DNA of 64,000 bases, from the NCBI GenBank assembly GCA_021810905.1, contig JAJZQH010000010.1:1-64000 (forward strand). The letters are read 5' to 3'. The position numbers were made by a program, and so were the translations under genes. This document shows positions 1-64,000 of this stretch, piece by piece; the first letter of the stretch is position 1; each line of letters begins with the position of its first letter. The DNA is from a bacterium (GTDB lineage: Bacteria; UBA10199; 2-02-FULL-44-16; JAAZCA01). Below the pieces are notes generated by a model that saw nothing but the letters and a program-made list of their open reading frames with translations, did no database searches and was not told the origin of the DNA.

Positions 1-1
1 C

Positions 2-97
2 CTTTGTGGCGAGCTTATTCTCGACCACGGCATTGCGCTAAAAGCGCTTTATTTCATTGAGACTGGTTTTCACACCAGATCTCATGGGGGAGGTTGA
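2..97 (+). CDS. Possible 3' end of a truncated gene
   Basis: The reading frame entering from the left edge stays open for 31 codons (ending in HGGG) and stops with TGA at 95-97. The other two plus frames and all minus frames close sooner. No domain can be recognised from so short a piece, and it may simply be noncoding sequence with an open frame. Confidence 0.2.
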   Translation, partial: LCGELILDHGIALKALYFIETGFHTRSHGGG

Positions 98-111
98 CTC
101 CTTTCATACCA

Positions 112-190
112 TCTCGGCGGGAGGGTGGTAGCCTCGCGTACTTCCTGGCACGGAGCCTCCGCGTACTCCGTGCCACGGAGCTCGCCGAGA
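112..190. repeat. Nested hairpin repeat (CGGGAGGG / GGCACGGAG family)
   Basis: Outer arms TCTCGGCG (112-119) and CGCCGAGA (183-190) enclose an inner stem GGCACGGAG / CTCCGTGCC. The left part resembles the right arm of the long palindrome between thiH and thiC near 23418-23460, sharing CGGGAGGG and TGGCACGGAG. It lies downstream of the minus-strand gene that ends at 244. There is no U-tract, so an ordinary intrinsic terminator is not evident. Confidence 0.5.
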
Positions 191-243
191 GGCGGATGCC
201 ACGTGCAGCCGCATGTGGAGTTGAACGGGTTTGCTGGAAGAAG

Positions 244-1119
244 TTACTCTACGCCGCCGCCGGGGGTTACGGTGACGACTCCCGTCCCTTCTATTTCGAT
301 CGTTCCCAGCGGCGGGTCGTCGATCACTTCCTTGCTGATCACAAATGTAGTCGTGGTCTCTTCGTTTTTGATGTCTGTGACGATGGAACGCAACGGCGGC
401 CTGGCCTTTTCTATCGCGCGCGCCAGAATTTTCTCCGGCTCGCCACGCGTGTCGAATTTGGCGCCGGGCGCGTCGGTAAACGAGCACCTGGACTGCCAGT
501 CCTCAGTTATCGGACGGCGGAACTGCAATGCGATGCTGCCCTTGTCCTCGCCGTTTCTCTGGAAAGTGACTTCATACGGGACCTTGGAAATTCCGATTTC
601 GAGTTTGCACTGGCCGGTCGGCCACTTTGAGAGGAAGCCTTCCACGTCCGCGTTGATGTCCGCATCGCCTCGAATTACTGCTGTGTTCGCGTTCGCCTGT
701 CCTTTTATCTCCCAGCGATACTTCACGACGAAGTTGTCTGGCGAGTCGTTGAAGACATAATGCGCGCGTATCGCCGCGTTTATTTTCACATCCCAGCGCG
801 TCTCGCCTTCAGTCGGCGCTGTTTCGACTCCGGGAGTGGCTGTTTCCGCCGGCGCCGCCGTTTCCCCCGGCGGAACAGCGCGAATGACGGGAATGCGCGG
901 TGCAGCCGGAGGAAGGGCTCCTTCCTCTTGTCCTTCTTGAGCGCCAGGCGCCGCTATCGGCGGCACAATGCCTTGTTCTGCCGGCGCCTCTTCCGGCGTT
1001 TCCTCTTCCGTTATCGCTTCTTCGTTGTCCTGGCCTCGGACAATAGAAGGCATGGAAAGGCTGGATAGAAGAATACCGATAAAAAGAATTGCCCGGATGC
1101 GAGAACTGAATCTTTGCAT
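244..1119 (-). CDS. Secreted protein of unknown function, Pro/Glu-rich N-terminus
   Basis: This 291-residue protein opens with a clear signal peptide: basic MQRFSSRIR, a hydrophobic stretch, and a likely cleavage before QDNEE near residue 30. A low-complexity Pro/Glu/Ala-rich linker follows (about residues 31-110), then a globular-looking domain of about 180 residues containing short basic and aromatic stretches. I recognise no family. It is transcribed alone, with a candidate promoter just upstream. Export to periplasm or outer membrane is an inference from the signal sequence. Confidence 0.7.
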   Translation of the reverse strand: MQRFSSRIRAILFIGILLSSLSMPSIVRGQDNEEAITEEETPEEAPAEQGIVPPIAAPGAQEGQEEGALPPAAPRIPVIRAVPPGETAAPAETATPGVETAPTEGETRWDVKINAAIRAHYVFNDSPDNFVVKYRWEIKGQANANTAVIRGDADINADVEGFLSKWPTGQCKLEIGISKVPYEVTFQRNGEDKGSIALQFRRPITEDWQSRCSFTDAPGAKFDTRGEPEKILARAIEKARPPLRSIVTDIKNEETTTTFVISKEVIDDPPLGTIEIEGTGVVTVTPGGGVE

Positions 1120-1127
1120 GACCGACG

Positions 1128-1155
1128 ATTCTAGAGGATTTTAGTATTTCTTCAA
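1128..1155 (-). promoter_or_regulatory. Candidate promoter of the secreted-protein gene
   Basis: On the minus strand TTGAAG (1155-1150) is followed after 16 bases by TAGAAT (1133-1128), close to the sigma-70 consensus. The start codon at 1119 is only a few bases further on, so the leader would be very short. Judged by eye only. Confidence 0.4.
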
Positions 1156-1170
1156 GCGAGTTTTCCGCCC

Positions 1171-1260
1171 AAAAATCAGAAGTCAGAATACAGAAGTCAG
1201 AATCCAGAAGTCGGAATACAAAATAGCATTCTGACTTCTGGATTCTGACTTCTGATTTTC
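1171..1260. repeat. Inverted tandem-repeat element, unit CAGAAGTCAGAAT
   Basis: The left arm holds about three copies of a 12-13 bp unit built from CAGAAGTCAGAAT. After a spacer of about 7 bases the right arm holds the reverse complement (ATTCTGACTTCTG) about twice. The whole would fold as one hairpin of about 40-bp arms. It sits between the divergent secreted-protein and purB transcription units, just ahead of the purB promoter. A half copy occurs near 47520. Confidence 0.75.
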
Positions 1261-1271
1261 ATGGATTTAGG

Positions 1272-1300
1272 TTGCATATGCGCGGGTGGTGGGCTATAGT
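1272..1300 (+). promoter_or_regulatory. Candidate promoter of the pur operon
   Basis: TTGCAT (1272-1277), a 17-base spacer and TATAGT (1295-1300) form a good sigma-70-like promoter about 100 bases ahead of purB. No PurR box or purine riboswitch is recognisable in the leader 1301-1397. Confidence 0.5.
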
Positions 1301-1397
1301 GCCGCCTCTCTCGAAGGTCTTGCGAATAATTTAATGATTTCAAATGGTTACGGTCTCTTTTTGCCGTGCCGCGGAAGTTCTTTTTTCGGAAGGCGAT

Positions 1398-2696
1398 ATG
1401 ATTGAGAGGTATTCAAGGCCTGAGATGGCATCCATCTGGAGCGACGAGGCCAGATACCGCCTCTGGCTTGATATCGAATTAGCCGTATGCGAGGCATGGG
1501 CCTCGCGCGGCGAGATCCCCGCGGACGCAATATCCACGATAAAATCAAAATCAGATTTTGACCTCGGCCGCATAGCCGCGATCGAGGAAGAGGTGCGCCA
1601 CGACGTGATCGCGTTCCTCACTGCGGTCGCCGAAAAGGTGGGCCCCGACTCGCGCTACATCCACATGGGCATGACCTCATCCGATTTGCTCGACACCTCA
1701 TTCGCGGTGCAGCTCACGCGCGCGGGCCGGCTGATCGCAGAGGATATCGCAACGCTTCGCGCGGCCATCGCAAAGCTCGCGCACGCCCACAAAAATACGG
1801 TGATGATCGGCCGTTCGCACGGCATTCACGCGGAACCGATTACCTTCGGACTCAAGTGCGCGGTCTGGTACGACGAGTTCGGCCGTCATGCATCGCGCCT
1901 CGAAGAGGCGATAAAGGGTATAGCAGTCGGCAAGCTCTCGGGCGCGGTGGGCACTTTCGCGCATATCGATCCAACGATAGAATCGGAAGTCTGCGCACGC
2001 TTCGGCCTTTCTGCGGCGCCTGCGTCCACGCAGATCGTGCAACGTGACCGGCACGCCCACTATTTTGCGGTGCTCGCGGGAATCGCCGCCTCTATCGAGA
2101 AGGTCGCGGTGGAGATCAGACATATGCAGCGCACCGAGGTGGGTGAGGCGTCGGAGCCTTTCGGAAAAGGGCAGAAGGGTTCGAGCGCCATGCCGCACAA
2201 GCGCAACCCGATCCTCTGTGAGAATCTCACGGGGCTGGCCCGCGTGGTCCGCGCAAACGCGATGGCTGCTTTTGAGGACGTGGCACTCTGGCATGAACGC
2301 GATATTTCGCATTCGTCCGTGGAGAGAATCATAGGTCCTGATTCAACGATCCTTGTCGATTTCATGCTCGCCCGCATCACCCGGGTCATAGATGGGCTGG
2401 AGGTGAATCAGGAACGCATGAAGCAGAATATGGAACTCTCCCACGGGCTCTACAACTCGCAGGAGGTCATGCTCGCGCTGGTGCGATCCGGAATGACGAG
2501 AGAGGACGCGTACCGAATCGTGCAATCCGCGGCCATGCAGTCGTGGAAAGACGGCAGGTCATTTGAAGAGATCCTGGCGGAAAATAAAGATGTGACGGCA
2601 AAGATATCTGTCGCAGAACTGAAGAAACTCTTCGACGTGAAAATTCATCTGAAACACGTGGATACGATATTTAAACGAGTGTTTGGCGAGTCATAA
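1398..2696 (+). CDS. purB: Adenylosuccinate lyase
   Basis: PurB cleaves SAICAR to AICAR plus fumarate and adenylosuccinate to AMP plus fumarate, acting twice in purine synthesis. The 432-residue protein begins MIERYSRPEMASIWSDEARY, a typical PurB N-terminus, and carries the fumarase/aspartase superfamily signature GSSAMPHKRNP and the TSSDLLDT motif. An in-frame codon exists upstream at 1344, but the ATG at 1398 has the ribosome binding site GGAAGG five bases before it. It is the first gene of the purB-S-Q-L-F operon. Confidence 0.96.
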   Translation: MIERYSRPEMASIWSDEARYRLWLDIELAVCEAWASRGEIPADAISTIKSKSDFDLGRIAAIEEEVRHDVIAFLTAVAEKVGPDSRYIHMGMTSSDLLDTSFAVQLTRAGRLIAEDIATLRAAIAKLAHAHKNTVMIGRSHGIHAEPITFGLKCAVWYDEFGRHASRLEEAIKGIAVGKLSGAVGTFAHIDPTIESEVCARFGLSAAPASTQIVQRDRHAHYFAVLAGIAASIEKVAVEIRHMQRTEVGEASEPFGKGQKGSSAMPHKRNPILCENLTGLARVVRANAMAAFEDVALWHERDISHSSVERIIGPDSTILVDFMLARITRVIDGLEVNQERMKQNMELSHGLYNSQEVMLALVRSGMTREDAYRIVQSAAMQSWKDGRSFEEILAENKDVTAKISVAELKKLFDVKIHLKHVDTIFKRVFGES

Positions 2697-2752
2697 AATC
2701 GTGCGCTCGTGCGATGGTACGTTCGTGCGCTCGTAACGCGCAACCCGGGAGT
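2697..2752. repeat. Degenerate half element, GTGCGCTCGTGCG units
   Basis: The 60-base purB-purS gap is mostly GTGCG/CTCGTGCG/GTACGTTCGTGCG units, spelled like the left arm of the element between purS and purQ. No matching right arm is evident, so this looks like a remnant of the same family. Confidence 0.5.
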
Positions 2753-2756
2753 TATC

Positions 2757-2996
2757 ATGCAGGCTAAAGTCTATGTCACATTGAAGAAGGGCGTTCATGA
2801 TCCGCAGGGCGAGGCGGTGCGCCATACGCTGGCCGCGATGGGCCATAAGGATGTGGCCGGCGTCCGCGTTGGGAAGTACATAGAGGTGGCTCTCTCCGAC
2901 AAAACTCATGAAGAGGCGGAAGCGACGATGAAGGAGATCTGTGAAAAGCTCCTCGCCAACACTGTGATTGAAAGCTATCGATACGAAATATCGTAA
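2757..2996 (+). CDS. purS: FGAM synthase subunit PurS
   Basis: PurS is the small structural subunit of the three-part phosphoribosylformylglycinamidine synthase and bridges PurQ and PurL. The 79-residue product (MQAKVYVTLKKGVHDPQGEA...) matches the family in length and in the opening KVYVTLKKGVxDPQG. The ATG at 2757 is preferred to the upstream in-frame codon at 2709, which lies in repeat sequence; CGGGAG precedes it. Its place between purB and purQ/purL agrees with the call. Confidence 0.95.
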   Translation: MQAKVYVTLKKGVHDPQGEAVRHTLAAMGHKDVAGVRVGKYIEVALSDKTHEEAEATMKEICEKLLANTVIESYRYEIS

Positions 2997-2998
2997 CT

Positions 2999-3103
2999 CG
3001 TGCGTTAGTGCGATCGTACTCTCGTGCGATCGAAAATCTGGACAGATTTTACAAACGCACGAACGCGCGCTTTTTAACGAAAGTTCTAACGAACGAGTCA
3101 CGG
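2999..3103. repeat. Inverted tandem-repeat element, unit GTGCGTTA/GTGCGATC
   Basis: The left arm has GTGCGTTA, GTGCGATC and CGTGCGATCG units. The spacer reads CTGGACAGATTTTAC, and the right arm has AACGCACGAACGCGCG and AACGAAAGTTCTAACGAACG. It fills the purS-purQ gap and ends eight bases before the purQ start. Its spacer matches that of the element at 10456-10539. Confidence 0.7.
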
Positions 3104-3110
3104 ACTTCTT

Positions 3111-3812
3111 ATGAAATTCGGAATCATTGTTTTTCCAGGAAGCAACTGCGATCACGACTGCCTGCACGTGGTCACCAAGGTCATGGGCCAGGAGGGCTTC
3201 TTTCTCTGGCACAAGGAAAAGGACCTGCGCGGCGCGGACTGCCTCATTTTGCCGGGCGGCTTCTCGTACGGCGATTACCTGCGCTCCGGCGCTATGGCGG
3301 CATGTTCTCCGATCATGGATTCCGTGAAGTCGTTCGCAGCGGGCGGCGGGCTCGTCGCAGGCATCTGCAACGGATTCCAGATCCTGCAGGAGGCGCGGCT
3401 CCTTCCCGGCGCGCTGATGCGAAATCAGACCCTCAAGTTCATCTGCAAGGACATTTATATGCGCGTGGAACGCACCGACACGCCGTTCACCGGCGCGTGC
3501 AGGCCGGGCGAGATCCTCAAGGTCCCCATCGCTCACATGGACGGAAATTTCTTCACTGACAAAAAACAGATCGAGCGCCTCAACGAGCAGCGGCAGATTT
3601 TATTCAGGTATTGCGATGAGGGCGGCCGCGTTGACGCCGACGCGAACCCGAACGGCTCGATGGAAGCGGTTGCCGGCCTTATCAACGAGAAAGGGAACGT
3701 CTGCGGGATGATGCCGCATCCGGAAAGATGCAGCGAGTCGCTGCTGCGCAACCGCGACGGAATAAAGATATTCGAATCCATCGTCAATTGGGCTGCGCGC
3801 AAGGGAGCATGA
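3111..3812 (+). CDS. purQ: FGAM synthase glutaminase subunit PurQ
   Basis: PurQ is the class I glutamine amidotransferase subunit that supplies ammonia to PurL. The 233-residue protein begins [17 protein letters not shown], carries the nucleophile elbow GICNGFQ with the catalytic Cys, and has the His/Glu of the triad in the C-terminal MMPHPER. The stop is followed one base later by the purL start, so translation is probably coupled. Confidence 0.96.
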
Positions 3813-3813
3813 C

Positions 3814-6030
3814 ATGATGGCAGATACGACAATTACCCCGAAGCTCGTGGAAGAGCATGGCATCACCGAAGAGGAATATCGCCACATCGAATCGGTGATG
3901 GGCCGCACGCCCAACATCACTGAACTCGGCATCTTCTCGGTGATGTGGTCGGAGCACTGCTCGTATAAGAGTTCCCGCGTCTATCTCAAGAACTTTCCCA
4001 CCACCGGCTCGCGAGTGCTGCAGGGGCCGGGCGAGAATGCCGGAATAATAGACATCGGCGACGGGATCGCAGTGGCCTTCAAGATGGAGAGCCACAACCA
4101 TCCTTCCTTCATCGAGCCGTATCAGGGCGCGGCCACGGGCGTGGGCGGCATCCTTCGCGACATATTCACGATGGGCGCCAGGCCGATCGCCAACATGAAC
4201 AGCCTGCGATTCGGCGATCCCACTCACCCGCGCACGCGCTATCTCGCGAAGGGAGTCGTGGCGGGCATCGGCGGCTACGGCAACACGATGGGCATACCCA
4301 CGGTGGGCGGCGAGGTCGCGTTCGATCCGTGTTACAACGGCAACATCCTGGTCAACGCATTCACGCTCGGCGTGATGGATTCCTCGCGCATCTATCTCGG
4401 CAAAGCGAGCGGCGTGGGAAATCCGGTCATCTACGTCGGTTCCAAGACCGGCCGCGATGGAATCCACGGCGCCACCATGGCGTCGGACGTCTTCGGCGAG
4501 GGCGGTGAAGAGCGCAGGCCGACCGTGCAGGTGGGCGATCCGTTTACGGAGAAGCTCCTGCTTGAAGCGTGTCTCGAACTCATGGCCACGGACGCGATCG
4601 TGGGCATTCAGGATATGGGCGCCGCCGGGTTCACCTGCTCCACGTTCGAAATGGCGGACCGCGCCGGGTCCGGCATGGTCGTCGATCTCGACAAAGTTCC
4701 CAAACGCGAAGAAGGGATGACGCCGTACGAGATCATGCTCTCGGAATCGCAGGAGCGGATGTTGATCGTTGCAAGGCAGGGGCGCGAGGATGACGTGAGG
4801 CGCATCTTCGAAAAGTGGGACCTCGACGTAGCGGTCGTGGGTCAGGTCACCGACGACGGCCGCGTCCGCGTGATGAGCGAAGGCCGCGTGGTGGCCGATA
4901 TCCCGGTTGCGCCTATCGTGCACGAGGCTCCGCTCTACGAACGCCCTGTGGCGGAGCCTTCGTGGCAGCGCGAGGCGCAGAAGCTGGATATCGAGAGCGT
5001 CGAGATTCCCGCCGACATGAACGAGACGTTCCTGAAGCTGATGGAATCTCCGAACCTCGCCTGCAAGAGCTGGGTATGGGAGCAGTACGATCACATGGTG
5101 ATGACAAATACCGTCGTTACCCCCGGCGCAGACGCCGCGGTGCTCAGGCTCAAGGGAACGGACAAGGGCATCGCCGTCACCACCGATTGCAACTCGCGCT
5201 ACTGTTATCTCGATCCGTATGCCGGTGCGGCGCTGGCCGTCGCCGAGGCAGCGCGCAACCTCTCCTGCGTGGGCGCTACGCCCCTGGCGATAACCGATTG
5301 CCTCAATTTCGGAAATCCCGAAAAACCGGAGATCATGTGGCAGTTCAGGCAGGCGGTCGCGGGCATATCCGAGGCCTGCCGGCAGTTTGATACCCCGGTC
5401 ACCGGCGGCAACGTGAGCCTCTACAACGAAACAAAGAGCGAGGCCATCTATCCCACGCCCACTATCGGGATGGTTGGGCTGCTGGATGACGTGAACAAGC
5501 ATGCGACTCCATGGTGGAAGGATGAGGGCGACGTCATTTTGCTCCTCGGCGCATCGGAGCCGGACCTCGGCGGCAGCGAGTACCTCTATGCGATTCACAA
5601 ACGCGTCGCAGGACGTCCACCGCAGGTGGACTTCGATCGAGAGAAGGCGGTGCAGAACGCGGTGCGCACCTGCATACGAAGGGGACTCTTACGCTCGGCG
5701 CACGACGTTTCCGAAGGAGGCATCGCGGTTGCGCTCGCCGAATGCTCCCTCACGCGGCCTTCAGGCATGCTTGCGGCCACTGTAACGCTCACCGACGACG
5801 TGCGTCCCGATGTGCTGCTCTTCGGAGAGTGCGGCGCCCGCATCATCGTCTCCACCACACCCGCAGACGCGCAGGCAGTGATTGAGATAGCTCGAGAACT
5901 CGGAGCGCCTGCCAGGGAAATCGGCAGGGTTGGCGGCCGTATGCTCGCCGTGAACAATTTGATATCCGTTGCGGTCGCGGAATTGCACCAGCGCTGGAGC
6001 AGCGCAATGCCGAAACTTATGGGTGAATGA
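3814..6030 (+). CDS. purL: FGAM synthase large subunit PurL
   Basis: PurL converts FGAR plus ATP and ammonia to FGAM. The 738-residue length fits the small-type PurL that works with PurS and PurQ. It shows the family N-terminus ([20 protein letters not shown]), the KMESHNHPS motif near residue 90, and the duplicated AIR-synthase-like halves with [11 protein letters not shown] in the second. A second Met follows the first, so the start could be 3 bases later. Confidence 0.97.
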
Positions 6031-6033
6031 CAT

Positions 6034-6115
6034 GTGGTACGTTGGTACGTTAGTACGTTAGTACAACATAATAATTTTACCAACGTACCAAAGTACAAAC
6101 GTACTAACGTACCAC
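6034..6115. repeat. Inverted tandem-repeat element, unit GTACGTTA/G
   Basis: Three GTACGTTG/GTACGTTA units, a short A/T-rich spacer (AACATAATAATTTTAC) and a right arm of AACGTACC / AAGTACAA / ACGTACTAACGTACCAC. It lies within the pur operon between purL and purF, 22 bases before the purF start codon. Spelling matches the elements at 44160 and 45584. Confidence 0.8.
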
Positions 6116-6137
6116 TTGAATAATAACTGGTATTCAT

Positions 6138-7535
6138 ATGTGCGGAATCGTAGGCATCCATAATCACCCCGAGGCGTCCAACATCGCCTACCTCTGCCTC
6201 TATGCGCAGCAGCATCGCGGGCAGGAGAGCACGGGCATCGTCTCGTCCGACAAGGGGATCTTTCATCAGCACAAAGCGATGGGCCTGGTGGCGGACAGCT
6301 TCGACAGCACGCGCATCAAGTCGCTGGCCGGCAGAAACGCCATCGGCCACGTTCGCTATTCCACCGCGGGCAGCTCTTCCATCGAGAATTCGCAGCCGTT
6401 CGTCGTGAGCGCGCGCGGAGAGCAGCTGGCGCTCGCGCACAACGGCAACCTCACGAACGCACTTGAGCTTCGCAAGAGGCTGGAGGAAGACGGCGCGATC
6501 TTCCAGTCCACGATGGACAGCGAAGTCATCATGCACCTTATCGCGCGCGAGCGCGGCAAGACGCTCGTGGATCGCATCGCAGGTGCGCTCAGGAAGGTGG
6601 AAGGCGCTTATTCGCTCGTATTTCTGTCGGACGGCGTGATGATAGCGGCGCGCGACCCCCGCGGCTTCAGGCCGCTCGTGATCGGGCAGATAGGCGACGC
6701 GTACGTTGCGGCCTCTGAAACGTGCGCGCTGGATCTTATCGACGCGACCATCATGCGAGAAGTCCGTCCCGGAGAGATCGTGCTGTTCGAGCAGGGCGGT
6801 ATGCGCTCCTACGACGCGCTCGTCGACGGAAAGAACAAGAAGGCGCACTGCATCTTCGAATACATCTACTTCGCCAGGCCCGACAGCCATATCTTCGATC
6901 GCGACGTCTACACGATCCGCAAGGGATTCGGCCGTCAGCTCGCAAAGGAGCACCCGGTCGACGCGGATCTTGTGATCCCGGTTCCGGACTCCGGAGTTCC
7001 TGCGGCCATCGGCTACGCGCAGGAGGCGGGGATCCCGTTCGAGATGGGACTGATACGCAATCACTACGTCGGGCGCACCTTCATTGAGCCCACGAGCGAG
7101 ATCCGTCACTTCGGCGTACGCATCAAGCTCAATCCCGTGAAGGAATTGCTCGCGGGCAAACGCATCGTCGTGATCGACGATTCTATCGTGCGCGGAACCA
7201 CGAGCATGAAGATCGTCAAGATGCTCCGCAGGGCAGGGGCCAAGGAGGTGCACATGCGCATCTCGAGTCCGCCCACGTGCTGGCCATGCTTCTACGGCAT
7301 AGACACGCCGACCCGCCGCGAACTCATCGCCGCAAAACAGTCCGTGAAGGAGATACGCGAGTTCCTTACGGCGGATTCTCTGGGCTACCTCTCCCGTGAC
7401 GGATTGTACTGCTTCGAAAAAAAGGGCGAGCGCGAGTGGTTCTGCGATGCATGCTTTACAGGGGAGTATCCGGTGGACCTCGTCGATTCGCCGGATATAA
7501 TGGAACAGGCGATGGAAGCAAGGCGAGGGTGTTGA
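6138..7535 (+). CDS. purF: Amidophosphoribosyltransferase
   Basis: PurF makes 5-phosphoribosylamine from PRPP and glutamine, the first committed purine step. The 465-residue protein starts MCGIVGI, so Cys2 is the N-terminal nucleophile after Met removal, and [10 protein letters not shown] follows. The PRPP loop [13 protein letters not shown] lies near residue 340. Cysteines in AHCIFEY, PTCWPC and FCDACF fit the [4Fe-4S] type known from Bacillus subtilis, but no propeptide precedes Cys2 because an in-frame stop lies just upstream. Confidence 0.96.
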
Positions 7536-7541
7536 GCAACG

Positions 7542-8537
7542 ATGAAGAGAATCCTCATAACAGGCTGTTCGGGTTACCTCGGTTCGATGGTCGTGCGTCT
7601 GCTCGCCGAGCGGGGCGGGTGGGAGATCTTTGGCATCGACGTGCAGAGGCCCCAAGATGAATCCGCGTATGCCGGTTTCGCGCAGGCCTCAGTTACGGAC
7701 TCCAGGGCAATGGCAGCGATCTTCGAACAGGCCAGACCCGACGTAGCGGTCCACCTGGCGTTTGTCGTGGACGTAACCCATAACCCGCGACGCGAAGAAG
7801 ATATTGCGATAGGCGGCACGAGAAATTTCCTCGAAGGGGTGCGACAGTCCGGCGCGCCCAAGGCCGTGCTCGTGACGAGCGTTGCGGCGTACGGCGCACA
7901 CGAAGACAACGACGTGCCGCTCACGGAATCGTCGCCGATCAGGGGTAATGCGGGCTACAGCTATTCGCGGCTCAAGGCAGCGGTGGACGACATCGCCAGG
8001 GCGTTCATGAACGATCATCAGGAATGCGAGTTCGCCATCTTGAGGCCTTGCCTGTTTGTCGGCGCGCACACCCGGAATCACTTCTTCGACCTGCTGAAAT
8101 TTCCGATCGTGCCCAGGGTTATGGATTTCAAAGGCGTGCGCGATCCGCTCTTTCAGTTCATACACGAGGACGACATGGCGCGCTGCCTGGTGGCCGCGAT
8201 AGAGAAGCCCGCGCGCGGTATCTACAACGTTGCGGCAGAAGGGGAGCAGCCCTTTTCAAAGCTCGTTCGTCTCACCGGCAAGAGATCTCTTCCTCTCCCA
8301 TGGTTTTTGCTCTATCCCGCGACCGCGCTGCTGTGGGCTCTGCGGCTCGTCACCTCTCCGCCGGCGCAGCTCTATTTCATAAGATATCCGTGGATCATGG
8401 ACGTCTCCAGAATGCGACGCGATCTTTATGTCCCTGTTATGAACGGGATAGATGCGTTCAAGGAGTTCGTTGAAAAACAGATCAACAAGGATAGCAATAT
8501 CAGGAAAGAGAATATGCGGTTGGGAGTAATTGATTGA
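7542..8537 (+). CDS. NAD-dependent epimerase/dehydratase family protein
   Basis: An extended short-chain dehydrogenase of 331 residues. The NAD-binding GCSGYLG motif is at residues 8-14, and the catalytic YSYSRLK (YxxxK type) is near 145-150, after a VTSVAAYG strand. The C-terminal third, with a hydrophobic stretch near LPWFLLYPATALLW, is less typical and may touch the membrane. The start is 6 bases after the purF stop, so it is probably co-transcribed, though the substrate (likely a nucleotide sugar or similar) cannot be told. Confidence 0.85.
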   Translation: MKRILITGCSGYLGSMVVRLLAERGGWEIFGIDVQRPQDESAYAGFAQASVTDSRAMAAIFEQARPDVAVHLAFVVDVTHNPRREEDIAIGGTRNFLEGVRQSGAPKAVLVTSVAAYGAHEDNDVPLTESSPIRGNAGYSYSRLKAAVDDIARAFMNDHQECEFAILRPCLFVGAHTRNHFFDLLKFPIVPRVMDFKGVRDPLFQFIHEDDMARCLVAAIEKPARGIYNVAAEGEQPFSKLVRLTGKRSLPLPWFLLYPATALLWALRLVTSPPAQLYFIRYPWIMDVSRMRRDLYVPVMNGIDAFKEFVEKQINKDSNIRKENMRLGVID

Positions 8538-8576
8538 TCTCCTGCTTGTAATCCTCATTTTTACAGTCGGTATTCT

Positions 8577-8618
8577 GACGCCCGGGTGCAAGTCAACCCG
8601 TCTGAGTCGTTTTTTAAG
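8577..8618 (+). terminator. Possible terminator after the epimerase gene
   Basis: CGGGT and ACCCG form a 5-bp stem around an 8-base loop, and a TTTTTT run follows about 10 bases later. The stem is short and the distance to the U-tract is long, so this is weak. Confidence 0.3.
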
Positions 8619-8726
8619 ATGCAATGATTAGATAACCTGTTGATATCCAGCATTATTCAGTGAGTGTTCTGCATGCTCCAATATGGCATGTCTCTTGCTC
8701 ATTATTGAATGGGGAGACAAAGGCCT

Positions 8727-10352
8727 ATGAAGATCTTCAAATTCAGAATTTCGGCGCTGTCGCTTTTGTTCGCGCTGTCGCTCTGTGCCTGCGGTGCTGG
8801 CATCAATCCGATCGAGGGTAGCAATGGCAGTGGCAATGGCAATCAAAACCCGGTTACCCTTGCGGCTCCGGTCGTTACCCAGGTCCCAAATTCTCGCGCT
8901 ACACTTACATGGCCTCCAGTCGACGGAGCGGAAAATTACCAGTCGAGCAAAGACGGCGCAGGTTTTGCGACGATAACTCCCAACCCTTGTTCTCAGGGCA
9001 CTTGCACGCTCACAGTGCCGGGACTTTCCACCAATGCCTCTCATTCAGTTGAGATTCGCGCCATTCAAGGGAGCAACAACGCGTCGGATGCTACGTCGGT
9101 GACCATCGATACGACGTTCAAGGTAGCGCCTTATTCTCCGCCCGTCCCTGGCAATGAGGATGCGAATTTCGGCGCCATCATCGTCACTAACGATATCAAC
9201 GGCGACGGTTATCAGGATCTTGCTGTTGCGGGGAGATACAGAAGCGACTTTCCGACGACCGGGCAGGTGGATATCTTCTTTACCGGTCCGAACTTCATAG
9301 ATGCGAACAGAAACATATCTGTTTCCAAATTCATATTCGGCACGGTTGGCGACGCGCATGGCGCCGCACTCTCCTTTGGTAAAGTCACGGGCAACGCGCA
9401 GGGAGATCTGGTCATTGGACAGTATACCGACGCAACGGACTACGGCAAAATCTTCGTCTTCAAAGCCTCCACTTTAAACGCCGGAACAAGCTTCGATTCC
9501 AACACGCAGCGTGATTTTGTCATCGCTTCCGATCCTGACGCGGCATTCGCAAGGGCCGAGTTCGGCAGGTCTCTGGCCGTTACGAAACTCAACGGCGATG
9601 GATGCGGCGATATCGTTACGGGCGCCCCGCAGTGGGTGGATGTAATCGCGAGTCCCTTCTACTTGGAGGGCAAGGTTTATCGCATCGGCGGCTGCATCAG
9701 CTCCGACGTGAGCGCCACCGCTGCAAATGAGATCTACACTGGTACTGTAGGAGAGGCGCATGCAGGGGCCGGCGTTTGGAATGTTGGAGATATCAACGAG
9801 GATGGCGTCGACGATGTTCTCTACAACAAAACGCTCGTGAATGGCCCGCCTGCTTCGGCTACGCTTGCCTTTGTGGGGGGAGCCGATCTGGCGACTTTTG
9901 CAAATGACGGCGACACTGGCATGATGGCCTTTGCACTCGGCAAAATTGACGGCGACAATTACAACGATTTTGCGGTCAGGTTCGAGACCCTCGATGCATT
10001 TTTCAACAGGGGCGGCTTTGTCTATATCTACAGGGGCTCCGCGTCCGGTCCTGTGGCCACGCCCCTTGAAATATTCGATCCGCTCCAGCGCGGCTTCGGG
10101 ACCGGGGTGGCGTTCGGAGACATCGATGCCGACGGCCAGGGAGAGCTCGTTATCGGCAGCCAGACCGCGGTTTCGATCTATGAAGGGCCCGATTTTGAAG
10201 ACGGCGTGGATGCCACGCTCCCCTACGGCTGCGAGAGCGTACAGATTATGGACGCCAACGCGGACGGCTATCTCGACCTCGTCTGCGGAGACGTGGCCTA
10301 TGATCCCGACGGCGACGGTCTAACCGATGGCGCTCTGCTGGTCCTTTTCTGA
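8727..10352 (+). CDS. FG-GAP repeat lipoprotein
   Basis: A 541-residue exported protein. The N-terminus MKIFKFRISALSLLFALSLCACG is a lipoprotein signal with a C-A-C-G lipobox. A fibronectin-like region (APVVTQVPNSRATLTWPPVDGAENY) follows. Then come repeated FG-GAP/VCBS blades with calcium-binding loops: DINGDGYQD, DINEDGVDD, KIDGDNYND, DIDADGQGE and DANADGYLD. Such integrin-alpha-like beta-propellers are usually surface proteins. The ATG at 8727 is preceded by AAAGG. Probably anchored in the outer membrane; its ligand is unknown. Confidence 0.85.
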   Translation: MKIFKFRISALSLLFALSLCACGAGINPIEGSNGSGNGNQNPVTLAAPVVTQVPNSRATLTWPPVDGAENYQSSKDGAGFATITPNPCSQGTCTLTVPGLSTNASHSVEIRAIQGSNNASDATSVTIDTTFKVAPYSPPVPGNEDANFGAIIVTNDINGDGYQDLAVAGRYRSDFPTTGQVDIFFTGPNFIDANRNISVSKFIFGTVGDAHGAALSFGKVTGNAQGDLVIGQYTDATDYGKIFVFKASTLNAGTSFDSNTQRDFVIASDPDAAFARAEFGRSLAVTKLNGDGCGDIVTGAPQWVDVIASPFYLEGKVYRIGGCISSDVSATAANEIYTGTVGEAHAGAGVWNVGDINEDGVDDVLYNKTLVNGPPASATLAFVGGADLATFANDGDTGMMAFALGKIDGDNYNDFAVRFETLDAFFNRGGFVYIYRGSASGPVATPLEIFDPLQRGFGTGVAFGDIDADGQGELVIGSQTAVSIYEGPDFEDGVDATLPYGCESVQIMDANADGYLDLVCGDVAYDPDGDGLTDGALLVLF

Positions 10353-10455
10353 TGCAGGATTTGAGTCCGAATAAATCACGCAACTAAATTACAAGGACGC
10401 CGATAAGTGTGTAGCTGCATTGCCGCACCCGGATGGAGCGGCGCGTCTTGAAAAA

Positions 10456-10539
10456 CCGTGCGTTGGTGCGTTAGTGCGATCGTGTGATCGTAAAACTGGA
10501 CAGGTATTACGAGCGCACCATCGCACGAACGCACGAAGT
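10456..10539. repeat. Inverted tandem-repeat element, unit GTGCGTTA/GTGCGATC
   Basis: The left arm is GTGCGTTG, GTGCGTTA, GTGCGATC. The spacer AAAACTGGACAGGTATTAC is nearly that of the purS-purQ element, and the right arm is GAGCGCACCATCGCACG, AACGCACG. It occupies most of the gap between the two lipoprotein genes. Confidence 0.75.
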
Positions 10540-10575
10540 TATGCATGCACGATTTGACTCCAGCGTGAGCAAAAT

Positions 10576-11691
10576 ATGATGCTGATAACATCTTCTCACA
10601 TTCGATTCGGTCTCATTGCTGCGCTGGCGGCGTTGTTCTTCTCAGCATGCACTGGCAGCAGCCAGTTCACCGGCTGGCAGACCGAGCAGTTCGACACGAC
10701 AAAGGTCACGAAGAGCACGACAAAGACGTTCGTACTGGGCAATTCCTCGGGCGATGCGGAGCAACACGTCCGCGCCATCGCATTCGACCGCGGCAGCAAT
10801 TCCGCAGGCAATTTCAGGATCGATAAGGTGACGGTGGGAGACCAGGCCGTGAGTCCGGTCGACATCGTTATTCCTCCCGGCAGCTCGCTTCAGGTAACGG
10901 TCACATATGCTCCTATGAACCTGGACATCTCGCAGGCATCCTACGGCGGCTGGACCACCGGACAGCAGGAGCGCTGGATACCGAAGCGTCCCGAAGACGT
11001 GGGCAAGGAAGGGGAAGAGCCGATCATACAGCGCGCAATCATCGAGGCTGTCTACGATCATCCCGGCGAGGGGATCTACTACGTACAGCTGGTGGGGGAG
11101 GCAGAGCCGGGCCCCAACGGTGAACAGGAGGCGGGCGGGGCGTTTGCAACGTGTACTCCTGGCAACGGTACCGCGTGTTACACCGGAGGGTTCGCGCTGG
11201 ATATCCCTGACCTGGCTCCGGGCGGACCAAAAGATCTCACCCTTACCGGTCCCATCCGCATGGCCTTAAACGGCGGCAACGTCACGCTGCGAATGGACGA
11301 CTTTCCGTACGCGATCATGTACCTGCGCAGCGAGGATATTCCTCAGTTACCTTCCGGCGTGACTGCAACGCTCGTGATCAGCGGAGCTCAGGGCGAGGAG
11401 GCCGCCGGCACGTTTGACGGGACGAGGCTCACGATAGACGGCGTGATATTCAGGATCAGGGTGGCGCTCGGCGAACTCACGGTAGATCAGATCAAGCAGG
11501 GCATGTCGGCACTGGTCGATTTCAACGTGCCGGATCTCACGATTGAAACTACGAAGCCCCTCTCGCAGGGCGCTATCACGCTGCACCTGGAGACGAGCCT
11601 TCCTGAGAATCCCTCAGGCAACCAGCTCTTCGATCAGTTCCTATCCGGCGCGAAGATCACCGCGATAATGGACGGCGAGCTGGCGTTCTAA
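10576..11691 (+). CDS. Putative lipoprotein with ASH-like domain
   Basis: A 371-residue protein with lipoprotein signal ending LFFSACTG (lipobox before Cys25). Residues about 30-120 (FRIDKVTVGD...DIVIPPGSSLQVTVTYAP) look like the beta-sandwich ASH/choice-of-anchor type of domain. The remainder is beta-rich and matches nothing I recognise. Two adjacent Met codons leave the start uncertain by one residue. It converges on pgi, with 20 bases between the stops. Confidence 0.7.
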   Translation: MMLITSSHIRFGLIAALAALFFSACTGSSQFTGWQTEQFDTTKVTKSTTKTFVLGNSSGDAEQHVRAIAFDRGSNSAGNFRIDKVTVGDQAVSPVDIVIPPGSSLQVTVTYAPMNLDISQASYGGWTTGQQERWIPKRPEDVGKEGEEPIIQRAIIEAVYDHPGEGIYYVQLVGEAEPGPNGEQEAGGAFATCTPGNGTACYTGGFALDIPDLAPGGPKDLTLTGPIRMALNGGNVTLRMDDFPYAIMYLRSEDIPQLPSGVTATLVISGAQGEEAAGTFDGTRLTIDGVIFRIRVALGELTVDQIKQGMSALVDFNVPDLTIETTKPLSQGAITLHLETSLPENPSGNQLFDQFLSGAKITAIMDGELAF

Positions 11692-11711
11692 AAGCCGTGA
11701 TTCGTGAATCG

Positions 11712-13022
11712 TTAACCCTTGGTAAGAATTTCCTTCGTAAGCTTTTTGCCCATCTCTACTCCCGGCTGGTCGAAGGGATTGATGCCGTAGAGCGCGCCCG
11801 CGTATGCGGTTGCTGTCTCGTAAAGCATGAAGAATTCGCCGAGGTGGTGTGCGTCTATCGTGGGGAAAGTCACCGTGAGCGACGGCCTGCCTGCGCGCGC
11901 AAGTGCTTCCGTCGTGGCGTGCTGCTCCGCGCGCAGGATCGTTCCGAGGTCCTTTCCTTCGATGTACGAAAAGGCTTTGTCAGCTCCGCTCACGCGCGTG
12001 GCCTTGTCGTCAATGCGGAATGATTCAACGCCCACGAAGGTGAATATCTTGTCCTTCGGTCCCTCCATGTAGAGCTGCACCTGCGAATGCTGATCTGTCG
12101 AGCCCAGCGCCTTGACGGGAGTCTGGCCGTGGCCTTGCTTGCCGAGGCTCTCCGCCCAGAGCTGGGAGTACCAGTCAGACGCGAGCATGAGCGCGTCTGA
12201 GTAGGGGATCATCACGCTGATTGCCTTGCGCTTTCTGGTGTCGAGATAGTGGTGATACGCGCCGATCTGATACGCAGGGTTCGTCTCGAGCGATGCGGCT
12301 GCGCACCTGGACGCCATGGAACGCGCACCGGCCACGAGCCCCTCGATATCCATGCCCGCGCATGCGGCGGGCAGAAGCCCCACTGCCGATAGCACGGAGA
12401 AGCGGCCGCCAAGCTTTGGCGGTATGGCGAAGGAGCGCAGTTTCTCTGCGCGCACCATGGGCCTCAGTTCCCCGCGCTCCGGGTCGGTGATGATTACCAG
12501 GTGTTCGCGCCACTTCTCGCCAACCGTGCGCTTGAGACGTTCGAGCACGACCAGGAATTGCGAAGCGGTTTCGGTAGTGGTGCCCGACTTGCTTATCACT
12601 GCAAAACACGTGCGCTTGATATCGACCAGATCCAGAAGCCCGGCGAAGGTCTCCGGGTCGATGTTGTCGCAGACAAAGAGCCTGGGTTTCCCGCCGCGCT
12701 GTTCCTTTGAGCGCAGATTCCAGTATGGCGGGAGGAGTGCGGCGGAAGCGCAGCGAAGCCCCAGCGCAGAGCCTCCGATTCCCAGCACCACGAATTCGTC
12801 GAATCTTGACGATATTTCTTTTGCCGCCTCAGGGATTCCCTCAAGGATGCGAGTGTCGGAGACGATGTCGTAGAATATGGCGTCCTGAGTCCGGCGCCAT
12901 TCCTGCAATTTCTCGTGCGCCGCGGCCGTAGACTTATCGATCGCCGCAATATCCGTTGTGGTGAGTCCGCCCTCGTCGCCAACCGCTGCAGAAAACATGT
13001 TCTTGAAATCAATCTTCAGCAT
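11712..13022 (-). CDS. pgi: Glucose-6-phosphate isomerase
   Basis: Interconverts glucose-6-phosphate and fructose-6-phosphate in glycolysis and gluconeogenesis. The 436-residue protein is of the short bacterial type. It shows VLGIGGSALG near residue 80, the sugar-phosphate-binding SKSGTTTET near 145, and QHSQVQLYMEGP with the catalytic His. It is the last gene of a minus-strand run, and its start overlaps the end of the upstream small gene by 14 bases, which suggests coupled translation. Confidence 0.94.
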   Translation of the reverse strand: MLKIDFKNMFSAAVGDEGGLTTTDIAAIDKSTAAAHEKLQEWRRTQDAIFYDIVSDTRILEGIPEAAKEISSRFDEFVVLGIGGSALGLRCASAALLPPYWNLRSKEQRGGKPRLFVCDNIDPETFAGLLDLVDIKRTCFAVISKSGTTTETASQFLVVLERLKRTVGEKWREHLVIITDPERGELRPMVRAEKLRSFAIPPKLGGRFSVLSAVGLLPAACAGMDIEGLVAGARSMASRCAAASLETNPAYQIGAYHHYLDTRKRKAISVMIPYSDALMLASDWYSQLWAESLGKQGHGQTPVKALGSTDQHSQVQLYMEGPKDKIFTFVGVESFRIDDKATRVSGADKAFSYIEGKDLGTILRAEQHATTEALARAGRPSLTVTFPTIDAHHLGEFFMLYETATAYAGALYGINPFDQPGVEMGKKLTKEILTKG

Positions 13023-13173
13023 CTCTTCCCCCTTGTTTTACCAGTTCGCGCACGACCGCGATCAGATCGAGAATCGCCATCTTCACGGTGGAATAATCCT
13101 GCATCATGTGGCCCTTGGCAGACACGGACTCCTGAATTCGATCGAGCCGCTCCGCCAATTCTTTCTTTTTCAT
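13009..13173 (-). CDS. Small charged protein, unknown function
   Basis: A 54-residue protein (MKKKELAERLDRIQESVS...VVRELVKQGGRDAED), predicted entirely helical, lysine-rich at the start and acidic at the end. The ATG at 13173 has a strong GAGGAGG seven bases upstream; an in-frame upstream Met at 13194 lies inside the end of the acyltransferase gene. It sits between the acyltransferase (11-base gap) and pgi (14-base overlap), so it is very likely a translated part of the operon. Confidence 0.65.
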   Translation of the reverse strand: MKKKELAERLDRIQESVSAKGHMMQDYSTVKMAILDLIAVVRELVKQGGRDAED

Positions 13174-13184
13174 TTTCTTCCTCC

Positions 13185-14114
13185 TCAAATCCATATGCTC
13201 TTTCGCTCCGCCAGCGTCTTGTCCAGCATCTCCTGGATGGCAGCCTTTATCTCGTCCGCCTTTTCGTTCACAAGTTCCTCGTTCTCCGCGTCCTTCTCAG
13301 TAAAGCGGTCGAACTTCACGGGTCTTGCGAACGTGATCTTCCATTTGCTGGGAAGCGGCACTAATCCCAGCGGCCCAAGCCACGGGAACGTCGGCGTGAA
13401 CGGCAGGAAGGGGAGTCTGAGCGGTTTTGCGAATTTGTCGGATTTCCAGATGATGGGGTGGATCTCCTCGCTGCCCACTATGGCGACCGGAACGATCGGC
13501 GCCTGCGTGCGCATGGCGAGCCTTACGAATCCGCCTTTTCCAAAGCGCTGGAGCTGATATCGTTCGTCGTACAATTTTCCGATGCCCTTCGTGCCCTCTG
13601 GAAAGACAGCGATGAGGTGGCCCGCGTCGATGAGCGCCTGCGCGTTTTCCTGCGACGCCCTGACACCTCCGATGCGCTGTATGAACGTTCCGAGTAGCGG
13701 GAGGTCGAAGACAAAGTCGTCCACAAGAAATCTGACGTCGCGCTTTTTTGTGTGGTTGTTGAACACGGCGAGCCCGACCATTGCGCCGTCATAGGGAAGG
13801 GCCCCGGCGTGATTCGCAACGAGGATAGCGGGGCCGTCCACTGGTACGTGGCCCACGCCCGTCGCTTCCACGCGGAAATATTGATGATAGAGGAACTGGA
13901 CCAGGGGCAGCAAAAATTCGAGAAAGGTGTGATCCCTGCCGAACTTGTCGGCCCTGTCTCCCTCGTACCAGGATGCGATTGTTCCAACTATCGACTTTCC
14001 CGCGTCAGAGGCGAGCCACCTGGCGACGACGTGGCTCAGTTCGCTGCACAGCCCCTCGTGCGCGGGGACACTGCTGCGTTCGGGACGGCGCGTGCGTGGG
14101 CGTTTGCGGGTCAT
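13185..14114 (-). CDS. Lysophospholipid acyltransferase family protein
   Basis: A 309-residue protein of the glycerol-phosphate acyltransferase-like superfamily. The catalytic region reads ILVANHAGALPYDGAMV (residues about 97-113), a variant with extra residues between His and Asp that is typical of the MGAT-like branch. VFPEGTKG near residue 175 is the glycerophosphate-binding motif. It probably esterifies a lyso-lipid at the inner membrane; the true substrate is unknown. It has a basic, Arg-rich N-terminus. Confidence 0.85.
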   Translation of the reverse strand: MTRKRPRTRRPERSSVPAHEGLCSELSHVVARWLASDAGKSIVGTIASWYEGDRADKFGRDHTFLEFLLPLVQFLYHQYFRVEATGVGHVPVDGPAILVANHAGALPYDGAMVGLAVFNNHTKKRDVRFLVDDFVFDLPLLGTFIQRIGGVRASQENAQALIDAGHLIAVFPEGTKGIGKLYDERYQLQRFGKGGFVRLAMRTQAPIVPVAIVGSEEIHPIIWKSDKFAKPLRLPFLPFTPTFPWLGPLGLVPLPSKWKITFARPVKFDRFTEKDAENEELVNEKADEIKAAIQEMLDKTLAERKSIWI

Positions 14115-14120
14115 GGGCGG

Positions 14121-14561
14121 TCAGGAGCGGCTCCCGGCCGCGCGCGCGTAAAAGCGCCAGGTGATGATGAAGATGAGGCCGTCGACCACCGCGCCGACGA
14201 GGTAGTAGAACTGCATGCTGTCCACAAAGAGCATGGCGGTAAATCCAGCGGCAGAGACGAATTTAGCGAGAATGACGATATTGGCGTAGCCGGTGTTGCG
14301 CAGCGGTTTTGCCTGCGCAACGAGGCATGCGTAGGAAAGCGAGACGAGCAAGGAGCAGGCGAGCACGAGCCAGAACTGGCCTCCGCCCACGGCCTTTGGA
14401 GACTGCCATCCTGCGAAGACCCTTCCGATGTCGTTGAGGTAGTTGAGCAGGACGTCGGGGAGAGTTGCGAAGATCACGGCGGCGACGAGGAACGCGGCCG
14501 CCCAGATGCGCATGAGCGTGATAAAGGAGCGTTCCTGTCTCGTGAACCCCGAATCTCTCAT
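14121..14561 (-). CDS. Small integral membrane protein
   Basis: A 146-residue protein with four predicted membrane helices, beginning near residues 16, 52, 89 and 116 (for example IWAAAFLVAAVIFATL and FWLVLACSLLVSLSY). The frame is open further upstream, but that part overlaps the MinD-like gene; the ATG at 14561 (MRDSGFTRQERSF) is preferred. It ends 6 bases before the acyltransferase start, so the two are an operon. The family is not recognised. Confidence 0.7.
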   Translation of the reverse strand: MRDSGFTRQERSFITLMRIWAAAFLVAAVIFATLPDVLLNYLNDIGRVFAGWQSPKAVGGGQFWLVLACSLLVSLSYACLVAQAKPLRNTGYANIVILAKFVSAAGFTAMLFVDSMQFYYLVGAVVDGLIFIITWRFYARAAGSRS

Positions 14562-14593
14562 GTCGAAGACTGTCGCAAAAAAATCGCGCCTCG

Positions 14594-15562
14594 TCAATTT
14601 CCGAGAGGCTGATTCTCGACCGGCGCGTGAATGCCCGCAAACGCCGAGGGGACGCCCCATCTGCCGACCTGACGACTGCGCCAGACGAGGTGGTGCTTGT
14701 GCATCCTCTCGCCCATGGTCTCTATGCAGCGTGCAGGCTGAGATTGCGGATAGGAGAGTATAAGAGGCTTCCCTCGCGTGATGGAATTCGGCACGAACGA
14801 ACTCCTGGGCACCCAGCCGGAGAAGAAGAGCTTGATCCTTCCGCGCCACGCGTGATTCACGCGGTTCCAGATCTGCTGGAAGGTAACGACCGCATGCGCG
14901 CGGTCCCGCGCCATATTGATAACCAGGTGCACGGTCGCGGCGCCGAGCGTCTCGGCCAGCATGCCGATCATCCCCAGGATATCCGAGCGCGAGGTCGATT
15001 CGTGGTTCGCCACGAGCACGATGTCGTGCGCGGCGGTCAAAAAGCGAGTGACTCTGGGCGATAAGCCGGCCGCGAGATCCACTACGATGATATCGGAGCC
15101 GCCTTCAAGCGCGCCCAGCCGATCGACTATGGAGTCGATTGCGGAGTCCGCGGTCATGGCCAGCCCTGGGCGTCCGGCCCCTCCGGCGATGAGCCTCAGG
15201 CCCTTCGGCCCGAGTTCCACCACTTCGCTCAAGTCCCTCTCGCGGCTCACTACGTGGGAGATGTCGTAGCGCGGCTCGATGCCCAGCATGAGGTGCGCGT
15301 TCGCAAGGCCAAAGTCCGCATCCACGAGCGTCACTCGGCGTTCTTGTCCCGCCAGAGCCACGGCGAGGTTGCAGGCGATGAAGCTTTTGCCCGTGCCGCC
15401 CTTGCCGCTGGCCACACAGATCACCTGGCTCTTCGCTGGTTCAGGTCCGGCATCGGTCTTTGTCAGTGGAAGCGATTCGCACATGTGCGCTTCATGATGT
15501 GGATGCATACCTGCAGAAATCTTTGCTGTGGATAACTCGAATCGACTTGAATCCGTTGCCAT
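14594..15562 (-). CDS. MinD/FlhG-like P-loop ATPase
   Basis: A 322-residue ATPase of the MinD/ParA family. The deviant Walker A motif SGKGGTGKS is at residues 52-60, followed by the VTLVDADFGLANAHLMLG switch, typical of FlhG/YlxH, and DIIVVDLAAG (Walker B). In flagellated bacteria FlhG sets flagellar number, but no flagellar genes are nearby and the C-terminal 80 residues are atypical, so the function is open. GGGG lies about nine bases before the ATG. Confidence 0.85.
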   Translation of the reverse strand: MATDSSRFELSTAKISAGMHPHHEAHMCESLPLTKTDAGPEPAKSQVICVASGKGGTGKSFIACNLAVALAGQERRVTLVDADFGLANAHLMLGIEPRYDISHVVSRERDLSEVVELGPKGLRLIAGGAGRPGLAMTADSAIDSIVDRLGALEGGSDIIVVDLAAGLSPRVTRFLTAAHDIVLVANHESTSRSDILGMIGMLAETLGAATVHLVINMARDRAHAVVTFQQIWNRVNHAWRGRIKLFFSGWVPRSSFVPNSITRGKPLILSYPQSQPARCIETMGERMHKHHLVWRSRQVGRWGVPSAFAGIHAPVENQPLGN

Positions 15563-15818
15563 GTCTCATCCCCTTGGAAGGAGTACTGGAGGTTGAATAA
15601 CCTTCCTTCATCACTGCGCGGCAACTACCTGAAAAATGTTGCTTAATCAATAGTGGAAAACTTGCAACTTCAAATATCGGTACTTGAAACTATGGTTTAG
15701 ATATGGCGTTCAACTTGCTGAAAACAAATAGTTAAATTATTATTTCCAGCACACAACTTCGTCCCACTGCTCAGCCGATAATAATCAAGAGACCAACGTC
15801 TATTATCTGGGGGCATCG
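15563..15818. other. AT-rich intergenic region between divergent units
   Basis: About 256 bases, clearly AT-richer than its surroundings, separate the MinD-like gene (minus) from the pseudogene (plus). A short inverted repeat GGAGGTTGAATAACCTTCC lies near 15585. Promoters for both sides are expected here, but none is convincing by eye. Confidence 0.4.
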
Positions 15819-16800
15819 ATGCATTGCGGGGGCGATACAAGAGTTCCTTTATCCGTTAGCTCGGGTGCAGCCGTGCCCGATGGTCTGCCTGTAAACTACC
15901 CTGACAACGACGTGCAGGACGAAGGCATCGTGCCTGGCGCCAGTGACGGAAGCGTGCCTGGCACCGCGGGAGGTTCGACGCTGTCCTCGGAATTCCTGCG
16001 TGATCCCGACAAGTTAATATGAAGCCCTGACGGATGCCACGGGCCCTCGGAATTCCCTCTTTGCCTCCGCTCCGTCTGACGCCGGTGCTATCTCCTGTTC
16101 CTATGCCGACAATTATCGCCAGCAGATCGCATCATGGCTCAAGGTGTACTGGGAAAATCCGTCAGAGGACCAGGCGCTGGTTCATCTTGGTCAGGCGTAT
16201 TACGGGCTTGGGGAGTACGACAAGGCGGTGCTCGCCTACAGCGCGTTCCTTGAGAATCACATGGAGGGTGAGCTGACGGCTCCTGAGTATAGGGAAACCG
16301 TGGTCAAAGTTCTGCAGCTCCGGAGGTCATGGAGCGGTTCAAGAGGGCCGTACGCGAAGAGAACGTCGATGATCTGTGGAAGCTGATAGTCATCGCAAAA
16401 TATCACGGCTGGGGCACGATCCTCGATTGGGTGGAGGAGATGTCGGCACGAAGCACTGATCAGGACGGGGCAGCATGGAGATCGGAGCATAACGATCATA
16501 ACAACGGCAGTCTGGACATCAACAGGATGTGGAATCGAACGTTGAAGGCGGGGCCAAACGGCACTCTCATGAACAGCATCCATGGCGTCTGGGGCCCTGG
16601 CCGATACGAGGTGGAGCGCGCCCTCGCGGCTGCTGAAGAAGAACGCACTGCCAGCGAAGAACCTCGACAGGTTCAAAAAACACCTGATCGCCCTGAATCC
16701 GGTTTCGGCGCGATGGTGCAATCACTTTCCCGATTCCTTGGTATTGACTCCAATGCTTCTCCGTCAGGATCTTGAGGCGACAGCAAAGGGCCCGGCATGA
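15819..16800 (+). pseudogene. Frame-shifted gene with TPR-like segment
   Basis: One protein can be read only by changing frame three times. The first frame runs from ATG 15819 to DPDKL near 16015. The second continues with YEALTDATGPRNSLF and the TPR-like QALVHLGQAYYGLGEYDKA to about 16320. The original frame resumes at EVMERFKRAVREENVDDLW to about 16610. The last stretch reads LLKKNALPAKNLDRFKKHL to the TGA at 16798-16800. In the final segment third-position G/C is high in this frame and low in the competing open frame. The product, about 325 residues, is unknown. It is either decayed or damaged by assembly errors; the next gene overlaps its end by ATGA. Confidence 0.55.
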
Positions 16801-17702
16801 TCGCCCGGCAGGAGGAGAGCCGCATCGCCAATACCGGCGCCATGCGCAGTGGCGAGATTCCCGGCAAGGGGCAGATCTGGCTCAGGCTCAACCAGAGCCT
16901 CGAAGGCCGCCACCAGTACCTGGCGCTCGGCATCTATGGAAAGTACGACGCGGCGCATGGCGCGTATTTTGAGGTGCCGGGATTTTCTCTCGGCGATCTT
17001 TCATCCGGCGGCGGGGCGAAGGTGAGCGGCAAGGTGACGGACGCGGATGGGCTCGTAGATATGCCCGTTCCCCTCGGCGCCAGGACCGCCAAGATGAGCG
17101 GCGGCCGCGTGAACTTTGAGCTCTCCGCATCCGAGCCTCGTGCGGACGTCATGAACATGAAGCTCTCCGACTTCCGCGCCATGTCGCGCGATATCTACGG
17201 CGAGCAGTACGATACACTCACAAAGACGGTGCCGGTCGAATCCATGCCGCCGGACGTGCGCGCGCTCATGGAATCCGTGGAAGGTATGACCGTTCGCGAT
17301 GCGATGCGCACGATCCAGCGCTTCATGGTGGAGAACTTCGAGTACCGTGAGTTCGACGACGTGATCGAGAAGCCGATTCATGAAAGAATCACGCAGCGCG
17401 CGGAACGTGGCGAGCTCAGCGGTCCCAACGAATTCCTGAACTTCATCCTGCAGGCGCGCGCCGGCAAATGCCAGGAGATCTCGGAGGTGACGATGGCCCT
17501 CTTGCGCCTGGCCGGCATCCCGGCTGCGAAGTTCAACGGATACGTTGCGAACGGAAAAGAGGTCGATCGCGAAGCGCATGCGGCGGCGCTGGCCTTGATG
17601 CCTGCCGAGGGCAGTGGATTTCACGCGGAGCCGGTGGAGGGGGCATGGAAATATCTCTCCGAGGCGGATGCCGCGGAGGTCGGCAGCGCGTCTCTGCCAT
17701 AG
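16797..17702 (+). CDS. Transglutaminase-like superfamily protein
   Basis: A 301-residue protein whose second half carries a transglutaminase-like core: GKCQEISEVTMALLRLAGIPA with candidate nucleophile Cys225, then REAHAAALALMP with His261. The third residue of the triad, normally Asp, would fall at Glu278 (FHAEPVE). The N-terminal half is unrecognised and there is no signal peptide. Its ATG overlaps the stop of the preceding broken gene (ATGA), and the next gene starts 3 bases after its stop, so all three were one operon. It could be a protease or cross-linking enzyme, or inactive. Confidence 0.65.
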   Translation: MIARQEESRIANTGAMRSGEIPGKGQIWLRLNQSLEGRHQYLALGIYGKYDAAHGAYFEVPGFSLGDLSSGGGAKVSGKVTDADGLVDMPVPLGARTAKMSGGRVNFELSASEPRADVMNMKLSDFRAMSRDIYGEQYDTLTKTVPVESMPPDVRALMESVEGMTVRDAMRTIQRFMVENFEYREFDDVIEKPIHERITQRAERGELSGPNEFLNFILQARAGKCQEISEVTMALLRLAGIPAAKFNGYVANGKEVDREAHAAALALMPAEGSGFHAEPVEGAWKYLSEADAAEVGSASLP

Positions 17703-17705
17703 TTT

Positions 17706-18173
17706 GTGTCGTCGGAGAGAAAGGATGCGAACACGGAGGGCTCGGATGAAGCCGGTGAACTCGCGGCATCAGAGACATCAACTGTTTCTTCCGAAGTTTC
17801 TGAACCTGACAAACAACCTCCGTCCGCGAAAGAAAAGGACGTGGAGATGGAGCGCGTGATCGCGGATAAAGAGACTGCGCAATCCTCGGACGTGAAAGAA
17901 CTCTGGCAATCGCGTTGGGATGCAGCGGGCGATGCAGAACGCGCGCAGATCAGCAAGGCGTGGGAATATTATGTCTATTGCCTCATGTACCGCGGCCACA
18001 CGATGGGTGGAGTTCCCGTCGTCGAGATGATGCTCGATCACGCGCAGTATGCCCGCTTCCATCCTGCTGCGGCGCAACCGCCGTCGTACTGGATGGAGTA
18101 TGCGCGCACGCTCGGCGTCATGCCTGAGGATATCATGAATTTCCAGCGACTCGGGCAGCAGCGCATTCACTGA
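17706..18173 (+). CDS. Acidic protein of unknown function
   Basis: A 155-residue protein starting with GTG three bases after the transglutaminase stop. Residues 1-60 are disordered and rich in Ser, Glu and Asp. Residues 65-155 (KELWQSRWDAAGDAERAQISKAWEYYVYCLMYRGHTMGG...) look helical with conserved-looking aromatics. No family is recognised. It probably works with the preceding gene. Confidence 0.55.
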   Translation: MSSERKDANTEGSDEAGELAASETSTVSSEVSEPDKQPPSAKEKDVEMERVIADKETAQSSDVKELWQSRWDAAGDAERAQISKAWEYYVYCLMYRGHTMGGVPVVEMMLDHAQYARFHPAAAQPPSYWMEYARTLGVMPEDIMNFQRLGQQRIH

Positions 18174-18216
18174 AAAATTGTGAAAATTGTGGGCTGGCGG
18201 ATATTCGCCGGATATT

Positions 18217-18615
18217 TCATAGAAGTTTGAGTTCGCAATGTTTCGCGATATGCGTGAAATCCTTATCTGCGGTTAACAAAATACATTCGTTCCTGATCGC
18301 AAGAGATGCAATAAGGAAGTCGATCGTAGCCGCCTGAACGCCCTTTGCACGACAGACATTGAAAAGCTCCGCTGCGAAAAGATGATCGTCCCGCCCGGTC
18401 TCGAGAAACGGGAAATAAATCAACGCATCCCTGACCTGGTGAAATTGTGCCGTACGACGAACCCCTTGAAGGATCTCCTGAAGAACGACTCCTGGCAGAA
18501 AAATACGCTCACCTTCTCTCAGAAGGATGGTGAGCTTTCGGAGTTCTTCTGTTTCACGATGTTGATTTCGTCTCAGGGCCTGTGACCAGACGGAGGTGTC
18601 GACGATATATTTCAT
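18217..18615 (-). CDS. vapC: VapC-type PIN-domain toxin
   Basis: A 132-residue PIN-domain ribonuclease, the toxin of a type II toxin-antitoxin pair. It starts MKYIVDTSVWSQAL with the first metal-binding Asp, has VVLQEILQG with the conserved Glu, DFLIASLAIRNECILLTADKDF with the later acidic residues, and a hydrophobic end. The ATG overlaps the antitoxin stop by four bases (ATGA), the classical arrangement. Confidence 0.9.
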   Translation of the reverse strand: MKYIVDTSVWSQALRRNQHRETEELRKLTILLREGERIFLPGVVLQEILQGVRRTAQFHQVRDALIYFPFLETGRDDHLFAAELFNVCRAKGVQAATIDFLIASLAIRNECILLTADKDFTHIAKHCELKLL

Positions 18616-18812
18616 CTGCGCCTCCGGGCGCGCTTGTAATCGTACTTCCCGTCCCAATCAACCTTTCCAAAAAGTTCGAGTATTCGTCCCTGCTGCCGGC
18701 GCTCGATGAATTCGCGCAAAGCTTCGTTGACCGTATCTTTTTTTGTGCCGAGCCCGCCGATTTCACGGGCCTTTTCGAGCAATTCCTCATTCAATGCAAG
18801 GTTCGTCGCCAC
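18612..18812 (-). CDS. vapB: VapB-type antitoxin
   Basis: A 66-residue protein starting from GTG with GGAGG seven bases upstream. MATNLALNEELLEKAREIGGL is the ribbon-helix-helix-like DNA-binding part, KKDTVNEALREFIERRQQ follows, and the C-terminus is basic and would bind VapC. It lies upstream of and overlaps vapC. It should repress its own promoter. Confidence 0.85.
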   Translation of the reverse strand: MATNLALNEELLEKAREIGGLGTKKDTVNEALREFIERRQQGRILELFGKVDWDGKYDYKRARRRR

Positions 18813-18828
18813 AGGCCACCTCCATTTC

Positions 18829-18865
18829 TACACATATTCTTACACATTTATACACACATTGTCAA
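18829..18865 (-). promoter_or_regulatory. vapBC promoter with TGTGTA direct repeats
   Basis: On the minus strand TTGACA (18865-18860) and TAAGAA/AAGAAT (around 18841-18836) are spaced 17-18 bases. Three copies of TGTGTA (18856-18851, 18846-18841, 18834-18829) cover the spacer, the -10 and the start region at 10- and 12-base steps. This is about one helical turn, as expected of an antitoxin operator. Confidence 0.55.
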
Positions 18866-18999
18866 GCGTACGCTCGGCGTCGCCCGCGACGACGCCACAG
18901 ATTTCCAGAGGCTCTGGCAGCTGCACGGAAATGATCTTCCGACTCATCTGATGGAATGACGAATTACAGTCGATCTATTTAGGCAGGAATCAGCACGAC

Positions 19000-19425
19000 T
19001 CATCTCTTTTTTGCGATAAACTTCTCTATCTCTTTCGCGAATTTTTCGAAGTCTCCAAGGCGGCGCTTGTAGATCGCGTATACCTCTTCAAGGTCGACCT
19101 TCTCGTACATGTGAACGACGATGTTTCTGAAACCGACCATCTTTCTGGCGAGCGCGCCGGCGTCTTTCGAGATTACCCGGTGATGCTCCAGGATTTCAAA
19201 TATCTCCCGGTTTGAAGAGGGCGTTCCCCATCCCTCGTCCGCAATAATATGGTTGCCGATGTCCACGGCGATCTCAACCATGATCTCCAGCAGATGCTGT
19301 ACGCCGTTGTGCAGGAATGGATCGCTTCTGAACTCGCTGAATGATTTGATTTTGCGGCCTTCGAGGATCTGTTTTTTTTCGCGTAGGTCGGCCAGGAGCT
19401 TTTTGACGAGCATTACGTTGACCAT
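19000..19425 (-). CDS. hepT: HepT-like toxin (DUF86)
   Basis: A 141-residue helical protein of the HEPN family. The ribonuclease signature R-x4-H-x-Y is visible as RNIVVHMY near residues 104-111. In HepT-MntA systems the HEPN protein is an RNase silenced by adenylylation of the Tyr by its partner. Its start overlaps the stop of the nucleotidyltransferase gene by one base (TGATG), so the two are translationally coupled. A second Met at residue 5 could also be the start. Confidence 0.87.
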   Translation of the reverse strand: MVNVMLVKKLLADLREKKQILEGRKIKSFSEFRSDPFLHNGVQHLLEIMVEIAVDIGNHIIADEGWGTPSSNREIFEILEHHRVISKDAGALARKMVGFRNIVVHMYEKVDLEEVYAIYKRRLGDFEKFAKEIEKFIAKKR

Positions 19426-19832
19426 CAGGCTGTCCTCCTCTTCTTCTGGCGATTGAAGTGAAAATTGAAGGTGGGGAGATAGTCGAAATATTCCTTGATG
19501 GCGTTCAATCTGAACTGTTTTGCAGCTCCCCGCTTTCGCTCGAAGAGGAGCTTTCCATCACGGGCGACCTGGTATTTCAAAAAACTCCCGGCGCTGTTGA
19601 GAATGACGACGTCCGCCTCACGACCCGTCAGTCCGCTGAGTTTATCCGCCAGGTCCAGACGGAGCGCGAGCCGTTTTTCCGGCGCAAGCGGGCGCGCGAG
19701 AAAGAGCCCGATGTCCACGTCGCTTGCCTTTCCAGCTTTTCCGCGCGCCTCGGAGCCGAAGAGGAAGGCGAAGTTGACGTTTCGCATGCGGGCCAGAAGG
19801 CGCCGAACAGCGGATGAAGTTGATGACATCAT
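19425..19832 (-). CDS. mntA: MntA-like nucleotidyltransferase antitoxin
   Basis: A 135-residue minimal nucleotidyltransferase. FLFGSEARGKAGKASDVDIGLF (residues about 23-44) contains the GSxARG and SDxD metal-binding motifs. In this class of toxin-antitoxin pair, MntA AMPylates HepT to inactivate it. It is directly upstream of hepT with a one-base overlap. The C-terminus NFHFNRQKKRRTA is basic. Confidence 0.87.
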   Translation of the reverse strand: MMSSTSSAVRRLLARMRNVNFAFLFGSEARGKAGKASDVDIGLFLARPLAPEKRLALRLDLADKLSGLTGREADVVILNSAGSFLKYQVARDGKLLFERKRGAAKQFRLNAIKEYFDYLPTFNFHFNRQKKRRTA

Positions 19833-19928
19833 GAGTGAAACCGTAGCATATTAAAAACGTGAAGTACAGGATCTGCGCCGGCGCCTCAGATCATCTCGAC
19901 AAGAGACATCATCCGTTTGTCTGCAGTT

Positions 19929-21731
19929 TTAATCCCTCCAGTTCGGATCGGGCTCGTACGGCGCCAAGCCCTTGAGCGCCTGGATGTCCATGTGCGCGAT
20001 GATGATGGAATAGGCAAGATCGTAAAATGCCGGCGCTGACATGTTCTCTAGGACTTTGCCGAGTCTTGGTCCAGCGATGCGGACGAGATCCTGGAAACAG
20101 GCTTCGCGCTTTTCAAGAGGGAAAAAATATTGTTCTCCAGCCGGGTCATGGCCGGTGTGACTTTGATGGTACAGACCGTAGAGTGCCAGCGCATCGCCGG
20201 CATTGCCCAGATGCCTTGTAGCTCTCAGCAGCCTTGAATAGATGTCCGGACGGAGGATCGGGAGGGTGGAGCCCAGTTGCTCGACCCAGGATTCAGGCGG
20301 ACAGAGAGCGAACGCCGCCTCGACCTCATGAAGGTCAGAGAGGCCGTGATACTCCATGAGCTCTTCAATCAGGATAATGCCGCGCTCGCGCGGAGCGGGC
20401 AGGAATTCCAAGGCCTGCCGTCGGCGCCTGACAGAGGGCGGCTCGGCGCCATCCTTGATGTTTCCCGCGAGCAGCGACCACACAAGTGCGCGGCCGGAAG
20501 ATCTCTTCCCGGTGTATGCCTTGATTCCCGCCTCGCGCGCCTTAGTCGCGCGCATGCCTTCCGTCACGGCCGTCTTCGCCCAGGAGACCAGATCCCGCCG
20601 CTCGATCTTGAGGTCGAGCTTCGCTTTCGCGCCGATCCGTTCGAGATATCTCCAGGGCATGAAGAGCTCTTCATAGGCGGGAAATTCTTTTTTGAAGAGA
20701 GAGAGCATCTCCTCTGGCGATAAACCCGCGCGATGCAAGGCATTGATGAAGGCCCTTCCCGTTTTATAGGGATTGACTGTCAAACCTTGGTCGGATCTCC
20801 GCTTATTCAGCCGGTTTCTCCCGCGCGGCGCTTCGTTCTCGGATGTCGATTTTTGCGCGGGTATCGGGGAGAAATAGCGCGCGATCGCTGCATTCAGCGC
20901 TTCCAAGGTTCGAGCGCGCAAGGGTGTGCTCTCCGATGCACACAGCGTTTCCGCCGAAAAGCAGGCCATGCCTTCGCGGATGGATCGCCTGATATCTCGT
21001 TTGCCGAACCGGTCCCTTCCGGAGGAGGTCGAGGCGAAGATCCGGCACTGCAGGACGTGGGTGAGTTCGTGGATGAGAATTTTTTGAAGATCCGCGGGAC
21101 CGACCATGGGATAGCTTTTCCAGTTGAAGAAAACGTTTCCCTGTTTTACCCATGCCCGCACGCACTCATCGCCCCTGTTAGCCCGCTCTGTGACCTCAAT
21201 CATTTTCGGGCGACAGTGCGTTGTCGGGACCCCCCAAAAATCACTCACGCTGCGTTCCGCATCGGGAAGCGCACTGGAGATCCGGGCTGAGAGCCTCTGC
21301 GGATTGAAGTACACGCCGGAGGCGCGATCCTTCAGGAATAGGCCGACGTCGAGAAAGAGAGCGCATATTCCGCGATGCGCTATGTCGATCATCTTGAAAG
21401 CGTCAAATACAGCGTGCGATGCGTGGCTGATCAGCGGCATCCGGAATGAGGCAGAGCCTGTAGCCAAGGCGGAAAGCGGCCAGGCCGCCATGTGATCGTC
21501 TGCAGCGGTTGAGGAGAGGGGATATTCCTCGGGAGGCAATTCCTCAGATGAAGGGCAGTCACAGGATGAGAACGGGGCGTCATCCGCCTCTTCAGCGGCC
21601 GCAAAGAAAAGGATGTCCGGCAGATGAATGCCAGCGGCATAAGATGTAACGTTAAATGCGGTCTCAAGGCCCATCAACGCCCCTTCGATGGTTTCATGCC
21701 GGACATCCCCCGTATCGACAGAAATCCGCAT
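19929..21731 (-). CDS. Putative gluzincin-type metallopeptidase, HELTH motif
   Basis: A 600-residue protein of unknown family. KILIHELTHVLQCR holds a zinc-binding HELTH (residues 221-225), and REGMACFSAE 28 residues later offers Glu253 as a third ligand, the gluzincin arrangement. The first 100 residues are acidic and Ser/Pro-rich with no clear signal peptide. Residues 300-600 are helical and basic in part. The start could instead be the ATG at 21674. It follows thiC by 51 bases on the same strand. The peptidase call rests on the motif alone. Confidence 0.55.
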   Translation of the reverse strand: MRISVDTGDVRHETIEGALMGLETAFNVTSYAAGIHLPDILFFAAAEEADDAPFSSCDCPSSEELPPEEYPLSSTAADDHMAAWPLSALATGSASFRMPLISHASHAVFDAFKMIDIAHRGICALFLDVGLFLKDRASGVYFNPQRLSARISSALPDAERSVSDFWGVPTTHCRPKMIEVTERANRGDECVRAWVKQGNVFFNWKSYPMVGPADLQKILIHELTHVLQCRIFASTSSGRDRFGKRDIRRSIREGMACFSAETLCASESTPLRARTLEALNAAIARYFSPIPAQKSTSENEAPRGRNRLNKRRSDQGLTVNPYKTGRAFINALHRAGLSPEEMLSLFKKEFPAYEELFMPWRYLERIGAKAKLDLKIERRDLVSWAKTAVTEGMRATKAREAGIKAYTGKRSSGRALVWSLLAGNIKDGAEPPSVRRRRQALEFLPAPRERGIILIEELMEYHGLSDLHEVEAAFALCPPESWVEQLGSTLPILRPDIYSRLLRATRHLGNAGDALALYGLYHQSHTGHDPAGEQYFFPLEKREACFQDLVRIAGPRLGKVLENMSAPAFYDLAYSIIIAHMDIQALKGLAPYEPDPNWRD

Positions 21732-21782
21732 TTGTTGCGCGGTTTCTACGGATCCCGGATGAAAAGAGGTGTGAAATGGGCG

Positions 21783-23066
21783 TCAGGGCAGTTTCGTATC
21801 CAGCTCCCTCGAAATCTTCATTGCACAGAATTTGGGGCCGCACATGGTGCAGGCGTGCTCGGGGACGTTGTTCGAGTGCGCGGCCTCCCAGATCTTGCGC
21901 GCGCCCGAGGGATCGAGCAGGAGCTCGAACTGGCGGTTCCAGTCGAGCGCGTAGCGCGCCCTTGAGAGCTCGTCGTCGCGCTCCCTTGCGCCGGGACGTT
22001 TGCGGGCGATGTCTGCCGCGTGCGCCGCGATCTTGTGCGCGATCACTCCGGCGCGGACCTGCGTGACGTCCGGCAGGCCGAGGTGTTCGGCGGGAGTGAC
22101 GTAGCAGAGCATGGAGGCGCCCGCGAACGCTGCCATCGTCCCGCCGATGGCGGATACGATATGATCGTGGCCGGCCGCGATGTCCGTCACCAGAGGGCCC
22201 AGCACGTAGAAGGGCGCTCCATCGCAGAGCTCGATCTGTTTCTTTACGTTCATCTCGATCTGATCGAAGGGTACGTGCCCGGGCCCCTCGACCATGGCCT
22301 GCACCCCGGCCTCGCGCGAGCGCCGCACCAGATCGCCCAGAGTGGCGAGCTCCGCGAACTGGGCCGCGTCGGATGCGTCGGCAAGACACCCGGGCCTGAG
22401 CCCGTCGCCGAGCGATAGGGAGATATCGTATTTACGGCAGATATCGAGCAGCCTGTCGAAGTGTTCGAAGAGGGGATTTTCCTTTCCGTTCTTCTGCATC
22501 CAGCGCGCAGTTAACGCGCCGCCGCGGGATACGATACCGGCAGTGCGCCTCGTGGCCAGGGGTACGTGCGCGGCGAGCAGCCCGCAGTGCACGGTGATGA
22601 AGTCCACTCCCTGTTCGCCATGGCGTTCGATCACGGAGAAGAGTTGATCGACCGTAAGATCCTCGATCTCGTCCACCATCTCCGCGGCCTCATAGAGCGG
22701 CACAGTGCCCACGGGCACCGGGCAGCGGCCGATGATTCCGCGGCGGATCGAGTCGATATCTGCGCCTGTGGAGAGGTCCATCACCGCATCCGCTCCGGCC
22801 TCAAGAGCCGCGGAGAGCTTGCAGAGCTCGCCGCCCAGGTCCGAGGAGAGCGCGGAGTTGCCGATGTTCGCGTTGATCTTGCAGGAGCAGCAATGTCCGA
22901 TGCCGATCGGCTCCAGGTTTGTGTGATTCACGTTCGCCGGGATGATGAGCTTTCCCGCCGCAACCTCTTTGCGAACGAACTCCGCGTCCAGCCGCTCCTT
23001 CGTCGCCACTTTGCGCATCTGATCCGTGACGATTCCCTTGCGTGCAAATTGCAGTTGCGTGGTCAT
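21783..23066 (-). CDS. thiC: Phosphomethylpyrimidine synthase
   Basis: ThiC is the radical SAM enzyme that rearranges AIR into HMP-phosphate for thiamine. The 427-residue protein ([17 protein letters not shown]...) includes [37 protein letters not shown] and the C-terminal CTMCGPKFC that binds the [4Fe-4S] cluster. The ATG at 23066 has GGGAAAGGA about eight bases upstream; an open frame runs further up but into repeat sequence. A 474-base gap with a long palindrome separates it from thiH. Confidence 0.96.
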
Positions 23067-23108
23067 TGAAATGTCCTTTCCCGTGAGTTCCTCGCCGTCG
23101 CCGAACGC

Positions 23109-23458
23109 CGTGCCACAGAGAACGCGCGGGCCCTGTCCCCTCGGCGGACGAGTCGACACCGAATAATTATCTGCTCGTGCAGCTAACGGTGTAGCATTTG
23201 CCTGGGCGTTCCCGTTCGTCCGGCGAGGGGACAGGACCAGCGCTTACTATGTGCCGCTGCGCAAGTCCAAAAAAAGACTCGTTATCAAGTGAAAAAACCA
23301 TTTGCGAAGTGGTACATAGCAAGCGGATTATCCCGCCCTCCCGCCGAATGAACTGGAACGCGATGGCTCGTACCAAACCGTTAGTCAAATCATCTGATAA
23401 TCACTCCGTGTCGACTCATTCGCCGGGAGGGCGGGGTGATCCGCGTCCTCTGTGGCAC
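23109..23458. repeat. Long imperfect palindrome between thiH and thiC
   Basis: About 350 bases form one foldback centred at 23283. Paired segments keep the same centre throughout. CGTGCCACAGAG (23109) pairs with CTCTGTGGCACG (23447); GTCGACAC (23152) with GTGTCGAC (23408); CTATG (23247) with CATAG (23315). GGCGTTCCCGTTC pairs with the complement near 23350. The arms are about 160 bases and mostly matched. Open frames inside (for example 73 codons on the minus strand) look incidental. RNA from it would be a very long hairpin splitting the thi message. Confidence 0.75.
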
Positions 23459-23540
23459 GGAGCAGCGTCCTCCGTGGCGCGAAATTCATTGGCGGCAATA
23501 TCCCCGTTCTCGGCAAAGGCGATTTACGCACATACGGCTG

Positions 23541-24626
23541 TTACCCCGAAAGCCTTGCGTCCCAGTCCTTCCATACCGGGTCGTAGCCTTTTTGTGCGAG
23601 CATCGCGGCTACTTCATCCGGTGCGCGCGCGTCCTCTAGATGGAATTGTTCCCCGCTCCCGGGTTCAGCCGTGTAGCCGCCGGGTCTTGTCACCGAGCCC
23701 GCGCTCATCTGCGTGATGCCCAGCGGCAGGAGACTGTCGCGCAGCGCTGCGGGCTCCCTCGTGGAGAGTACGATGCCTGCGTCCGGGAGCGAAAGCCTCA
23801 GCGCCACTATCATCTGCGCCAGCTCCCGGTCCGACACTGGATGCGGCGGCGTGAATCCCGACGCACAGTCGCGTATGCGGGGAACGCTTACGCTGATTGC
23901 CGCGCGCCAGTGCGTGCGCATGAGTTCGCGAGCATGTACGATGAGCGAGAGCGCTTCAGCCCTCCAGTCCGCGAGGCCGAGCAAAGCTCCGATTCCCAGA
24001 AATCGCATGCCAGCGCGGCCGGCCGCGTCGATCGCATCCACGCGCGAGCCGAAGATGCTCTTGGGGCCGGCCGGGTGCATCTCGCGATACGTCCCTTCGT
24101 CGTACGTCTCCTGATAGAGGGTCACCCCATCCACGCCCGCTGCCGCGAGCCTGCTGTATCCAGCCTCATCGAACGGCTGCACCTCCACCGAAAGGCCCGC
24201 TGCCAGGGGCCGGATCGCGCGCGCTATCTCCTCGAGGAGCGATATTGGCATGGCGCGCGGGCTTTCGCCTGCAACCAGCAGTAGGTGTCTGTGACCTTTT
24301 GCGATCACCGCCTTTGCCTCTTCTAGCGCCAGAGCGGGGGAGAGAGTTCTTCGTTCTATGCTGCTTTTAACGTTGAAACCGCAATAGCGGCAGGAGTTGA
24401 TGCATTCGTTGGAGAGATAGATAGGCGCGTAGAGTTTTACCGTCTTTCCAAAGCGCTGCCGCGTGAGCGCGTGCGCTGCCTGCGCCATCTCTTCAAGATG
24501 ATCAGCTGCTTCAACTGTGAGCAAGGAGGCTGCTTCGGCGAGCGAGAGGTCCATCGCGCCGAGGCGCCGCTGCACACGGCTCCACGGAAGGGATGGGCTA
24601 TTTTTGAGATCATCAAGAGGGTACAT
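23541..24626 (-). CDS. thiH: 2-iminoacetate synthase (tyrosine lyase)
   Basis: ThiH is a radical SAM enzyme that splits tyrosine to dehydroglycine for the thiazole of thiamine. The 361-residue protein has the cluster motif CINSCRYC (Cys75, 79, 82) after YAPIYLSNECIN, and LYQETYDEGTYREMHP, GLLLG-like GALLGL and PRI motifs of the family. The ATG at 24626 follows the thiG stop by 5 bases; a GTG at 24641 overlapping thiG is an alternative. Confidence 0.94.
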   Translation of the reverse strand: MYPLDDLKNSPSLPWSRVQRRLGAMDLSLAEAASLLTVEAADHLEEMAQAAHALTRQRFGKTVKLYAPIYLSNECINSCRYCGFNVKSSIERRTLSPALALEEAKAVIAKGHRHLLLVAGESPRAMPISLLEEIARAIRPLAAGLSVEVQPFDEAGYSRLAAAGVDGVTLYQETYDEGTYREMHPAGPKSIFGSRVDAIDAAGRAGMRFLGIGALLGLADWRAEALSLIVHARELMRTHWRAAISVSVPRIRDCASGFTPPHPVSDRELAQMIVALRLSLPDAGIVLSTREPAALRDSLLPLGITQMSAGSVTRPGGYTAEPGSGEQFHLEDARAPDEVAAMLAQKGYDPVWKDWDARLSG

Positions 24627-24630
24627 ATAG

Positions 24631-25407
24631 TCACTGATCACGTAAAAACCCCGTGAGTGGGCTCGATGCCTCGGCACATTCGCTTTCAGGAGCGCATCCT
24701 GCCTCGAATGCCGCTCGGCCCGCCTCAACTCCCTGCCGGAACGCACTGGCCATGCGCACAGGATCGTCGGCGACGGCTATAGCTGTATTCACGAGCACCG
24801 CGTGAGCGCCCATCTCCATTGCCTCTGCCGCGTGCGATGGAGCGCCGAGCCCTGCGTCGACAACGACCGGCACGCGCGCCTGCTCGATTATAATACGGAT
24901 GGAATCGCGCGTCTTGAGCCCGCGGTTGCTCCCGATGGGGCTGCCGAGAGGCATGACCGTTGCAGCGCCCGCGTCCGCGAGCCGCAGCGCCAGAACTGGA
25001 TCTGCATTCATATACGGCAGGACCGTGAAGCCTTCTTTTGCAAGTATCTCCGTCGCCTTGAGCGTTTCCACTGGATCGGGCAGGAGATAGCGCGGCTCGG
25101 GCACGACCTCGATCTTGACCCATGTCCCGAGCCCCGCCTCGGCCGCCAGTCGCGCGAACAAAATCGCTTCGTCTGCAGTGCGAGAGCCGGAGGTATTGGG
25201 GAGCAGCAGATACCGCTTGCGGTCGATGAAGCTCAGGATGTCGGTAGCAGGCGAGGTGAGGTCCACGCGCCGCAGCGCCACTGTGACGATCTCTGCGCCA
25301 GAGGCGTCGACTGCTGCACGCATCGTCTCGTGCGAAGAAAACTTGCCGGTGCCGATGAGGAGCCTGGAATGGAATTCCTTGCCCGCTATAATGAGAGATG
25401 TCTGCAT
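24631..25407 (-). CDS. thiG: Thiazole synthase
   Basis: ThiG condenses deoxyxylulose-5-phosphate, dehydroglycine and the ThiS thiocarboxylate into thiazole phosphate. The 258-residue protein ([23 protein letters not shown]...) shows LLPNTSG, the Lys-containing [20 protein letters not shown] and [13 protein letters not shown] of the family. The start at 25407 is chosen by homology in length; the frame is open upstream through repeat sequence. Confidence 0.95.
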
Positions 25408-25593
25408 AATTTGACTCCAACGCAAGCAACGAACAAAAAATATAATGCGTGACGAGCGGAGCTCGGAACAAATAGCCTTGATCGTCAGAACGAAGTGACA
25501 ACGCAAGCAAACTTGACGGCTGGTCTCGCAAAATCAACTTGTTGTTTACCGCGTTGCCGGCTTTGCTTGCGTTGTTTACGTTGCTGGCTGCCG
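25408..25593. repeat. Composite repeat: AACGCAAGC inverted arrays plus GTGACGAGC element
   Basis: The thiS-thiG gap contains CAACGCAAGCAACG near 25422 and CAACGCAAGCAAACTTGA near 25500, with the complement TTTGCTTGCGTTGTTTACG near 25560. The spacer motif CTCGCAAAATCAACTTGT matches the element at 29362. Inside lies a second repeat, ATAATGCGTGACGAGC ... GTCAGAACGAAGTGACAAC, that recurs near 57120. An insertion into an insertion is a fair reading. Confidence 0.7.
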
Positions 25594-25794
25594 TTATCCC
25601 CCTCCGATTGCGCGCAGGATATCGATTTTATCACCGTCAGCAATCGCGTGCATCTCATGCCTATCGCGCGGGACGATGGCGCCGTTGACCGCCACCGCCG
25701 TCACTTGCCTCGGCATGTTGAGGTGATCGAGCAACTGAGCCACGATCATCTCTTTTGAGAACTCCGTTTCCTTGCCATTGAGTATGATCTTCAT
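25594..25794 (-). CDS. thiS: Sulfur carrier protein ThiS
   Basis: ThiS is the ubiquitin-like sulfur carrier for thiazole formation; its C-terminal Gly-Gly is thiocarboxylated. The 66-residue protein (MKIILNGKETEF...ILRAIGGG) ends in the required Gly-Gly, with one further Gly before it. The ATG at 25794 has GAGG about eight bases upstream; a GTG six codons earlier would lose that site. It is the first gene of the riboswitch-controlled operon. Confidence 0.92.
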   Translation of the reverse strand: MKIILNGKETEFSKEMIVAQLLDHLNMPRQVTAVAVNGAIVPRDRHEMHAIADGDKIDILRAIGGG

Positions 25795-25813
25795 CTTTGC
25801 CTCGCGATTCACG

Positions 25814-25843
25814 AAAAAAAACGCACCCGAAAACGGGCGCGCG
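25814..25843 (-). terminator. Intrinsic terminator downstream of the TPP riboswitch
   Basis: On the minus strand CGCGCCCG and CGGGTGCG pair around a TTTT loop and run into eight U residues (25821-25814). It lies between the riboswitch and thiS, so it is the natural expression platform: TPP binding should favour termination. Confidence 0.8.
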
Positions 25844-25856
25844 TGTTTATTCTCCG

Positions 25857-25945
25857 CTTTCCTGCGCCAGGATTAACTGGATCAGGTTCCGAGGGTATCG
25901 GGCGCAGCGCCCGATTCTCAGCTTTCACGCACCCCTAGCGGTAAG
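25857..25945 (-). promoter_or_regulatory. TPP riboswitch (THI element)
   Basis: The minus strand shows the conserved core in order: AGGGGTGC, then GCTGAGA, then the variable stem CGGGCGCTGCGCCCG, ACCCTCGGAACCTGATC, and CAGTTAATCCTGGCGCAGG. These are the pyrimidine- and pyrophosphate-sensing elements of the thi box. It leads the thiS-G-H-C operon and is followed by an intrinsic terminator. Confidence 0.95.
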
Positions 25946-25948
25946 TGG

Positions 25949-25977
25949 CGCATAGCAGGTAGGTTTCATGCTGTCAA
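25949..25977 (-). promoter_or_regulatory. Candidate promoter of the thi operon
   Basis: TTGACA (25977-25972), a 17-base spacer and TATGCG (25954-25949) on the minus strand sit directly before the riboswitch, as expected for a leader that begins with the aptamer. Confidence 0.5.
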
Positions 25978-25999
25978 AGGGTAGTGAGGTTGAAAGATT

Positions 26000-26809
26000 T
26001 TATGCAACCTGTTCGCGATGTTCCGAGGAGAGCGGACGGATATCAAACGTTCGCGTTTCGCCCGGCGTGAGCGGGTGGACCTTTAACGCAAGGTCAGGTC
26101 GCTCCTCGAGGATCTTGCCCAGCCAGCGCAAGGGCGCCTCGGGATTTTCGAGGGAGAGGCGGAACGTGCCGTAGTGGATCGGGATCATGTGGGCCGCGCG
26201 CAGATCTTCGAATGCGGTGACCGCCTCTGCTGGCGTCATGTGAAGCCGGCGCATATACCAGCGGGGGCAGTAGCTGCCGATCGGCAGGATCGCGAGGTCG
26301 ATGCGGCCCAGATTTCCGGTTTCGGCAAAGTGAGAACCGTAGCCGGAATCGCCGCAGAAATAGACGCTGCCATCGGAACCCGGTTTCTTCACGATGTAGG
26401 CGTTTGATCTGGTGCGGTAAGTGGGAATGAAGTGGCTGCTGCTGTGAATCACCGGCACGGCCGTGATCTCAGTGCCGTCGGCGAGCTCATGCCTCGCAAA
26501 GTGCGAGAGCTCGATCACCGGATTTGACAGATACCTGCCGACCGCGCGTTCGCACCCCTCGGGAACTATGATCGGCACGCCACAGGAGATATATTTGTAG
26601 CTCGATATGTTCAGATGATCGCAGTGAGTATGAGAAATGAGAATTGTCGAGAGCTCAGGCAACGAGCCTGGCTCGATAGGCAACGGCATGCGCCTCGGCG
26701 AGATAATCACGCGTTTGCCCAGGTGTAGATCGGTGATAATCTTCGTCTCGCCCCATTTGATGAGCGTTGTGGCGTGGCCGATGTAAGTGCATGAAATTGT
26801 GCTGTTCAT
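26000..26809 (-). CDS. Metallo-beta-lactamase-fold hydrolase
   Basis: A 269-residue protein with the MBL fold. The HxHxDH motif appears as SHTHCDHLN (residues about 59-67), followed by a later VIHSSSHF, VYFCGDSGYG with the bridging Asp, and the C-terminal IPIHYGTFRL. This pattern (GDSGYG, HYGTF) is that of the NAPE-PLD/RomA/UlaG-like branch of lipid or phosphoester hydrolases. The substrate is unknown. It is transcribed alone, away from the divergent neighbour. Confidence 0.85.
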   Translation of the reverse strand: MNSTISCTYIGHATTLIKWGETKIITDLHLGKRVIISPRRMPLPIEPGSLPELSTILISHTHCDHLNISSYKYISCGVPIIVPEGCERAVGRYLSNPVIELSHFARHELADGTEITAVPVIHSSSHFIPTYRTRSNAYIVKKPGSDGSVYFCGDSGYGSHFAETGNLGRIDLAILPIGSYCPRWYMRRLHMTPAEAVTAFEDLRAAHMIPIHYGTFRLSLENPEAPLRWLGKILEERPDLALKVHPLTPGETRTFDIRPLSSEHREQVA

Positions 26810-26968
26810 AAGCCGCGCCTATTACGCTGACATTACATTGATTGCAATATGAAACTCTGTGACGGGTTCAAACCGTGAATTGCGCGCAACTTTTTCATGC
26901 CACGGCCGAAAAGGATGAATCGATCGAAGCTGTTGTGTTGATTGAGCAAGAGCGAGAGCGAGAGGCCC

Positions 26969-28111
26969 ATGTTCTGGCTGAAAGCGACAAACGCATTTGT
27001 TGAACCGGCATGGAGTTCGGAATCGGCTATGACGGCGAATTCCGAATCCGCCGACATTTCGGGTTCGACTACTGCATTGCCGGATACGGATGACGAGGCC
27101 CTGGAAGCTGAGATCGAGTCTGTGCAGCTCGATTCAGTGACGATTGCCAGGCAATCGACGGACCCCTTGAAATCCTATGGATCGGTATTTGGCTTTGAAC
27201 AGCGCAGGTCGGAGTCGATGAGATTTCAGTATGGCGTACTCAAATCAGGCGATCCAGCATATCGCGAACTTGGCGATGCGCTCTGGCTCACGGCAGAGAG
27301 GTCCCTCGCAGGAGCTTCCACGCTCGAGGTGCAGGATGCGCTATTCTCTCATCTCATTGAGGATCTGAAGGCCCGCGGCGCCTCTTCAATCCAGGCCGCC
27401 GAAATCGGACATGGAGGACATACAAGCGTCCTGAAATCGCTTCTGAAGCAGGGGGCCTCTGTCGCTGCAGTTGAAAATCGTGCATTTGAAAGAATGAATC
27501 CGCGATCATTTGCCGCAGCGGACAGGCAGAGGCTCGCGTGTTTTCGCGATCTGAAATTCATGCTGCACTGTATGATTCATGGACCTCGATATCAGCTGGC
27601 AGTTCTCAATATGCCCACGGACCAGCGACAGATCGAGCTTGTCAGAATGGCGGTCGCCACAGGAGGGTATCTCGTCCTTCAGAGCGAGCTGGTGCTGGAT
27701 TTCCTCATGCCCCTGGACACCGATCTGGACTGGGTGAAGATCATCCATTATCCGCAGAACGGACAGCATGGGCGCATGACGCTCGATTCGGGCGCGGCGC
27801 CATATGCCTTACGCGCCACCTTCTGCGTCTACAGGCGGATAGCCGGGCAGGGGCGAAATCCGGGGGTGTCCGCCAGAGGTCTGAAGAACGCCTACAGGGG
27901 AAAATGGATGCTGAGGATGGATCCCCATCATGCGATCTTGATGGATTTCGACTCGGGCGCTGTCAATGTGGCGCGGTTTCCGTCGGCCGATCGAAATGAA
28001 TATCGCCTCATCGGTTCCATCGACACGAATTCAGGAGAGCTGCGTATGATTGCAGACGAATCCGCGAAAGATGTTTCGCTGCTTCTCAAAACCTGGCTCG
28101 AAAAAGAATAG
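26969..28111 (+). CDS. Unknown protein with Rossmann/methyltransferase-like core
   Basis: A 380-residue protein starting at ATG 26969 (GAGAGG six bases upstream), although the frame is open from a TTG at 26942. Residues 1-65 are acidic and disordered. The middle (IQAAEIGHGGHTSVLKSLLKQGASVAAVENRAF) looks like motif I of a class I SAM methyltransferase, and YQLAVLNMPTDQR and GGYLVLQSE like later strands, but the glycine motif is imperfect. It may be a degenerate methyltransferase. The C-terminal 100 residues are unrecognised. Confidence 0.5.
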   Translation: MFWLKATNAFVEPAWSSESAMTANSESADISGSTTALPDTDDEALEAEIESVQLDSVTIARQSTDPLKSYGSVFGFEQRRSESMRFQYGVLKSGDPAYRELGDALWLTAERSLAGASTLEVQDALFSHLIEDLKARGASSIQAAEIGHGGHTSVLKSLLKQGASVAAVENRAFERMNPRSFAAADRQRLACFRDLKFMLHCMIHGPRYQLAVLNMPTDQRQIELVRMAVATGGYLVLQSELVLDFLMPLDTDLDWVKIIHYPQNGQHGRMTLDSGAAPYALRATFCVYRRIAGQGRNPGVSARGLKNAYRGKWMLRMDPHHAILMDFDSGAVNVARFPSADRNEYRLIGSIDTNSGELRMIADESAKDVSLLLKTWLEKE

Positions 28112-28148
28112 CTCGCACCTCCAGGATCCATCGTTATACCTTTTGACA

Positions 28149-28178
28149 ATGCGGGAGGGCGTTGTTAGAAGCCCGCAT
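28149..28178. other. Short inverted repeat before alr
   Basis: ATGCGGG (28149-28155) and CCCGCAT (28172-28178) form a perfect 7-bp stem with a 16-base loop. It may end the preceding transcript, though no U-tract follows. TTTGACAAT just before it could hold a -35 element. Confidence 0.3.
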
Positions 28179-28208
28179 TCATTTATCGCAAAATTCAGGG
28201 GTTTTCAG

Positions 28209-29363
28209 GTGAAAGACGGGAACGGAAATATTCTTTTCCGGCCTACATGGGCCACGGTGGACCTGGCCGCGCTGGCGCACAATTACGATCTGATCAAGGC
28301 GCGCGTAGCTCCTCGATGCGGCATCATGGCCATGGTGAAGGCCGATGCCTACGGCCACGGAGCGGTGCAGGTCTCCAGGGCGCTGGAAAAGCGCGGCGTG
28401 CGCGCGCTCGGAGTTGCAACGGTGGAAGAGGGGCTCGAGCTGCGGGATGCCGGGATCAAGACGGAGATCATCGTCATGGGCGGACTCATGGGCATGGGTT
28501 CGCCTGCATCGAAGAAGATGGTCGAGGCGAATCTCACGCCCGTGATCAACTCCAGCGGTGTGCTCGAATCGCTCGATGCCGATGCCCGTGCAACCGGCCG
28601 CAAGATCCCGGTTCATCTCAAGATCGATACAGGTATGAGCAGGCTGGGCGTGCGTCCGGAGTCGCTCGATCATTTGCTCGGCAAGATAAAACAATGTCCG
28701 CACCTCCGTGTCGAGGGAGTGATGACTCACCTCGCTGAGGCAGATGTAGCGGATGTTTCCGCGCGTCAGATGAATATCTTTATGGCCAGCCGCGAGAAGA
28801 TCGAGCAGACCATCGGCGCGATTAAGGTCTGGCATATCGCCAACAGCATGGCCGTATTGAGAGGAGAACCCGTGGACGTGCCCGGCGCATCCGAGGTCTG
28901 GGTGAGGCCGGGCCTTGCGCTCTATGGGGACTGCAACGGCTGCAATTTTGCGAAGGAGACGCTCAGGCCGGTGATGGGTCTCATGAGCAAGGCAGTGCTT
29001 CTCAAGCGCGTGCCTGCCGGAGCGCGAGTGAGCTATGGCGGAACTTTCACGACAAAGAGGCAAAGCAGGCTCGCGATAGTGCCGATCGGATATGCGGACG
29101 GCTACCCATGGGCGCTCTCCAACAAGGCGAGCGTGCTGATCCGCGGGCAGCGTGCGCCGGTCGTGGGCCGAGTCACTATGGACATGATCGTCGTCGATAT
29201 CACAGAGGTGGATGGCGTCGCGGTGGGCGACGAAGTGGTTTTGCTTGGCGTGCAGGGCAATGAACGAATCACGTTGCACGAGCTCGCTTCATTGGCAGGA
29301 ACGATCACCTACGAAATACTCTGCGGCATATCGAAGCGGATGCCGAGGGTATACGCTGAATAA
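28209..29363 (+). CDS. alr: Alanine racemase
   Basis: A PLP enzyme making D-alanine for peptidoglycan. The 384-residue protein has MVKADAYGHG, with the PLP-binding Lys near residue 44, HLKIDTGMSRLG, IANSMAVLR, and RVSYGGTFTT with the second catalytic Tyr. GTG 28209 is preferred as start (AGGGG seven bases upstream); an in-frame ATG at 28149 lies in a hairpin, and the frame runs still further up into the previous gene. A repeat element begins at its stop codon. Confidence 0.94.
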   Translation: MKDGNGNILFRPTWATVDLAALAHNYDLIKARVAPRCGIMAMVKADAYGHGAVQVSRALEKRGVRALGVATVEEGLELRDAGIKTEIIVMGGLMGMGSPASKKMVEANLTPVINSSGVLESLDADARATGRKIPVHLKIDTGMSRLGVRPESLDHLLGKIKQCPHLRVEGVMTHLAEADVADVSARQMNIFMASREKIEQTIGAIKVWHIANSMAVLRGEPVDVPGASEVWVRPGLALYGDCNGCNFAKETLRPVMGLMSKAVLLKRVPAGARVSYGGTFTTKRQSRLAIVPIGYADGYPWALSNKASVLIRGQRAPVVGRVTMDMIVVDITEVDGVAVGDEVVLLGVQGNERITLHELASLAGTITYEILCGISKRMPRVYAE

Positions 29364-29529
29364 CGCAAGCAACGCAAGCAACGCAAGCAACGCAAGCAAC
29401 GCAAGCAACGCAAGCAACGCAAGCAACGCAAGCAACGCAAGCAAACTTGAAAAAAGCATGTCTCGAAAAATCAACTTGTCATTCACGCGTTGCTGGCTTT
29501 GCTGGCGTTGTTTACGTTACTGGCAGACC
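29362..29529. repeat. Inverted tandem-repeat element, nine AACGCAAGC units
   Basis: Nine perfect copies of the 9-mer AACGCAAGC run from 29362 to 29442, starting in the alr stop codon. The spacer holds ACTTGAAAAAAGCATG and TCTCGAAAAATCAACTTGT. The right arm (CACGCGTTGCTGGCTTTGC, GGCGTTGTTTACG) is a shorter, degenerate complement. It ends 11 bases before the next start. The left arm is open in several frames (Asn-Ala-Ser or poly-Leu repeats) but is not coding. Confidence 0.9.
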
Positions 29530-29540
29530 TTGGTTTATAA

Positions 29541-30836
29541 ATGAACTTCTTTGCCGATCTCCATATTCACTCCAAGCATTCTCGCGCGACTGCTCGGGAT
29601 TGCGACCTCGAGCACCTTGCGATCTGGGCGCAGAAGAAGGGCATCGCGGTCGTGGCCACGGGCGATTTCACGCACCCTGCGTGGCAGGCCGAGCTCAAAG
29701 ATAAACTCGTCTCTGACGGCAGCGGGCTCTTTACGCTGAAGGATGATCTGCGGGCAAAGGCGGACGAGCAGGTTCCCAAAGCATGCAGGGGAGAGGTGCG
29801 ATTCATCCTCTCCGTGGAGATCTCCACTATCTACAAGAAGGGCGATCGAACGCGCAAGGTGCATCACGTGGTGTTTGCACCGAATCTCGAAGCTGCTGCA
29901 CGGATCTCAAAGGCGCTCGCGCGCATCGGCAACATCGCGTCCGACGGCCGGCCTATTCTGGGGCTCGATTCGCGCGACCTCCTGGAGATAGTGCTCGAAT
30001 CCGATCCTCAATCGTTTTTAATTCCCGCGCATATCTGGACTCCGTGGTTTTCCGCGCTCGGCTCCAAGTCAGGCTTTGATTCCATAGACGACTGCTACGG
30101 CGATCTGGCGAAGCATATCTTCGCTGTTGAGACGGGATTATCCTCAGATCCTGCGATGAACTGGCGAGTCTCCTCGCTGGATAGATTTCGCCTGGTCTCG
30201 AATTCGGACGCGCATTCGCCGCACAAGCTCGGCCGTGAGGCGTGCATATTCGATACGGCCATGGACTACGGCGCGATCGTCGGCGCGCTCAAAAACGGTG
30301 ACGGCTACGTCGGCACGGTGGAGTTTTTTCCCGAGGAGGGAAAATACCATGCCGACGGACATCGCAACTGCAAGACGCGGCTCGATCCCAAAGAGACGCG
30401 CGCGCTCAAAGAGGCGTGCCCGGTCTGCGGCAGGCCCGTGACTGTGGGCGTGCTCAATCGTGTGGAGGTGCTGGCGGATCGCGAAGAGGGGTGTGCGCCA
30501 CCTGCGACCGGAGGGAAGGTCATTTCGCTCATACCGCTTGTCGAGATCATCGCCGAGATCATGGACAAGGGGCCGGCGACCAAGGGCGTGGTCGCGGCGT
30601 ATGAAGGAATGCTTGCGCGCCTCGGGTCGGAACTGGCGATCCTCTCCAGCATCGATACAAACGAGATCAGTCGCATTGCGCCGCAGGTCGTGGTCGAGGC
30701 GATATCGCGTCTGCGCAAGGGGAAGGTCATCCGCGAAGCGGGCTACGACGGCGAGTTCGGGGTGATCAAACTGTTCACCCCTGATGAACTGAGCGGGAGG
30801 GGAAAAGAGAAGTTGCTGTTTACGGTGCTGCCTTGA
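29541..30836 (+). CDS. Endonuclease Q homologue (PHP domain)
   Basis: A 431-residue protein of the EndoQ family, known from Thermococcales and some Bacillus as a nuclease that nicks 5' of deaminated bases and abasic sites. The PHP metal site begins ADLHIHSKHSRAT (residues 5-17). TGDFTHPAW, LSVEISTIY, PAHIWTPW and NSDAHSP follow. A zinc-finger-like part (NCKTRLDP...CPVCGRP) near residues 275-295 precedes the C-terminal region, which ends LRKGKVIREAGYDGEFG. These proteins are often mislabelled as UvrD helicases; there is no helicase motif here. Confidence 0.87.
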   Translation: MNFFADLHIHSKHSRATARDCDLEHLAIWAQKKGIAVVATGDFTHPAWQAELKDKLVSDGSGLFTLKDDLRAKADEQVPKACRGEVRFILSVEISTIYKKGDRTRKVHHVVFAPNLEAAARISKALARIGNIASDGRPILGLDSRDLLEIVLESDPQSFLIPAHIWTPWFSALGSKSGFDSIDDCYGDLAKHIFAVETGLSSDPAMNWRVSSLDRFRLVSNSDAHSPHKLGREACIFDTAMDYGAIVGALKNGDGYVGTVEFFPEEGKYHADGHRNCKTRLDPKETRALKEACPVCGRPVTVGVLNRVEVLADREEGCAPPATGGKVISLIPLVEIIAEIMDKGPATKGVVAAYEGMLARLGSELAILSSIDTNEISRIAPQVVVEAISRLRKGKVIREAGYDGEFGVIKLFTPDELSGRGKEKLLFTVLP

Positions 30837-30850
30837 AATAACTCCACGAT

Positions 30851-32374
30851 CTAGAGGACCATTTTTCCACCGTTACGGTAGAGAGCATATTCAGCGGTGG
30901 CTTTCCCATCCCCTCGTTTCATTGCAATTGCCGAGATGGCACCATTGGAATCTGTAATAAATTTCACCGAAGTGTTTAAAAAGTTGCCATAAGACCATAC
31001 TCTGGACTCTGGTATGATTGCCGACAGGCTTCTCGCAAAGGAGTGATTGTTTCCACTTTCTTCATTGCCAAGATTGCAACCCTTCAGAACAATCAGCGCA
31101 TTCTTGGAAATCAAGGTGCCTCGGAAATCTTTCCAGGTCTCCACGTCTGAAACATCCAGCATGTTTTCATCCTTCTTTGCATCAGAACCCAGTTGCATTC
31201 CATTTTGATTCGAATGTGCAGAGAGATACCAGACGGCAGCAGGACCGGTTCGAGCGGTCATGGCTTTCATTGTTGAGATCAGCTGGCGATCTGTTCCGGC
31301 CTCGGTAAAGACTATACGATAATATCTTGATAAGTGGTCATAGTCGCTCGAGGTGATGTTCCATTGCATCGCAGCATTGTGATCAGCGTAAGCAGTCGTT
31401 ACGACCATCAGGGGTTTGGATGAGTCGATTGATTTTGTCTTGAGGTTTTTCAGCGTTTCTTCAAGATACTTTTTGGGATATCGATCAAAATAAATGATGC
31501 CGCATTTATGGACTAGCTCCCTGGTATTGCTCTCGCCAAGCTTACTGATGCCATGGGCTATGCCAACTATAATAGCTGGATCTGATGCAAGTTCTGGATC
31601 GATTTCTCGTGCGATTAATTCTGCATTATGGAGCTGCTTGATGAGATCATTATCAATAGAGATATCCATGGATAATATTTTCTTGCAGGAAAAGACCACG
31701 GAAGATGACGCAAGTACACGTTCGATCAAATAAGTACACGCATCTTCGAAGTTGGAACGTTCCGTACCGAAAAGGGCGTATTTATGTGCATATATCCTGA
31801 ATAGGAATTGTTTCAGAGTTGAAATGTATAAGGCTGCTTCTTCAAGATTGTTTGCCCTGCCGATCGCTTTGGTCAGCCATAGTCCCAGGTTATTCTTGTT
31901 GGTATCGCTCATGCTGGAGCCATTAAAGATTTTATTCACAGATGAGATGATCTCTTTCCTCCTTTCGATAGGTCCTGCCGCTGTAACCTTTGCGAGGGCG
32001 GATATGAGATCGATACGCGATTCATGCATTCCATGCGTATCGCTCAAATAGAGCTCAAGAGTCTCAATCAATTCCGTCACTTCTTCCTGATGCTCAGGAG
32101 GGAAGTTTTTGAGCAGCGCGCATGAGGGAACGATGTCATGAGTAGCGTGTTCTTCCCAGAAGTGGATGTTGCGCTGAGTGCTCACGCTCCGTGTCACGTT
32201 TTGTAATGCCTCAGCCACATATGGTTCAATATAAAGTGATGGCACACTTTGACAATGTCCATCAGCGCACGCATCCGTTGCGGTGACCTTATCTGCCGGA
32301 TCAACTCCGTTCTCCGAGATCCCTTCAGTGCATAAACCCAGAAAACAGATGATCTGTTTGATGGAATCAAACAT
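30851..32374 (-). CDS. Caspase-like cysteine protease candidate
   Basis: A 507-residue protein of no named family. Near the C-terminus PAAVWYLSAHSNQNGMQLG gives a candidate catalytic His387, and ALIVLKGCNLGNEESG gives Cys433. Spacing and strand context fit the clan CD fold (caspase, gingipain, clostripain type). Residues 90-310 are helical. The gene is AT-richer than its neighbours and uses many A/T-ending codons, which suggests transfer. No strong ribosome binding site precedes the ATG. The N-terminus has Cys residues (FLGLCTEG) but no firm signal peptide. Confidence 0.55.
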   Translation of the reverse strand: MFDSIKQIICFLGLCTEGISENGVDPADKVTATDACADGHCQSVPSLYIEPYVAEALQNVTRSVSTQRNIHFWEEHATHDIVPSCALLKNFPPEHQEEVTELIETLELYLSDTHGMHESRIDLISALAKVTAAGPIERRKEIISSVNKIFNGSSMSDTNKNNLGLWLTKAIGRANNLEEAALYISTLKQFLFRIYAHKYALFGTERSNFEDACTYLIERVLASSSVVFSCKKILSMDISIDNDLIKQLHNAELIAREIDPELASDPAIIVGIAHGISKLGESNTRELVHKCGIIYFDRYPKKYLEETLKNLKTKSIDSSKPLMVVTTAYADHNAAMQWNITSSDYDHLSRYYRIVFTEAGTDRQLISTMKAMTARTGPAAVWYLSAHSNQNGMQLGSDAKKDENMLDVSDVETWKDFRGTLISKNALIVLKGCNLGNEESGNNHSFARSLSAIIPESRVWSYGNFLNTSVKFITDSNGAISAIAMKRGDGKATAEYALYRNGGKMVL

Positions 32375-32956
32375 AGATGGAAATAAATACGTGTGAGGGA
32401 GGGAAAGAAGATCGCAGACAGGCGTTCTCCCTACAGACTTCTTATCGGTTGTGGGAGTGCCTCAAGTTGTCACGGCCAGATTTCTTGAATCAGATTGTGT
32501 GTGTAAGTCTTTGATATAAATCATAAAAAAAACGGAAAAATTATTTCATGAATTGGTCGTCGTTTGGTCAAAACATCTTAAAAACAGCAAGATGGAGTCT
32601 CATGGTTGGAGGGTGTAATATTTTGAAATAATTGAGTATTTTTTGCTCCGTCTGAGGGCTGCCCTGGGCAACATCAAAGAATCGAACCCTGAACTGACCG
32701 GAAGAGGTCGCGCGAGTTCTTCGAGTCCTCGTATTTCATCAGAAAGAGGGAGCAGGTTTTCTCATTTGAGTCGTTTTTGTTCCGTCCAGGGGCTCAGGCT
32801 CGCTTTTTTTCTTCATTTCTCGAATATTATCAAGTCGATAGCGCATAATGCCTTTTTCTATCCCGCGCTTGCAACTTTGCCTGTCCGCCTGACTGATAAT
32901 GAGATGTTAGAAGTAGCACTTCGCCATCATGACTTGTTTCATGAAGGAGGTGGCGC
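32375..32956. other. Long AT-rich intergenic region
   Basis: No convincing gene is seen in 582 bases. The part next to the protease gene is AT-rich with runs such as CATAAAAAAAACGG and probably holds that gene's promoter. From about 32640 an open frame runs on the plus strand, but its composition (Ser/Arg-rich) looks like noncoding or decayed DNA. It ends in AAGGAGGTGGCGC, a strong ribosome binding site for the broken small gene that follows. Confidence 0.5.
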
Positions 32957-33226
32957 ATGGCAGGTCCTGTGGGTTGATATGATCCCTGGGCCTATCATGG
33001 AGGAGAGGAAGATCCTGCAACGGGTCCAGTCGGTGGCAGGGATATTCCTCAGGAAGAGGCTGAGGAAAAGATCGATGCGGTCAAAGATGCAGCCCGGTCG
33101 GTCGGGGAAGGTTTCCAGTAAGTTGCAGACGGCCACGTGAAGGTCGAAGATGCCTTTTCTAAGACTGTTTTCGACGCAGGAGCTGCCCTGTGGAATAGCC
33201 TCAGGAGATATGCGAACAAGGACTGA
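32957..33226 (+). pseudogene. Small gene with two in-frame stop codons
   Basis: AAGGAGG lies six bases before ATG 32957. One frame then continues for 90 codons to TGA 33224, interrupted only by TGA at 32975 and TAA at 33119. Between and after the stops the product reads like a real protein: YDPWAYHGGEEDPATGPVGG, EEAEEKIDAVKDAARSVGEG, and VEDAFSKTVFDAGAALWNSL. The lesions could have been Trp (TGG to TGA) and Gln (CAA to TAA). Recoding is possible but unsupported. Family unknown. Confidence 0.5.
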
Positions 33227-33360
33227 ACTCGCGACACAGCCTGTCAGCTGTTTTCATTCGAATCCGGATCATCAGATCTCAGCCGAATCCCCGCAATAAA
33301 TCCTCGCGATATGGCGCAAAACTTCGCCCGCGCGTCATCCCCTGGATTTCCACATAGCCT

Positions 33361-33388
33361 TTGACAACCCCATTCCTCACTGTTACAA
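33361..33388 (+). promoter_or_regulatory. Candidate promoter of the mla operon
   Basis: TTGACA (33361-33366), a 16-base spacer and TTACAA (33383-33388). The -10 is poor. It is about 130 bases before mlaE, with a repeat element between. Confidence 0.35.
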
Positions 33389-33424
33389 GCCGACCTCACG
33401 TTTTTACCGAAAAAACAGCTGGTT

Positions 33425-33507
33425 AGCATTCAGCACTCAGCATTCAGCTGTCAGCACACAGACTGTGATGTGACAGGTTTAAGCCGAGTGCTGAAGGCTG
33501 ATCGCTA
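33425..33507. repeat. Degenerate inverted tandem-repeat element, unit ATTCAGCACTCAGC
   Basis: The left arm is CATTCAGCACTCAGCATTCAG, then GTCAGCACACAG. The right arm is GAGTGCTGAAGGCTGATCG. The design is that of the other foldback elements, with weaker pairing. It ends about 10 bases before mlaE. Confidence 0.55.
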
Positions 33508-33516
33508 TCATTATAT

Positions 33517-34329
33517 ATGGAACGCGTCCTCGCCATAGTCTCTCCAGTGTTCACGCCTCTCGGCCGCAGCCTGATCGCTGCATCGGGGGAGCTCGGCCGC
33601 TGGTGCGAGTTCGTGTGGCAGGCTATCCTGTGGACGTTCCGGCCGCCGTATCGTTTCGATCAATTCTCGAAGCAGATGGAATTCGTTGGCGTCAAATCAA
33701 CCTGGATTATAGCGCTCACCGCATTCTTCACGGGCGCGGTCTTCGCCCTCCAGTCAGGCAAGGTCTACAGCCTCTTCAACATGGAGAGCATGGTGGGAGC
33801 CACCGTGGGGCTCTCGCTCACGCGCGAGATAGGACCTGTCTTTGCAGCCATCATGGTCACCGCGCGCGCCTGCTCCGCGATGGCCGCGGAGCTTGGCACC
33901 ATGCGCGTTACCGAGCAGATCGACGCGCTCGAGACCATGGCCGTGAATCCGATCCAGTATCTGGTGGTGCCGCGCATCGTGGCGTGCACCGTCATGGTCC
34001 CGCTGCTCACCATGCTCTACGATTACGTGGGAGTCGTGGGCTCATACGTCGTTGGCATCTATCTCTTAGGGATCAACGAAGGTCCGTTCATGCACCGGCT
34101 CTACTATTACGTCGATGCGGACGATATCTGGTCCGGGCTCATCAAGGCCGCGATCTTCGGCTTCCTCATCGCGGCAATCAGCTGCTACATGGGTTATCAC
34201 ACCAGGTCCGGCGCCAAGGGCGTGGGCAAGGCAACGACGCGAGCAGTGGTCGTCTCCGCAGTCACAATATTAATAACGGATTATTTTCTGACGACGTGGA
34301 TACTTGAGTACGTAATCAATAGACAATGA
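33517..34329 (+). CDS. mlaE: Mla-type ABC transporter permease
   Basis: MlaE is the inner-membrane permease of the phospholipid transporter that keeps outer-membrane asymmetry. The 270-residue protein has five or six membrane helices and the family motifs SLTREIGPVFAAIMVTAR and AELGTMRVTEQIDALETMAV. Its TGA overlaps the mlaF ATG (ATGA). The presence of the system means a diderm envelope. Confidence 0.94.
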   Translation: MERVLAIVSPVFTPLGRSLIAASGELGRWCEFVWQAILWTFRPPYRFDQFSKQMEFVGVKSTWIIALTAFFTGAVFALQSGKVYSLFNMESMVGATVGLSLTREIGPVFAAIMVTARACSAMAAELGTMRVTEQIDALETMAVNPIQYLVVPRIVACTVMVPLLTMLYDYVGVVGSYVVGIYLLGINEGPFMHRLYYYVDADDIWSGLIKAAIFGFLIAAISCYMGYHTRSGAKGVGKATTRAVVVSAVTILITDYFLTTWILEYVINRQ

Positions 34330-35081
34330 TCGAGATAAAGGGTCTTCACAAGTCGTTCGACGGCGTTGCTATCCTCAAGGGCATCGATCTCGTGATCCCG
34401 AAGGGCAAGATCACCGTCATCATCGGACCGTCCGGCAGCGGAAAGACCGTGCTGCTGCGGCACATCATCGGGCTTCTCAAGCCCGACAAGGGACGCGTGG
34501 TTGTTGACGGAGTAGACCTCGCGGCGCTCGGCAGCAGGGAACTCAACGATTTTCGCAGGCGCTTCGGAATGCTCTTTCAGAACGCGGCGCTCTTTGACTC
34601 GCTTTCCGTGCTCGATAACGTGGCCTTCCCGCTCATCGAGAGCCACCGCGGAAGGGCCTTGCCTGACGTGGAGCGCATCGTGGAGCAGAAGCTCGCCCTC
34701 GTGGGACTGCCTGGAATAGGCCGCAAGATGCCCTCAGAGCTCTCCGGAGGTATGAGAAAGCGGGTAGGGCTCGCCCGGGCGATAGTCCTGGAGCCGAAGA
34801 TCATACTCTACGACGAGCCCACCACGGGTCTCGATCCGATCATGACCGTTGCCATTGACAACCTGATTTTGTCCATGCAACAAAAGCTTTCGATCACGTC
34901 CGTGGTCATAAGCCACGATATCGATTCCGCGCTTCGCGTCGCCGATCAGATAGCCATGATCCACGACGGCCGTATTATAGAGCGTGGATCGCCCGAAGAA
35001 TTCCGCCGCTCGGAGAATCCGGCGGCCAGGGAATTCCTGGAAGCAAGCGGCCGTAAGGCAAATGCGGGGGAGGTTCGGTGA
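34326..35081 (+). CDS. mlaF: Mla-type ABC transporter ATP-binding protein
   Basis: A 251-residue ABC ATPase. The Walker A GPSGSGKT is at residues 34-41, the signature is LSGGMRKRVGLARA, and Walker B leads into LYDEPTTGLDP, then the His switch in ISHD. LSGGM, rather than LSGGQ, is typical of MlaF/Ttg2A. Its stop overlaps the GTG of mlaD. Confidence 0.94.
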   Translation: MIEIKGLHKSFDGVAILKGIDLVIPKGKITVIIGPSGSGKTVLLRHIIGLLKPDKGRVVVDGVDLAALGSRELNDFRRRFGMLFQNAALFDSLSVLDNVAFPLIESHRGRALPDVERIVEQKLALVGLPGIGRKMPSELSGGMRKRVGLARAIVLEPKIILYDEPTTGLDPIMTVAIDNLILSMQQKLSITSVVISHDIDSALRVADQIAMIHDGRIIERGSPEEFRRSENPAAREFLEASGRKANAGEVR

Positions 35082-36448
35082 GGCGCACGCCTGCAGAACT
35101 CAAAGTTGGAATCTTCGCTGCGGCGATCATTGCGCTGCTCGCGTGGTCCACGCTCCGCGTGGGCGACAAGACTTCCGTGCACGGCGGCGGATACGATCTC
35201 ACGGTCTCGTTCGACAACGCCACGGGCCTCAAGATCAAGGCGCCGGTGGAGCTCGCCGGCGTGCAGATCGGAGTCGTGAAAAAAATTAACCTCCAGGAAT
35301 CGCGCAACGCCCTGGTCACGCTGGCGCTCTCCGACGAGGTTAAACTGCCGAATGACAGCACGGCCATTCTTCGCACGCGCGGTTTTCTAGGCGAGACCTA
35401 CGTCGAACTCATACCAGGAAGCCAGGGAAGTCCGCTCCTCTCTTCAGGCGGCGAGATCCCCAACTCCGAGCGTACGGGCGACATCAACTCGCTAGTGAGC
35501 CAGTTCAACCTGATAGCCGACGACATAAAACACGTCACCGGATCCCTGCGCACCATGGTCGGCGACGACGAGAACGCGCCCATCAACCGCATCGTCTCCA
35601 ACCTCGATCAATTCACCGAGGCCATCAAGGATGTGACGCTCCGCAATACCGACAACGTCGACCGCATTGCTAACAACATCGCGGAGCTCAGCGCGCAGCT
35701 GAAGGAGATGATCGCGCAGAGCAGTGGCAACGTAGAGGAGTCGATGGACCGCATCGCGTCCATCACGCGCAAAATCGACGAAGGCAAGGGTACTGTGGGC
35801 AGGCTCGTCAACGACGAGGAGACGGTCGACAAGCTCAACGAGGCGGTGGACAACCTCAACCAGACGCTGGGTGGATTCAGGAGGCTGGAGGCGGAGGTCG
35901 GCTACCACGCGGAATATTTGACAAAGTCGCAAGACTTCAAGAATTACGTCCATGTCGCACTGAGACCTTCGCCCGACAAGGCATTCCTGCTCGATTTCGT
36001 GGCTGACCCGAATCCGAATCCCTCTCACACGGTGCGCACCACCGACGTGACCGTGGGCAACAATACGACTCAGGTCATCACTGATACCGGCACGATCGAG
36101 CGCAATAAGCTCAGGATCTCGGCTCAGCTCGCGAAGAAATTCTACGATTTTACGGTGCGCGGAGGACTCATCGAGTCCACGGGCGGCGTGGGCCTGGACT
36201 ACGACAAGGGTCCGCTAGGCGTTCACTTCTCTGCGTTCGATTTTCAGAGCCGCTACGGCCAGCGGCCGCACCTCAAACTCATGGGCGACGTGGCCGTCAC
36301 CAAGAACTTCTATTTGCTCGGCGGACTGGATGACATCATCGCCAGCCAGAACGCGAATGACTTCTTCGTAGGCGCAGGATTCAGGCTGATCGACGAGGAT
36401 ATCAAGACCCTCGGGCGCATGGGCGGAGCGAGCGTCGTGGCAAAGTGA
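35078..36448 (+). CDS. mlaD: MCE/MlaD family lipid-binding protein
   Basis: A 456-residue periplasmic component anchored by one N-terminal helix ([15 protein letters not shown]). The MCE domain covers about residues 35-115 ([27 protein letters not shown]... [13 protein letters not shown]). A long coiled-coil-rich stretch (150-270) follows, then a beta-rich C-terminal part (290-450) that looks like an outer-membrane-associated domain. Such extended MlaD proteins are common in deltaproteobacteria. Start is GTG overlapping mlaF. Confidence 0.88.
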
Positions 36449-36456
36449 CGAATTTT

Positions 36457-36545
36457 TCCCCTCCTTTGTAAGGAGGGGCAGGGGAGGTAGATCAGCGCTG
36501 CATCCACGGTCTACCCCTCCCATCCTCCCCTTACAAAGGGGAGGA
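36457..36545. repeat. CCCCTCC/GGAGGGG palindromic repeat, copy 1
   Basis: The left arm is CCCCTCCTTTGTAAGGAGG followed by GGCAGGGGAGGTAGA; the right arm is TCTACCCCTCC, then CCTCCCCTTACAAAGGGGAG. Each arm can itself fold, and the whole forms one long hairpin. A second copy with a different loop lies at 50104. It ends 16 bases before the purH start. Confidence 0.85.
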
Positions 36546-36560
36546 GTTAACGGAGGACGA

Positions 36561-38135
36561 ATGACAAAAATTACTCGGGCTTTAATCAGCGTCACCGACA
36601 AGACCGGTGCTGTGGAATTTGCAAAGGCGCTTCACGAGCGCGGCGTCGAGATACTCTCCACCGGAGGAACTGCCGCCGCTATTCGAGCTGCAGGCGTGCC
36701 CGTGGTCGACGTCTCGGAATTTACCGGTTTCCCCGAGATACTGGACGGGAGGCTCAAGACCCTGCACCCCAGGATCCACGGCGGACTTCTGGGCCGCAGG
36801 GGAGAGCAGTCTCATCTCAAACAGATGCAGGAGAACGGAATAGTGCCGATCGATCTCATCGCGGTGAACCTCTACCGCTTTGAGGATACGGTGGCAAAGC
36901 CCGGATGTACGCTTGAGGATGCCATCGAGAACATCGACATAGGCGGGCCCACGATGCTGCGCGCCGCATCTAAGAACTGGGAGGACGTTGCGGCTGTAGT
37001 GGATCCCGCAGACTACGCCGCAATAATCGGCGAGATGGACGAGCATGGCAATTCGCTCTCGCGCGAGACCAGGTTCAAGCTCGCGAAGAAGGTCTTTGCA
37101 GCTACCGCCCGCTACGACGCGGCGATTACGACGTGGCTCTCCGGCGTCGAACTCGACGGCTCAAGGCTCGATATGCCCGCCACACTCGGGTTTACCTTCG
37201 ATCTGGTCTCCGCCATGCGTTACGGCGAGAATCCCCACCAGAAAGCGGCGTTCTACCGCGATTCCGCGCTTCCGAAGGAACCCTGCCTGGGCAATGCGAA
37301 GCAGCTGCAGGGCAAGGAGCTTTCGTTCAACAACATAATGGACGCGGATGCGGTGCTCGAGATGGTAAAAGAATTCGCTGACGGAAGGTTCGCCGCTGTC
37401 ATCGTCAAGCACGCAAATCCATGCGGTGCGGCCGTCTCCGACGAGTCGCTCGCCGATGCATACGCAAAGGCGTTCGAGTGCGACCCGGTCTCCGCATTCG
37501 GGGGCATCATCGGTTTCAACCGTCCTCTGGATGAAAAGACCGCGAAGCAGATCGCCGAGACATTCTACGAGGTGATTGCCGCGCCGCGCTTTGAAGACGG
37601 CGCTCTCAGAGTCCTTACTGCAAAGAAAAACCTCAGGCTCCTTGAGGTGCCTGGACTGGGCGAGTCGTTTACGCCATCAGGTTGGAATCTGCGCAAGGTC
37701 GTGGGAGGCCTGCTGGTCCAGGATCGCGACGTCTCCCGCGAATCGGTGAGAGACGCGAAGGTAGTCACGAAACGAGCGCCAACGGCGGAGGAGTGGCTTT
37801 CACTCGAGTTTGCGTGGCGCATATGCAAACACGTGAAGTCCAACGCCATAGTCTACGCCGCGGACGGCCGCACGCTGGGCATAGGTTGCGGGCAGACCAG
37901 CCGCGTGGACGCGGCGAAGGTCGCGGTGATGAAGGCGCGCTCCGCACTCAAGGGGTCGGTCGTCGCGTCGGACGCCTTCTTTCCTTTCCGAGACGGTATC
38001 GATGCTGCGGCTCAGGCGGGGGCGACGGCCGCGGTGCAGCCCGGAGGTTCGGTGCGCGACGAAGAAGTGATAGCAGCAGCGGACGAACACGGCATGGCGA
38101 TGGTATTCACGGGTGTGAGACACTTCAGGCACTGA
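36561..38135 (+). CDS. purH: AICAR formyltransferase / IMP cyclohydrolase
   Basis: The bifunctional enzyme of the last two steps to IMP. The 524-residue protein has the MGS-like cyclohydrolase domain first ([29 protein letters not shown]) and the formyltransferase domain after about residue 200 ([26 protein letters not shown] with the catalytic Lys-His, and C-terminal ending FTGVRHFRH). GGAGGA precedes the ATG. It stands apart from the main pur operon. Confidence 0.96.
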
Positions 38136-38137
38136 CA

Positions 38138-39061
38138 ATGAACCATATCCCCGTCATCGCTTGGGTCGCATTCAATCTCTTCATCATCGCGATGCTCGTG
38201 CTCGATCTCAAGGTCTTTCATCGCAGGCCGCATGAGATCAGGATGAGGGAGGCGCTCGGCTGGAGCGCGTTCTGGATAGCGCTGTCATTGCTCTTCAATC
38301 TCGGCGTCTATATCTGGCTGGGCCGGCAAGCGGGGCTTGAATTCCTCACAGGCTATATCATCGAAAAATCGCTGTCGGTCGACAATATCTTCGTCTTCCT
38401 GGTTATCTTCTCATATTTTCGCGTGCCGCCGCTGTATCAGCACAAGATCCTCTTCTGGGGCGTGCTCGGCGCGCTGGTGCTGCGAGCGGTTTTTATCCTC
38501 GCCGGCATTACGCTCATTAACAGCTTTCACTGGATCATCTACGTCTTTGGCGCGTTCCTCGTGGTCTCCGGAATCAAGTTCGCGCTCGAAAAGGACAAGG
38601 AGATCGATCCCGAGAAAAATATCATCCTGCGCATCTTCCGCAGAGTGATGCCAATATCGGATCAATACGACGGCGCGCGATTTATTACGAAAGTGGATGC
38701 AAGGCGTCTGGCAACGCCGCTTCTGGTAGTCCTTCTCGTTGTAGAGACTACCGACGTTATATTTGCGGTCGATTCGATCCCGGCGATCCTCGCCATAACG
38801 CGCGACGCGTTTATCGTTTATACGTCGAACGTCTTTGCAATCCTTGGGCTCAGGGCGCTGTATTTCGTGTTGAGCAGGCTCAAGGAAATATTCCACCACC
38901 TGCACTACGGCCTTTCGATCATCCTCGTATTTGTGGGTATCAAGATGCTGCTGGCGGAAGTTTACGAGATTCCTATCAGCATCGCCCTCGGCGCCGTAGG
39001 CGGAATACTGGCGTTATCCATCGTGCTCTCCCTTATTTTCAAACCTAAACCGTCTGATTAA
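38138..39061 (+). CDS. TerC-family integral membrane protein
   Basis: A 307-residue membrane protein with about eight helices, starting two bases after the purH stop. [19 protein letters not shown] (about residues 72-90) and [19 protein letters not shown] (about 200-218) carry the paired acidic motifs of the TerC/Alx family, thought to handle Mn2+ or other metal ions or tellurite. Likely co-transcribed with purH, though a functional link is not evident. Confidence 0.9.
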
Positions 39062-39106
39062 CGAGGAGCTTGCCTTGCGGTCTCGCTGAGTCTATTCTTA
39101 TAGCGC

Positions 39107-42100
39107 ATGAATTGCCGATCCAGGGGGATCCTGCACAAAGTTTCAACGCTTGCTCTGGCAGCAATGCTTCTCGCGGCAGCGCCAATTGAGGCGCCTGCGC
39201 AGGATGGGGGCGCTGCGGCTTCGGCGTCAAGTGAGCGATGCGCCCAAGGGTACGGCTACGACGCACCCACGAGCGAGTGCTTAAGATGCAATTCGCCATG
39301 CCCCACCGGGATGCGCGGCATCTGCGGCCGCGGCATCGTCGCGTGCACCGATGGGAGGGCTTCGTGCCGACCCACGATCCAGCCTGGAGAGCGCAGGGAA
39401 ATCTGCAACGGCGATGACGACGACTGCGACGGAGTTCTGGACAACGGTTTTGACAAGGACAAAGACGGTTACACGACCTGCGGCGGCGATTGCAACGATC
39501 GCGATGCCGCCATCCACCCTGACGCTGTCGAGCGTTGCGACGGCGTAGACAACAACTGCAACGGTCTGCCGGACGACGGCTTCAACATCGGAGGCCTCTG
39601 CGCCGCCGGTATCGGCGAATGCAGGCGTGAAGGGAGACTCCACTGCGCGGCCGGCGGACTCTCGTCTGAATGCGACGCAAAACCCGGACCTCCCTCACCG
39701 GAGGTCTGCAACGGAAGAGACGACGATTGCAACGGGGAGAAAGACGAGGGGCTTGGCGAGATCTCCTGCGGAGTTGGCGTCTGCCGCCGTTCGATTCCAG
39801 CGTGCGTGGACGGGAAGAACGCAGTATGCGCGCCCGGTGAGAGCTCCGCTGAATTGTGCGGCAACGGACTCGACGACAACTGCGACGGCAGGTCGGATGA
39901 GGGGTTCGCGGACCTCGGCAAAAGCTGTTTCGAGGGAGTGGGCGCCTGCAGGATCGCCGGCAAGTTGGTCTGCAGCGGCGACAAGCTGTCGCTCGTATGC
40001 TCGGCAAGGCCTGGCGAGCCGCGAGCCGAAATCTGCGGCAACAGGACAGACGACGACTGCGACGGCGAGACCGACACCGACGTGCCCGGCCTTGGCGATC
40101 CGTGCAGCAACGGCCTGATCGGCGAGTGCGCTAGGGAAGGCAGGATGGTCTGCGACGCTGCCGCCGGGAGGCTCGCCTGCGATGCCCCAAAAATCCAACC
40201 GATTCCCGAAATCTGCAACGGCAAGGATGACGATTGCGACGGCGAGCGGGATGAGAATGTCACGAATGAATGCGGCGGCTGCGGAGAACTCCCAGGAAAG
40301 ATAGGAGCTTCGTGCCACGTCGAAGGAGGAGACGAATGCGCCGGCGGCAAATGGGTCTGCGCGCCTGATGGGAGCAGAAACGCCCTCTGCGCTCTCGACG
40401 CTTCTGCTTCCGATGGCCGCGCCTGCTTAAGCGACGTCAACAGCTGCACTGGCGACGCATGCGCAGGCGGAAAGTGCGTCCACAAGCCGTACAAGAACGG
40501 CGTCTCCTGCGACGATGGCGACAGCTGCAGCGCTCGCGACGCGTGTATTGACGGCAAATGCGCGGGAGGCGAGCAGCTCTCCTGCGACGATTCAAACGCG
40601 TGCACTCTCGACTCGTGTGACCCAGTGGAAGGCTGCGTTCGCAAGGCGATAGGCGGCGGCATGATCAATGCCTGCGGAGGATGCCAGTTACTTGACGCGG
40701 CTCCTGGCAGCAAGTGCTCCCTCGGTGATAAATTCGGACCATGCGGCGAGGGCAGGAACATGTGTGAGCCCCGCGGAACGCTCGTGTGCGTGCAGGTGAA
40801 CTTCCCGCATCAGGAGGGCTGCAATACAATAGACGACGACTGCAACGGGATGCCGGACGACGGGCTCGGTGCGACATCGTGCGGCATCGGCGCCTGCGCG
40901 GTCACCATAGACAACTGCATCGAAGGTAACCTCACGACCTGCGTTCCCAGGGATCCGTTGCCTGAAACGTGCGCCAATATGGGAATCGACGACGATTGCA
41001 ACGGCATCGCCGACGACATAGCGAGCCTCGGGAAGGAATGTCCGATTGCGATCGGCACCTGCATTCTCCCGGGCATTAGAAAGTGCGTGGGTGACGCGGA
41101 GACGCCCGTATGCGTGCCGATCAACGCGCGCGACGCGGAGGATGAGGACGGCAACGGCGTCGCGAATTATTGCGACCACGGCGCGTCCGCCATGGAGGCG
41201 GCCGCGGGAGAGGTGCAGGAGAATATCTCCGGCGTGGGGCGTCAGACGGAGACGGTATCGCGCATCTTCGATCAGTCGCGCACTCGCGCGGCCATGCTCC
41301 CCTGGAGCCGCGTCTTCGATTCAGCGGTGATCAACTCTGACTCGCCCGACAGCGCAATACTGCTCGTCAGCGGTTCGAACGGAGGGTCGGCGGGGCTCGC
41401 GGTGATGCGCGCCAAAGACGCGTCGGCCGGCGGAGCGCTTTCGTTCCAGGTATGCCTTTCCGGTGCGGACGCTGCTCCGGAACTTCTGCTCGATACGCCG
41501 GCAGACGGAAGCCTGATCGCTACGTCCGGCGCGGGTTACCTGCGCTATGCGAAGATCGCTTCGCAAATACCTTCGCTTACCGCGTCAAGCGCGCGCTGCA
41601 TGCTCGCCTCCGATCGTATCCCCACCGCCGCGGTGCGGGCCTGGCCAACCAAGTCCGGCGACAAGGACTGCAAAGTGGAGCGAATAGGCGCACTCGGTCT
41701 AATAAACGACGCGCCGGTTTCGTTTGCTGGCGCAGCTATCTGTTCGATGCCCGCGCGGTCGCTGCTCTCGAGGCAGCGCAGTGCCTTCGGTATTGATGTC
41801 TTCACGGAGGATGGGCAGGGCTCTTTTGTCCAGGAGTTCGTTCCGTTTGCAGAGGCGGCAGGAGAAATCGAAGGAGTGACGATGACTCCCCTTGGCGATC
41901 GCTCTCTCTTCGTGACCGCGTTTGTGAGTGGGAAGAACGTAGTGGGGGTGTGCAGGCCTGAGACAGGCGGCTGGGGATGCATAAAGAGGGAGAGCCCGGA
42001 GATGTCGGAGCCGGTCTCGTTCGTGCAGAAGATCGGAACCGGCGATGCCGCGCGAATAATAATGATAACCGCTGACGGCGCCGCATATGAGGTTGCCGCT

Positions 42101-42829
42101 GATGGAATTGGAAAGGGCGGGAAAATTACGTCGGCAGGCTCGATTGATGCGACCGGTGCGCGGGGTGATGGGGCGGTGACAGAAGCGATCTCCCTTATGC
42201 CGGATGCGAAAGGAGAGCTGAAGGTATTTCTGGGAAGGGATCGTCTCCTTACAGCAGCGCTTATGAGATCGTTGCCGAATGTGGCGGCCCAGGTGAGACC
42301 TTTGCCCCTCGAGCGCTTCGAACCCGTCGCTTCGAGCGACGACATTTTCCCTGGAGGCAAATTCAGCTTCGGCAGACCCAGGGCCATGGCGCTTATACCG
42401 CTCAAGCGTTTCGGCGGCAGGGATCTCTTTGCATCATTCGAAATCCACGGCGGCTCGCGGCCGGTTGGCAGCATGGGATTTTTCTTCTGGAACGCCAACG
42501 AGCCGCCTGAGGGGACCCTCGCTGATCTCGTCTTCGACGGCAGGAGGGGGAGCGCGCGCCTCGCATTCACCGATCCCACCGGAGACGTTCTCACGTATCG
42601 CGCCACGATCAGGGCCAGCCACGGCGGTTCGCTGGACAACTGGATAGACGGTCTCGAGAAAGGCAAACTGCGCTTCTCGGTAAAGGGAGACGCCTCCGTC
42701 GTGGGAATGTGGCCGGTCGAGATCAGAGTGGAGGCCTCCGACCAGGGCGGCGGTACCTCAAGGGCGCGCGCGGTGCTGCGCCGCGACGGCGCCGTGGAGT
42801 CGATCACAGAGACGAGCGGAACGCAGTAA
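39107..42829 (+). CDS. Secreted MopE-like protein with Asp/Cys metal-binding repeats
   Basis: A 1240-residue exported protein with signal peptide (ALAAMLLAAAPIEAPAQ). Residues about 40-700 are cysteine-rich and contain eight copies of a motif of the form ExCNGxDDDCDGxxDxG, plus one full DKDKDGYTTCGGDCNDRDA calcium-loop repeat. These are the putative metal-binding repeats known from MopE and from myxobacterial and other deltaproteobacterial surface proteins. Residues 700-1240 have few Cys and look beta-rich. Function is likely at the cell surface; ligand unknown. Confidence 0.85.
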   Translation: MNCRSRGILHKVSTLALAAMLLAAAPIEAPAQDGGAAASASSERCAQGYGYDAPTSECLRCNSPCPTGMRGICGRGIVACTDGRASCRPTIQPGERREICNGDDDDCDGVLDNGFDKDKDGYTTCGGDCNDRDAAIHPDAVERCDGVDNNCNGLPDDGFNIGGLCAAGIGECRREGRLHCAAGGLSSECDAKPGPPSPEVCNGRDDDCNGEKDEGLGEISCGVGVCRRSIPACVDGKNAVCAPGESSAELCGNGLDDNCDGRSDEGFADLGKSCFEGVGACRIAGKLVCSGDKLSLVCSARPGEPRAEICGNRTDDDCDGETDTDVPGLGDPCSNGLIGECAREGRMVCDAAAGRLACDAPKIQPIPEICNGKDDDCDGERDENVTNECGGCGELPGKIGASCHVEGGDECAGGKWVCAPDGSRNALCALDASASDGRACLSDVNSCTGDACAGGKCVHKPYKNGVSCDDGDSCSARDACIDGKCAGGEQLSCDDSNACTLDSCDPVEGCVRKAIGGGMINACGGCQLLDAAPGSKCSLGDKFGPCGEGRNMCEPRGTLVCVQVNFPHQEGCNTIDDDCNGMPDDGLGATSCGIGACAVTIDNCIEGNLTTCVPRDPLPETCANMGIDDDCNGIADDIASLGKECPIAIGTCILPGIRKCVGDAETPVCVPINARDAEDEDGNGVANYCDHGASAMEAAAGEVQENISGVGRQTETVSRIFDQSRTRAAMLPWSRVFDSAVINSDSPDSAILLVSGSNGGSAGLAVMRAKDASAGGALSFQVCLSGADAAPELLLDTPADGSLIATSGAGYLRYAKIASQIPSLTASSARCMLASDRIPTAAVRAWPTKSGDKDCKVERIGALGLINDAPVSFAGAAICSMPARSLLSRQRSAFGIDVFTEDGQGSFVQEFVPFAEAAGEIEGVTMTPLGDRSLFVTAFVSGKNVVGVCRPETGGWGCIKRESPEMSEPVSFVQKIGTGDAARIIMITADGAAYEVAADGIGKGGKITSAGSIDATGARGDGAVTEAISLMPDAKGELKVFLGRDRLLTAALMRSLPNVAAQVRPLPLERFEPVASSDDIFPGGKFSFGRPRAMALIPLKRFGGRDLFASFEIHGGSRPVGSMGFFFWNANEPPEGTLADLVFDGRRGSARLAFTDPTGDVLTYRATIRASHGGSLDNWIDGLEKGKLRFSVKGDASVVGMWPVEIRVEASDQGGGTSRARAVLRRDGAVESITETSGTQ

Positions 42830-42890
42830 CGCAATTTCTTGCTTTTCAAGGGTCTTCCCGGCTATAGAGCCGGCCTTATCGGAGGCATTC

Positions 42891-44159
42891 GTGAAAATCC
42901 TCTTGGTGGGCAGCGGAGGCAGGGAACATGCGCTCGCGTGGAAACTAGCGCAGTCGCCCCGCACCGCAAAACTCTATTGCGCTCCCGGAAATGCAGGTAT
43001 CGCCTCGTGCGCCGAGTGCATCCCGATCAAGGCGGAGGACATCGCGGGGCTCAGGGATTTCGCAGGACGCGAGGGAGTGGATCTTACCGTCGTAGGTCCG
43101 GAGGCCCCGCTCGCGGAGGGCATTGCCGGTCTCTTTGGCAAGGCCGGGCTCCGCACCTACGCGCCGTCGAGAGAGGCGGCGCAACTTGAGACTTCAAAGG
43201 CCTTTGCAAAGGCCTTCTGCCGGCGGCACGGCATCCCATCTGCCGATTCAGAGACATTCGATGATGCGGAGAAGGCGTATGCCTTCGCAAGATCCGGCAA
43301 GCTTCCTATCGTCATCAAGGCTGATGGGCTGGCGGCGGGCAAGGGTGTGGTCATCTGCAAGGAGCTTCGCGAGGCGGAGGATACGATACGCGGGATGATG
43401 CTGGACCGCAGGTTCGGGGGCGCAGGCAGGAGGGTCGTGATCGAGGAGTTCCTCGAAGGGGAGGAGGCCTCCTTCATCGCGATATGTGACGGAAGGAATG
43501 TCCTGCCGCTGGCGTCATCGCAGGATCACAAGGCCGCGTACGACGGCGATACCGGCCCGAACACCGGCGGCATGGGCGCTGTCTCTCCCGCGCGCATCGT
43601 CACAGCCGACGTCGAGCGCACGGTGATGGATGAGGTCTTGCTCCCCGTGGTGCAGGGGATGGCGGACGAGGGCATGCCCTTTGTCGGTACGCTCTACGCG
43701 GGGCTGATGATAAAAGACGGAAGGCCCAGGGTGCTCGAATTCAATGCGCGCTTCGGTGATCCGGAGACGCAGCCGCTGCTCATGCGCCTCAAGAGCGACC
43801 TTGTTGAGATATTCGAACTCGCCGTTGAGGGCAAACTCGGCGGCCACAAGCTGGAGTGGGATGCGCGTCCTACAGCGTGCGTCGTCATGGCGTCCGGCGG
43901 TTATCCAGGTTCATACGAGAAGGGCAAGGTCATCAAGGGGCTCGCAGATGCCGGTGCGCTGGAGGACGTCGTCGTGTTCCACGCAGGCACCGCGCGCGCT
44001 GGCGACGATTTCGTAACAAATGGAGGCCGTGTGCTCGGCGTGACGGCCATGGGCGCTGATATGCGCGCGGCGATCGATCGAGCATACCAGGCGGCCGCGA
44101 AGATATCCTGGGACGGTGTGCATTATCGGAAGGATATAGGCGCGAAGGCAGTACGATAG
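42891..44159 (+). CDS. purD: Phosphoribosylamine--glycine ligase
   Basis: PurD (GAR synthetase) joins phosphoribosylamine and glycine using ATP. The 422-residue ATP-grasp protein begins MKILLVGSGGREHALAWKLAQS, with KADGLAAGKGVV, SSQDHKAAYDGDTGPNTGGMGA and LEFNARFGDPE further on. The start is GTG at 42891, with CGGAGG upstream. A GTACGTTG repeat element begins right after its stop. Confidence 0.96.
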   Translation: MKILLVGSGGREHALAWKLAQSPRTAKLYCAPGNAGIASCAECIPIKAEDIAGLRDFAGREGVDLTVVGPEAPLAEGIAGLFGKAGLRTYAPSREAAQLETSKAFAKAFCRRHGIPSADSETFDDAEKAYAFARSGKLPIVIKADGLAAGKGVVICKELREAEDTIRGMMLDRRFGGAGRRVVIEEFLEGEEASFIAICDGRNVLPLASSQDHKAAYDGDTGPNTGGMGAVSPARIVTADVERTVMDEVLLPVVQGMADEGMPFVGTLYAGLMIKDGRPRVLEFNARFGDPETQPLLMRLKSDLVEIFELAVEGKLGGHKLEWDARPTACVVMASGGYPGSYEKGKVIKGLADAGALEDVVVFHAGTARAGDDFVTNGGRVLGVTAMGADMRAAIDRAYQAAAKISWDGVHYRKDIGAKAVR

Positions 44160-44266
44160 TACGTTGGTACGTTGGTACGTTGGTACGTTGGTACGTTTAA
44201 TTGTAACTTTGTACTATACAAGATTTTGTACTAACGTACCAACGTACTAAAGTACTAACGTACTAC
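44160..44266. repeat. Inverted tandem-repeat element, unit GTACGTTG
   Basis: About five GTACGTTG copies, the spacer AATTGTAACTTTGTAC... ACAAGATTTTGTAC, then AACGTACC, AACGTACT, AAGTACT and AACGTACT. It lies between purD and purE; the purE ribosome binding site AAAGGA follows. The spacer is closely related to that of the element at 45584. Confidence 0.88.
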
Positions 44267-44288
44267 TTGAGAGACAAAGGATATTACA

Positions 44289-44780
44289 ATGGATCCCAAG
44301 GTCATCATCGTGATGGGTAGCGCCAATGATCTTCCCGTGATGGAAGAGGCGGGCAAGGCGCTCGCGGAGCTGGGCGTGGCTTACGAGATGCGCGTCGCCT
44401 CTGCGCACCGCACGCCGGAGAAGGCGGCAGAGCTCGCGCGAGGGGCTTACGGCCGCGGCATCAAAGTTATTATCGCAGGCGCTGGCATGGCCGCGCACCT
44501 GGCCGGCGCAATGGCCGCCAATACTACGCTGCCAGTCATCGGCGTGCCGCTGGAAGGGGGTGCGCTGGGCGGAATCGATGCGCTCCTCTCTACGGCACAG
44601 ATGCCGGCAGGCATTCCGGTAGCCGCGGTCGCCATCGGAAAGCCAGGCGCGCGCAACGCCGGAATCCTCGCCGCGCAGATGCTCGCTCTCTCGGATGATA
44701 AATTGGCCCAGCGCCTGGTCGAACAGAGGGATGAGATGAAAAAGAAGGTCGAGGGAGCGGACGAAAAACTGAAACCGTGA
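44289..44780 (+). CDS. purE: N5-CAIR mutase
   Basis: PurE, 163 residues, makes CAIR. It shows [14 protein letters not shown], the SAHRTPE motif with the catalytic His, [16 protein letters not shown] and [14 protein letters not shown]. The SAHRTP and AHLAG motifs resemble the class I enzyme, which normally needs PurK; purK is not in the window. AAAGGA is about ten bases before the ATG. Confidence 0.93.
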
Positions 44781-44930
44781 ATCGTCGTTCGTCGTTCGTC
44801 GTTCGTCGTTCGTCGTTCGTCGTTCGTCGTTCGTCGTTCGTCGTTCGTCGTTCGTCGTTCGATCTCGAAGGTTTTTTTCTAGAAAAACAACTTGTATTAC
44901 GAACGACGAACGACGATTCACGAACGACGG
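44781..44930. repeat. Inverted tandem-repeat element, eleven CGTCGTT units
   Basis: Eleven perfect 7-bp copies of CGTCGTT (44783-44859), the spacer GATCTCGAAGG... GAAAAACAACTTGTATTACG, then AACGACGAACGACG and ACGAACGACG. The ATCTCGAA and CAACTTGT spacer motifs also occur in the 9-mer elements. It fills the purE-tsaC gap and stops seven bases before the tsaC start. Confidence 0.9.
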
Positions 44931-44937
44931 GTGTTCA

Positions 44938-45579
44938 ATGTCCGAGATAATACACATAGATCCAAAAGCGCCGGAGATTGCGGAGATCGAGCGGGCCGTT
45001 GAATATCTGCGCCAGGGACAGGTGATCGCGTATCCTACGGAGACGATCTACGGTCTTGGCGCGGATGTGCAGAACCGCAAGGCGGTCAAACGCATCTATG
45101 ATCTCAAGTCGCGCGACTACGGACTGCCCATCTCCATCTTGGTGGCAGACCTCGCGATGCTGCGCGAAGTCGTGGCCAACGTCCCCGATCGAACCCTGCC
45201 GCTCATGCGGCGTTTCTGGCCAGGCGCACTCACGATCCTCTTCCCTGCTTCGGATCTGATCCCCAAGGGGTTGGTCACAAATACGGGCAGGGTCGGCATC
45301 CGCATCTCTTCGCATCCGGTCGCTGCGGCGCTCGTCGAACAGTTCGGCAGGCCGATAACCACGACGAGCGCCAATCTTTCCGGTTTTCCTCCGTCGCTCT
45401 CCGTAAGGCACGTGCAGAAATACTTTGGTTCGAAGATTTCGTGCATACTTGACGGCGGCGAGTGTGAGCCTTCGCGCGGCTCCACGGTCGTGGACATCGG
45501 CGACGACACCATGCGCATCGTCCGCGACGGCGCCGTTCCCGCCGAGGAAGTCATCAAGTGTTTTCAGGGAAATGACTAA
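44938..45579 (+). CDS. tsaC: Threonylcarbamoyl-AMP synthase
   Basis: A 213-residue YrdC/Sua5 family protein that makes threonylcarbamoyl-AMP for the t6A37 modification of tRNA. The motif YPTETIYGLGADVQNRKAV is near residues 32-50, followed by KSRDYGLPISILV, TNTGRVGIRISSHP and TTSANLSG. It lacks the extra Sua5 domain, so it is the TsaC form. It lies between two repeat elements. Confidence 0.92.
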   Translation: MSEIIHIDPKAPEIAEIERAVEYLRQGQVIAYPTETIYGLGADVQNRKAVKRIYDLKSRDYGLPISILVADLAMLREVVANVPDRTLPLMRRFWPGALTILFPASDLIPKGLVTNTGRVGIRISSHPVAAALVEQFGRPITTTSANLSGFPPSLSVRHVQKYFGSKISCILDGGECEPSRGSTVVDIGDDTMRIVRDGAVPAEEVIKCFQGND

Positions 45580-45583
45580 CTTC

Positions 45584-45737
45584 GGTACTTTGGTACGTTA
45601 GTACGTTAGTACGTTAGTACGTTAGTACGTTAAATTGTAACCTCGAATTATACTGGATTTTGTACCAAAGTACCAACGTACCAAAGTACTAACGTACAAC
45701 TTGATGATTCACTCGTACCAAAGTACTAACGTACCAC
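45584..45737. repeat. Inverted tandem-repeat element, unit GTACGTTA
   Basis: Five or more GTACGTTA copies, the spacer AATTGTAACCTCGAATTATA then CTGGATTTTGTAC, then AAGTACC, AACGTACC, AAGTACT, AACGTAC. A second block CGTACCAAAGTACTAACGTAC follows after TTGATGATTC. The right arm runs up to the ATG of the methyltransferase gene with no room for a usual ribosome binding site. Confidence 0.88.
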
Positions 45738-46364
45738 ATGTTTTCCTCCATGATTCATTGCACATCAGAATATTTCACCTCATGTGGCCTCACGATCTGG
45801 CAGCCCGCAAAGGGGCATCGCTATGGTCCGGAGAGCCTAGCACTTGCTGATTTTGTGCGTGCGGGCGAGGGCGTTCGCATCGCGGAACTCGGCTCCGGCG
45901 TGGGCGTCATAGCGCTTTTGATCGCCTCGCGAACAAAGGGTGCTGCCGTTTACGCCGTCGAAATTCAGGACTCCCTGCACGCGATCGCAGTTCGAAACGT
46001 GAAAGGGAATGGTTACGAACGATCCGTTACGTGCGTGAATGACGATTACCGGAGATTCGCCGCGGAGAACAGAAACGCATTTGACCTCGTAGTCTCCAAT
46101 CCTCCGTTCTATGCGGCGGGACCTGGGAGGATGAGTCCGAATTCTCAGAGGGCGCAGGCCAGGCATGAGATAAACGGAACAGTCGCCGACGTGGTGAAAG
46201 CCGCGCGCGATCTGCTCGTATCCGGCGGCAAATTTGCGGTCGTATTCGCGAGACGCAGAGTCGGCGAACTCAGGCGCGCGGCGGTTGATGCCGGCCTTGA
46301 GGAGAATCGTATTGAGGAACCTGAATCAGGAAGCTTCCTGCTGCTTGAATTTCAAAAAAATTAG
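45738..46364 (+). CDS. TrmN6-like N6-adenine methyltransferase
   Basis: A 208-residue class I SAM methyltransferase resembling tRNA1(Val) A37 N6-methyltransferase. IAELGSGVGVIALLIA is motif I (residues about 48-63), and DLVVSNPPFYAAG carries the NPPF catalytic motif of N6-adenine enzymes. The start directly abuts the repeat element; the Met at residue 5 is an alternative. It overlaps the convergent dciA-like gene by four bases at their stops. Confidence 0.85.
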   Translation: MFSSMIHCTSEYFTSCGLTIWQPAKGHRYGPESLALADFVRAGEGVRIAELGSGVGVIALLIASRTKGAAVYAVEIQDSLHAIAVRNVKGNGYERSVTCVNDDYRRFAAENRNAFDLVVSNPPFYAAGPGRMSPNSQRAQARHEINGTVADVVKAARDLLVSGGKFAVVFARRRVGELRRAAVDAGLEENRIEEPESGSFLLLEFQKN

Positions 46365-46834
46365 GCACGCTTCGTACAGAAGCAGCGCTTCATCGCGCGC
46401 CTTGCCGCCTCGCGCAGCTCGGGGTCATGGATCTGGCGCGCCGCCTGATCGATGAATTCCAGCTCGTCTTCCGTGAGTTTATTTTCCGCCTGCCTGAGCT
46501 CCGCTTTTGAAATTTTTTCAGATGCCGGCAGTTCGCCAACTTCAAAGCGCACGTCCTTGACCGCCGCCTCAGGTGATATCTTTCGAATTCGTTCCAGCAT
46601 CTCTGGTTTGAGAAAGTTGAGTTCCTGCATCCACGACGGATGAACCACCCGGACGATGAGCGTTTTTCCCCGCCAGCCCGAAGGCCTTGCAAATTCCGCT
46701 ACCGATTCGCCAACGATCTCTTCCCATCGGTCCCAGAGCCAATATCTTTTTATGCCGTCGCGGATCTTGAGCCTGTCGGCGCTGTCGCCCAGGATTTCCG
46801 CGATACTCGTCGGTCTTTTCTTTTGTTCCTTCAT
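46361..46834 (-). CDS. DciA-like DUF721 protein
   Basis: A 157-residue protein beginning MKEQKKRPTSIAEILGDS. The DUF721 core YWLWDRWEEIVGESVAEFARPSGWRG...LIVRVVHPSWMQELNFLKPEML is clear. DciA helps load the replicative helicase in bacteria without DnaC. The C-terminal 60 residues are an acidic helical tail with Cys near the end. The frame is open upstream to 46978, but homology starts at the chosen Met. Confidence 0.82.
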   Translation of the reverse strand: MKEQKKRPTSIAEILGDSADRLKIRDGIKRYWLWDRWEEIVGESVAEFARPSGWRGKTLIVRVVHPSWMQELNFLKPEMLERIRKISPEAAVKDVRFEVGELPASEKISKAELRQAENKLTEDELEFIDQAARQIHDPELREAARRAMKRCFCTKRA

Positions 46835-47009
46835 CTCAGGCGTGCGTATCAGATTTGCCGCATGCAACGCAACATAGAGAAAAATCGGGGGACAGGTGAG
46901 GAGCAGATGTGATATCATATCATTCGAATCGAGGGGCGGGTGGAGCTGTTCTATCGTCCCCCATGCCCTCAAATACACGTTATTTCTAAGTTATCGGGCG
47001 ATTTACGGT

Positions 47010-47038
47010 TGACAGGGCGGGGCATTTACGGAATATTG
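47010..47038 (+). promoter_or_regulatory. Candidate dksA promoter
   Basis: TTGACA (47010-47015), a 17-base spacer and AATATT (47033-47038), about 20 bases before the start codon. Confidence 0.45.
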
Positions 47039-47059
47039 CCCGCCTGCTCGGGGGTACCC

Positions 47060-47425
47060 ATGAAGAAAAAAGATATAGAACATTTCAAGAAACTCCTGCA
47101 GGAACGGCGTAAGGCAATCGTCGACGCCACGGAAACGGCCCGGGAAGGGGCTATGGCGGTCGAACAGGCGGATCTCCCGGATGAGGTCGACCTGGCCTCC
47201 ACCGAGACCGGCCAGACCCTGAACTTGAGGCTGCGCGACCGCGAACTTGTGCTTCTCAAGAAGATCGACAAGACGCTACAGAAGATGGAGGACGGAGAAT
47301 TCGGCGTATGCGAGCGCTGCGGCGAGGAGATCGGCGTCAAGCGCCTGGAGGCGAGGCCTGTGGCCGAATTGTGCATCCGCTGCAAGGAAGAGCTGGAAAA
47401 GGTGGAAAAGGGCTTCGCTGAGTAA
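47060..47425 (+). CDS. dksA: DksA/TraR family transcription factor
   Basis: A 121-residue DksA homologue that binds RNA polymerase through its secondary channel and acts with ppGpp. The coiled coil is residues about 5-75, with DLPDEVDLAST at the tip. The four-Cys zinc finger is CERCGEEIG ... ELCIRCKEE. ATG 47060 follows GGGGG by five bases. A strong intrinsic terminator follows. Confidence 0.92.
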   Translation: MKKKDIEHFKKLLQERRKAIVDATETAREGAMAVEQADLPDEVDLASTETGQTLNLRLRDRELVLLKKIDKTLQKMEDGEFGVCERCGEEIGVKRLEARPVAELCIRCKEELEKVEKGFAE

Positions 47426-47445
47426 AAATACATTATCGAATTGAG

Positions 47446-47473
47446 GACCCATCGCAAAGATGGGTCTTTTTTT
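47446..47473 (+). terminator. Intrinsic terminator of dksA
   Basis: GACCCATC and GATGGGTC form a perfect 8-bp stem around GCAAA, followed by seven T residues. Confidence 0.93.
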
Positions 47474-47517
47474 GTCAGGGTACCCAGAAGCAGTGGTACA
47501 TACAGGCGGTTTTTTTT

Positions 47518-47568
47518 CTAGCTTCTGAATGCTGACTTCTGAATTCTAGCCTCTATATTTTCATGGAA
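47518..47568. repeat. Half copy of the CAGAAGTCAGAAT element
   Basis: CTTCTGAATGCTGACTTCTG and AATTCTAGCCTCT followed by ATTTTCATGG resemble the right arm of the element at 1171-1260, which also ends ATTTTCATGG. It overlaps the 3' end of glnE, so the last codons of glnE come from repeat sequence. Confidence 0.5.
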
Positions 47569-50082
47569 CAACCGTGCTACCTCCATCATTCTCCGTTCGA
47601 TCTCATCCTTCAGCTCATGTGAAGATTGGCATCCCATCTGCGCAGCCAGCGCTTCTACGAACGGCGCGGTGAAATTTACTTCGTCCGTAGCGCGCCCGAG
47701 CGCCAGGCGCGTGCGTGATAGCAACCTGCGGAAGAAGAAAAAATTGTCCTCCACCGCATCGAGTAGCTCGGACTCCATGAGCCCTTCGGCACGGAGCGCA
47801 TCGAGCACCGCGAACGTATTCTGCCTGCGTAGTGCGATGGAATCGCGGCCGTAAAGCAGTTGATGGAACTGGACGATCGCTTCCAGGTCCGCAAGTCCGC
47901 CAGCGCCTATCTTGACGTTGATCACGTTCGGTCTGGTCCTTGCCCGTTCATCGATAGTGCGGCGCCGGATGTGTGCTATCTCCGCCCGGATATCATCCTC
48001 AGGCGGCAGCGGCGCGTCGTATGCTACGGCTTCGATTGCGGCGCGCACTTCGTCCACAAGCGGGGCGTCGCCGGTTATCGCGCGTGCCTTGAGCACGGAG
48101 CGGCGTTCCCATAGCGCTGCGGTTGCGTGATATGCGCGGAACGAATCGATGGTTGCAACAAGTGTGCCCGCATTTCCCGAGGGCCTCAGTTCGGAATCGA
48201 TCTGATATGCACGCCCGTAGCGGCCGGGCAGGGTGATGGTCGTTATTATCCTCTGCGCGACCTTCGTGAAGTATTCGAAATTTGTGATGCGCTTTGCCCC
48301 GTCCGTCTCCCCATCGCCCGCGAAGATGAAGCAGAGGTCGAGGTCGGAGCCGTAATCCACTTCGGATGCTCCGAGGGATCCCACTCCCACCATCGCGAAG
48401 CCTGCTGGCGTACCGTCACTGAGTAGCGGAGTTCCGAAGCGTCCGTGAAGATGTTTTTCCGCCATCTCCCAGGCGCACGTGAGAACCGCTTCAGCGGCGA
48501 GCGAGAGCCGCATAAGTACGTGAGGCAGCTGCATCGTGCCTTCGATGTCGAGTTGCTGGATTCGGCGGACCTCCTGATTTTTGAACCACGCGAGCGACTC
48601 AATCTCTTCTTCCTCTCCGGAAGCGCGCGAGGCGTTGTCGCGGATCGCCTCCATCAGCTCGCTTCGTTCATAGTCGGCCTCGAAGATCGCGCGGAATAAT
48701 CCCTCCACGCTGCGCCTCGTACGATCGAGCTCGGCCTGCATCTGTCCTGTCTCATGCAGCGCGTCTGATTCGTGATAACCCAGGCGTCTGGCGAGGGCCA
48801 AAAGCCCCTCGCTATCCTGCGGCAGGCGGTGCGTCTGCACCTCGTCCGCCACCTGCAGCATATTCTCCATCCTGCGCAGAAACGCGTACGCATCCGAGAG
48901 TCTCTTTGCGCCGTACGGATGCATGAGCCCCTCGCGCGCGAGCAGATCTATCGCCTCAAACGTGTTGCCGATGCGCAAGGCGGGACGTTTGCCGCCGAAC
49001 ATGAGACAGATCGCCTGAACGAGAAACTCCACCTCGCGGATGCCTCCCGCGCCGACTTTTACATCGTAGCTCTGCTGCCTGCGCGCTGCCGACTGCTCCA
49101 TCTTCGTCTTCAGCTCCTTCATGTGCGAGATGTCGGCAACGGCGATGTGCCTGCGGTAGACGAAGGGTCTCACCGCCTCGATGAATTCACCTCCCAGCGA
49201 GCTGTCTCCAGCCACGGTACGGGCGCGGATGAGCGCCTGACGCTCCCAGTCGCGGCCGAAATACTGATAGTATCGCTCAGCAGCATCGAGCGAATTCGCG
49301 AGCGCGCCCTGCGGGCCTTCAGGTCTGAGTTCGTGATCCACGCGAAACACAAATCCCGCGTCCGTCGCATGCGAGATATACCTTGTGAGCAGGGCCGCAA
49401 GCTTTACGAAGAACTCATGGTTTGTGAGATGAACTCCGCCTTCGGAGGGCGGCACTCCTTCATCGGAACGATAGAGCACGATCAGATCTACGTCCGAACT
49501 CATATTCAGTTCGCGGCCGCCGAGCTTGCCAAGCGCGAGTATGCAGCCGCTGCATTCCATAGCGGCGCCTTCGGGAGTGCGGATGAGCGGCTTGCCGTGT
49601 CTCGCTGCAAGTGTCGCATACGCGCGGGCATACGCTGCGTCCAGGAGCGCGTCGGCGGCATCGCTCCACTCGGCCAGCAGTTCGCGCACAGGCGTATCGC
49701 CCGTCAGGTCGCGCATCGCAATCCGGGCCATCTCTTTGTATTTGAAATATCTCAGCGCGCGCATGAAGGCGTCTTCGTCACCGGCCGGAGCCGCGGCGTC
49801 GATCTCGCGGGCGAGTTCATCGATCATGACCTTCGCGGGTTTTCTGGAGTCTGCGTACGCCGATAGCGCCACGGTGTCAGCCCAGCAAGGGTGAGCGACG
49901 ATGCGCTCGGCGAGCGCCCTGCTGTTGCCGAAGAGGCGAGCCAGGTTCCGCGAGCCCTTTTCATCCCATGGAAAAGGACGGCCGCTCTCCTGCGAGTACG
50001 CGGCTTCAAAGCGCGCGAGTTCGTCGAGACCGCGCGATGGGTCGCCGGAACACGCTACGATCTGTCGAATACATTCGTCCAT
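47518..50082 (-). CDS. glnE: Glutamine synthetase adenylyltransferase/deadenylase
   Basis: GlnE adds or removes AMP on glutamine synthetase in response to PII, controlling nitrogen assimilation. The 854-residue protein has two nucleotidyltransferase domains: GKLGGRELNMSSDVDLIVLY at residues 185-204 (deadenylase half) and VGVGSLGASEVDYGSDLDLCF in the second half. The conserved RVDHELRPEGPQG and RAYQIDSELRPSGNAG motifs follow each. It is somewhat shorter than the enterobacterial protein (about 945). The last residues (KSAFRS) derive from a repeat. Confidence 0.93.
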   Translation of the reverse strand: MDECIRQIVACSGDPSRGLDELARFEAAYSQESGRPFPWDEKGSRNLARLFGNSRALAERIVAHPCWADTVALSAYADSRKPAKVMIDELAREIDAAAPAGDEDAFMRALRYFKYKEMARIAMRDLTGDTPVRELLAEWSDAADALLDAAYARAYATLAARHGKPLIRTPEGAAMECSGCILALGKLGGRELNMSSDVDLIVLYRSDEGVPPSEGGVHLTNHEFFVKLAALLTRYISHATDAGFVFRVDHELRPEGPQGALANSLDAAERYYQYFGRDWERQALIRARTVAGDSSLGGEFIEAVRPFVYRRHIAVADISHMKELKTKMEQSAARRQQSYDVKVGAGGIREVEFLVQAICLMFGGKRPALRIGNTFEAIDLLAREGLMHPYGAKRLSDAYAFLRRMENMLQVADEVQTHRLPQDSEGLLALARRLGYHESDALHETGQMQAELDRTRRSVEGLFRAIFEADYERSELMEAIRDNASRASGEEEEIESLAWFKNQEVRRIQQLDIEGTMQLPHVLMRLSLAAEAVLTCAWEMAEKHLHGRFGTPLLSDGTPAGFAMVGVGSLGASEVDYGSDLDLCFIFAGDGETDGAKRITNFEYFTKVAQRIITTITLPGRYGRAYQIDSELRPSGNAGTLVATIDSFRAYHATAALWERRSVLKARAITGDAPLVDEVRAAIEAVAYDAPLPPEDDIRAEIAHIRRRTIDERARTRPNVINVKIGAGGLADLEAIVQFHQLLYGRDSIALRRQNTFAVLDALRAEGLMESELLDAVEDNFFFFRRLLSRTRLALGRATDEVNFTAPFVEALAAQMGCQSSHELKDEIERRMMEVARLFHENIEARIQKSAFRS

Positions 50083-50103
50083 TGTAATATGATCTATGAA
50101 ATT

Positions 50104-50191
50104 CCCCTCCTTTGTAAGGAGGGGGTAGGGGAGGTAGACAGTGATCTACAACCGGTCTACCCCTCCTTACCTCCCCTTACAAAGGGGAGGG
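50104..50191. repeat. CCCCTCC/GGAGGGG palindromic repeat, copy 2
   Basis: The left arm is CCCCTCCTTTGTAAGGAGG, then GGGTAGGGGAGGTAGA. The right arm is GTCTACCCCTCCTTA followed by CCTCCCCTTACAAAGGGGAG. The arms match copy 1 at 36457 almost exactly, while the loop (CAGTGATCTACAACC) differs. It separates addA from glnE. Confidence 0.85.
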
Positions 50192-50198
50192 ATTCGAT

Positions 50199-53100
50199 TC
50201 ACGAATCACGTTTTTTTCTCAGCCTGTCCTCCCAGCACATGGAGTTTCTGTGGAAGATGCATCCCTCGCACGGCGGATCGGCCCTCACAGCGTAATCGCG
50301 CGCCTCGATTCCGGAAACGATTTCGGCGATGTTCTTTGCGGCATTTCTCCTCCTTTTCTCGTCCATCGCGCGCTTTACTATGGCGCCCGCGGAAGGGAAG
50401 ACGAGCCTGGTGGCGGCGACATCCTTGTGCGTTATGGCCTCAGCCGCGAGGGCGTATGCCTGCATCTGCAATTCGTATTCTTCCGCGCGCGCCTTTGCCT
50501 TTGATGCGTCCTCGATGCCGGTCTTGAAGTCGACGATCTCGTATCCTCCGTCCGCGGGCCTCAGCCAGTCTATGGTTCCGGATATGGTGCTCTCTCCGAA
50601 GATGAGTTCGAACGGCATCTCTCTGAAACCCTCGCCGAGATCCGAAGCGCCTGCGAGATCGATAGCCTCGATCGCATCTGCAACGAGCTCGCGTATGACC
50701 TTATCGTTCGGCTCCACGCCGTTTGCAAGGCATTCCGCCGCCGCAACTGCGCGAAGTTCATCCTCGTCTTTCGTCGAGCGCGCGAGCATCGCATGTACGA
50801 TCGATCCATATACGTTTGGCTCCATGCGATGCGTATTGCCCCTGGCAACCTCGCTCGCGGGCAGCCCCAGGACGTACTTGAGATAGTAGAGCATTGGACA
50901 AACGCTGTAAGAGTCCAGCGCAGATACCGAGAGACGATGTGAGGCGCAGCAGCGCCTGCGTGCGCGAGAGATGGAAGGAGCATGCGCAGTCGGAATTGCG
51001 GCTCCTGCAGCCGCACCGCGGCCGGCATCGCCGGCATCGATCCGTTTCGCGAGCTCTCTGCCGCCGTGTTTTTCAAGCGCGCGCACGACCCAATCGTGCC
51101 ACGTGTCCCTGGCCTTGAGATCTTCGTGTACGGGCAGCACGAGCGTCTCCGCGGCGCGGGTCATGGCGACGTACAACAGCCTCTTGGATTCCTTTTCTTC
51201 GCGCTGCGACTCGTCGTCGGAAAGACGCGTGAAGCGTTCAGTGGCGATGCGACTGCCAAAGGGTTGATCCGGATTTCGCTTTCTGAACGCAACGCCGCCG
51301 CCAGCGCCCGCGTCGCCCCTTGCGAATATCCACTGATTCCTGTTCGCAGGAAGGGGTCTCATGAGATCCGGCAGAAAGACCACTGGAAACTCCAGACCCT
51401 TTGCCGAGTGCACGCTCATGATCCGCACGGCGTTTGCCGAGTCGGCGCCGGATGGAGAATCGCCGAGCCGAGCCCCGCGCGCGCGCATCTCCTCCATGAA
51501 GGAGTTGAATTCCGAGAGCGTGGTGGGCACCTCGCGCTCGAGGTCGCGCGCTATGGTCACGAGCCGGTCCATATTGAGGTTGGCGGCTCCAGAGGGATCG
51601 AGCCTCAACCAGAGGGCTTCGAGCCCCGCATCGTTTATTATGCGGCGCATGATTTCCGACGGCCTCATGTGGGCCGCCATCGATGGCAGCTCGGAGATGA
51701 GGGCGAGGCGCTCGTCGCCTTTGACGGCGGAGAAGAGGCCGCGTCCGTCGCCGCCCGCCATGACCGCGAGCTCGTCGTCGGAGATGGCCGCGATCGGCGA
51801 GCGCAGCAGAGTGAGGAGCGCGACTCCGTCTTCAGGGCCGCGCGCAAACCTCGTCGCCGCCAGAAGATCCGCTATCTCACGGCGCTCGAGAAAGCCCCTG
51901 CCTCCGGACGACGTGCAGGGGATCAGCCTCTTTCTCAGTGCGCCTTCGTAGATGTCAGCGCTAGTCATCGCGCGCATGAGGAGCACGACATCGCCCAACT
52001 GCCATTCGCCTGACGCGGCCTTTGCCGAGATCATCTTTGCGATCGCCTCTGCCTCGCGTTCCCGGAGCGCGGCGACCTTCATGTTGTCGGATGAGGGGAG
52101 GGCGAGTTCAATGACAGATGACATGTTCGCGTCGTCGTTTGACGCCGCTTCCATTGGCTTTGGCGAAGCGGGATCCGAGAAGAGCCCATCCGCAAGGACC
52201 GTCTGCGAGATATTTATAAAATCGATGATCGACTTGCGTGAGCGAAAATTGTGCGCGAGCCGAACCGTCTCTCCCGACCTGCGGATTATTTCTTTGCGCA
52301 CCCTTGCGAAGCAGGAGACGTTGGCGCCGCGGAAGCGGTATATGGACTGCGCCTCATCGCCCACTATGAAGAGGGAATTTGCGGACGGATCGAAGAGCCT
52401 GAGCACGAGCTCCGTCTGGATGTCGTTCGTATCCTGGTACTCGTCAACGAGGATATGTCTCCACATTGCTCGGCACGCAGCCGCAGCGGATTTGTTTTTC
52501 AGGAGTTTCAGCGCCCTTATCTCCAGCTCCTGGAAATCCAGGGCGCCCAGCTCGGAGAGCCTAGTCTCATACGCGCGGCCGATCTCGATGAAGACCGAGC
52601 GGAGCGCGTCCAGCGTATGGACCTCCCATTGCTCCGCGCCGTCGCGATCTTCGAGCGCGGCAGTCGCATGCCAGCGGAACTGCATCAGCTCCTCAAGCGC
52701 ACCTACTGCGGATGAAAAACCCACCTCCTCGATGAGGCGTGCTGCGGCCGAGTCCTTTTTTTCGAGCATGGTGAGCAGCGTGTCCCTGACGCAGCGGCGC
52801 ATGAGCAGGCCGGATGCATTTTCGTCGAGAAGATCGAATGAGGGCGCGAGCCCCACCGCAGGGCCGAAGCGGCGCAATAGCCTGGCAGCGAACGAATGGA
52901 ACGTGCCGATCCACGCCTGATCGAGCCTGAAGCGCTCGACTGGTGGCACATAGCTGCGGAGCTTTGCCCTCAGCTCGCCTGCCGCCTTCTCCGTGAACGT
53001 GATGGCGACTATGCCCGAGAGCCGCGCCCAGTCTCCGCTGCCGGGCTGTTCGGGATTGCATCCCACGATCCTCAGGATGCGGCGGATGAGCACTGCGGTC

Positions 53101-53210
53101 TTGCCCGAACCCGCTGCCGCGTCCACGGCCATGGGAATCGAGATCGATTCGATCGCTGCCCGCTGAGCCTCAGTCGGCTGAAACTTTTTTGTGCCTGCAG
53201 ATATCGCCAT
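50199..53210 (-). CDS. addA: Helicase-nuclease AddA
   Basis: A 1003-residue UvrD-type helicase with a C-terminal RecB-like nuclease, the motor subunit of the AddAB break-resection enzyme. Walker A AAAGSGKT is at residues 31-38; ITFTEKAAGELR, VDEYQDTN, GDEAQSIYRFRGA, SVHSAKGLEFPVV and YVAMTRAAETLVLP are the later helicase motifs. The nuclease motif is EIVDFKTG. Unusually, cysteines in SVCPMLYY and the end CEGCIFHRNSMC could hold an iron-sulfur staple like that of AddB. It overlaps addB by 41 bases. Confidence 0.9.
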   Translation of the reverse strand: MAISAGTKKFQPTEAQRAAIESISIPMAVDAAAGSGKTAVLIRRILRIVGCNPEQPGSGDWARLSGIVAITFTEKAAGELRAKLRSYVPPVERFRLDQAWIGTFHSFAARLLRRFGPAVGLAPSFDLLDENASGLLMRRCVRDTLLTMLEKKDSAAARLIEEVGFSSAVGALEELMQFRWHATAALEDRDGAEQWEVHTLDALRSVFIEIGRAYETRLSELGALDFQELEIRALKLLKNKSAAAACRAMWRHILVDEYQDTNDIQTELVLRLFDPSANSLFIVGDEAQSIYRFRGANVSCFARVRKEIIRRSGETVRLAHNFRSRKSIIDFINISQTVLADGLFSDPASPKPMEAASNDDANMSSVIELALPSSDNMKVAALREREAEAIAKMISAKAASGEWQLGDVVLLMRAMTSADIYEGALRKRLIPCTSSGGRGFLERREIADLLAATRFARGPEDGVALLTLLRSPIAAISDDELAVMAGGDGRGLFSAVKGDERLALISELPSMAAHMRPSEIMRRIINDAGLEALWLRLDPSGAANLNMDRLVTIARDLEREVPTTLSEFNSFMEEMRARGARLGDSPSGADSANAVRIMSVHSAKGLEFPVVFLPDLMRPLPANRNQWIFARGDAGAGGGVAFRKRNPDQPFGSRIATERFTRLSDDESQREEKESKRLLYVAMTRAAETLVLPVHEDLKARDTWHDWVVRALEKHGGRELAKRIDAGDAGRGAAAGAAIPTAHAPSISRARRRCCASHRLSVSALDSYSVCPMLYYLKYVLGLPASEVARGNTHRMEPNVYGSIVHAMLARSTKDEDELRAVAAAECLANGVEPNDKVIRELVADAIEAIDLAGASDLGEGFREMPFELIFGESTISGTIDWLRPADGGYEIVDFKTGIEDASKAKARAEEYELQMQAYALAAEAITHKDVAATRLVFPSAGAIVKRAMDEKRRRNAAKNIAEIVSGIEARDYAVRADPPCEGCIFHRNSMCWEDRLRKKRDS

Positions 53211-55950
53211 AATCGCAGAACGTGCAGTCCGCCCCGCCCGATGCGGGAAAGACTCCTCTCCTTATCAACGATGCGAACCCGGCCGCTCTTCTCTTCGCGG
53301 CTTCGAGCAGTTCGTCCATGCGCTCTTCGTCGACCTTTGCGTGCGAGCGGCCGACCCTGTAGCAGACGCCGTCGAACTCGCTCAGCACCAGCCCCTTTGT
53401 CTTGCCGGCGGTCTTCTTGCCGGCGCCAGCTGATGCCGCCTCCCTTATCTCCACCATCAGCCCGCCCAGAGGCAGGGCCTGGGGCAGAAGGGCGCTCTTC
53501 GCTGCGCTGATGTAGAGCGGCAGCTGGAGGTGCTCTCCGCTCTCGATGCGGTTCACCACCTGCTGCTCCTTGCCGGTCTTGTAATCGATCACGAGGAAGC
53601 GGCTCCTGTCCCTGTCCATATCGATGCGGTCTACACGCCCTCTTATGAACAGCGGTTCGTCGCCCTTTACCTCGATCGCCAGCGCGTTGCCTTTCGCCTT
53701 GGAAAACTCCCATTCGAATTCAGACGGAGTAAGCGGAGATTTGATGTGTCCCGCCTCATCAGCCTCTGCGCTTATTACGCAGAGCGCCATCTTTACGATT
53801 TCTTCTATCTCCCTCTCCTTAAGGCCGGGTTTTACGTAATCGAGCTCGGCAGCTTTCTCTTCCCAGATATTTTCGGCAATCTCCCTCAGCATTCGCGAGA
53901 GCCCGTCATCAATACGTGCGCCCGGCAGCGCGGAGAGCGCATCCTGCGCGCGCTCGCGCCAGAAGCGTGCCAGTATTTCATGCACGATCCTCCCGCGATC
54001 GAAGCCGCGGATCTGCGGCGTGTCCTCCAGGGGTTCAGCCGTGCACAGCACGTCCTGCGCGAAGAATGAAAACGGGCAGTTGGCGTATCTCTCGAGCGAG
54101 GTGGGGCTCATCTCTGCAGAGATAAACCTCTCGCGGACGAGGCGTATTGATTCGGCTGATGCGAGCACGCCCATGTAGTTTCCAAATTCGGACTCGAGCG
54201 GATCGTCACCCGCGATGCGCGCGAGCTCCACGGCCTCGATTTTCTTCGTGTCGAGCCGCGGAGCCGCATCGGAAGTTCGATCGATCACGTACGGCTGGAG
54301 GGGAACCGGTTCCTCTCCTGGAGCCACGAAGCGGTCTACAAAGGGCGAGGGAATCGTCTCTGAGCCTGTGTCCGTGACCGCCGGAATCACAAACGTGATT
54401 TCGCCGCTGCATTTCCTGACCATCGTCTCGAACGCGTATGATTCCTTCGCGTGCGAGTCTGAAGCGTCCGGAAATATCCTGCGAATGGACTCGTCTTTCC
54501 AGTCCCCGAAAAAGAGGCGCTCCATTCCGCGCGCCGGAAAATTTCCCTCGATCATGCGGGGCACGATGAGGCGAGACGCGCGACATGCGAGTGGACTTCC
54601 CAGCGCATGATGCGTGAACGGCAGCACGGATTCGATCATCGGAGCCGAGGCGGCGCGCGAGTGCATTTCATCGGTGAGAAGCTGCGCGTATTCCTCGCGG
54701 GTGAGCTTCACTGCGTCAAGAAAACCGGCCGCAGCGCGCAGCTCATTCAAAATTTCTTCGATCACCTCCGCGGCGGTGAGGCTGCGCGCTGCCACCCTGC
54801 CGCGGCCGCGCCGCTCCCTCAGGCCTGCCACCCAGGGCCTCACTCGCTCGTTCACGCGCGCCCGTTTCATCGCCTCTTCCACAAACAGCTCGATTGAAGC
54901 CTTTGCCGGCAGCTGCTCTATGAATTGCGGCGAGAGCAGCTCGTGCGCGAGCGGCGAACCGCGCGCTCCGTCGAGCGTGGGGTGTTCGGGCAATAGCTCC
55001 ATGGAATGCGCCTCGGAGAGAAACCACTCGATGAACGAATCGCGGGGCCGCGACGCCACCACTATATCGCGCACGTCCATCTCTTCCCTTGCGACCATGA
55101 GGGCTACGTGCCTCGCCTCCTGGGCGGGAGAGGCGGCCTTGAATACCGAGACGCGGGGCGCTGCGGCGCGTGTTTCCGGCAGCTTCTCCTCGTCGTCTAT
55201 CGCCGCGAGCCACGCGTCTCTCGCGCGCGAGAGAAATGAGGCAAAAGGCTTATCCGCGTCGGATTCTGCGCAGGGACACGTCACGAAGAGCTCCGCGTCC
55301 TTTACCCCCCGCGCCAGCGCGCGCAGCAACGCGATATGAAGCGGCGTCGGCATAGTGAATTCATCGAACGCGAGGAACTTCATCTCCGAAAGAGGGGCCG
55401 TGCCGTCGATTGCGTTCTTGATTGCCAGAATAGCGAGATCGCCTTCGTCCAGAAGACCGAGTTTTGAGAGTTCCTTTTCGTATGACTCGTAAGCCTTTAC
55501 GAGATCGCGCTCGCGAAGGCTCGAATCGCCTACGTCGGATATGATTGAAGAGATCTCGTCGGGCCTGACGAGGTTTTCCTTGAGCGCGAGGATCGCGCGC
55601 GAGAAGTCTTTTGCAGCTGCGTACGAGCGCGCGGTTCTGCCGAAATAGGAGAGGGTGAGCCTCTCCAGGACTCCGTGCATCAGAAGCGCCGAGTGCGCGC
55701 GCGAAATCACCGGCAGGGCGGGTGATGCGAGCGCGCGCACGAAACCGGCCCAGTCCCTTATTGAGTCGCCCCTGATGGCCGTGCATTTCCCTTTTTTGCG
55801 CGAGATGAAGCGGCGCCTGAGCGAGGCGGCTGCAGCCCGATCAGGCACGACGATCGCGCCCGTGCGGCCTGGGTCGGAGCGCGCAAGCAGATCGAGCAGC
55901 TTCTCGCTCTTTCCGGAATTTATGGGACCTGTGATGAGACTGACCGCCAT
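53170..55950 (-). CDS. addB: AddB-like helicase-nuclease subunit
   Basis: A 926-residue partner of AddA. A Walker A-like GPINSGKSEK lies near residue 8, the middle is a divergent helicase-like region, and the C-terminal PD-(D/E)xK nuclease shows RFLVIDYKTGK. Cysteines in ERYANCPFSFFAQ and the C-terminal DCTFCDYGDICR fit the four-Cys [4Fe-4S] staple of AddB nucleases. The ATG at 55950 is chosen because the upstream frame starts only with TTG. The partner assignment rests on gene order and the overlap with addA. Confidence 0.87.
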   Translation of the reverse strand: MAVSLITGPINSGKSEKLLDLLARSDPGRTGAIVVPDRAAAASLRRRFISRKKGKCTAIRGDSIRDWAGFVRALASPALPVISRAHSALLMHGVLERLTLSYFGRTARSYAAAKDFSRAILALKENLVRPDEISSIISDVGDSSLRERDLVKAYESYEKELSKLGLLDEGDLAILAIKNAIDGTAPLSEMKFLAFDEFTMPTPLHIALLRALARGVKDAELFVTCPCAESDADKPFASFLSRARDAWLAAIDDEEKLPETRAAAPRVSVFKAASPAQEARHVALMVAREEMDVRDIVVASRPRDSFIEWFLSEAHSMELLPEHPTLDGARGSPLAHELLSPQFIEQLPAKASIELFVEEAMKRARVNERVRPWVAGLRERRGRGRVAARSLTAAEVIEEILNELRAAAGFLDAVKLTREEYAQLLTDEMHSRAASAPMIESVLPFTHHALGSPLACRASRLIVPRMIEGNFPARGMERLFFGDWKDESIRRIFPDASDSHAKESYAFETMVRKCSGEITFVIPAVTDTGSETIPSPFVDRFVAPGEEPVPLQPYVIDRTSDAAPRLDTKKIEAVELARIAGDDPLESEFGNYMGVLASAESIRLVRERFISAEMSPTSLERYANCPFSFFAQDVLCTAEPLEDTPQIRGFDRGRIVHEILARFWRERAQDALSALPGARIDDGLSRMLREIAENIWEEKAAELDYVKPGLKEREIEEIVKMALCVISAEADEAGHIKSPLTPSEFEWEFSKAKGNALAIEVKGDEPLFIRGRVDRIDMDRDRSRFLVIDYKTGKEQQVVNRIESGEHLQLPLYISAAKSALLPQALPLGGLMVEIREAASAGAGKKTAGKTKGLVLSEFDGVCYRVGRSHAKVDEERMDELLEAAKRRAAGFASLIRRGVFPASGGADCTFCDYGDICRHKKVSAD

Positions 55951-56028
55951 GTCCGTCAGAATCGCAGGAGCGGGCGCCGCGGTCAAGCTCTGGAGTGGAC
56001 ATCCAAAAAAATCCCCGGGCAGCGGATA

Positions 56029-56838
56029 TCAGCCTGAGGATCGATAGAGTCGTGGATTTTCATTTTCGATTACAGCCAGCATCATCCTTGCGAACTCATT
56101 CCTCTCAGCGGCCTTGCGAAGGGCTTTGATCGCGCCGCTATTTCCTGCCCTGTGAAGATATACCAGGGCTTTGGCCGCATTCTTATTTCCTTGAGCCGCA
56201 CGAGTGCCGTACGCGCTGACATCCAGATTCGCTATCGCGTTTCTGATCGAGCTTTTATCTGAATCTTGTCCGTAGGCCTCCAGGGCTTTCAATGAAAGCA
56301 GGGCAATGAGCTTTTGTTCAGCAGCTTGAGCCAGCGCGGGCAGAGCATCCTCTCGACCGTAATGATCGTAGGCCTGCATGAGCCAGAAAAAAACATTTTC
56401 GATGGGATTCTCGCTTCGCGCCAAGGTCGCGAGCAGGCGCAGTGCGTGCACGCTTCCCTCTTCACAACAATGCGTTCCAATCATGTCGACGACCTTCTGC
56501 CGGATAAGCGGATCTCCTGCGAGGAGAGCTGTCCGATAAAAATCAGCCACAGTTTCGCTTCTGCCTGCCAGAAAATCCCGGCGTATCCGTCCAAGCTCTA
56601 GACCGACCTCAACATCGAGATCGCCGCGAAAAAAGGCGGCAAGACACGTTTCAAGACGGTTTGGCCGAGGAGTTGCAACTATGGCCTCGCCATCATAACA
56701 GTCGATTTCAGACGTGACATAGGCGCCTTCAGCGTCACCTTCAGCGGAATCCACGGCCCATTCTTCCACATCTTGAGCAAGCGCATCGGTGGAGATGGCG
56801 CTGCCCGGAACCAGCGCTTTTATGCCGGGTGCATTCAT
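56029..56838 (-). CDS. Helical-repeat protein of unknown function
   Basis: A 269-residue protein (MNAPGIKALVPGSAIST...). The first 70 residues are acidic; residues 80-265 are helical and look like degenerate HEAT-type repeats (VRQKVVDMIGTHCCEEGSVHALRLL-like pattern, ALPALAQAAEQKLIALLSLKAL, KNAAKALVYLHRAGNSGAIKAL). AAAGG precedes the second of two close Met codons by eight bases, so that one is chosen. It is 78 bases upstream of addB but need not be functionally linked. Confidence 0.6.
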   Translation of the reverse strand: MNAPGIKALVPGSAISTDALAQDVEEWAVDSAEGDAEGAYVTSEIDCYDGEAIVATPRPNRLETCLAAFFRGDLDVEVGLELGRIRRDFLAGRSETVADFYRTALLAGDPLIRQKVVDMIGTHCCEEGSVHALRLLATLARSENPIENVFFWLMQAYDHYGREDALPALAQAAEQKLIALLSLKALEAYGQDSDKSSIRNAIANLDVSAYGTRAAQGNKNAAKALVYLHRAGNSGAIKALRKAAERNEFARMMLAVIENENPRLYRSSG

Positions 56839-57483
56839 ATTCATTTCCTTTCCGCATGCAGCCTGATTTTCGTGCACGGACGATTTTCCGTCGGATAACT
56901 GCTTATCGTCGGCCTGTCAATTTTGTTGCTCAGTTTGTTGCGGCGCAAATCCGATACATTCCACATGAAAGATGAGCTTGCGTTCTCTTCAGAATGACCT
57001 GCCGCTCGCTCTCGATCACGCGCCCCCGATGTCCAGGTTGCCCACAATTCACTGGCCGCCGGCCCGGTTGCACCTGACACCCGCCGGCAGCGGACAATTT
57101 CGTGGACAACGTACAAAACTATAATACGTGACGAGCCGCAGGCTCGGAACCGCCATACAATAAGTGAAGAGCGTAAGCTCTGAATAAATAACATCTGCGG
57201 TCAGAACGAAGTGACAACCTGGACATGCAAGTCTCTTCTCCTGAAAAAATAATCTGCGCTATGCATTTTTTTATTGACGATATTTATGAACGCGATTTTC
57301 GATCTTGCCCAGCATCGTCGCCATCCATCAGCTCATGCCGCCATCATTGCATAAATCGCGCATATCCGCATCGGTCCTGCATTTGAGCGATCGAGCCATC
57401 TTTGCAGATTTCTCTTCTTCAACGCCTCTCCGCGCGTCCGAAAACTCATGTGGTATGACGATCTCATAACAAGGAGGCGCGAC
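56839..57483. other. Long intergenic region with a dispersed repeat
   Basis: There is no credible gene in 645 bases between two divergent genes. It includes the dispersed repeat listed at 57108-57215, an AT-rich stretch near 57240-57300 that may contain promoters, and, at its end, the strong ribosome binding site AAGGAGG of the HNH gene. Confidence 0.5.
57108..57215. repeat. Dispersed GTGACGAGC...GAAGTGACAAC repeat
   Basis: CTATAATACGTGACGAGC then CGCAGGCTCGGAAC, a second hairpin GAAGAGCGTAAGCTCTGAA, and GCGGTCAGAACGAAGTGACA. The same outer parts occur in the thiS-thiG gap (about 25436-25503), where the inner second hairpin is absent. Each copy contains small GAGC/GCTC stems. Confidence 0.6.
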
Positions 57484-58551
57484 ATGCAGATGCAACCATG
57501 CAGCTTGAGCGATGATCAACTGGTCGCAGAGATCAGGGCCATCGTCTCGCGGGAGTTCCTTTCTCTTGCCGAACTACTCTCGCTCCTCGCCGAGATGGAC
57601 GACCGGATGCTCTACGCGAGGCTAGGCTTCTCCTCACTCTTCTCGTTTATCGTGCAGGAGCTGCACCTCTCCGAGGACGCTGCTTATAAACGCATCCATG
57701 CTGCAAGGGCGGCGAGGCGATTTCCCCTCATTCTCACACTTCTCGCCGAGGGCAGGATCAATCTCACCACCATCACGATCCTCTCACAGATCCTCACCGT
57801 GGAAAACCACGCGGAGTTGCTCACGAAGGCTGTGCACAAGTCCAAGTTCGAAGTCGAGAAGATCAAGGCGGCGTATGCGCCAAGGCCCGATATCCCGGAC
57901 ATGATGCGAAGGTTATCCACACCAACTCGCTCTGGAGCGAGTTGCGATGGTGGAGCGTGTACGGACGCATCTGAGATATTGCCGGACACAGGCACGGCAC
58001 CTGTCCCAGCGGCATGCGAAGAGCATCATGCGGCAATTGTAACTCCCATCGCTCCTGCAAGGAGGGATGCTATCTCACCTCTCAGTGAACAGCGCGTTAA
58101 GTTTCAATTTACGGGTAGCGAGGTGCTCCGAGGCAAAATCGATCGCGCAAAAGAACTCCTGCGTCACAAGTATCCCGCTGCAAAACTGGAGGAGATCATC
58201 GACGAGGCGCTGAATGCGCTGCTCGAAAAAAAAGACCCGGAAAAGAAGATACAGCGTAAGGCAGGGAGGAATGTCCTAGGGCTTCGGCCGCAGAAGTCCG
58301 GCCATCAGCATGCACGATACATTCCGCAGCGAGTGAAAGATCTGGTCTGGCAGCGCGATCAGGGCAGATGCCAATATGTGGCTCCGGATGGAAGGCGTTG
58401 CGAAGAGCGTGGCTTCCTCGAATACGATCACATCAAACCCTTTGCCAGGGGCGGTAGCTCGAATGATCCTGATAATCTCAGACTGGCGTGCAGAACGCAT
58501 AATCAGTTAGCCATGAGGACTGTGTTTGGAGGGCAGAAGCGTTATCCATAG
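57484..58551 (+). CDS. HNH endonuclease with DUF222-like N-terminus
   Basis: A 355-residue protein starting MQMQPCSLSDDQLVAEI, with AAGGAGG six bases before the ATG. Residues 1-130 are a helical domain (LLAEMDDRMLYARLGFSSLFSFIVQEL...) of the kind often fused to HNH nucleases. The linker (135-200) is variable. The HNH motif is C-terminal: GRCQYVAPDGRRC, then YDHIKPFARGGSSNDPDNLR and CRTHNQLA, with Cys and His for zinc and His in DHIKP for catalysis. Its role is unknown; it is a common single-gene cargo. Confidence 0.85.
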   Translation: MQMQPCSLSDDQLVAEIRAIVSREFLSLAELLSLLAEMDDRMLYARLGFSSLFSFIVQELHLSEDAAYKRIHAARAARRFPLILTLLAEGRINLTTITILSQILTVENHAELLTKAVHKSKFEVEKIKAAYAPRPDIPDMMRRLSTPTRSGASCDGGACTDASEILPDTGTAPVPAACEEHHAAIVTPIAPARRDAISPLSEQRVKFQFTGSEVLRGKIDRAKELLRHKYPAAKLEEIIDEALNALLEKKDPEKKIQRKAGRNVLGLRPQKSGHQHARYIPQRVKDLVWQRDQGRCQYVAPDGRRCEERGFLEYDHIKPFARGGSSNDPDNLRLACRTHNQLAMRTVFGGQKRYP

Positions 58552-58571
58552 GCGGTCGGGCGTCCGACCGC
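58552..58571. terminator. Perfect hairpin after the HNH gene
   Basis: GCGGTCGG and CCGACCGC form an 8-bp stem with a GCGT loop, starting one base after the stop codon. No U-tract follows, so it may be a rho-dependent end, mRNA stabiliser or simple repeat. Confidence 0.4.
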
Positions 58572-58736
58572 GAGCCGTTAAGCATAGCTGGGCGGGCGGA
58601 TGACCGGCCGCCTGTGGGTAACGCGCGTTTCGTAACTTCTGTGGAACCCGCAGGGCAAGGCCTTCTTGCGGATTGTGGATCGTGCAACTCTTGCACCGCC
58701 TTTGACGCACGGGACGAGGTGTGGCACTCTGGCCGC

Positions 58737-59756
58737 ATGTCTCTGGCTGAGCGCGACAATTGCCTCAAATGGGACGGCCGTTCGCCGGGCCATTACGAAG
58801 TCTACTACCTCAAACTCAATCATCGCGAGTCAGGGTGCGCGTGGTGGCTGCGCTACACGCTGCTCGCGCCGCAGCGCGGGAAGGGCACAGCGGTCGCGGA
58901 GGTGTGGGGCATCTTCTTCGACCCGAACGACCCATCCCTCAATCGTGCATTCAAACAGACTTTTCCCGCAGCAGAAGGGGCGCGCTGGCAATCTGAACCG
59001 TTCTCGTTTCGCGTAGGCGAAAGGGCGGAGCTCTCCCACTCGAGCGCGCGCGGCGAACTGCGCGACGGAGAGAGCTCGCTTGCCTGGGATCTCCGCTGGG
59101 AGCCGTGCACTGAAACGTTTTATCATTTCCCGATCGCCGCGATGTACCGGTGGCCGATACCGAAGACAAAGCTCCTCTCTCCTAACGTGGATCTGCGTTT
59201 TTACGGCTCTGTCAGCGTCGACGGCCGTACGTTCGTGCTGAGCGGAGAGCCTGGCCAGCAGTCGCATCTGTGGGGCAGCAAGCACGCGTATCAATGGGTC
59301 TGGGCCAACTGCAATGCCTTCGAAGGTCATTCCGACCGCTGCTTCTTCGAAGGCCTTAGCGCGCAGATAAAACTCGGACCATGGAAGGCGCCGTTTGCAA
59401 CCCTCGTCGCGCTTGAGTTGGACGGCCAACGCTACTCGCTGGGCGGATTGTGGACGGCGTATCGAACGCGCAGCGATATCGCATTGCCCGCGTGGTCATT
59501 CGCGGCAAAGAGGCGCGATATAAAATTGTGGGGCAGGCTCTCCGCGCGATACGAGGATTTCGTTGGAGTCGAATACACGGACCCGGACGGTGAAAAACTC
59601 TGGTGCAACAACACCAAGGTCGCAGATTGCGAGGTCAATCTGGCGCGCAGGGTGAACGGGCGATGGACCGAGCCTGTCGTACTCGCAGCTTCGAGGAGCG
59701 CGGCGCTGGAGTTCGTGGCGCACCGGAAAGACCCTCGCATCCCGATCAAAATTTGA
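58737..59756 (+). CDS. Lipocalin/CrtC-like protein (tocopherol cyclase-like)
   Basis: A 339-residue beta-rich soluble protein without a signal peptide. LKWDGRSPGHYEVYYLKLNH...WWLRYTLLAP near the start, HLWGSKHAYQWVWANCNAF in the middle and VEYTDPDGEKLWCNNTKVADCEV near the end resemble the AttH/CrtC/tocopherol-cyclase-like double lipocalin fold. It may act on a lipid or terpenoid. The Met at 58737 is chosen; an in-frame GTG at 58614 is upstream. Convergent with trpR. Confidence 0.6.
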   Translation: MSLAERDNCLKWDGRSPGHYEVYYLKLNHRESGCAWWLRYTLLAPQRGKGTAVAEVWGIFFDPNDPSLNRAFKQTFPAAEGARWQSEPFSFRVGERAELSHSSARGELRDGESSLAWDLRWEPCTETFYHFPIAAMYRWPIPKTKLLSPNVDLRFYGSVSVDGRTFVLSGEPGQQSHLWGSKHAYQWVWANCNAFEGHSDRCFFEGLSAQIKLGPWKAPFATLVALELDGQRYSLGGLWTAYRTRSDIALPAWSFAAKRRDIKLWGRLSARYEDFVGVEYTDPDGEKLWCNNTKVADCEVNLARRVNGRWTEPVVLAASRSAALEFVAHRKDPRIPIKI

Positions 59757-59777
59757 AGAGTCTGGCGAAGCTGACGG

Positions 59778-60071
59778 CTATTTCGATTTCCGGCGTCCGG
59801 GGTAGAGGCGGTCGTAACACTTGAGGAGTATGCCGCTGCCGTACTTGAGCTCCCTGGCTCCGCGAGTCACGGTGGCGATTGAGACTCCGAGAAGATCGCG
59901 GATCTGCCGCTGAGTGCGCCCCTCGATGAGCATCTTCACTATTTGCCAACGCATCACTATTTCCACGTATTCCGCAGGCGTAAGCAGCGCGCGCAAAAGC
60001 ACGTCGAGTTCTGCGTCGTTCTTAGTGATTGAGAAGAGATGATCCAGATCTTTTTTCCAGTGAGTGTCCAT
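59778..60071 (-). CDS. trpR: Trp repressor
   Basis: A 97-residue TrpR-type repressor. LLTPAEYVEIVMRWQIVKML aligns with the region of Escherichia coli TrpR that begins MLTPDE, and RTQRQIRDLLGVSIATVTRG is the helix-turn-helix, with IATVTRG against IATITRG. This is closer to TrpR than to YerC, which has TATISR at that place. It should bind DNA when loaded with tryptophan. A trp-operator-like site overlaps its own promoter. Confidence 0.88.
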   Translation of the reverse strand: MDTHWKKDLDHLFSITKNDAELDVLLRALLTPAEYVEIVMRWQIVKMLIEGRTQRQIRDLLGVSIATVTRGARELKYGSGILLKCYDRLYPGRRKSK

Positions 60072-60077
60072 GCTTTT

Positions 60078-60108
60078 GCGTACTAGTATGTGAAGCCATA
60101 TGCGTCAA
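60078..60108 (-). promoter_or_regulatory. trpR promoter with trp-operator-like site
   Basis: TTGCGTACTAGT (60077-60087) is identical to one half of the E. coli trp operator read on the opposite strand, and TACTAGTA (60081-60088) is a palindrome. On the minus strand TTGACG (60108-60103) and TAGTAC (60085-60080) are spaced 17 bases, so the operator covers the -10. The start codon is 8 bases further, and autorepression is the simplest reading. Confidence 0.5.
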
Positions 60109-60178
60109 GGCGTTTTCCGTCCTCGACATTGACGAAACACGCGATATGGTGCAGACACGCAAAAAAAGGGGGGACGAT

Positions 60179-60775
60179 ATGGGACTTGGAATGATCGTAT
60201 TTGCAATCGGGGTACTCGTAATTATTTTCGCCGCAGCGCTTTACAACCGCCTGGTGACCGGCCGCAATCGGTATAAAAACGCTTACGCTCAGATCGACGT
60301 ACAGCTCAAGCGCCGATATGACCTGATCCCGAATCTCGTGGAGACGGCCAAGGGCTATATCAAGCACGAACGCGAGACGCTGGAGGCGGTGACCAAGGCG
60401 CGGAATCTCGCCGTGGACGCGAGCCGCGCGGCATCCGCAAACCCGGGCGCTCCGGATGCTATGAAGGGGCTCTCGCAATCCGAGGGCGCGCTCGCCGCGG
60501 CGCTGGGCAGGCTCTTCGCGGTCTCGGAATCATATCCGGATCTCAAGGCCAACCAGACCATGCAGCAGCTCATGGAAGAACTCTCGTCCACCGAGAACCG
60601 CATATCGTTCGCACGCCAGGCGTTCAACGACGCGGTCATGGGGTACAATATCAGCCGCGAAAAATTTCCATCGAACATGATAGCAGACTCGTTCGGCTTT
60701 GGACCCGCGGAACTGCTGGAGGTGCTCGGCTCGCCGGAAGAGGCAAAGGCGCCGAAGGTCTCGTTCACATCATAA
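60179..60775 (+). CDS. lemA: LemA family protein
   Basis: A 198-residue protein with one N-terminal membrane helix (MGLGMIVFAIGVLVIIFAAALYNRLV), then the LemA coiled-coil region (RNRYKNAYAQIDVQLKRRYDLIPNLVETAKGY... ENRISFARQAFNDAVMGYN). The ATG at 60179 has GGGGGG upstream. LemA often accompanies an M48 peptidase, as here. Its function is not firmly established. Confidence 0.93.
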   Translation: MGLGMIVFAIGVLVIIFAAALYNRLVTGRNRYKNAYAQIDVQLKRRYDLIPNLVETAKGYIKHERETLEAVTKARNLAVDASRAASANPGAPDAMKGLSQSEGALAAALGRLFAVSESYPDLKANQTMQQLMEELSSTENRISFARQAFNDAVMGYNISREKFPSNMIADSFGFGPAELLEVLGSPEEAKAPKVSFTS

Positions 60776-60790
60776 CTGCTGATTTCCAAC

Positions 60791-62719
60791 ATGGCACAAC
60801 CCGGCACGATCAATTTCTTTGAGCGACAGGACGAGGCGCGCGGAAAGACAGGGCGCCTGGCGTTTCTCTTTGCGATCGCCGTCGCCGTGATCGCGGTGGC
60901 GATATATATATCAGTGCGCATCATCCTCTGGCTCGCATATTACAGGAAAATGACCGAACACGCCTTCGCGTTCTGGGACCCAGGCATGTTCGTGATCACG
61001 TGCGCGTGCGTGATCCTCTTCATAGCGATCGTGAGCAGCATCAAGATCCTGTTGCTGCGCGGCGACGGGAGCACGGTCGCAAGGATGCTGGGCGGGAGGC
61101 AGGTGCTGCCCGATACCGCCGATCTTTCGGAGAAGAGGCTCTGCAACGTGGTCGAGGAGATATCGCTGGCATCAGGTGTGGCCGTTCCCCAGATATTCGT
61201 AATGGACTCGGAGCAGGGGATCAACGCGTTTGCCGCGGGCGCAACACCCAATCGCGCCGCAGTGGCAGTCACGTCCGGCACGGTCGCATATCTCAACCGC
61301 GACGAGCTGCAGGGCGTGATCGCGCACGAGTTCAGTCACATACTCAACGGTGATATGCGGCTCAACGTGAGGCTCATCGGCGTGCTCGCCGGTATCTTCG
61401 GAATCAGCGCCGTGGGCTGGTGGGTGGTGCGCGGCGCTGGCGGCAAGTCGAGCAAGGGTTCGTGGCTGATAGTGCTCGGCGGAATCCTGCTGCTCGTCAT
61501 CGGTTACATTGGGACGTTTGTCGGCAGGATCATACAGAGCGCTATCTGCAGGCAGCGCGAATTTCTGGCCGATGCCTCGGCCGTTCAGTTCACGCGCAAT
61601 CCCGCAGGCATCGCGGGCGCGCTCAAGAAGATCGGCGGCTTAGCCGCCGGCTCGCGCCTGAGGTCGCCGAGGGCGGATGAGGCAGCGCACCTCTTCTTCG
61701 GCCAGGGGACGAAGGTCGGTTTTCTTTCATCGCTGCTCGCATCGCACCCGCCGCTGGCTGAGCGCATCATGAGGCTCGATCCGTCGTTTGACGGGCAATT
61801 CCCGCGCGCCGATGGAATTCGTCCCGCGCGCGATGCGGCAGCAGCGGTTTCTGCAGGCGCAAGATCCGGCGTCAGGGCAGCGGTGGATGTCGCCGCGAAC
61901 CCTACAGCTGTCTTCGCGAGCATCGGCAATCCGAATGAAGATAACCTGAAGCAGGGCTCGATGCTGCTTTCACTCGTGTCTGACTCGATAAAGGCGCTCA
62001 TCGCAACGCCCTCCGGCGCCTCTGCGGCAATCTACGCGCTGCTGCTCGGCGCGGATACGAGCGTGAAGGAGATACAGCTTGAGGTTCTGGGCAGATTCGT
62101 GCGCAAGGAAGAACTCGAGAAAATTCCAAAGCTCGCGGACGAGATCGCAGCCCTCGAGCCGCGCTGCAAACTCGCTATCGTCGAGCTCTCATTCCCGGCG
62201 CTCAAGCGGCTCTCGATAGACGAGCTCGACGGATTGGCGAGCAGGGTGGATGCGCTCGCGCGCGCGGATGAAAAATTCACGCTCTTTGAATTCGTGCTCC
62301 AGTGGATGATCGCGAACCGGCTCAAGGATTCGGGAAGAAGGTCGGGTCAGGTCGTGTACACAAACATCAAACCGCTACTGGGAGATGCCGCGGTCATGCT
62401 CGCCGCGATCGCAAAGGCCGGCAATCCAGCGGACGCGCTGCAGGCGCTTTGCGCGTACGACGGATGCGCGGCAAGGATCCCGGGCCTTGCGCGGATGACG
62501 GAGCGATCATTTGCCTCAGAGACTTCATTTGACGGCGTGGGGCGTGCGCTGAACCGCATGGCGCTCGCCTCGTTCGCGATCAAGGGAACGGTAGCAGAGG
62601 CATGCGCAAACTGCGCGCTCGCGGATCGCAAGGTGACTGCAGAAGAGGCAGAACTCCTCCGCGTATTCTTCATGGCGCTCGATATTCCACTCCCGCAGTT
62701 CGCACTCCCCGTCGATTGA
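60791..62719 (+). CDS. M48 family (HtpX-like) membrane metalloprotease
   Basis: A 642-residue protein. Two N-terminal helices, then the HEFSH zinc motif (residues 179-183) after NAFAAG, two more helices, and REFLADASAVQFTRNP with the third ligand Glu near 257. This gives an HtpX-like M48 core to about residue 330. The C-terminal 300 residues, helical with ELSFPALKRLS-type repeats, exceed HtpX and are typical of the larger LemA-linked M48 proteins. Likely an inner-membrane quality-control protease. Confidence 0.92.
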   Translation: MAQPGTINFFERQDEARGKTGRLAFLFAIAVAVIAVAIYISVRIILWLAYYRKMTEHAFAFWDPGMFVITCACVILFIAIVSSIKILLLRGDGSTVARMLGGRQVLPDTADLSEKRLCNVVEEISLASGVAVPQIFVMDSEQGINAFAAGATPNRAAVAVTSGTVAYLNRDELQGVIAHEFSHILNGDMRLNVRLIGVLAGIFGISAVGWWVVRGAGGKSSKGSWLIVLGGILLLVIGYIGTFVGRIIQSAICRQREFLADASAVQFTRNPAGIAGALKKIGGLAAGSRLRSPRADEAAHLFFGQGTKVGFLSSLLASHPPLAERIMRLDPSFDGQFPRADGIRPARDAAAAVSAGARSGVRAAVDVAANPTAVFASIGNPNEDNLKQGSMLLSLVSDSIKALIATPSGASAAIYALLLGADTSVKEIQLEVLGRFVRKEELEKIPKLADEIAALEPRCKLAIVELSFPALKRLSIDELDGLASRVDALARADEKFTLFEFVLQWMIANRLKDSGRRSGQVVYTNIKPLLGDAAVMLAAIAKAGNPADALQALCAYDGCAARIPGLARMTERSFASETSFDGVGRALNRMALASFAIKGTVAEACANCALADRKVTAEEAELLRVFFMALDIPLPQFALPVD

Positions 62720-62785
62720 GTTCATGCATGACTTCGCCGTGTCTAGGGTTGACAAGCTGTTGAAAAATGTGGAGATCATCGCCCC

Positions 62786-63604
62786 ATGCCGAAATCATAT
62801 AGCCTTCGCCTCATTCCTCTCTTGATCGCCATTGTCGTCCTTCAGTTCGCCTGCTCCGCAAAACCGGAGAAAAAGGCCGATCTGGAGGGAATTTTACAGA
62901 ACCACGTACTGAGCGTGGGCCTGGAGGCGGGTTACATCCCATTTGAAATGCGAAATAAAAATGGCGACTACATCGGCTTTGACGTCGAAATGGCTTCCGC
63001 ACTGGCCCAGGATCTGGGCGTTCCCCTGCGCATCGTGAATATGGGAGGGGAGGGATTGATCCCGGGTCTGCTCACCGAGAAATTCGACCTTCTCATCGCC
63101 GGCGTCACTATCACTCCCGATCGGGCAAAGACGGTCCAGTTCAGCGACCCTTATTTCACGACAGGTCAGAGCGCGTTGCTTTCGAATGATCTCAAGGGCC
63201 GCATCGACCGAGTGGAGCAGCTCAACGATCCAAAATTCGTGCTCACTACCGTGGCGGGAACCACCGGCGATATCGCGGTCAAGACGCTGCTTCCCCTCGC
63301 GACGCGGCGCCAGCTGGAAAACGCCACCGATGCAACGAATGAAGTCCGCCTCGGCAAGGCGGATGCCTTCATCTTTGACCTGCCGTTTCTGCAGATCCTG
63401 GCCAAGAAATATTCGGATCAGGTCTTTGTGCTGGATAAGCCTTTTTCAGAGGAAACTTTCGGAGTGGCCATGCTTAAAAACCGGCCTGAACTGCTCCGCC
63501 GCGTGAATGCATTCATCAAATCATGGAAGGAATCTGGCCGCTGGAATCAGTCGTACAAAAAATATTTTGTGACGATGGAGTGGCTGAAAGAAGTGAACCT
63601 CTGA
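62786..63604 (+). CDS. Amino-acid ABC transporter substrate-binding lipoprotein
   Basis: A 272-residue periplasmic binding protein of the polar amino acid family (SBP_bac_3). The lipoprotein signal ends LQFACSA (Cys23). LSVGLEAGYIPFEMRNKNGDYIGFDVEMA is the classic start of the fold, and DLLIAGVTITPDRAKTVQFSDPYF the ligand-binding strand region. It is followed three bases later by the permease gene. The ligand cannot be told. Confidence 0.92.
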   Translation: MPKSYSLRLIPLLIAIVVLQFACSAKPEKKADLEGILQNHVLSVGLEAGYIPFEMRNKNGDYIGFDVEMASALAQDLGVPLRIVNMGGEGLIPGLLTEKFDLLIAGVTITPDRAKTVQFSDPYFTTGQSALLSNDLKGRIDRVEQLNDPKFVLTTVAGTTGDIAVKTLLPLATRRQLENATDATNEVRLGKADAFIFDLPFLQILAKKYSDQVFVLDKPFSEETFGVAMLKNRPELLRRVNAFIKSWKESGRWNQSYKKYFVTMEWLKEVNL

Positions 63605-63607
63605 ATC

Positions 63608-64000
63608 ATGCACAAGAAAGCCTACAATCTCCTCCGCTCCATTATCACCGGAATTATTTTTCTTGGCCTCCTGATCTATTCTCCCAGATTTTTTCGGATC
63701 GACTATCATTGGGATTTTTCCATCCTGCCCGGATATTTCTGGCATGATGGACCGGGATTGCTGCTGAGGGGACTCGGCAACACGCTCTGGATCTCGGTGG
63801 TCACGATTTTCCTGGGAATCGCCCTGGGCTTGTTGCTGACGTTCGGACGGATCAGCCGCGACAAAATGCTGCAGGCTCTTACCACCGGCCTCATCGAATT
63901 CATTCGAGGGACTCCTCTGCTGGTGCAGTTGTATATAGCGTATTTTTTTATCGGCACCGTATTGAATCTGCAGCCGATCACCGCGGGAATCGCGGCGCTG
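63608..64000 (+). CDS. Amino-acid ABC transporter permease, partial
   Basis: The first 131 codons of a HisMQ-type permease are visible and the gene runs off the right edge. There is an N-terminal membrane helix (SIITGIIFLGLLIYSP), then LLRGLGNTLWISVVTIFLGIALG and EFIRGTPLLVQLYIAYF, the EAA-loop-family hallmark RGTPLLVQL. With the upstream binding protein it forms an importer; the ATPase gene probably lies beyond the window. Confidence 0.92.
   Translation, partial: MHKKAYNLLRSIITGIIFLGLLIYSPRFFRIDYHWDFSILPGYFWHDGPGLLLRGLGNTLWISVVTIFLGIALGLLLTFGRISRDKMLQALTTGLIEFIRGTPLLVQLYIAYFFIGTVLNLQPITAGIAAL

Follow-up and report, generated by a model that had tools for sequence, protein, structure and literature searches.

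A lineage-specific family of dispersed palindromic repeats in a bacterium of the phylum UBA10199, with a hairpin doublet between thiH and thiC

The thi operon and its intergenic palindrome

The window, a stretch of 64,000 nucleotides from the start of contig JAJZQH010000010.1 (assembly GCA_021810905.1; contig C4 in the numbering used here), carries on its minus strand a thi operon that has an upstream TPP riboswitch and includes thiH and, downstream of it, thiC, two genes whose identities are certain (Table 1). The thiH–thiC gap measures 471 bp, of which thiC retains about 38 bp as its own leader, and it harbors a foldback extending exactly from 23105 to 23463 around a center at 23284. The outer arms (23108–23126 and 23442–23460) are 95% complementary, and a 350-nt segment folds at −186.9 kcal/mol compared with −117.7 ± 5.2 kcal/mol for dinucleotide-preserving shuffles (z = −13.4), none of 100 shuffles folding as well. 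An earlier note, made from the letters of the window, had described a foldback at 23109–23458 with a common center at 23283, splitting thiH from thiC, non-coding, distinct from a classical terminator and possessing relatives, and it was right on all of these points.

What that description missed is the inner architecture, since each half of the presumed single palindrome is already a hairpin of its own, with arms at 23106–23151/23216–23261 and 23309–23351/23416–23458, respectively. The 350-bp palindrome is therefore two inverted hairpin units and not a single 350-bp repeat. The resulting doublet of 359 bp is made up of units of 159–161 bp with arms of about 46 bp, placed tail to tail on either side of a 39-bp spacer and belonging to two different subfamilies, B and A. 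The further claim of few net indels over 160-base arms holds literally, but only because units of two subfamilies face each other. The subfamily B unit is 87% identical to another member of its subfamily (L002b), and the spacer can be aligned, through TGATAAC and T-rich stretches, with that of a second doublet located on contig C19.

Across seven phylum genomes with thiH adjoining thiC, the gap between them (taken as the distance between the ends of homology to both proteins) is about 9–147 bp, so that an insert of this size is absent from these relatives. A search of 45 other phylum genomes, none of them a congener, found no unit; together with the short gaps, this argues that the 471-bp gap reflects a lineage-specific insertion of the doublet into the thi operon.

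Table 1. Features of the window and tail-to-tail doublets of the repeat family. Positions given without a contig refer to the window.
Feature	Position	Strand	Remarks
Right end of IS-like element	1–109		sub-terminal repeat AAGGAGTCAACCTCC at 89–103, minus; identical end at C10 start, C14 end, C20 end
Right half of unit cut by IS-like element (the 'shorter relative')	110–156	−	runs into a further left-end copy to ~190
thiC, downstream operon gene	21783–23066	−	Pfam ThiC_Rad_SAM, 1e-184; NCBIfam thiC equivalog
Unit 1, subfamily B	23105–23263	+	159-bp hairpin; ends at 23105 (left) and 23263 (right); model R1, 166.4 bits, E = 1.6e-36
Spacer, joins right ends of both units	23264–23302		39 bp
Unit 2, subfamily A, inverted relative to unit 1	23303–23463	−	161-bp hairpin; model R1, 171.6 bits, E = 9.9e-38
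Remnant of a further left end (TCGCGCCACGGAGGACGCT)	23464–23482	−	like those adjoining about half of sister units
thiH, upstream operon gene	23541–24746	−	NCBIfam TIGR02351, 414 bits (cut-off 380)
TPP riboswitch, upstream in thi operon	25842–25946	−	Rfam RF00059, 74.4 bits
B-A doublets	thiH–thiC gap; C19:61160
A-C doublets	C2:140266; C20:156345; C12:270696; C10:110764
B-D doublet	C19:126403
A-D doublet	C9:185771

A dispersed family of hairpin units

A DNA-level search of the organism's own genome (2.98 Mb in 21 contigs) returned 66 BLAST matches, and a model built from 24 aligned full units returned 73 on both strands, corresponding by a count of the model matches to some 45 distinct units spread over about 35 places, where they occur alone, truncated, nested or paired. 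The unit is an imperfect hairpin; three blocks (GTCGACAC.GA, CTAACG, and GCGTTCC.GTTC) are conserved in the loop that its arms enclose, and its ends (GCTCCGTG.../...CACTTCGCA) are imperfect terminal inverted repeats. Segment mapping distinguished four subfamilies, A, B, C and D, the arms reading GCCCTCCCGGCGAATGA in subfamily A and CCTGTCCCCTCGGCGGACGA in subfamily B, with subfamily C characterized by GTTCCTCCTCCC..CCGGCGGGACGAATCGACACC and the loop GCGCATATCAGCGGATATC. The genome is larger than those of its family relatives (1.8–2.2 Mb).

Doublets are arranged tail to tail and are mostly hybrids between subfamilies (Table 1), and several seemingly single units finish in what is left of a truncated partner. 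About half of the units are immediately preceded by a left end that is degenerate or truncated (13 of 27 at no more than six edits, against a mean of 0.25 in shuffled sequence). At C4:72044–72275 (L078) a C unit takes the place of an A unit's loop, which suggests that one hairpin has nested inside another, and a nested unit group on C10, just below position 68895 (L086, L060), contains a further long inverted repeat (CATGGCGAGAATTCATTTCAACATCCTGC... / ...GCAGGATGTTGAAATGAATTCTCGCCATG). The doublet at C19:61160–61510 shows the same B-spacer-A order and aligns with that of the thi operon from end to end, spacer included, at 80% identity; as a second full doublet within this genome, it leaves the observation of the earlier note unrefuted by the tests which that note had set, and indicates that the B-A doublet as a whole has been copied at least once.

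An exact-pattern scan of GTDB genomes produced five single matches, in Bradyrhizobium, Planctomycetota and Gemmatimonadaceae, which are attributable to chance as they do not match the unit model, and the exact-pattern scan found no viral contig. The repeats are specific to this lineage within the sampled phylum. They constitute a real and well-defined family of dispersed palindromic repeats, previously undescribed, non-coding and hairpin-forming.

Conservation of pairing and of the loop

Covariation was analyzed in the alignment of the 24 full units from this genome, in which 97.6% of stem cells are paired, a figure that drops to 38–47% in a control in which the partner was slid by 1–3 columns. 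Both sides have changed in 13 of 29 stem pairs, giving 67 double-changed cells, a level reached by none of 500 shuffles, and the unit trees require at least 25 (all columns) to at least 48 (unpaired columns only) double changes. Stem cells comprise 675 Watson-Crick pairs, four G-U, nine C-A and eight others. In an RNA stem one would expect G-U to be accepted on the transcribed strand, and the near-absence of G-U on either strand thus points to a constraint upon DNA pairing rather than RNA. Pairing is accordingly maintained at the DNA level, either through selection for a cruciform or a folded single strand, or through template switching from arm to arm, and the data fit both. Conservation is 92% in the core loop blocks and 89% in the stems, compared with 66% in the remaining loop, and the difference between the three blocks and the rest of the loop suggests that these blocks are recognized by a protein.

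An IS-like element that cuts the units

Several contigs end inside units, hence the repeats did break the assembly. Eight junctions carry the repeat AAGGAGTCAACCTCC, and in all of them the unit is cut at a single point of the stem (GTTCGT^TCGGCGG), the C14 start being 2 bp off. These are the ends of an IS-like element, the left one (TTCTATGTAAGGAGTCAACCTCCAATCC) appearing at the ends of C6 and C8 and the starts of C13 and C14, and the right one (GGAGGTTGACTCCTTTCATACCATC) at the start of C4, which is the start of the window, as well as at the contig termini listed in Table 1. The shorter relative reported at 112–190 is accounted for by such a cut unit at the contig start; it is real and matches the unit model weakly (E = 0.022), but is what the IS-like element left of a unit, namely its right arm and end, rather than a complete small version.

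The repeat AAGGAGTCAACCTCC is found at both ends of the IS-like element, with tips reaching about 3 and about 5 bp beyond TATG, and no target duplication is visible at the junctions. In insertion sequences of the IS1111 group the inverted repeats are sub-terminal, the tips beyond them are asymmetric, with lengths of 7 and 3 bp or of 6 and 3 bp, and insertion takes place at a fixed target without duplication (PMC11187229). The IS-like element resembles this group in its sub-terminal inverted repeats, short asymmetric tips and lack of visible duplication, the fit to the published tip lengths being approximate, and it is provisionally assigned to the IS1111 type from its ends, its body lying outside the assembly. 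The DEDD transposase models PF01548 and PF02371 found no match in the assembly, and the end sequence was found in none of the 45 other phylum genomes. Insertion at a fixed position within a palindrome is also a property of ISPsy8, ISPa11, ISPpu9 and ISPpu10, which insert specifically into REPs (PMC1525189). At one junction (C14:105–139; L080, L095) a 20-bp IS tip, TTCTATGTAAGGAGTCAACC, occurs as a tandem pair.

Relation to known palindromic repeats

Hybrid inverted doublets with complementary changes have been described for BIMEs (PMC2817692), and the present family shares with the BIME/REP systems, such as the Y and Z units of E. coli and the hybrid BIMEs of Stenotrophomonas, the inverted pairing of differing unit subtypes, compensatory changes that preserve the palindrome, and IS insertions into units. 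However, BIME/REP units are 20–40 bp long, usually number more than 100 and bear a GTAG or CGTC tag, whereas those described here measure about 160 bp, contain a long conserved loop, number about 45 and have other ends, and RAYT genes, which are described as always flanked by two inverted REPs (PMC2817692), have no unit-flanked counterpart in this genome. On these grounds, namely RAYT linkage, unit size and tag, the family is not filed as REP/BIME proper; it is BIME-like in arrangement and MITE-like in size.

It resembles small MITE-like mobile repeats (ERIC, Correia/NEMIS, RUP) in being non-coding, shorter than 200 bp per unit, dispersed, and bounded by terminal inverted repeats. The CIR repeats of Caulobacter (PMC2229807), whose 5' and 3' sections each form long stem-loops as do the units of a doublet, belong to another lineage and are likened to it by description, not by sequence. 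Intergenic palindromes of similar size include YPAL/RU-2 (about 168 bp) and ERIC/RU-1 (127 bp), from which the family differs in forming doublets of unlike subfamilies; YPAL similarly lacks TA ends and A+T richness, but is accompanied by target duplications of 3–26 bp (PMC2229807), of which none was seen at the units described here.

Origin and possible mobility

The reading that best fits this evidence, to which we assign a probability of about 0.88, is that the thiH–thiC palindrome represents one copy of a non-autonomous palindromic element that is dispersed, lineage-specific, BIME/MITE-like and mobile. How the element moves is a separate question. The target duplications that the earlier note proposed to look for were not detectable at doublets or singles above a mismatched-flank control, and there were no TA ends. 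With many of the copies truncated or nested, spread by transposition is not separable from spread by recombination or by template switching during replication. A REP/BIME system in which the RAYT (Y1 HUH) transposases of this genome act on hairpins in single strands is conceivable but doubtful. Four Y1/RAYT-like genes are present (L031, L032, L033, L034), scoring 42–66 bits with NF047646 (cut-off 80), and the covarying hybrid pairs recall BIMEs, but no unit flanks any of these genes within a few kilobases, the nearest lying about 3.4 kb away, and size, copy number and missing tag set the units apart. L032 and L033 look like close paralogs, L031 has a DnaA-like C-terminal stretch, and no target repeats proper to these four genes were found. 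A derivation as MITEs from a DDE transposon with terminal inverted repeats, its autonomous parent lost or unassembled, is rather unlikely: the imperfect terminal inverted repeats and the ERIC/RU-2/RPE-type size (PMC2229807) agree with it, whereas the lack of visible target duplications, of TA ends and of A+T richness does not, and no longer element with such ends was noticed among the matches. For the mobilizer, the most economical guess is an enzyme that reads hairpins on single strands. A speculative reading, to which we give little weight, would make the unit a DNA substrate read by its structure, a 160-nt single-strand hairpin whose arms are free to change while remaining paired and whose loop keeps its three blocks fixed; some enzyme would recognize and move it with an attC-like logic but no integron, the tail-to-tail hybrid doublets being the moving form. 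True attC sites have core sites R''/R' (RYYYAAC and GTTRRRY) at their ends and are served by an integron integrase. Inspection of the alignment places the CTAACG of the units inside the loop and without the required preceding pyrimidines, and TIGR02249 yielded integrase matches below its cut-off only, as it likewise did in 14 of 14 control genomes, so that an integron-type system is not supported.

Two further explanations concern the locus itself. The element might be a regulatory RNA of the thi operon, a very long transcript hairpin that attenuates, processes or stabilizes the thiC message. It does lie between two co-directional genes downstream of the riboswitch, its minus-strand RNA is predicted to fold at −204.9 kcal/mol as one hairpin (−160.4 kcal/mol as two local ones), and the comparable repeats NEMIS and ERIC alter mRNA stability (PMC2229807). 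Nevertheless, with some 45 copies at unrelated loci, relatives devoid of a comparable insert, stems almost free of G-U on both strands, neither a sigma-70 promoter nor an intrinsic terminator found on scanning the element, and the TPP riboswitch as the only Rfam family at gathering score, this role is improbable, although an incidental effect of the element on mRNA is possible. Rfam matches at relaxed thresholds were mostly to miRNA models picking up a long hairpin. A chimeric inverted join in the assembly, which the earlier note had also raised and which contigs ending inside units might seem to favor, can hardly be credited, because the C19 doublet is an independent, diverged copy with the same order and spacer, no duplicate, and the two halves belong to different subfamilies and are no mirror copies.

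If the palindrome is indeed a copy of such a mobile element, the unit would fold as single-stranded or extruded DNA, and the folded hairpin with its conserved loop would be recognized by a host or IS-encoded enzyme that spreads it in trans. Changes in the arms would stay paired through selection on the DNA fold or template switching between arms, whereas the IS with IS1111-like ends already uses the units as places to land. A doublet inserted between thiH and thiC, and it would be as a by-product that it acts on the thi mRNA, be it by RNase III cleavage, Rho termination, protection of the thiH 3' end or uncoupling of thiC. It is plausible, to judge from NEMIS and ERIC (PMC2229807), that the doublet reduces or uncouples thiC expression.

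Significance

The repeats add a new large palindromic family from a small and little-sampled phylum, and offer an unusually clear case of pairing upkeep at the DNA level, in which coordinated Watson-Crick changes, with almost no G-U, surround a conserved loop. They also provide a natural data set both for the spread of bacterial palindromic repeats without a linked transposase and for the use of such repeats as landing sites by IS elements, and the thi operon forms a simple test case of whether inserted palindromes uncouple co-transcribed genes.
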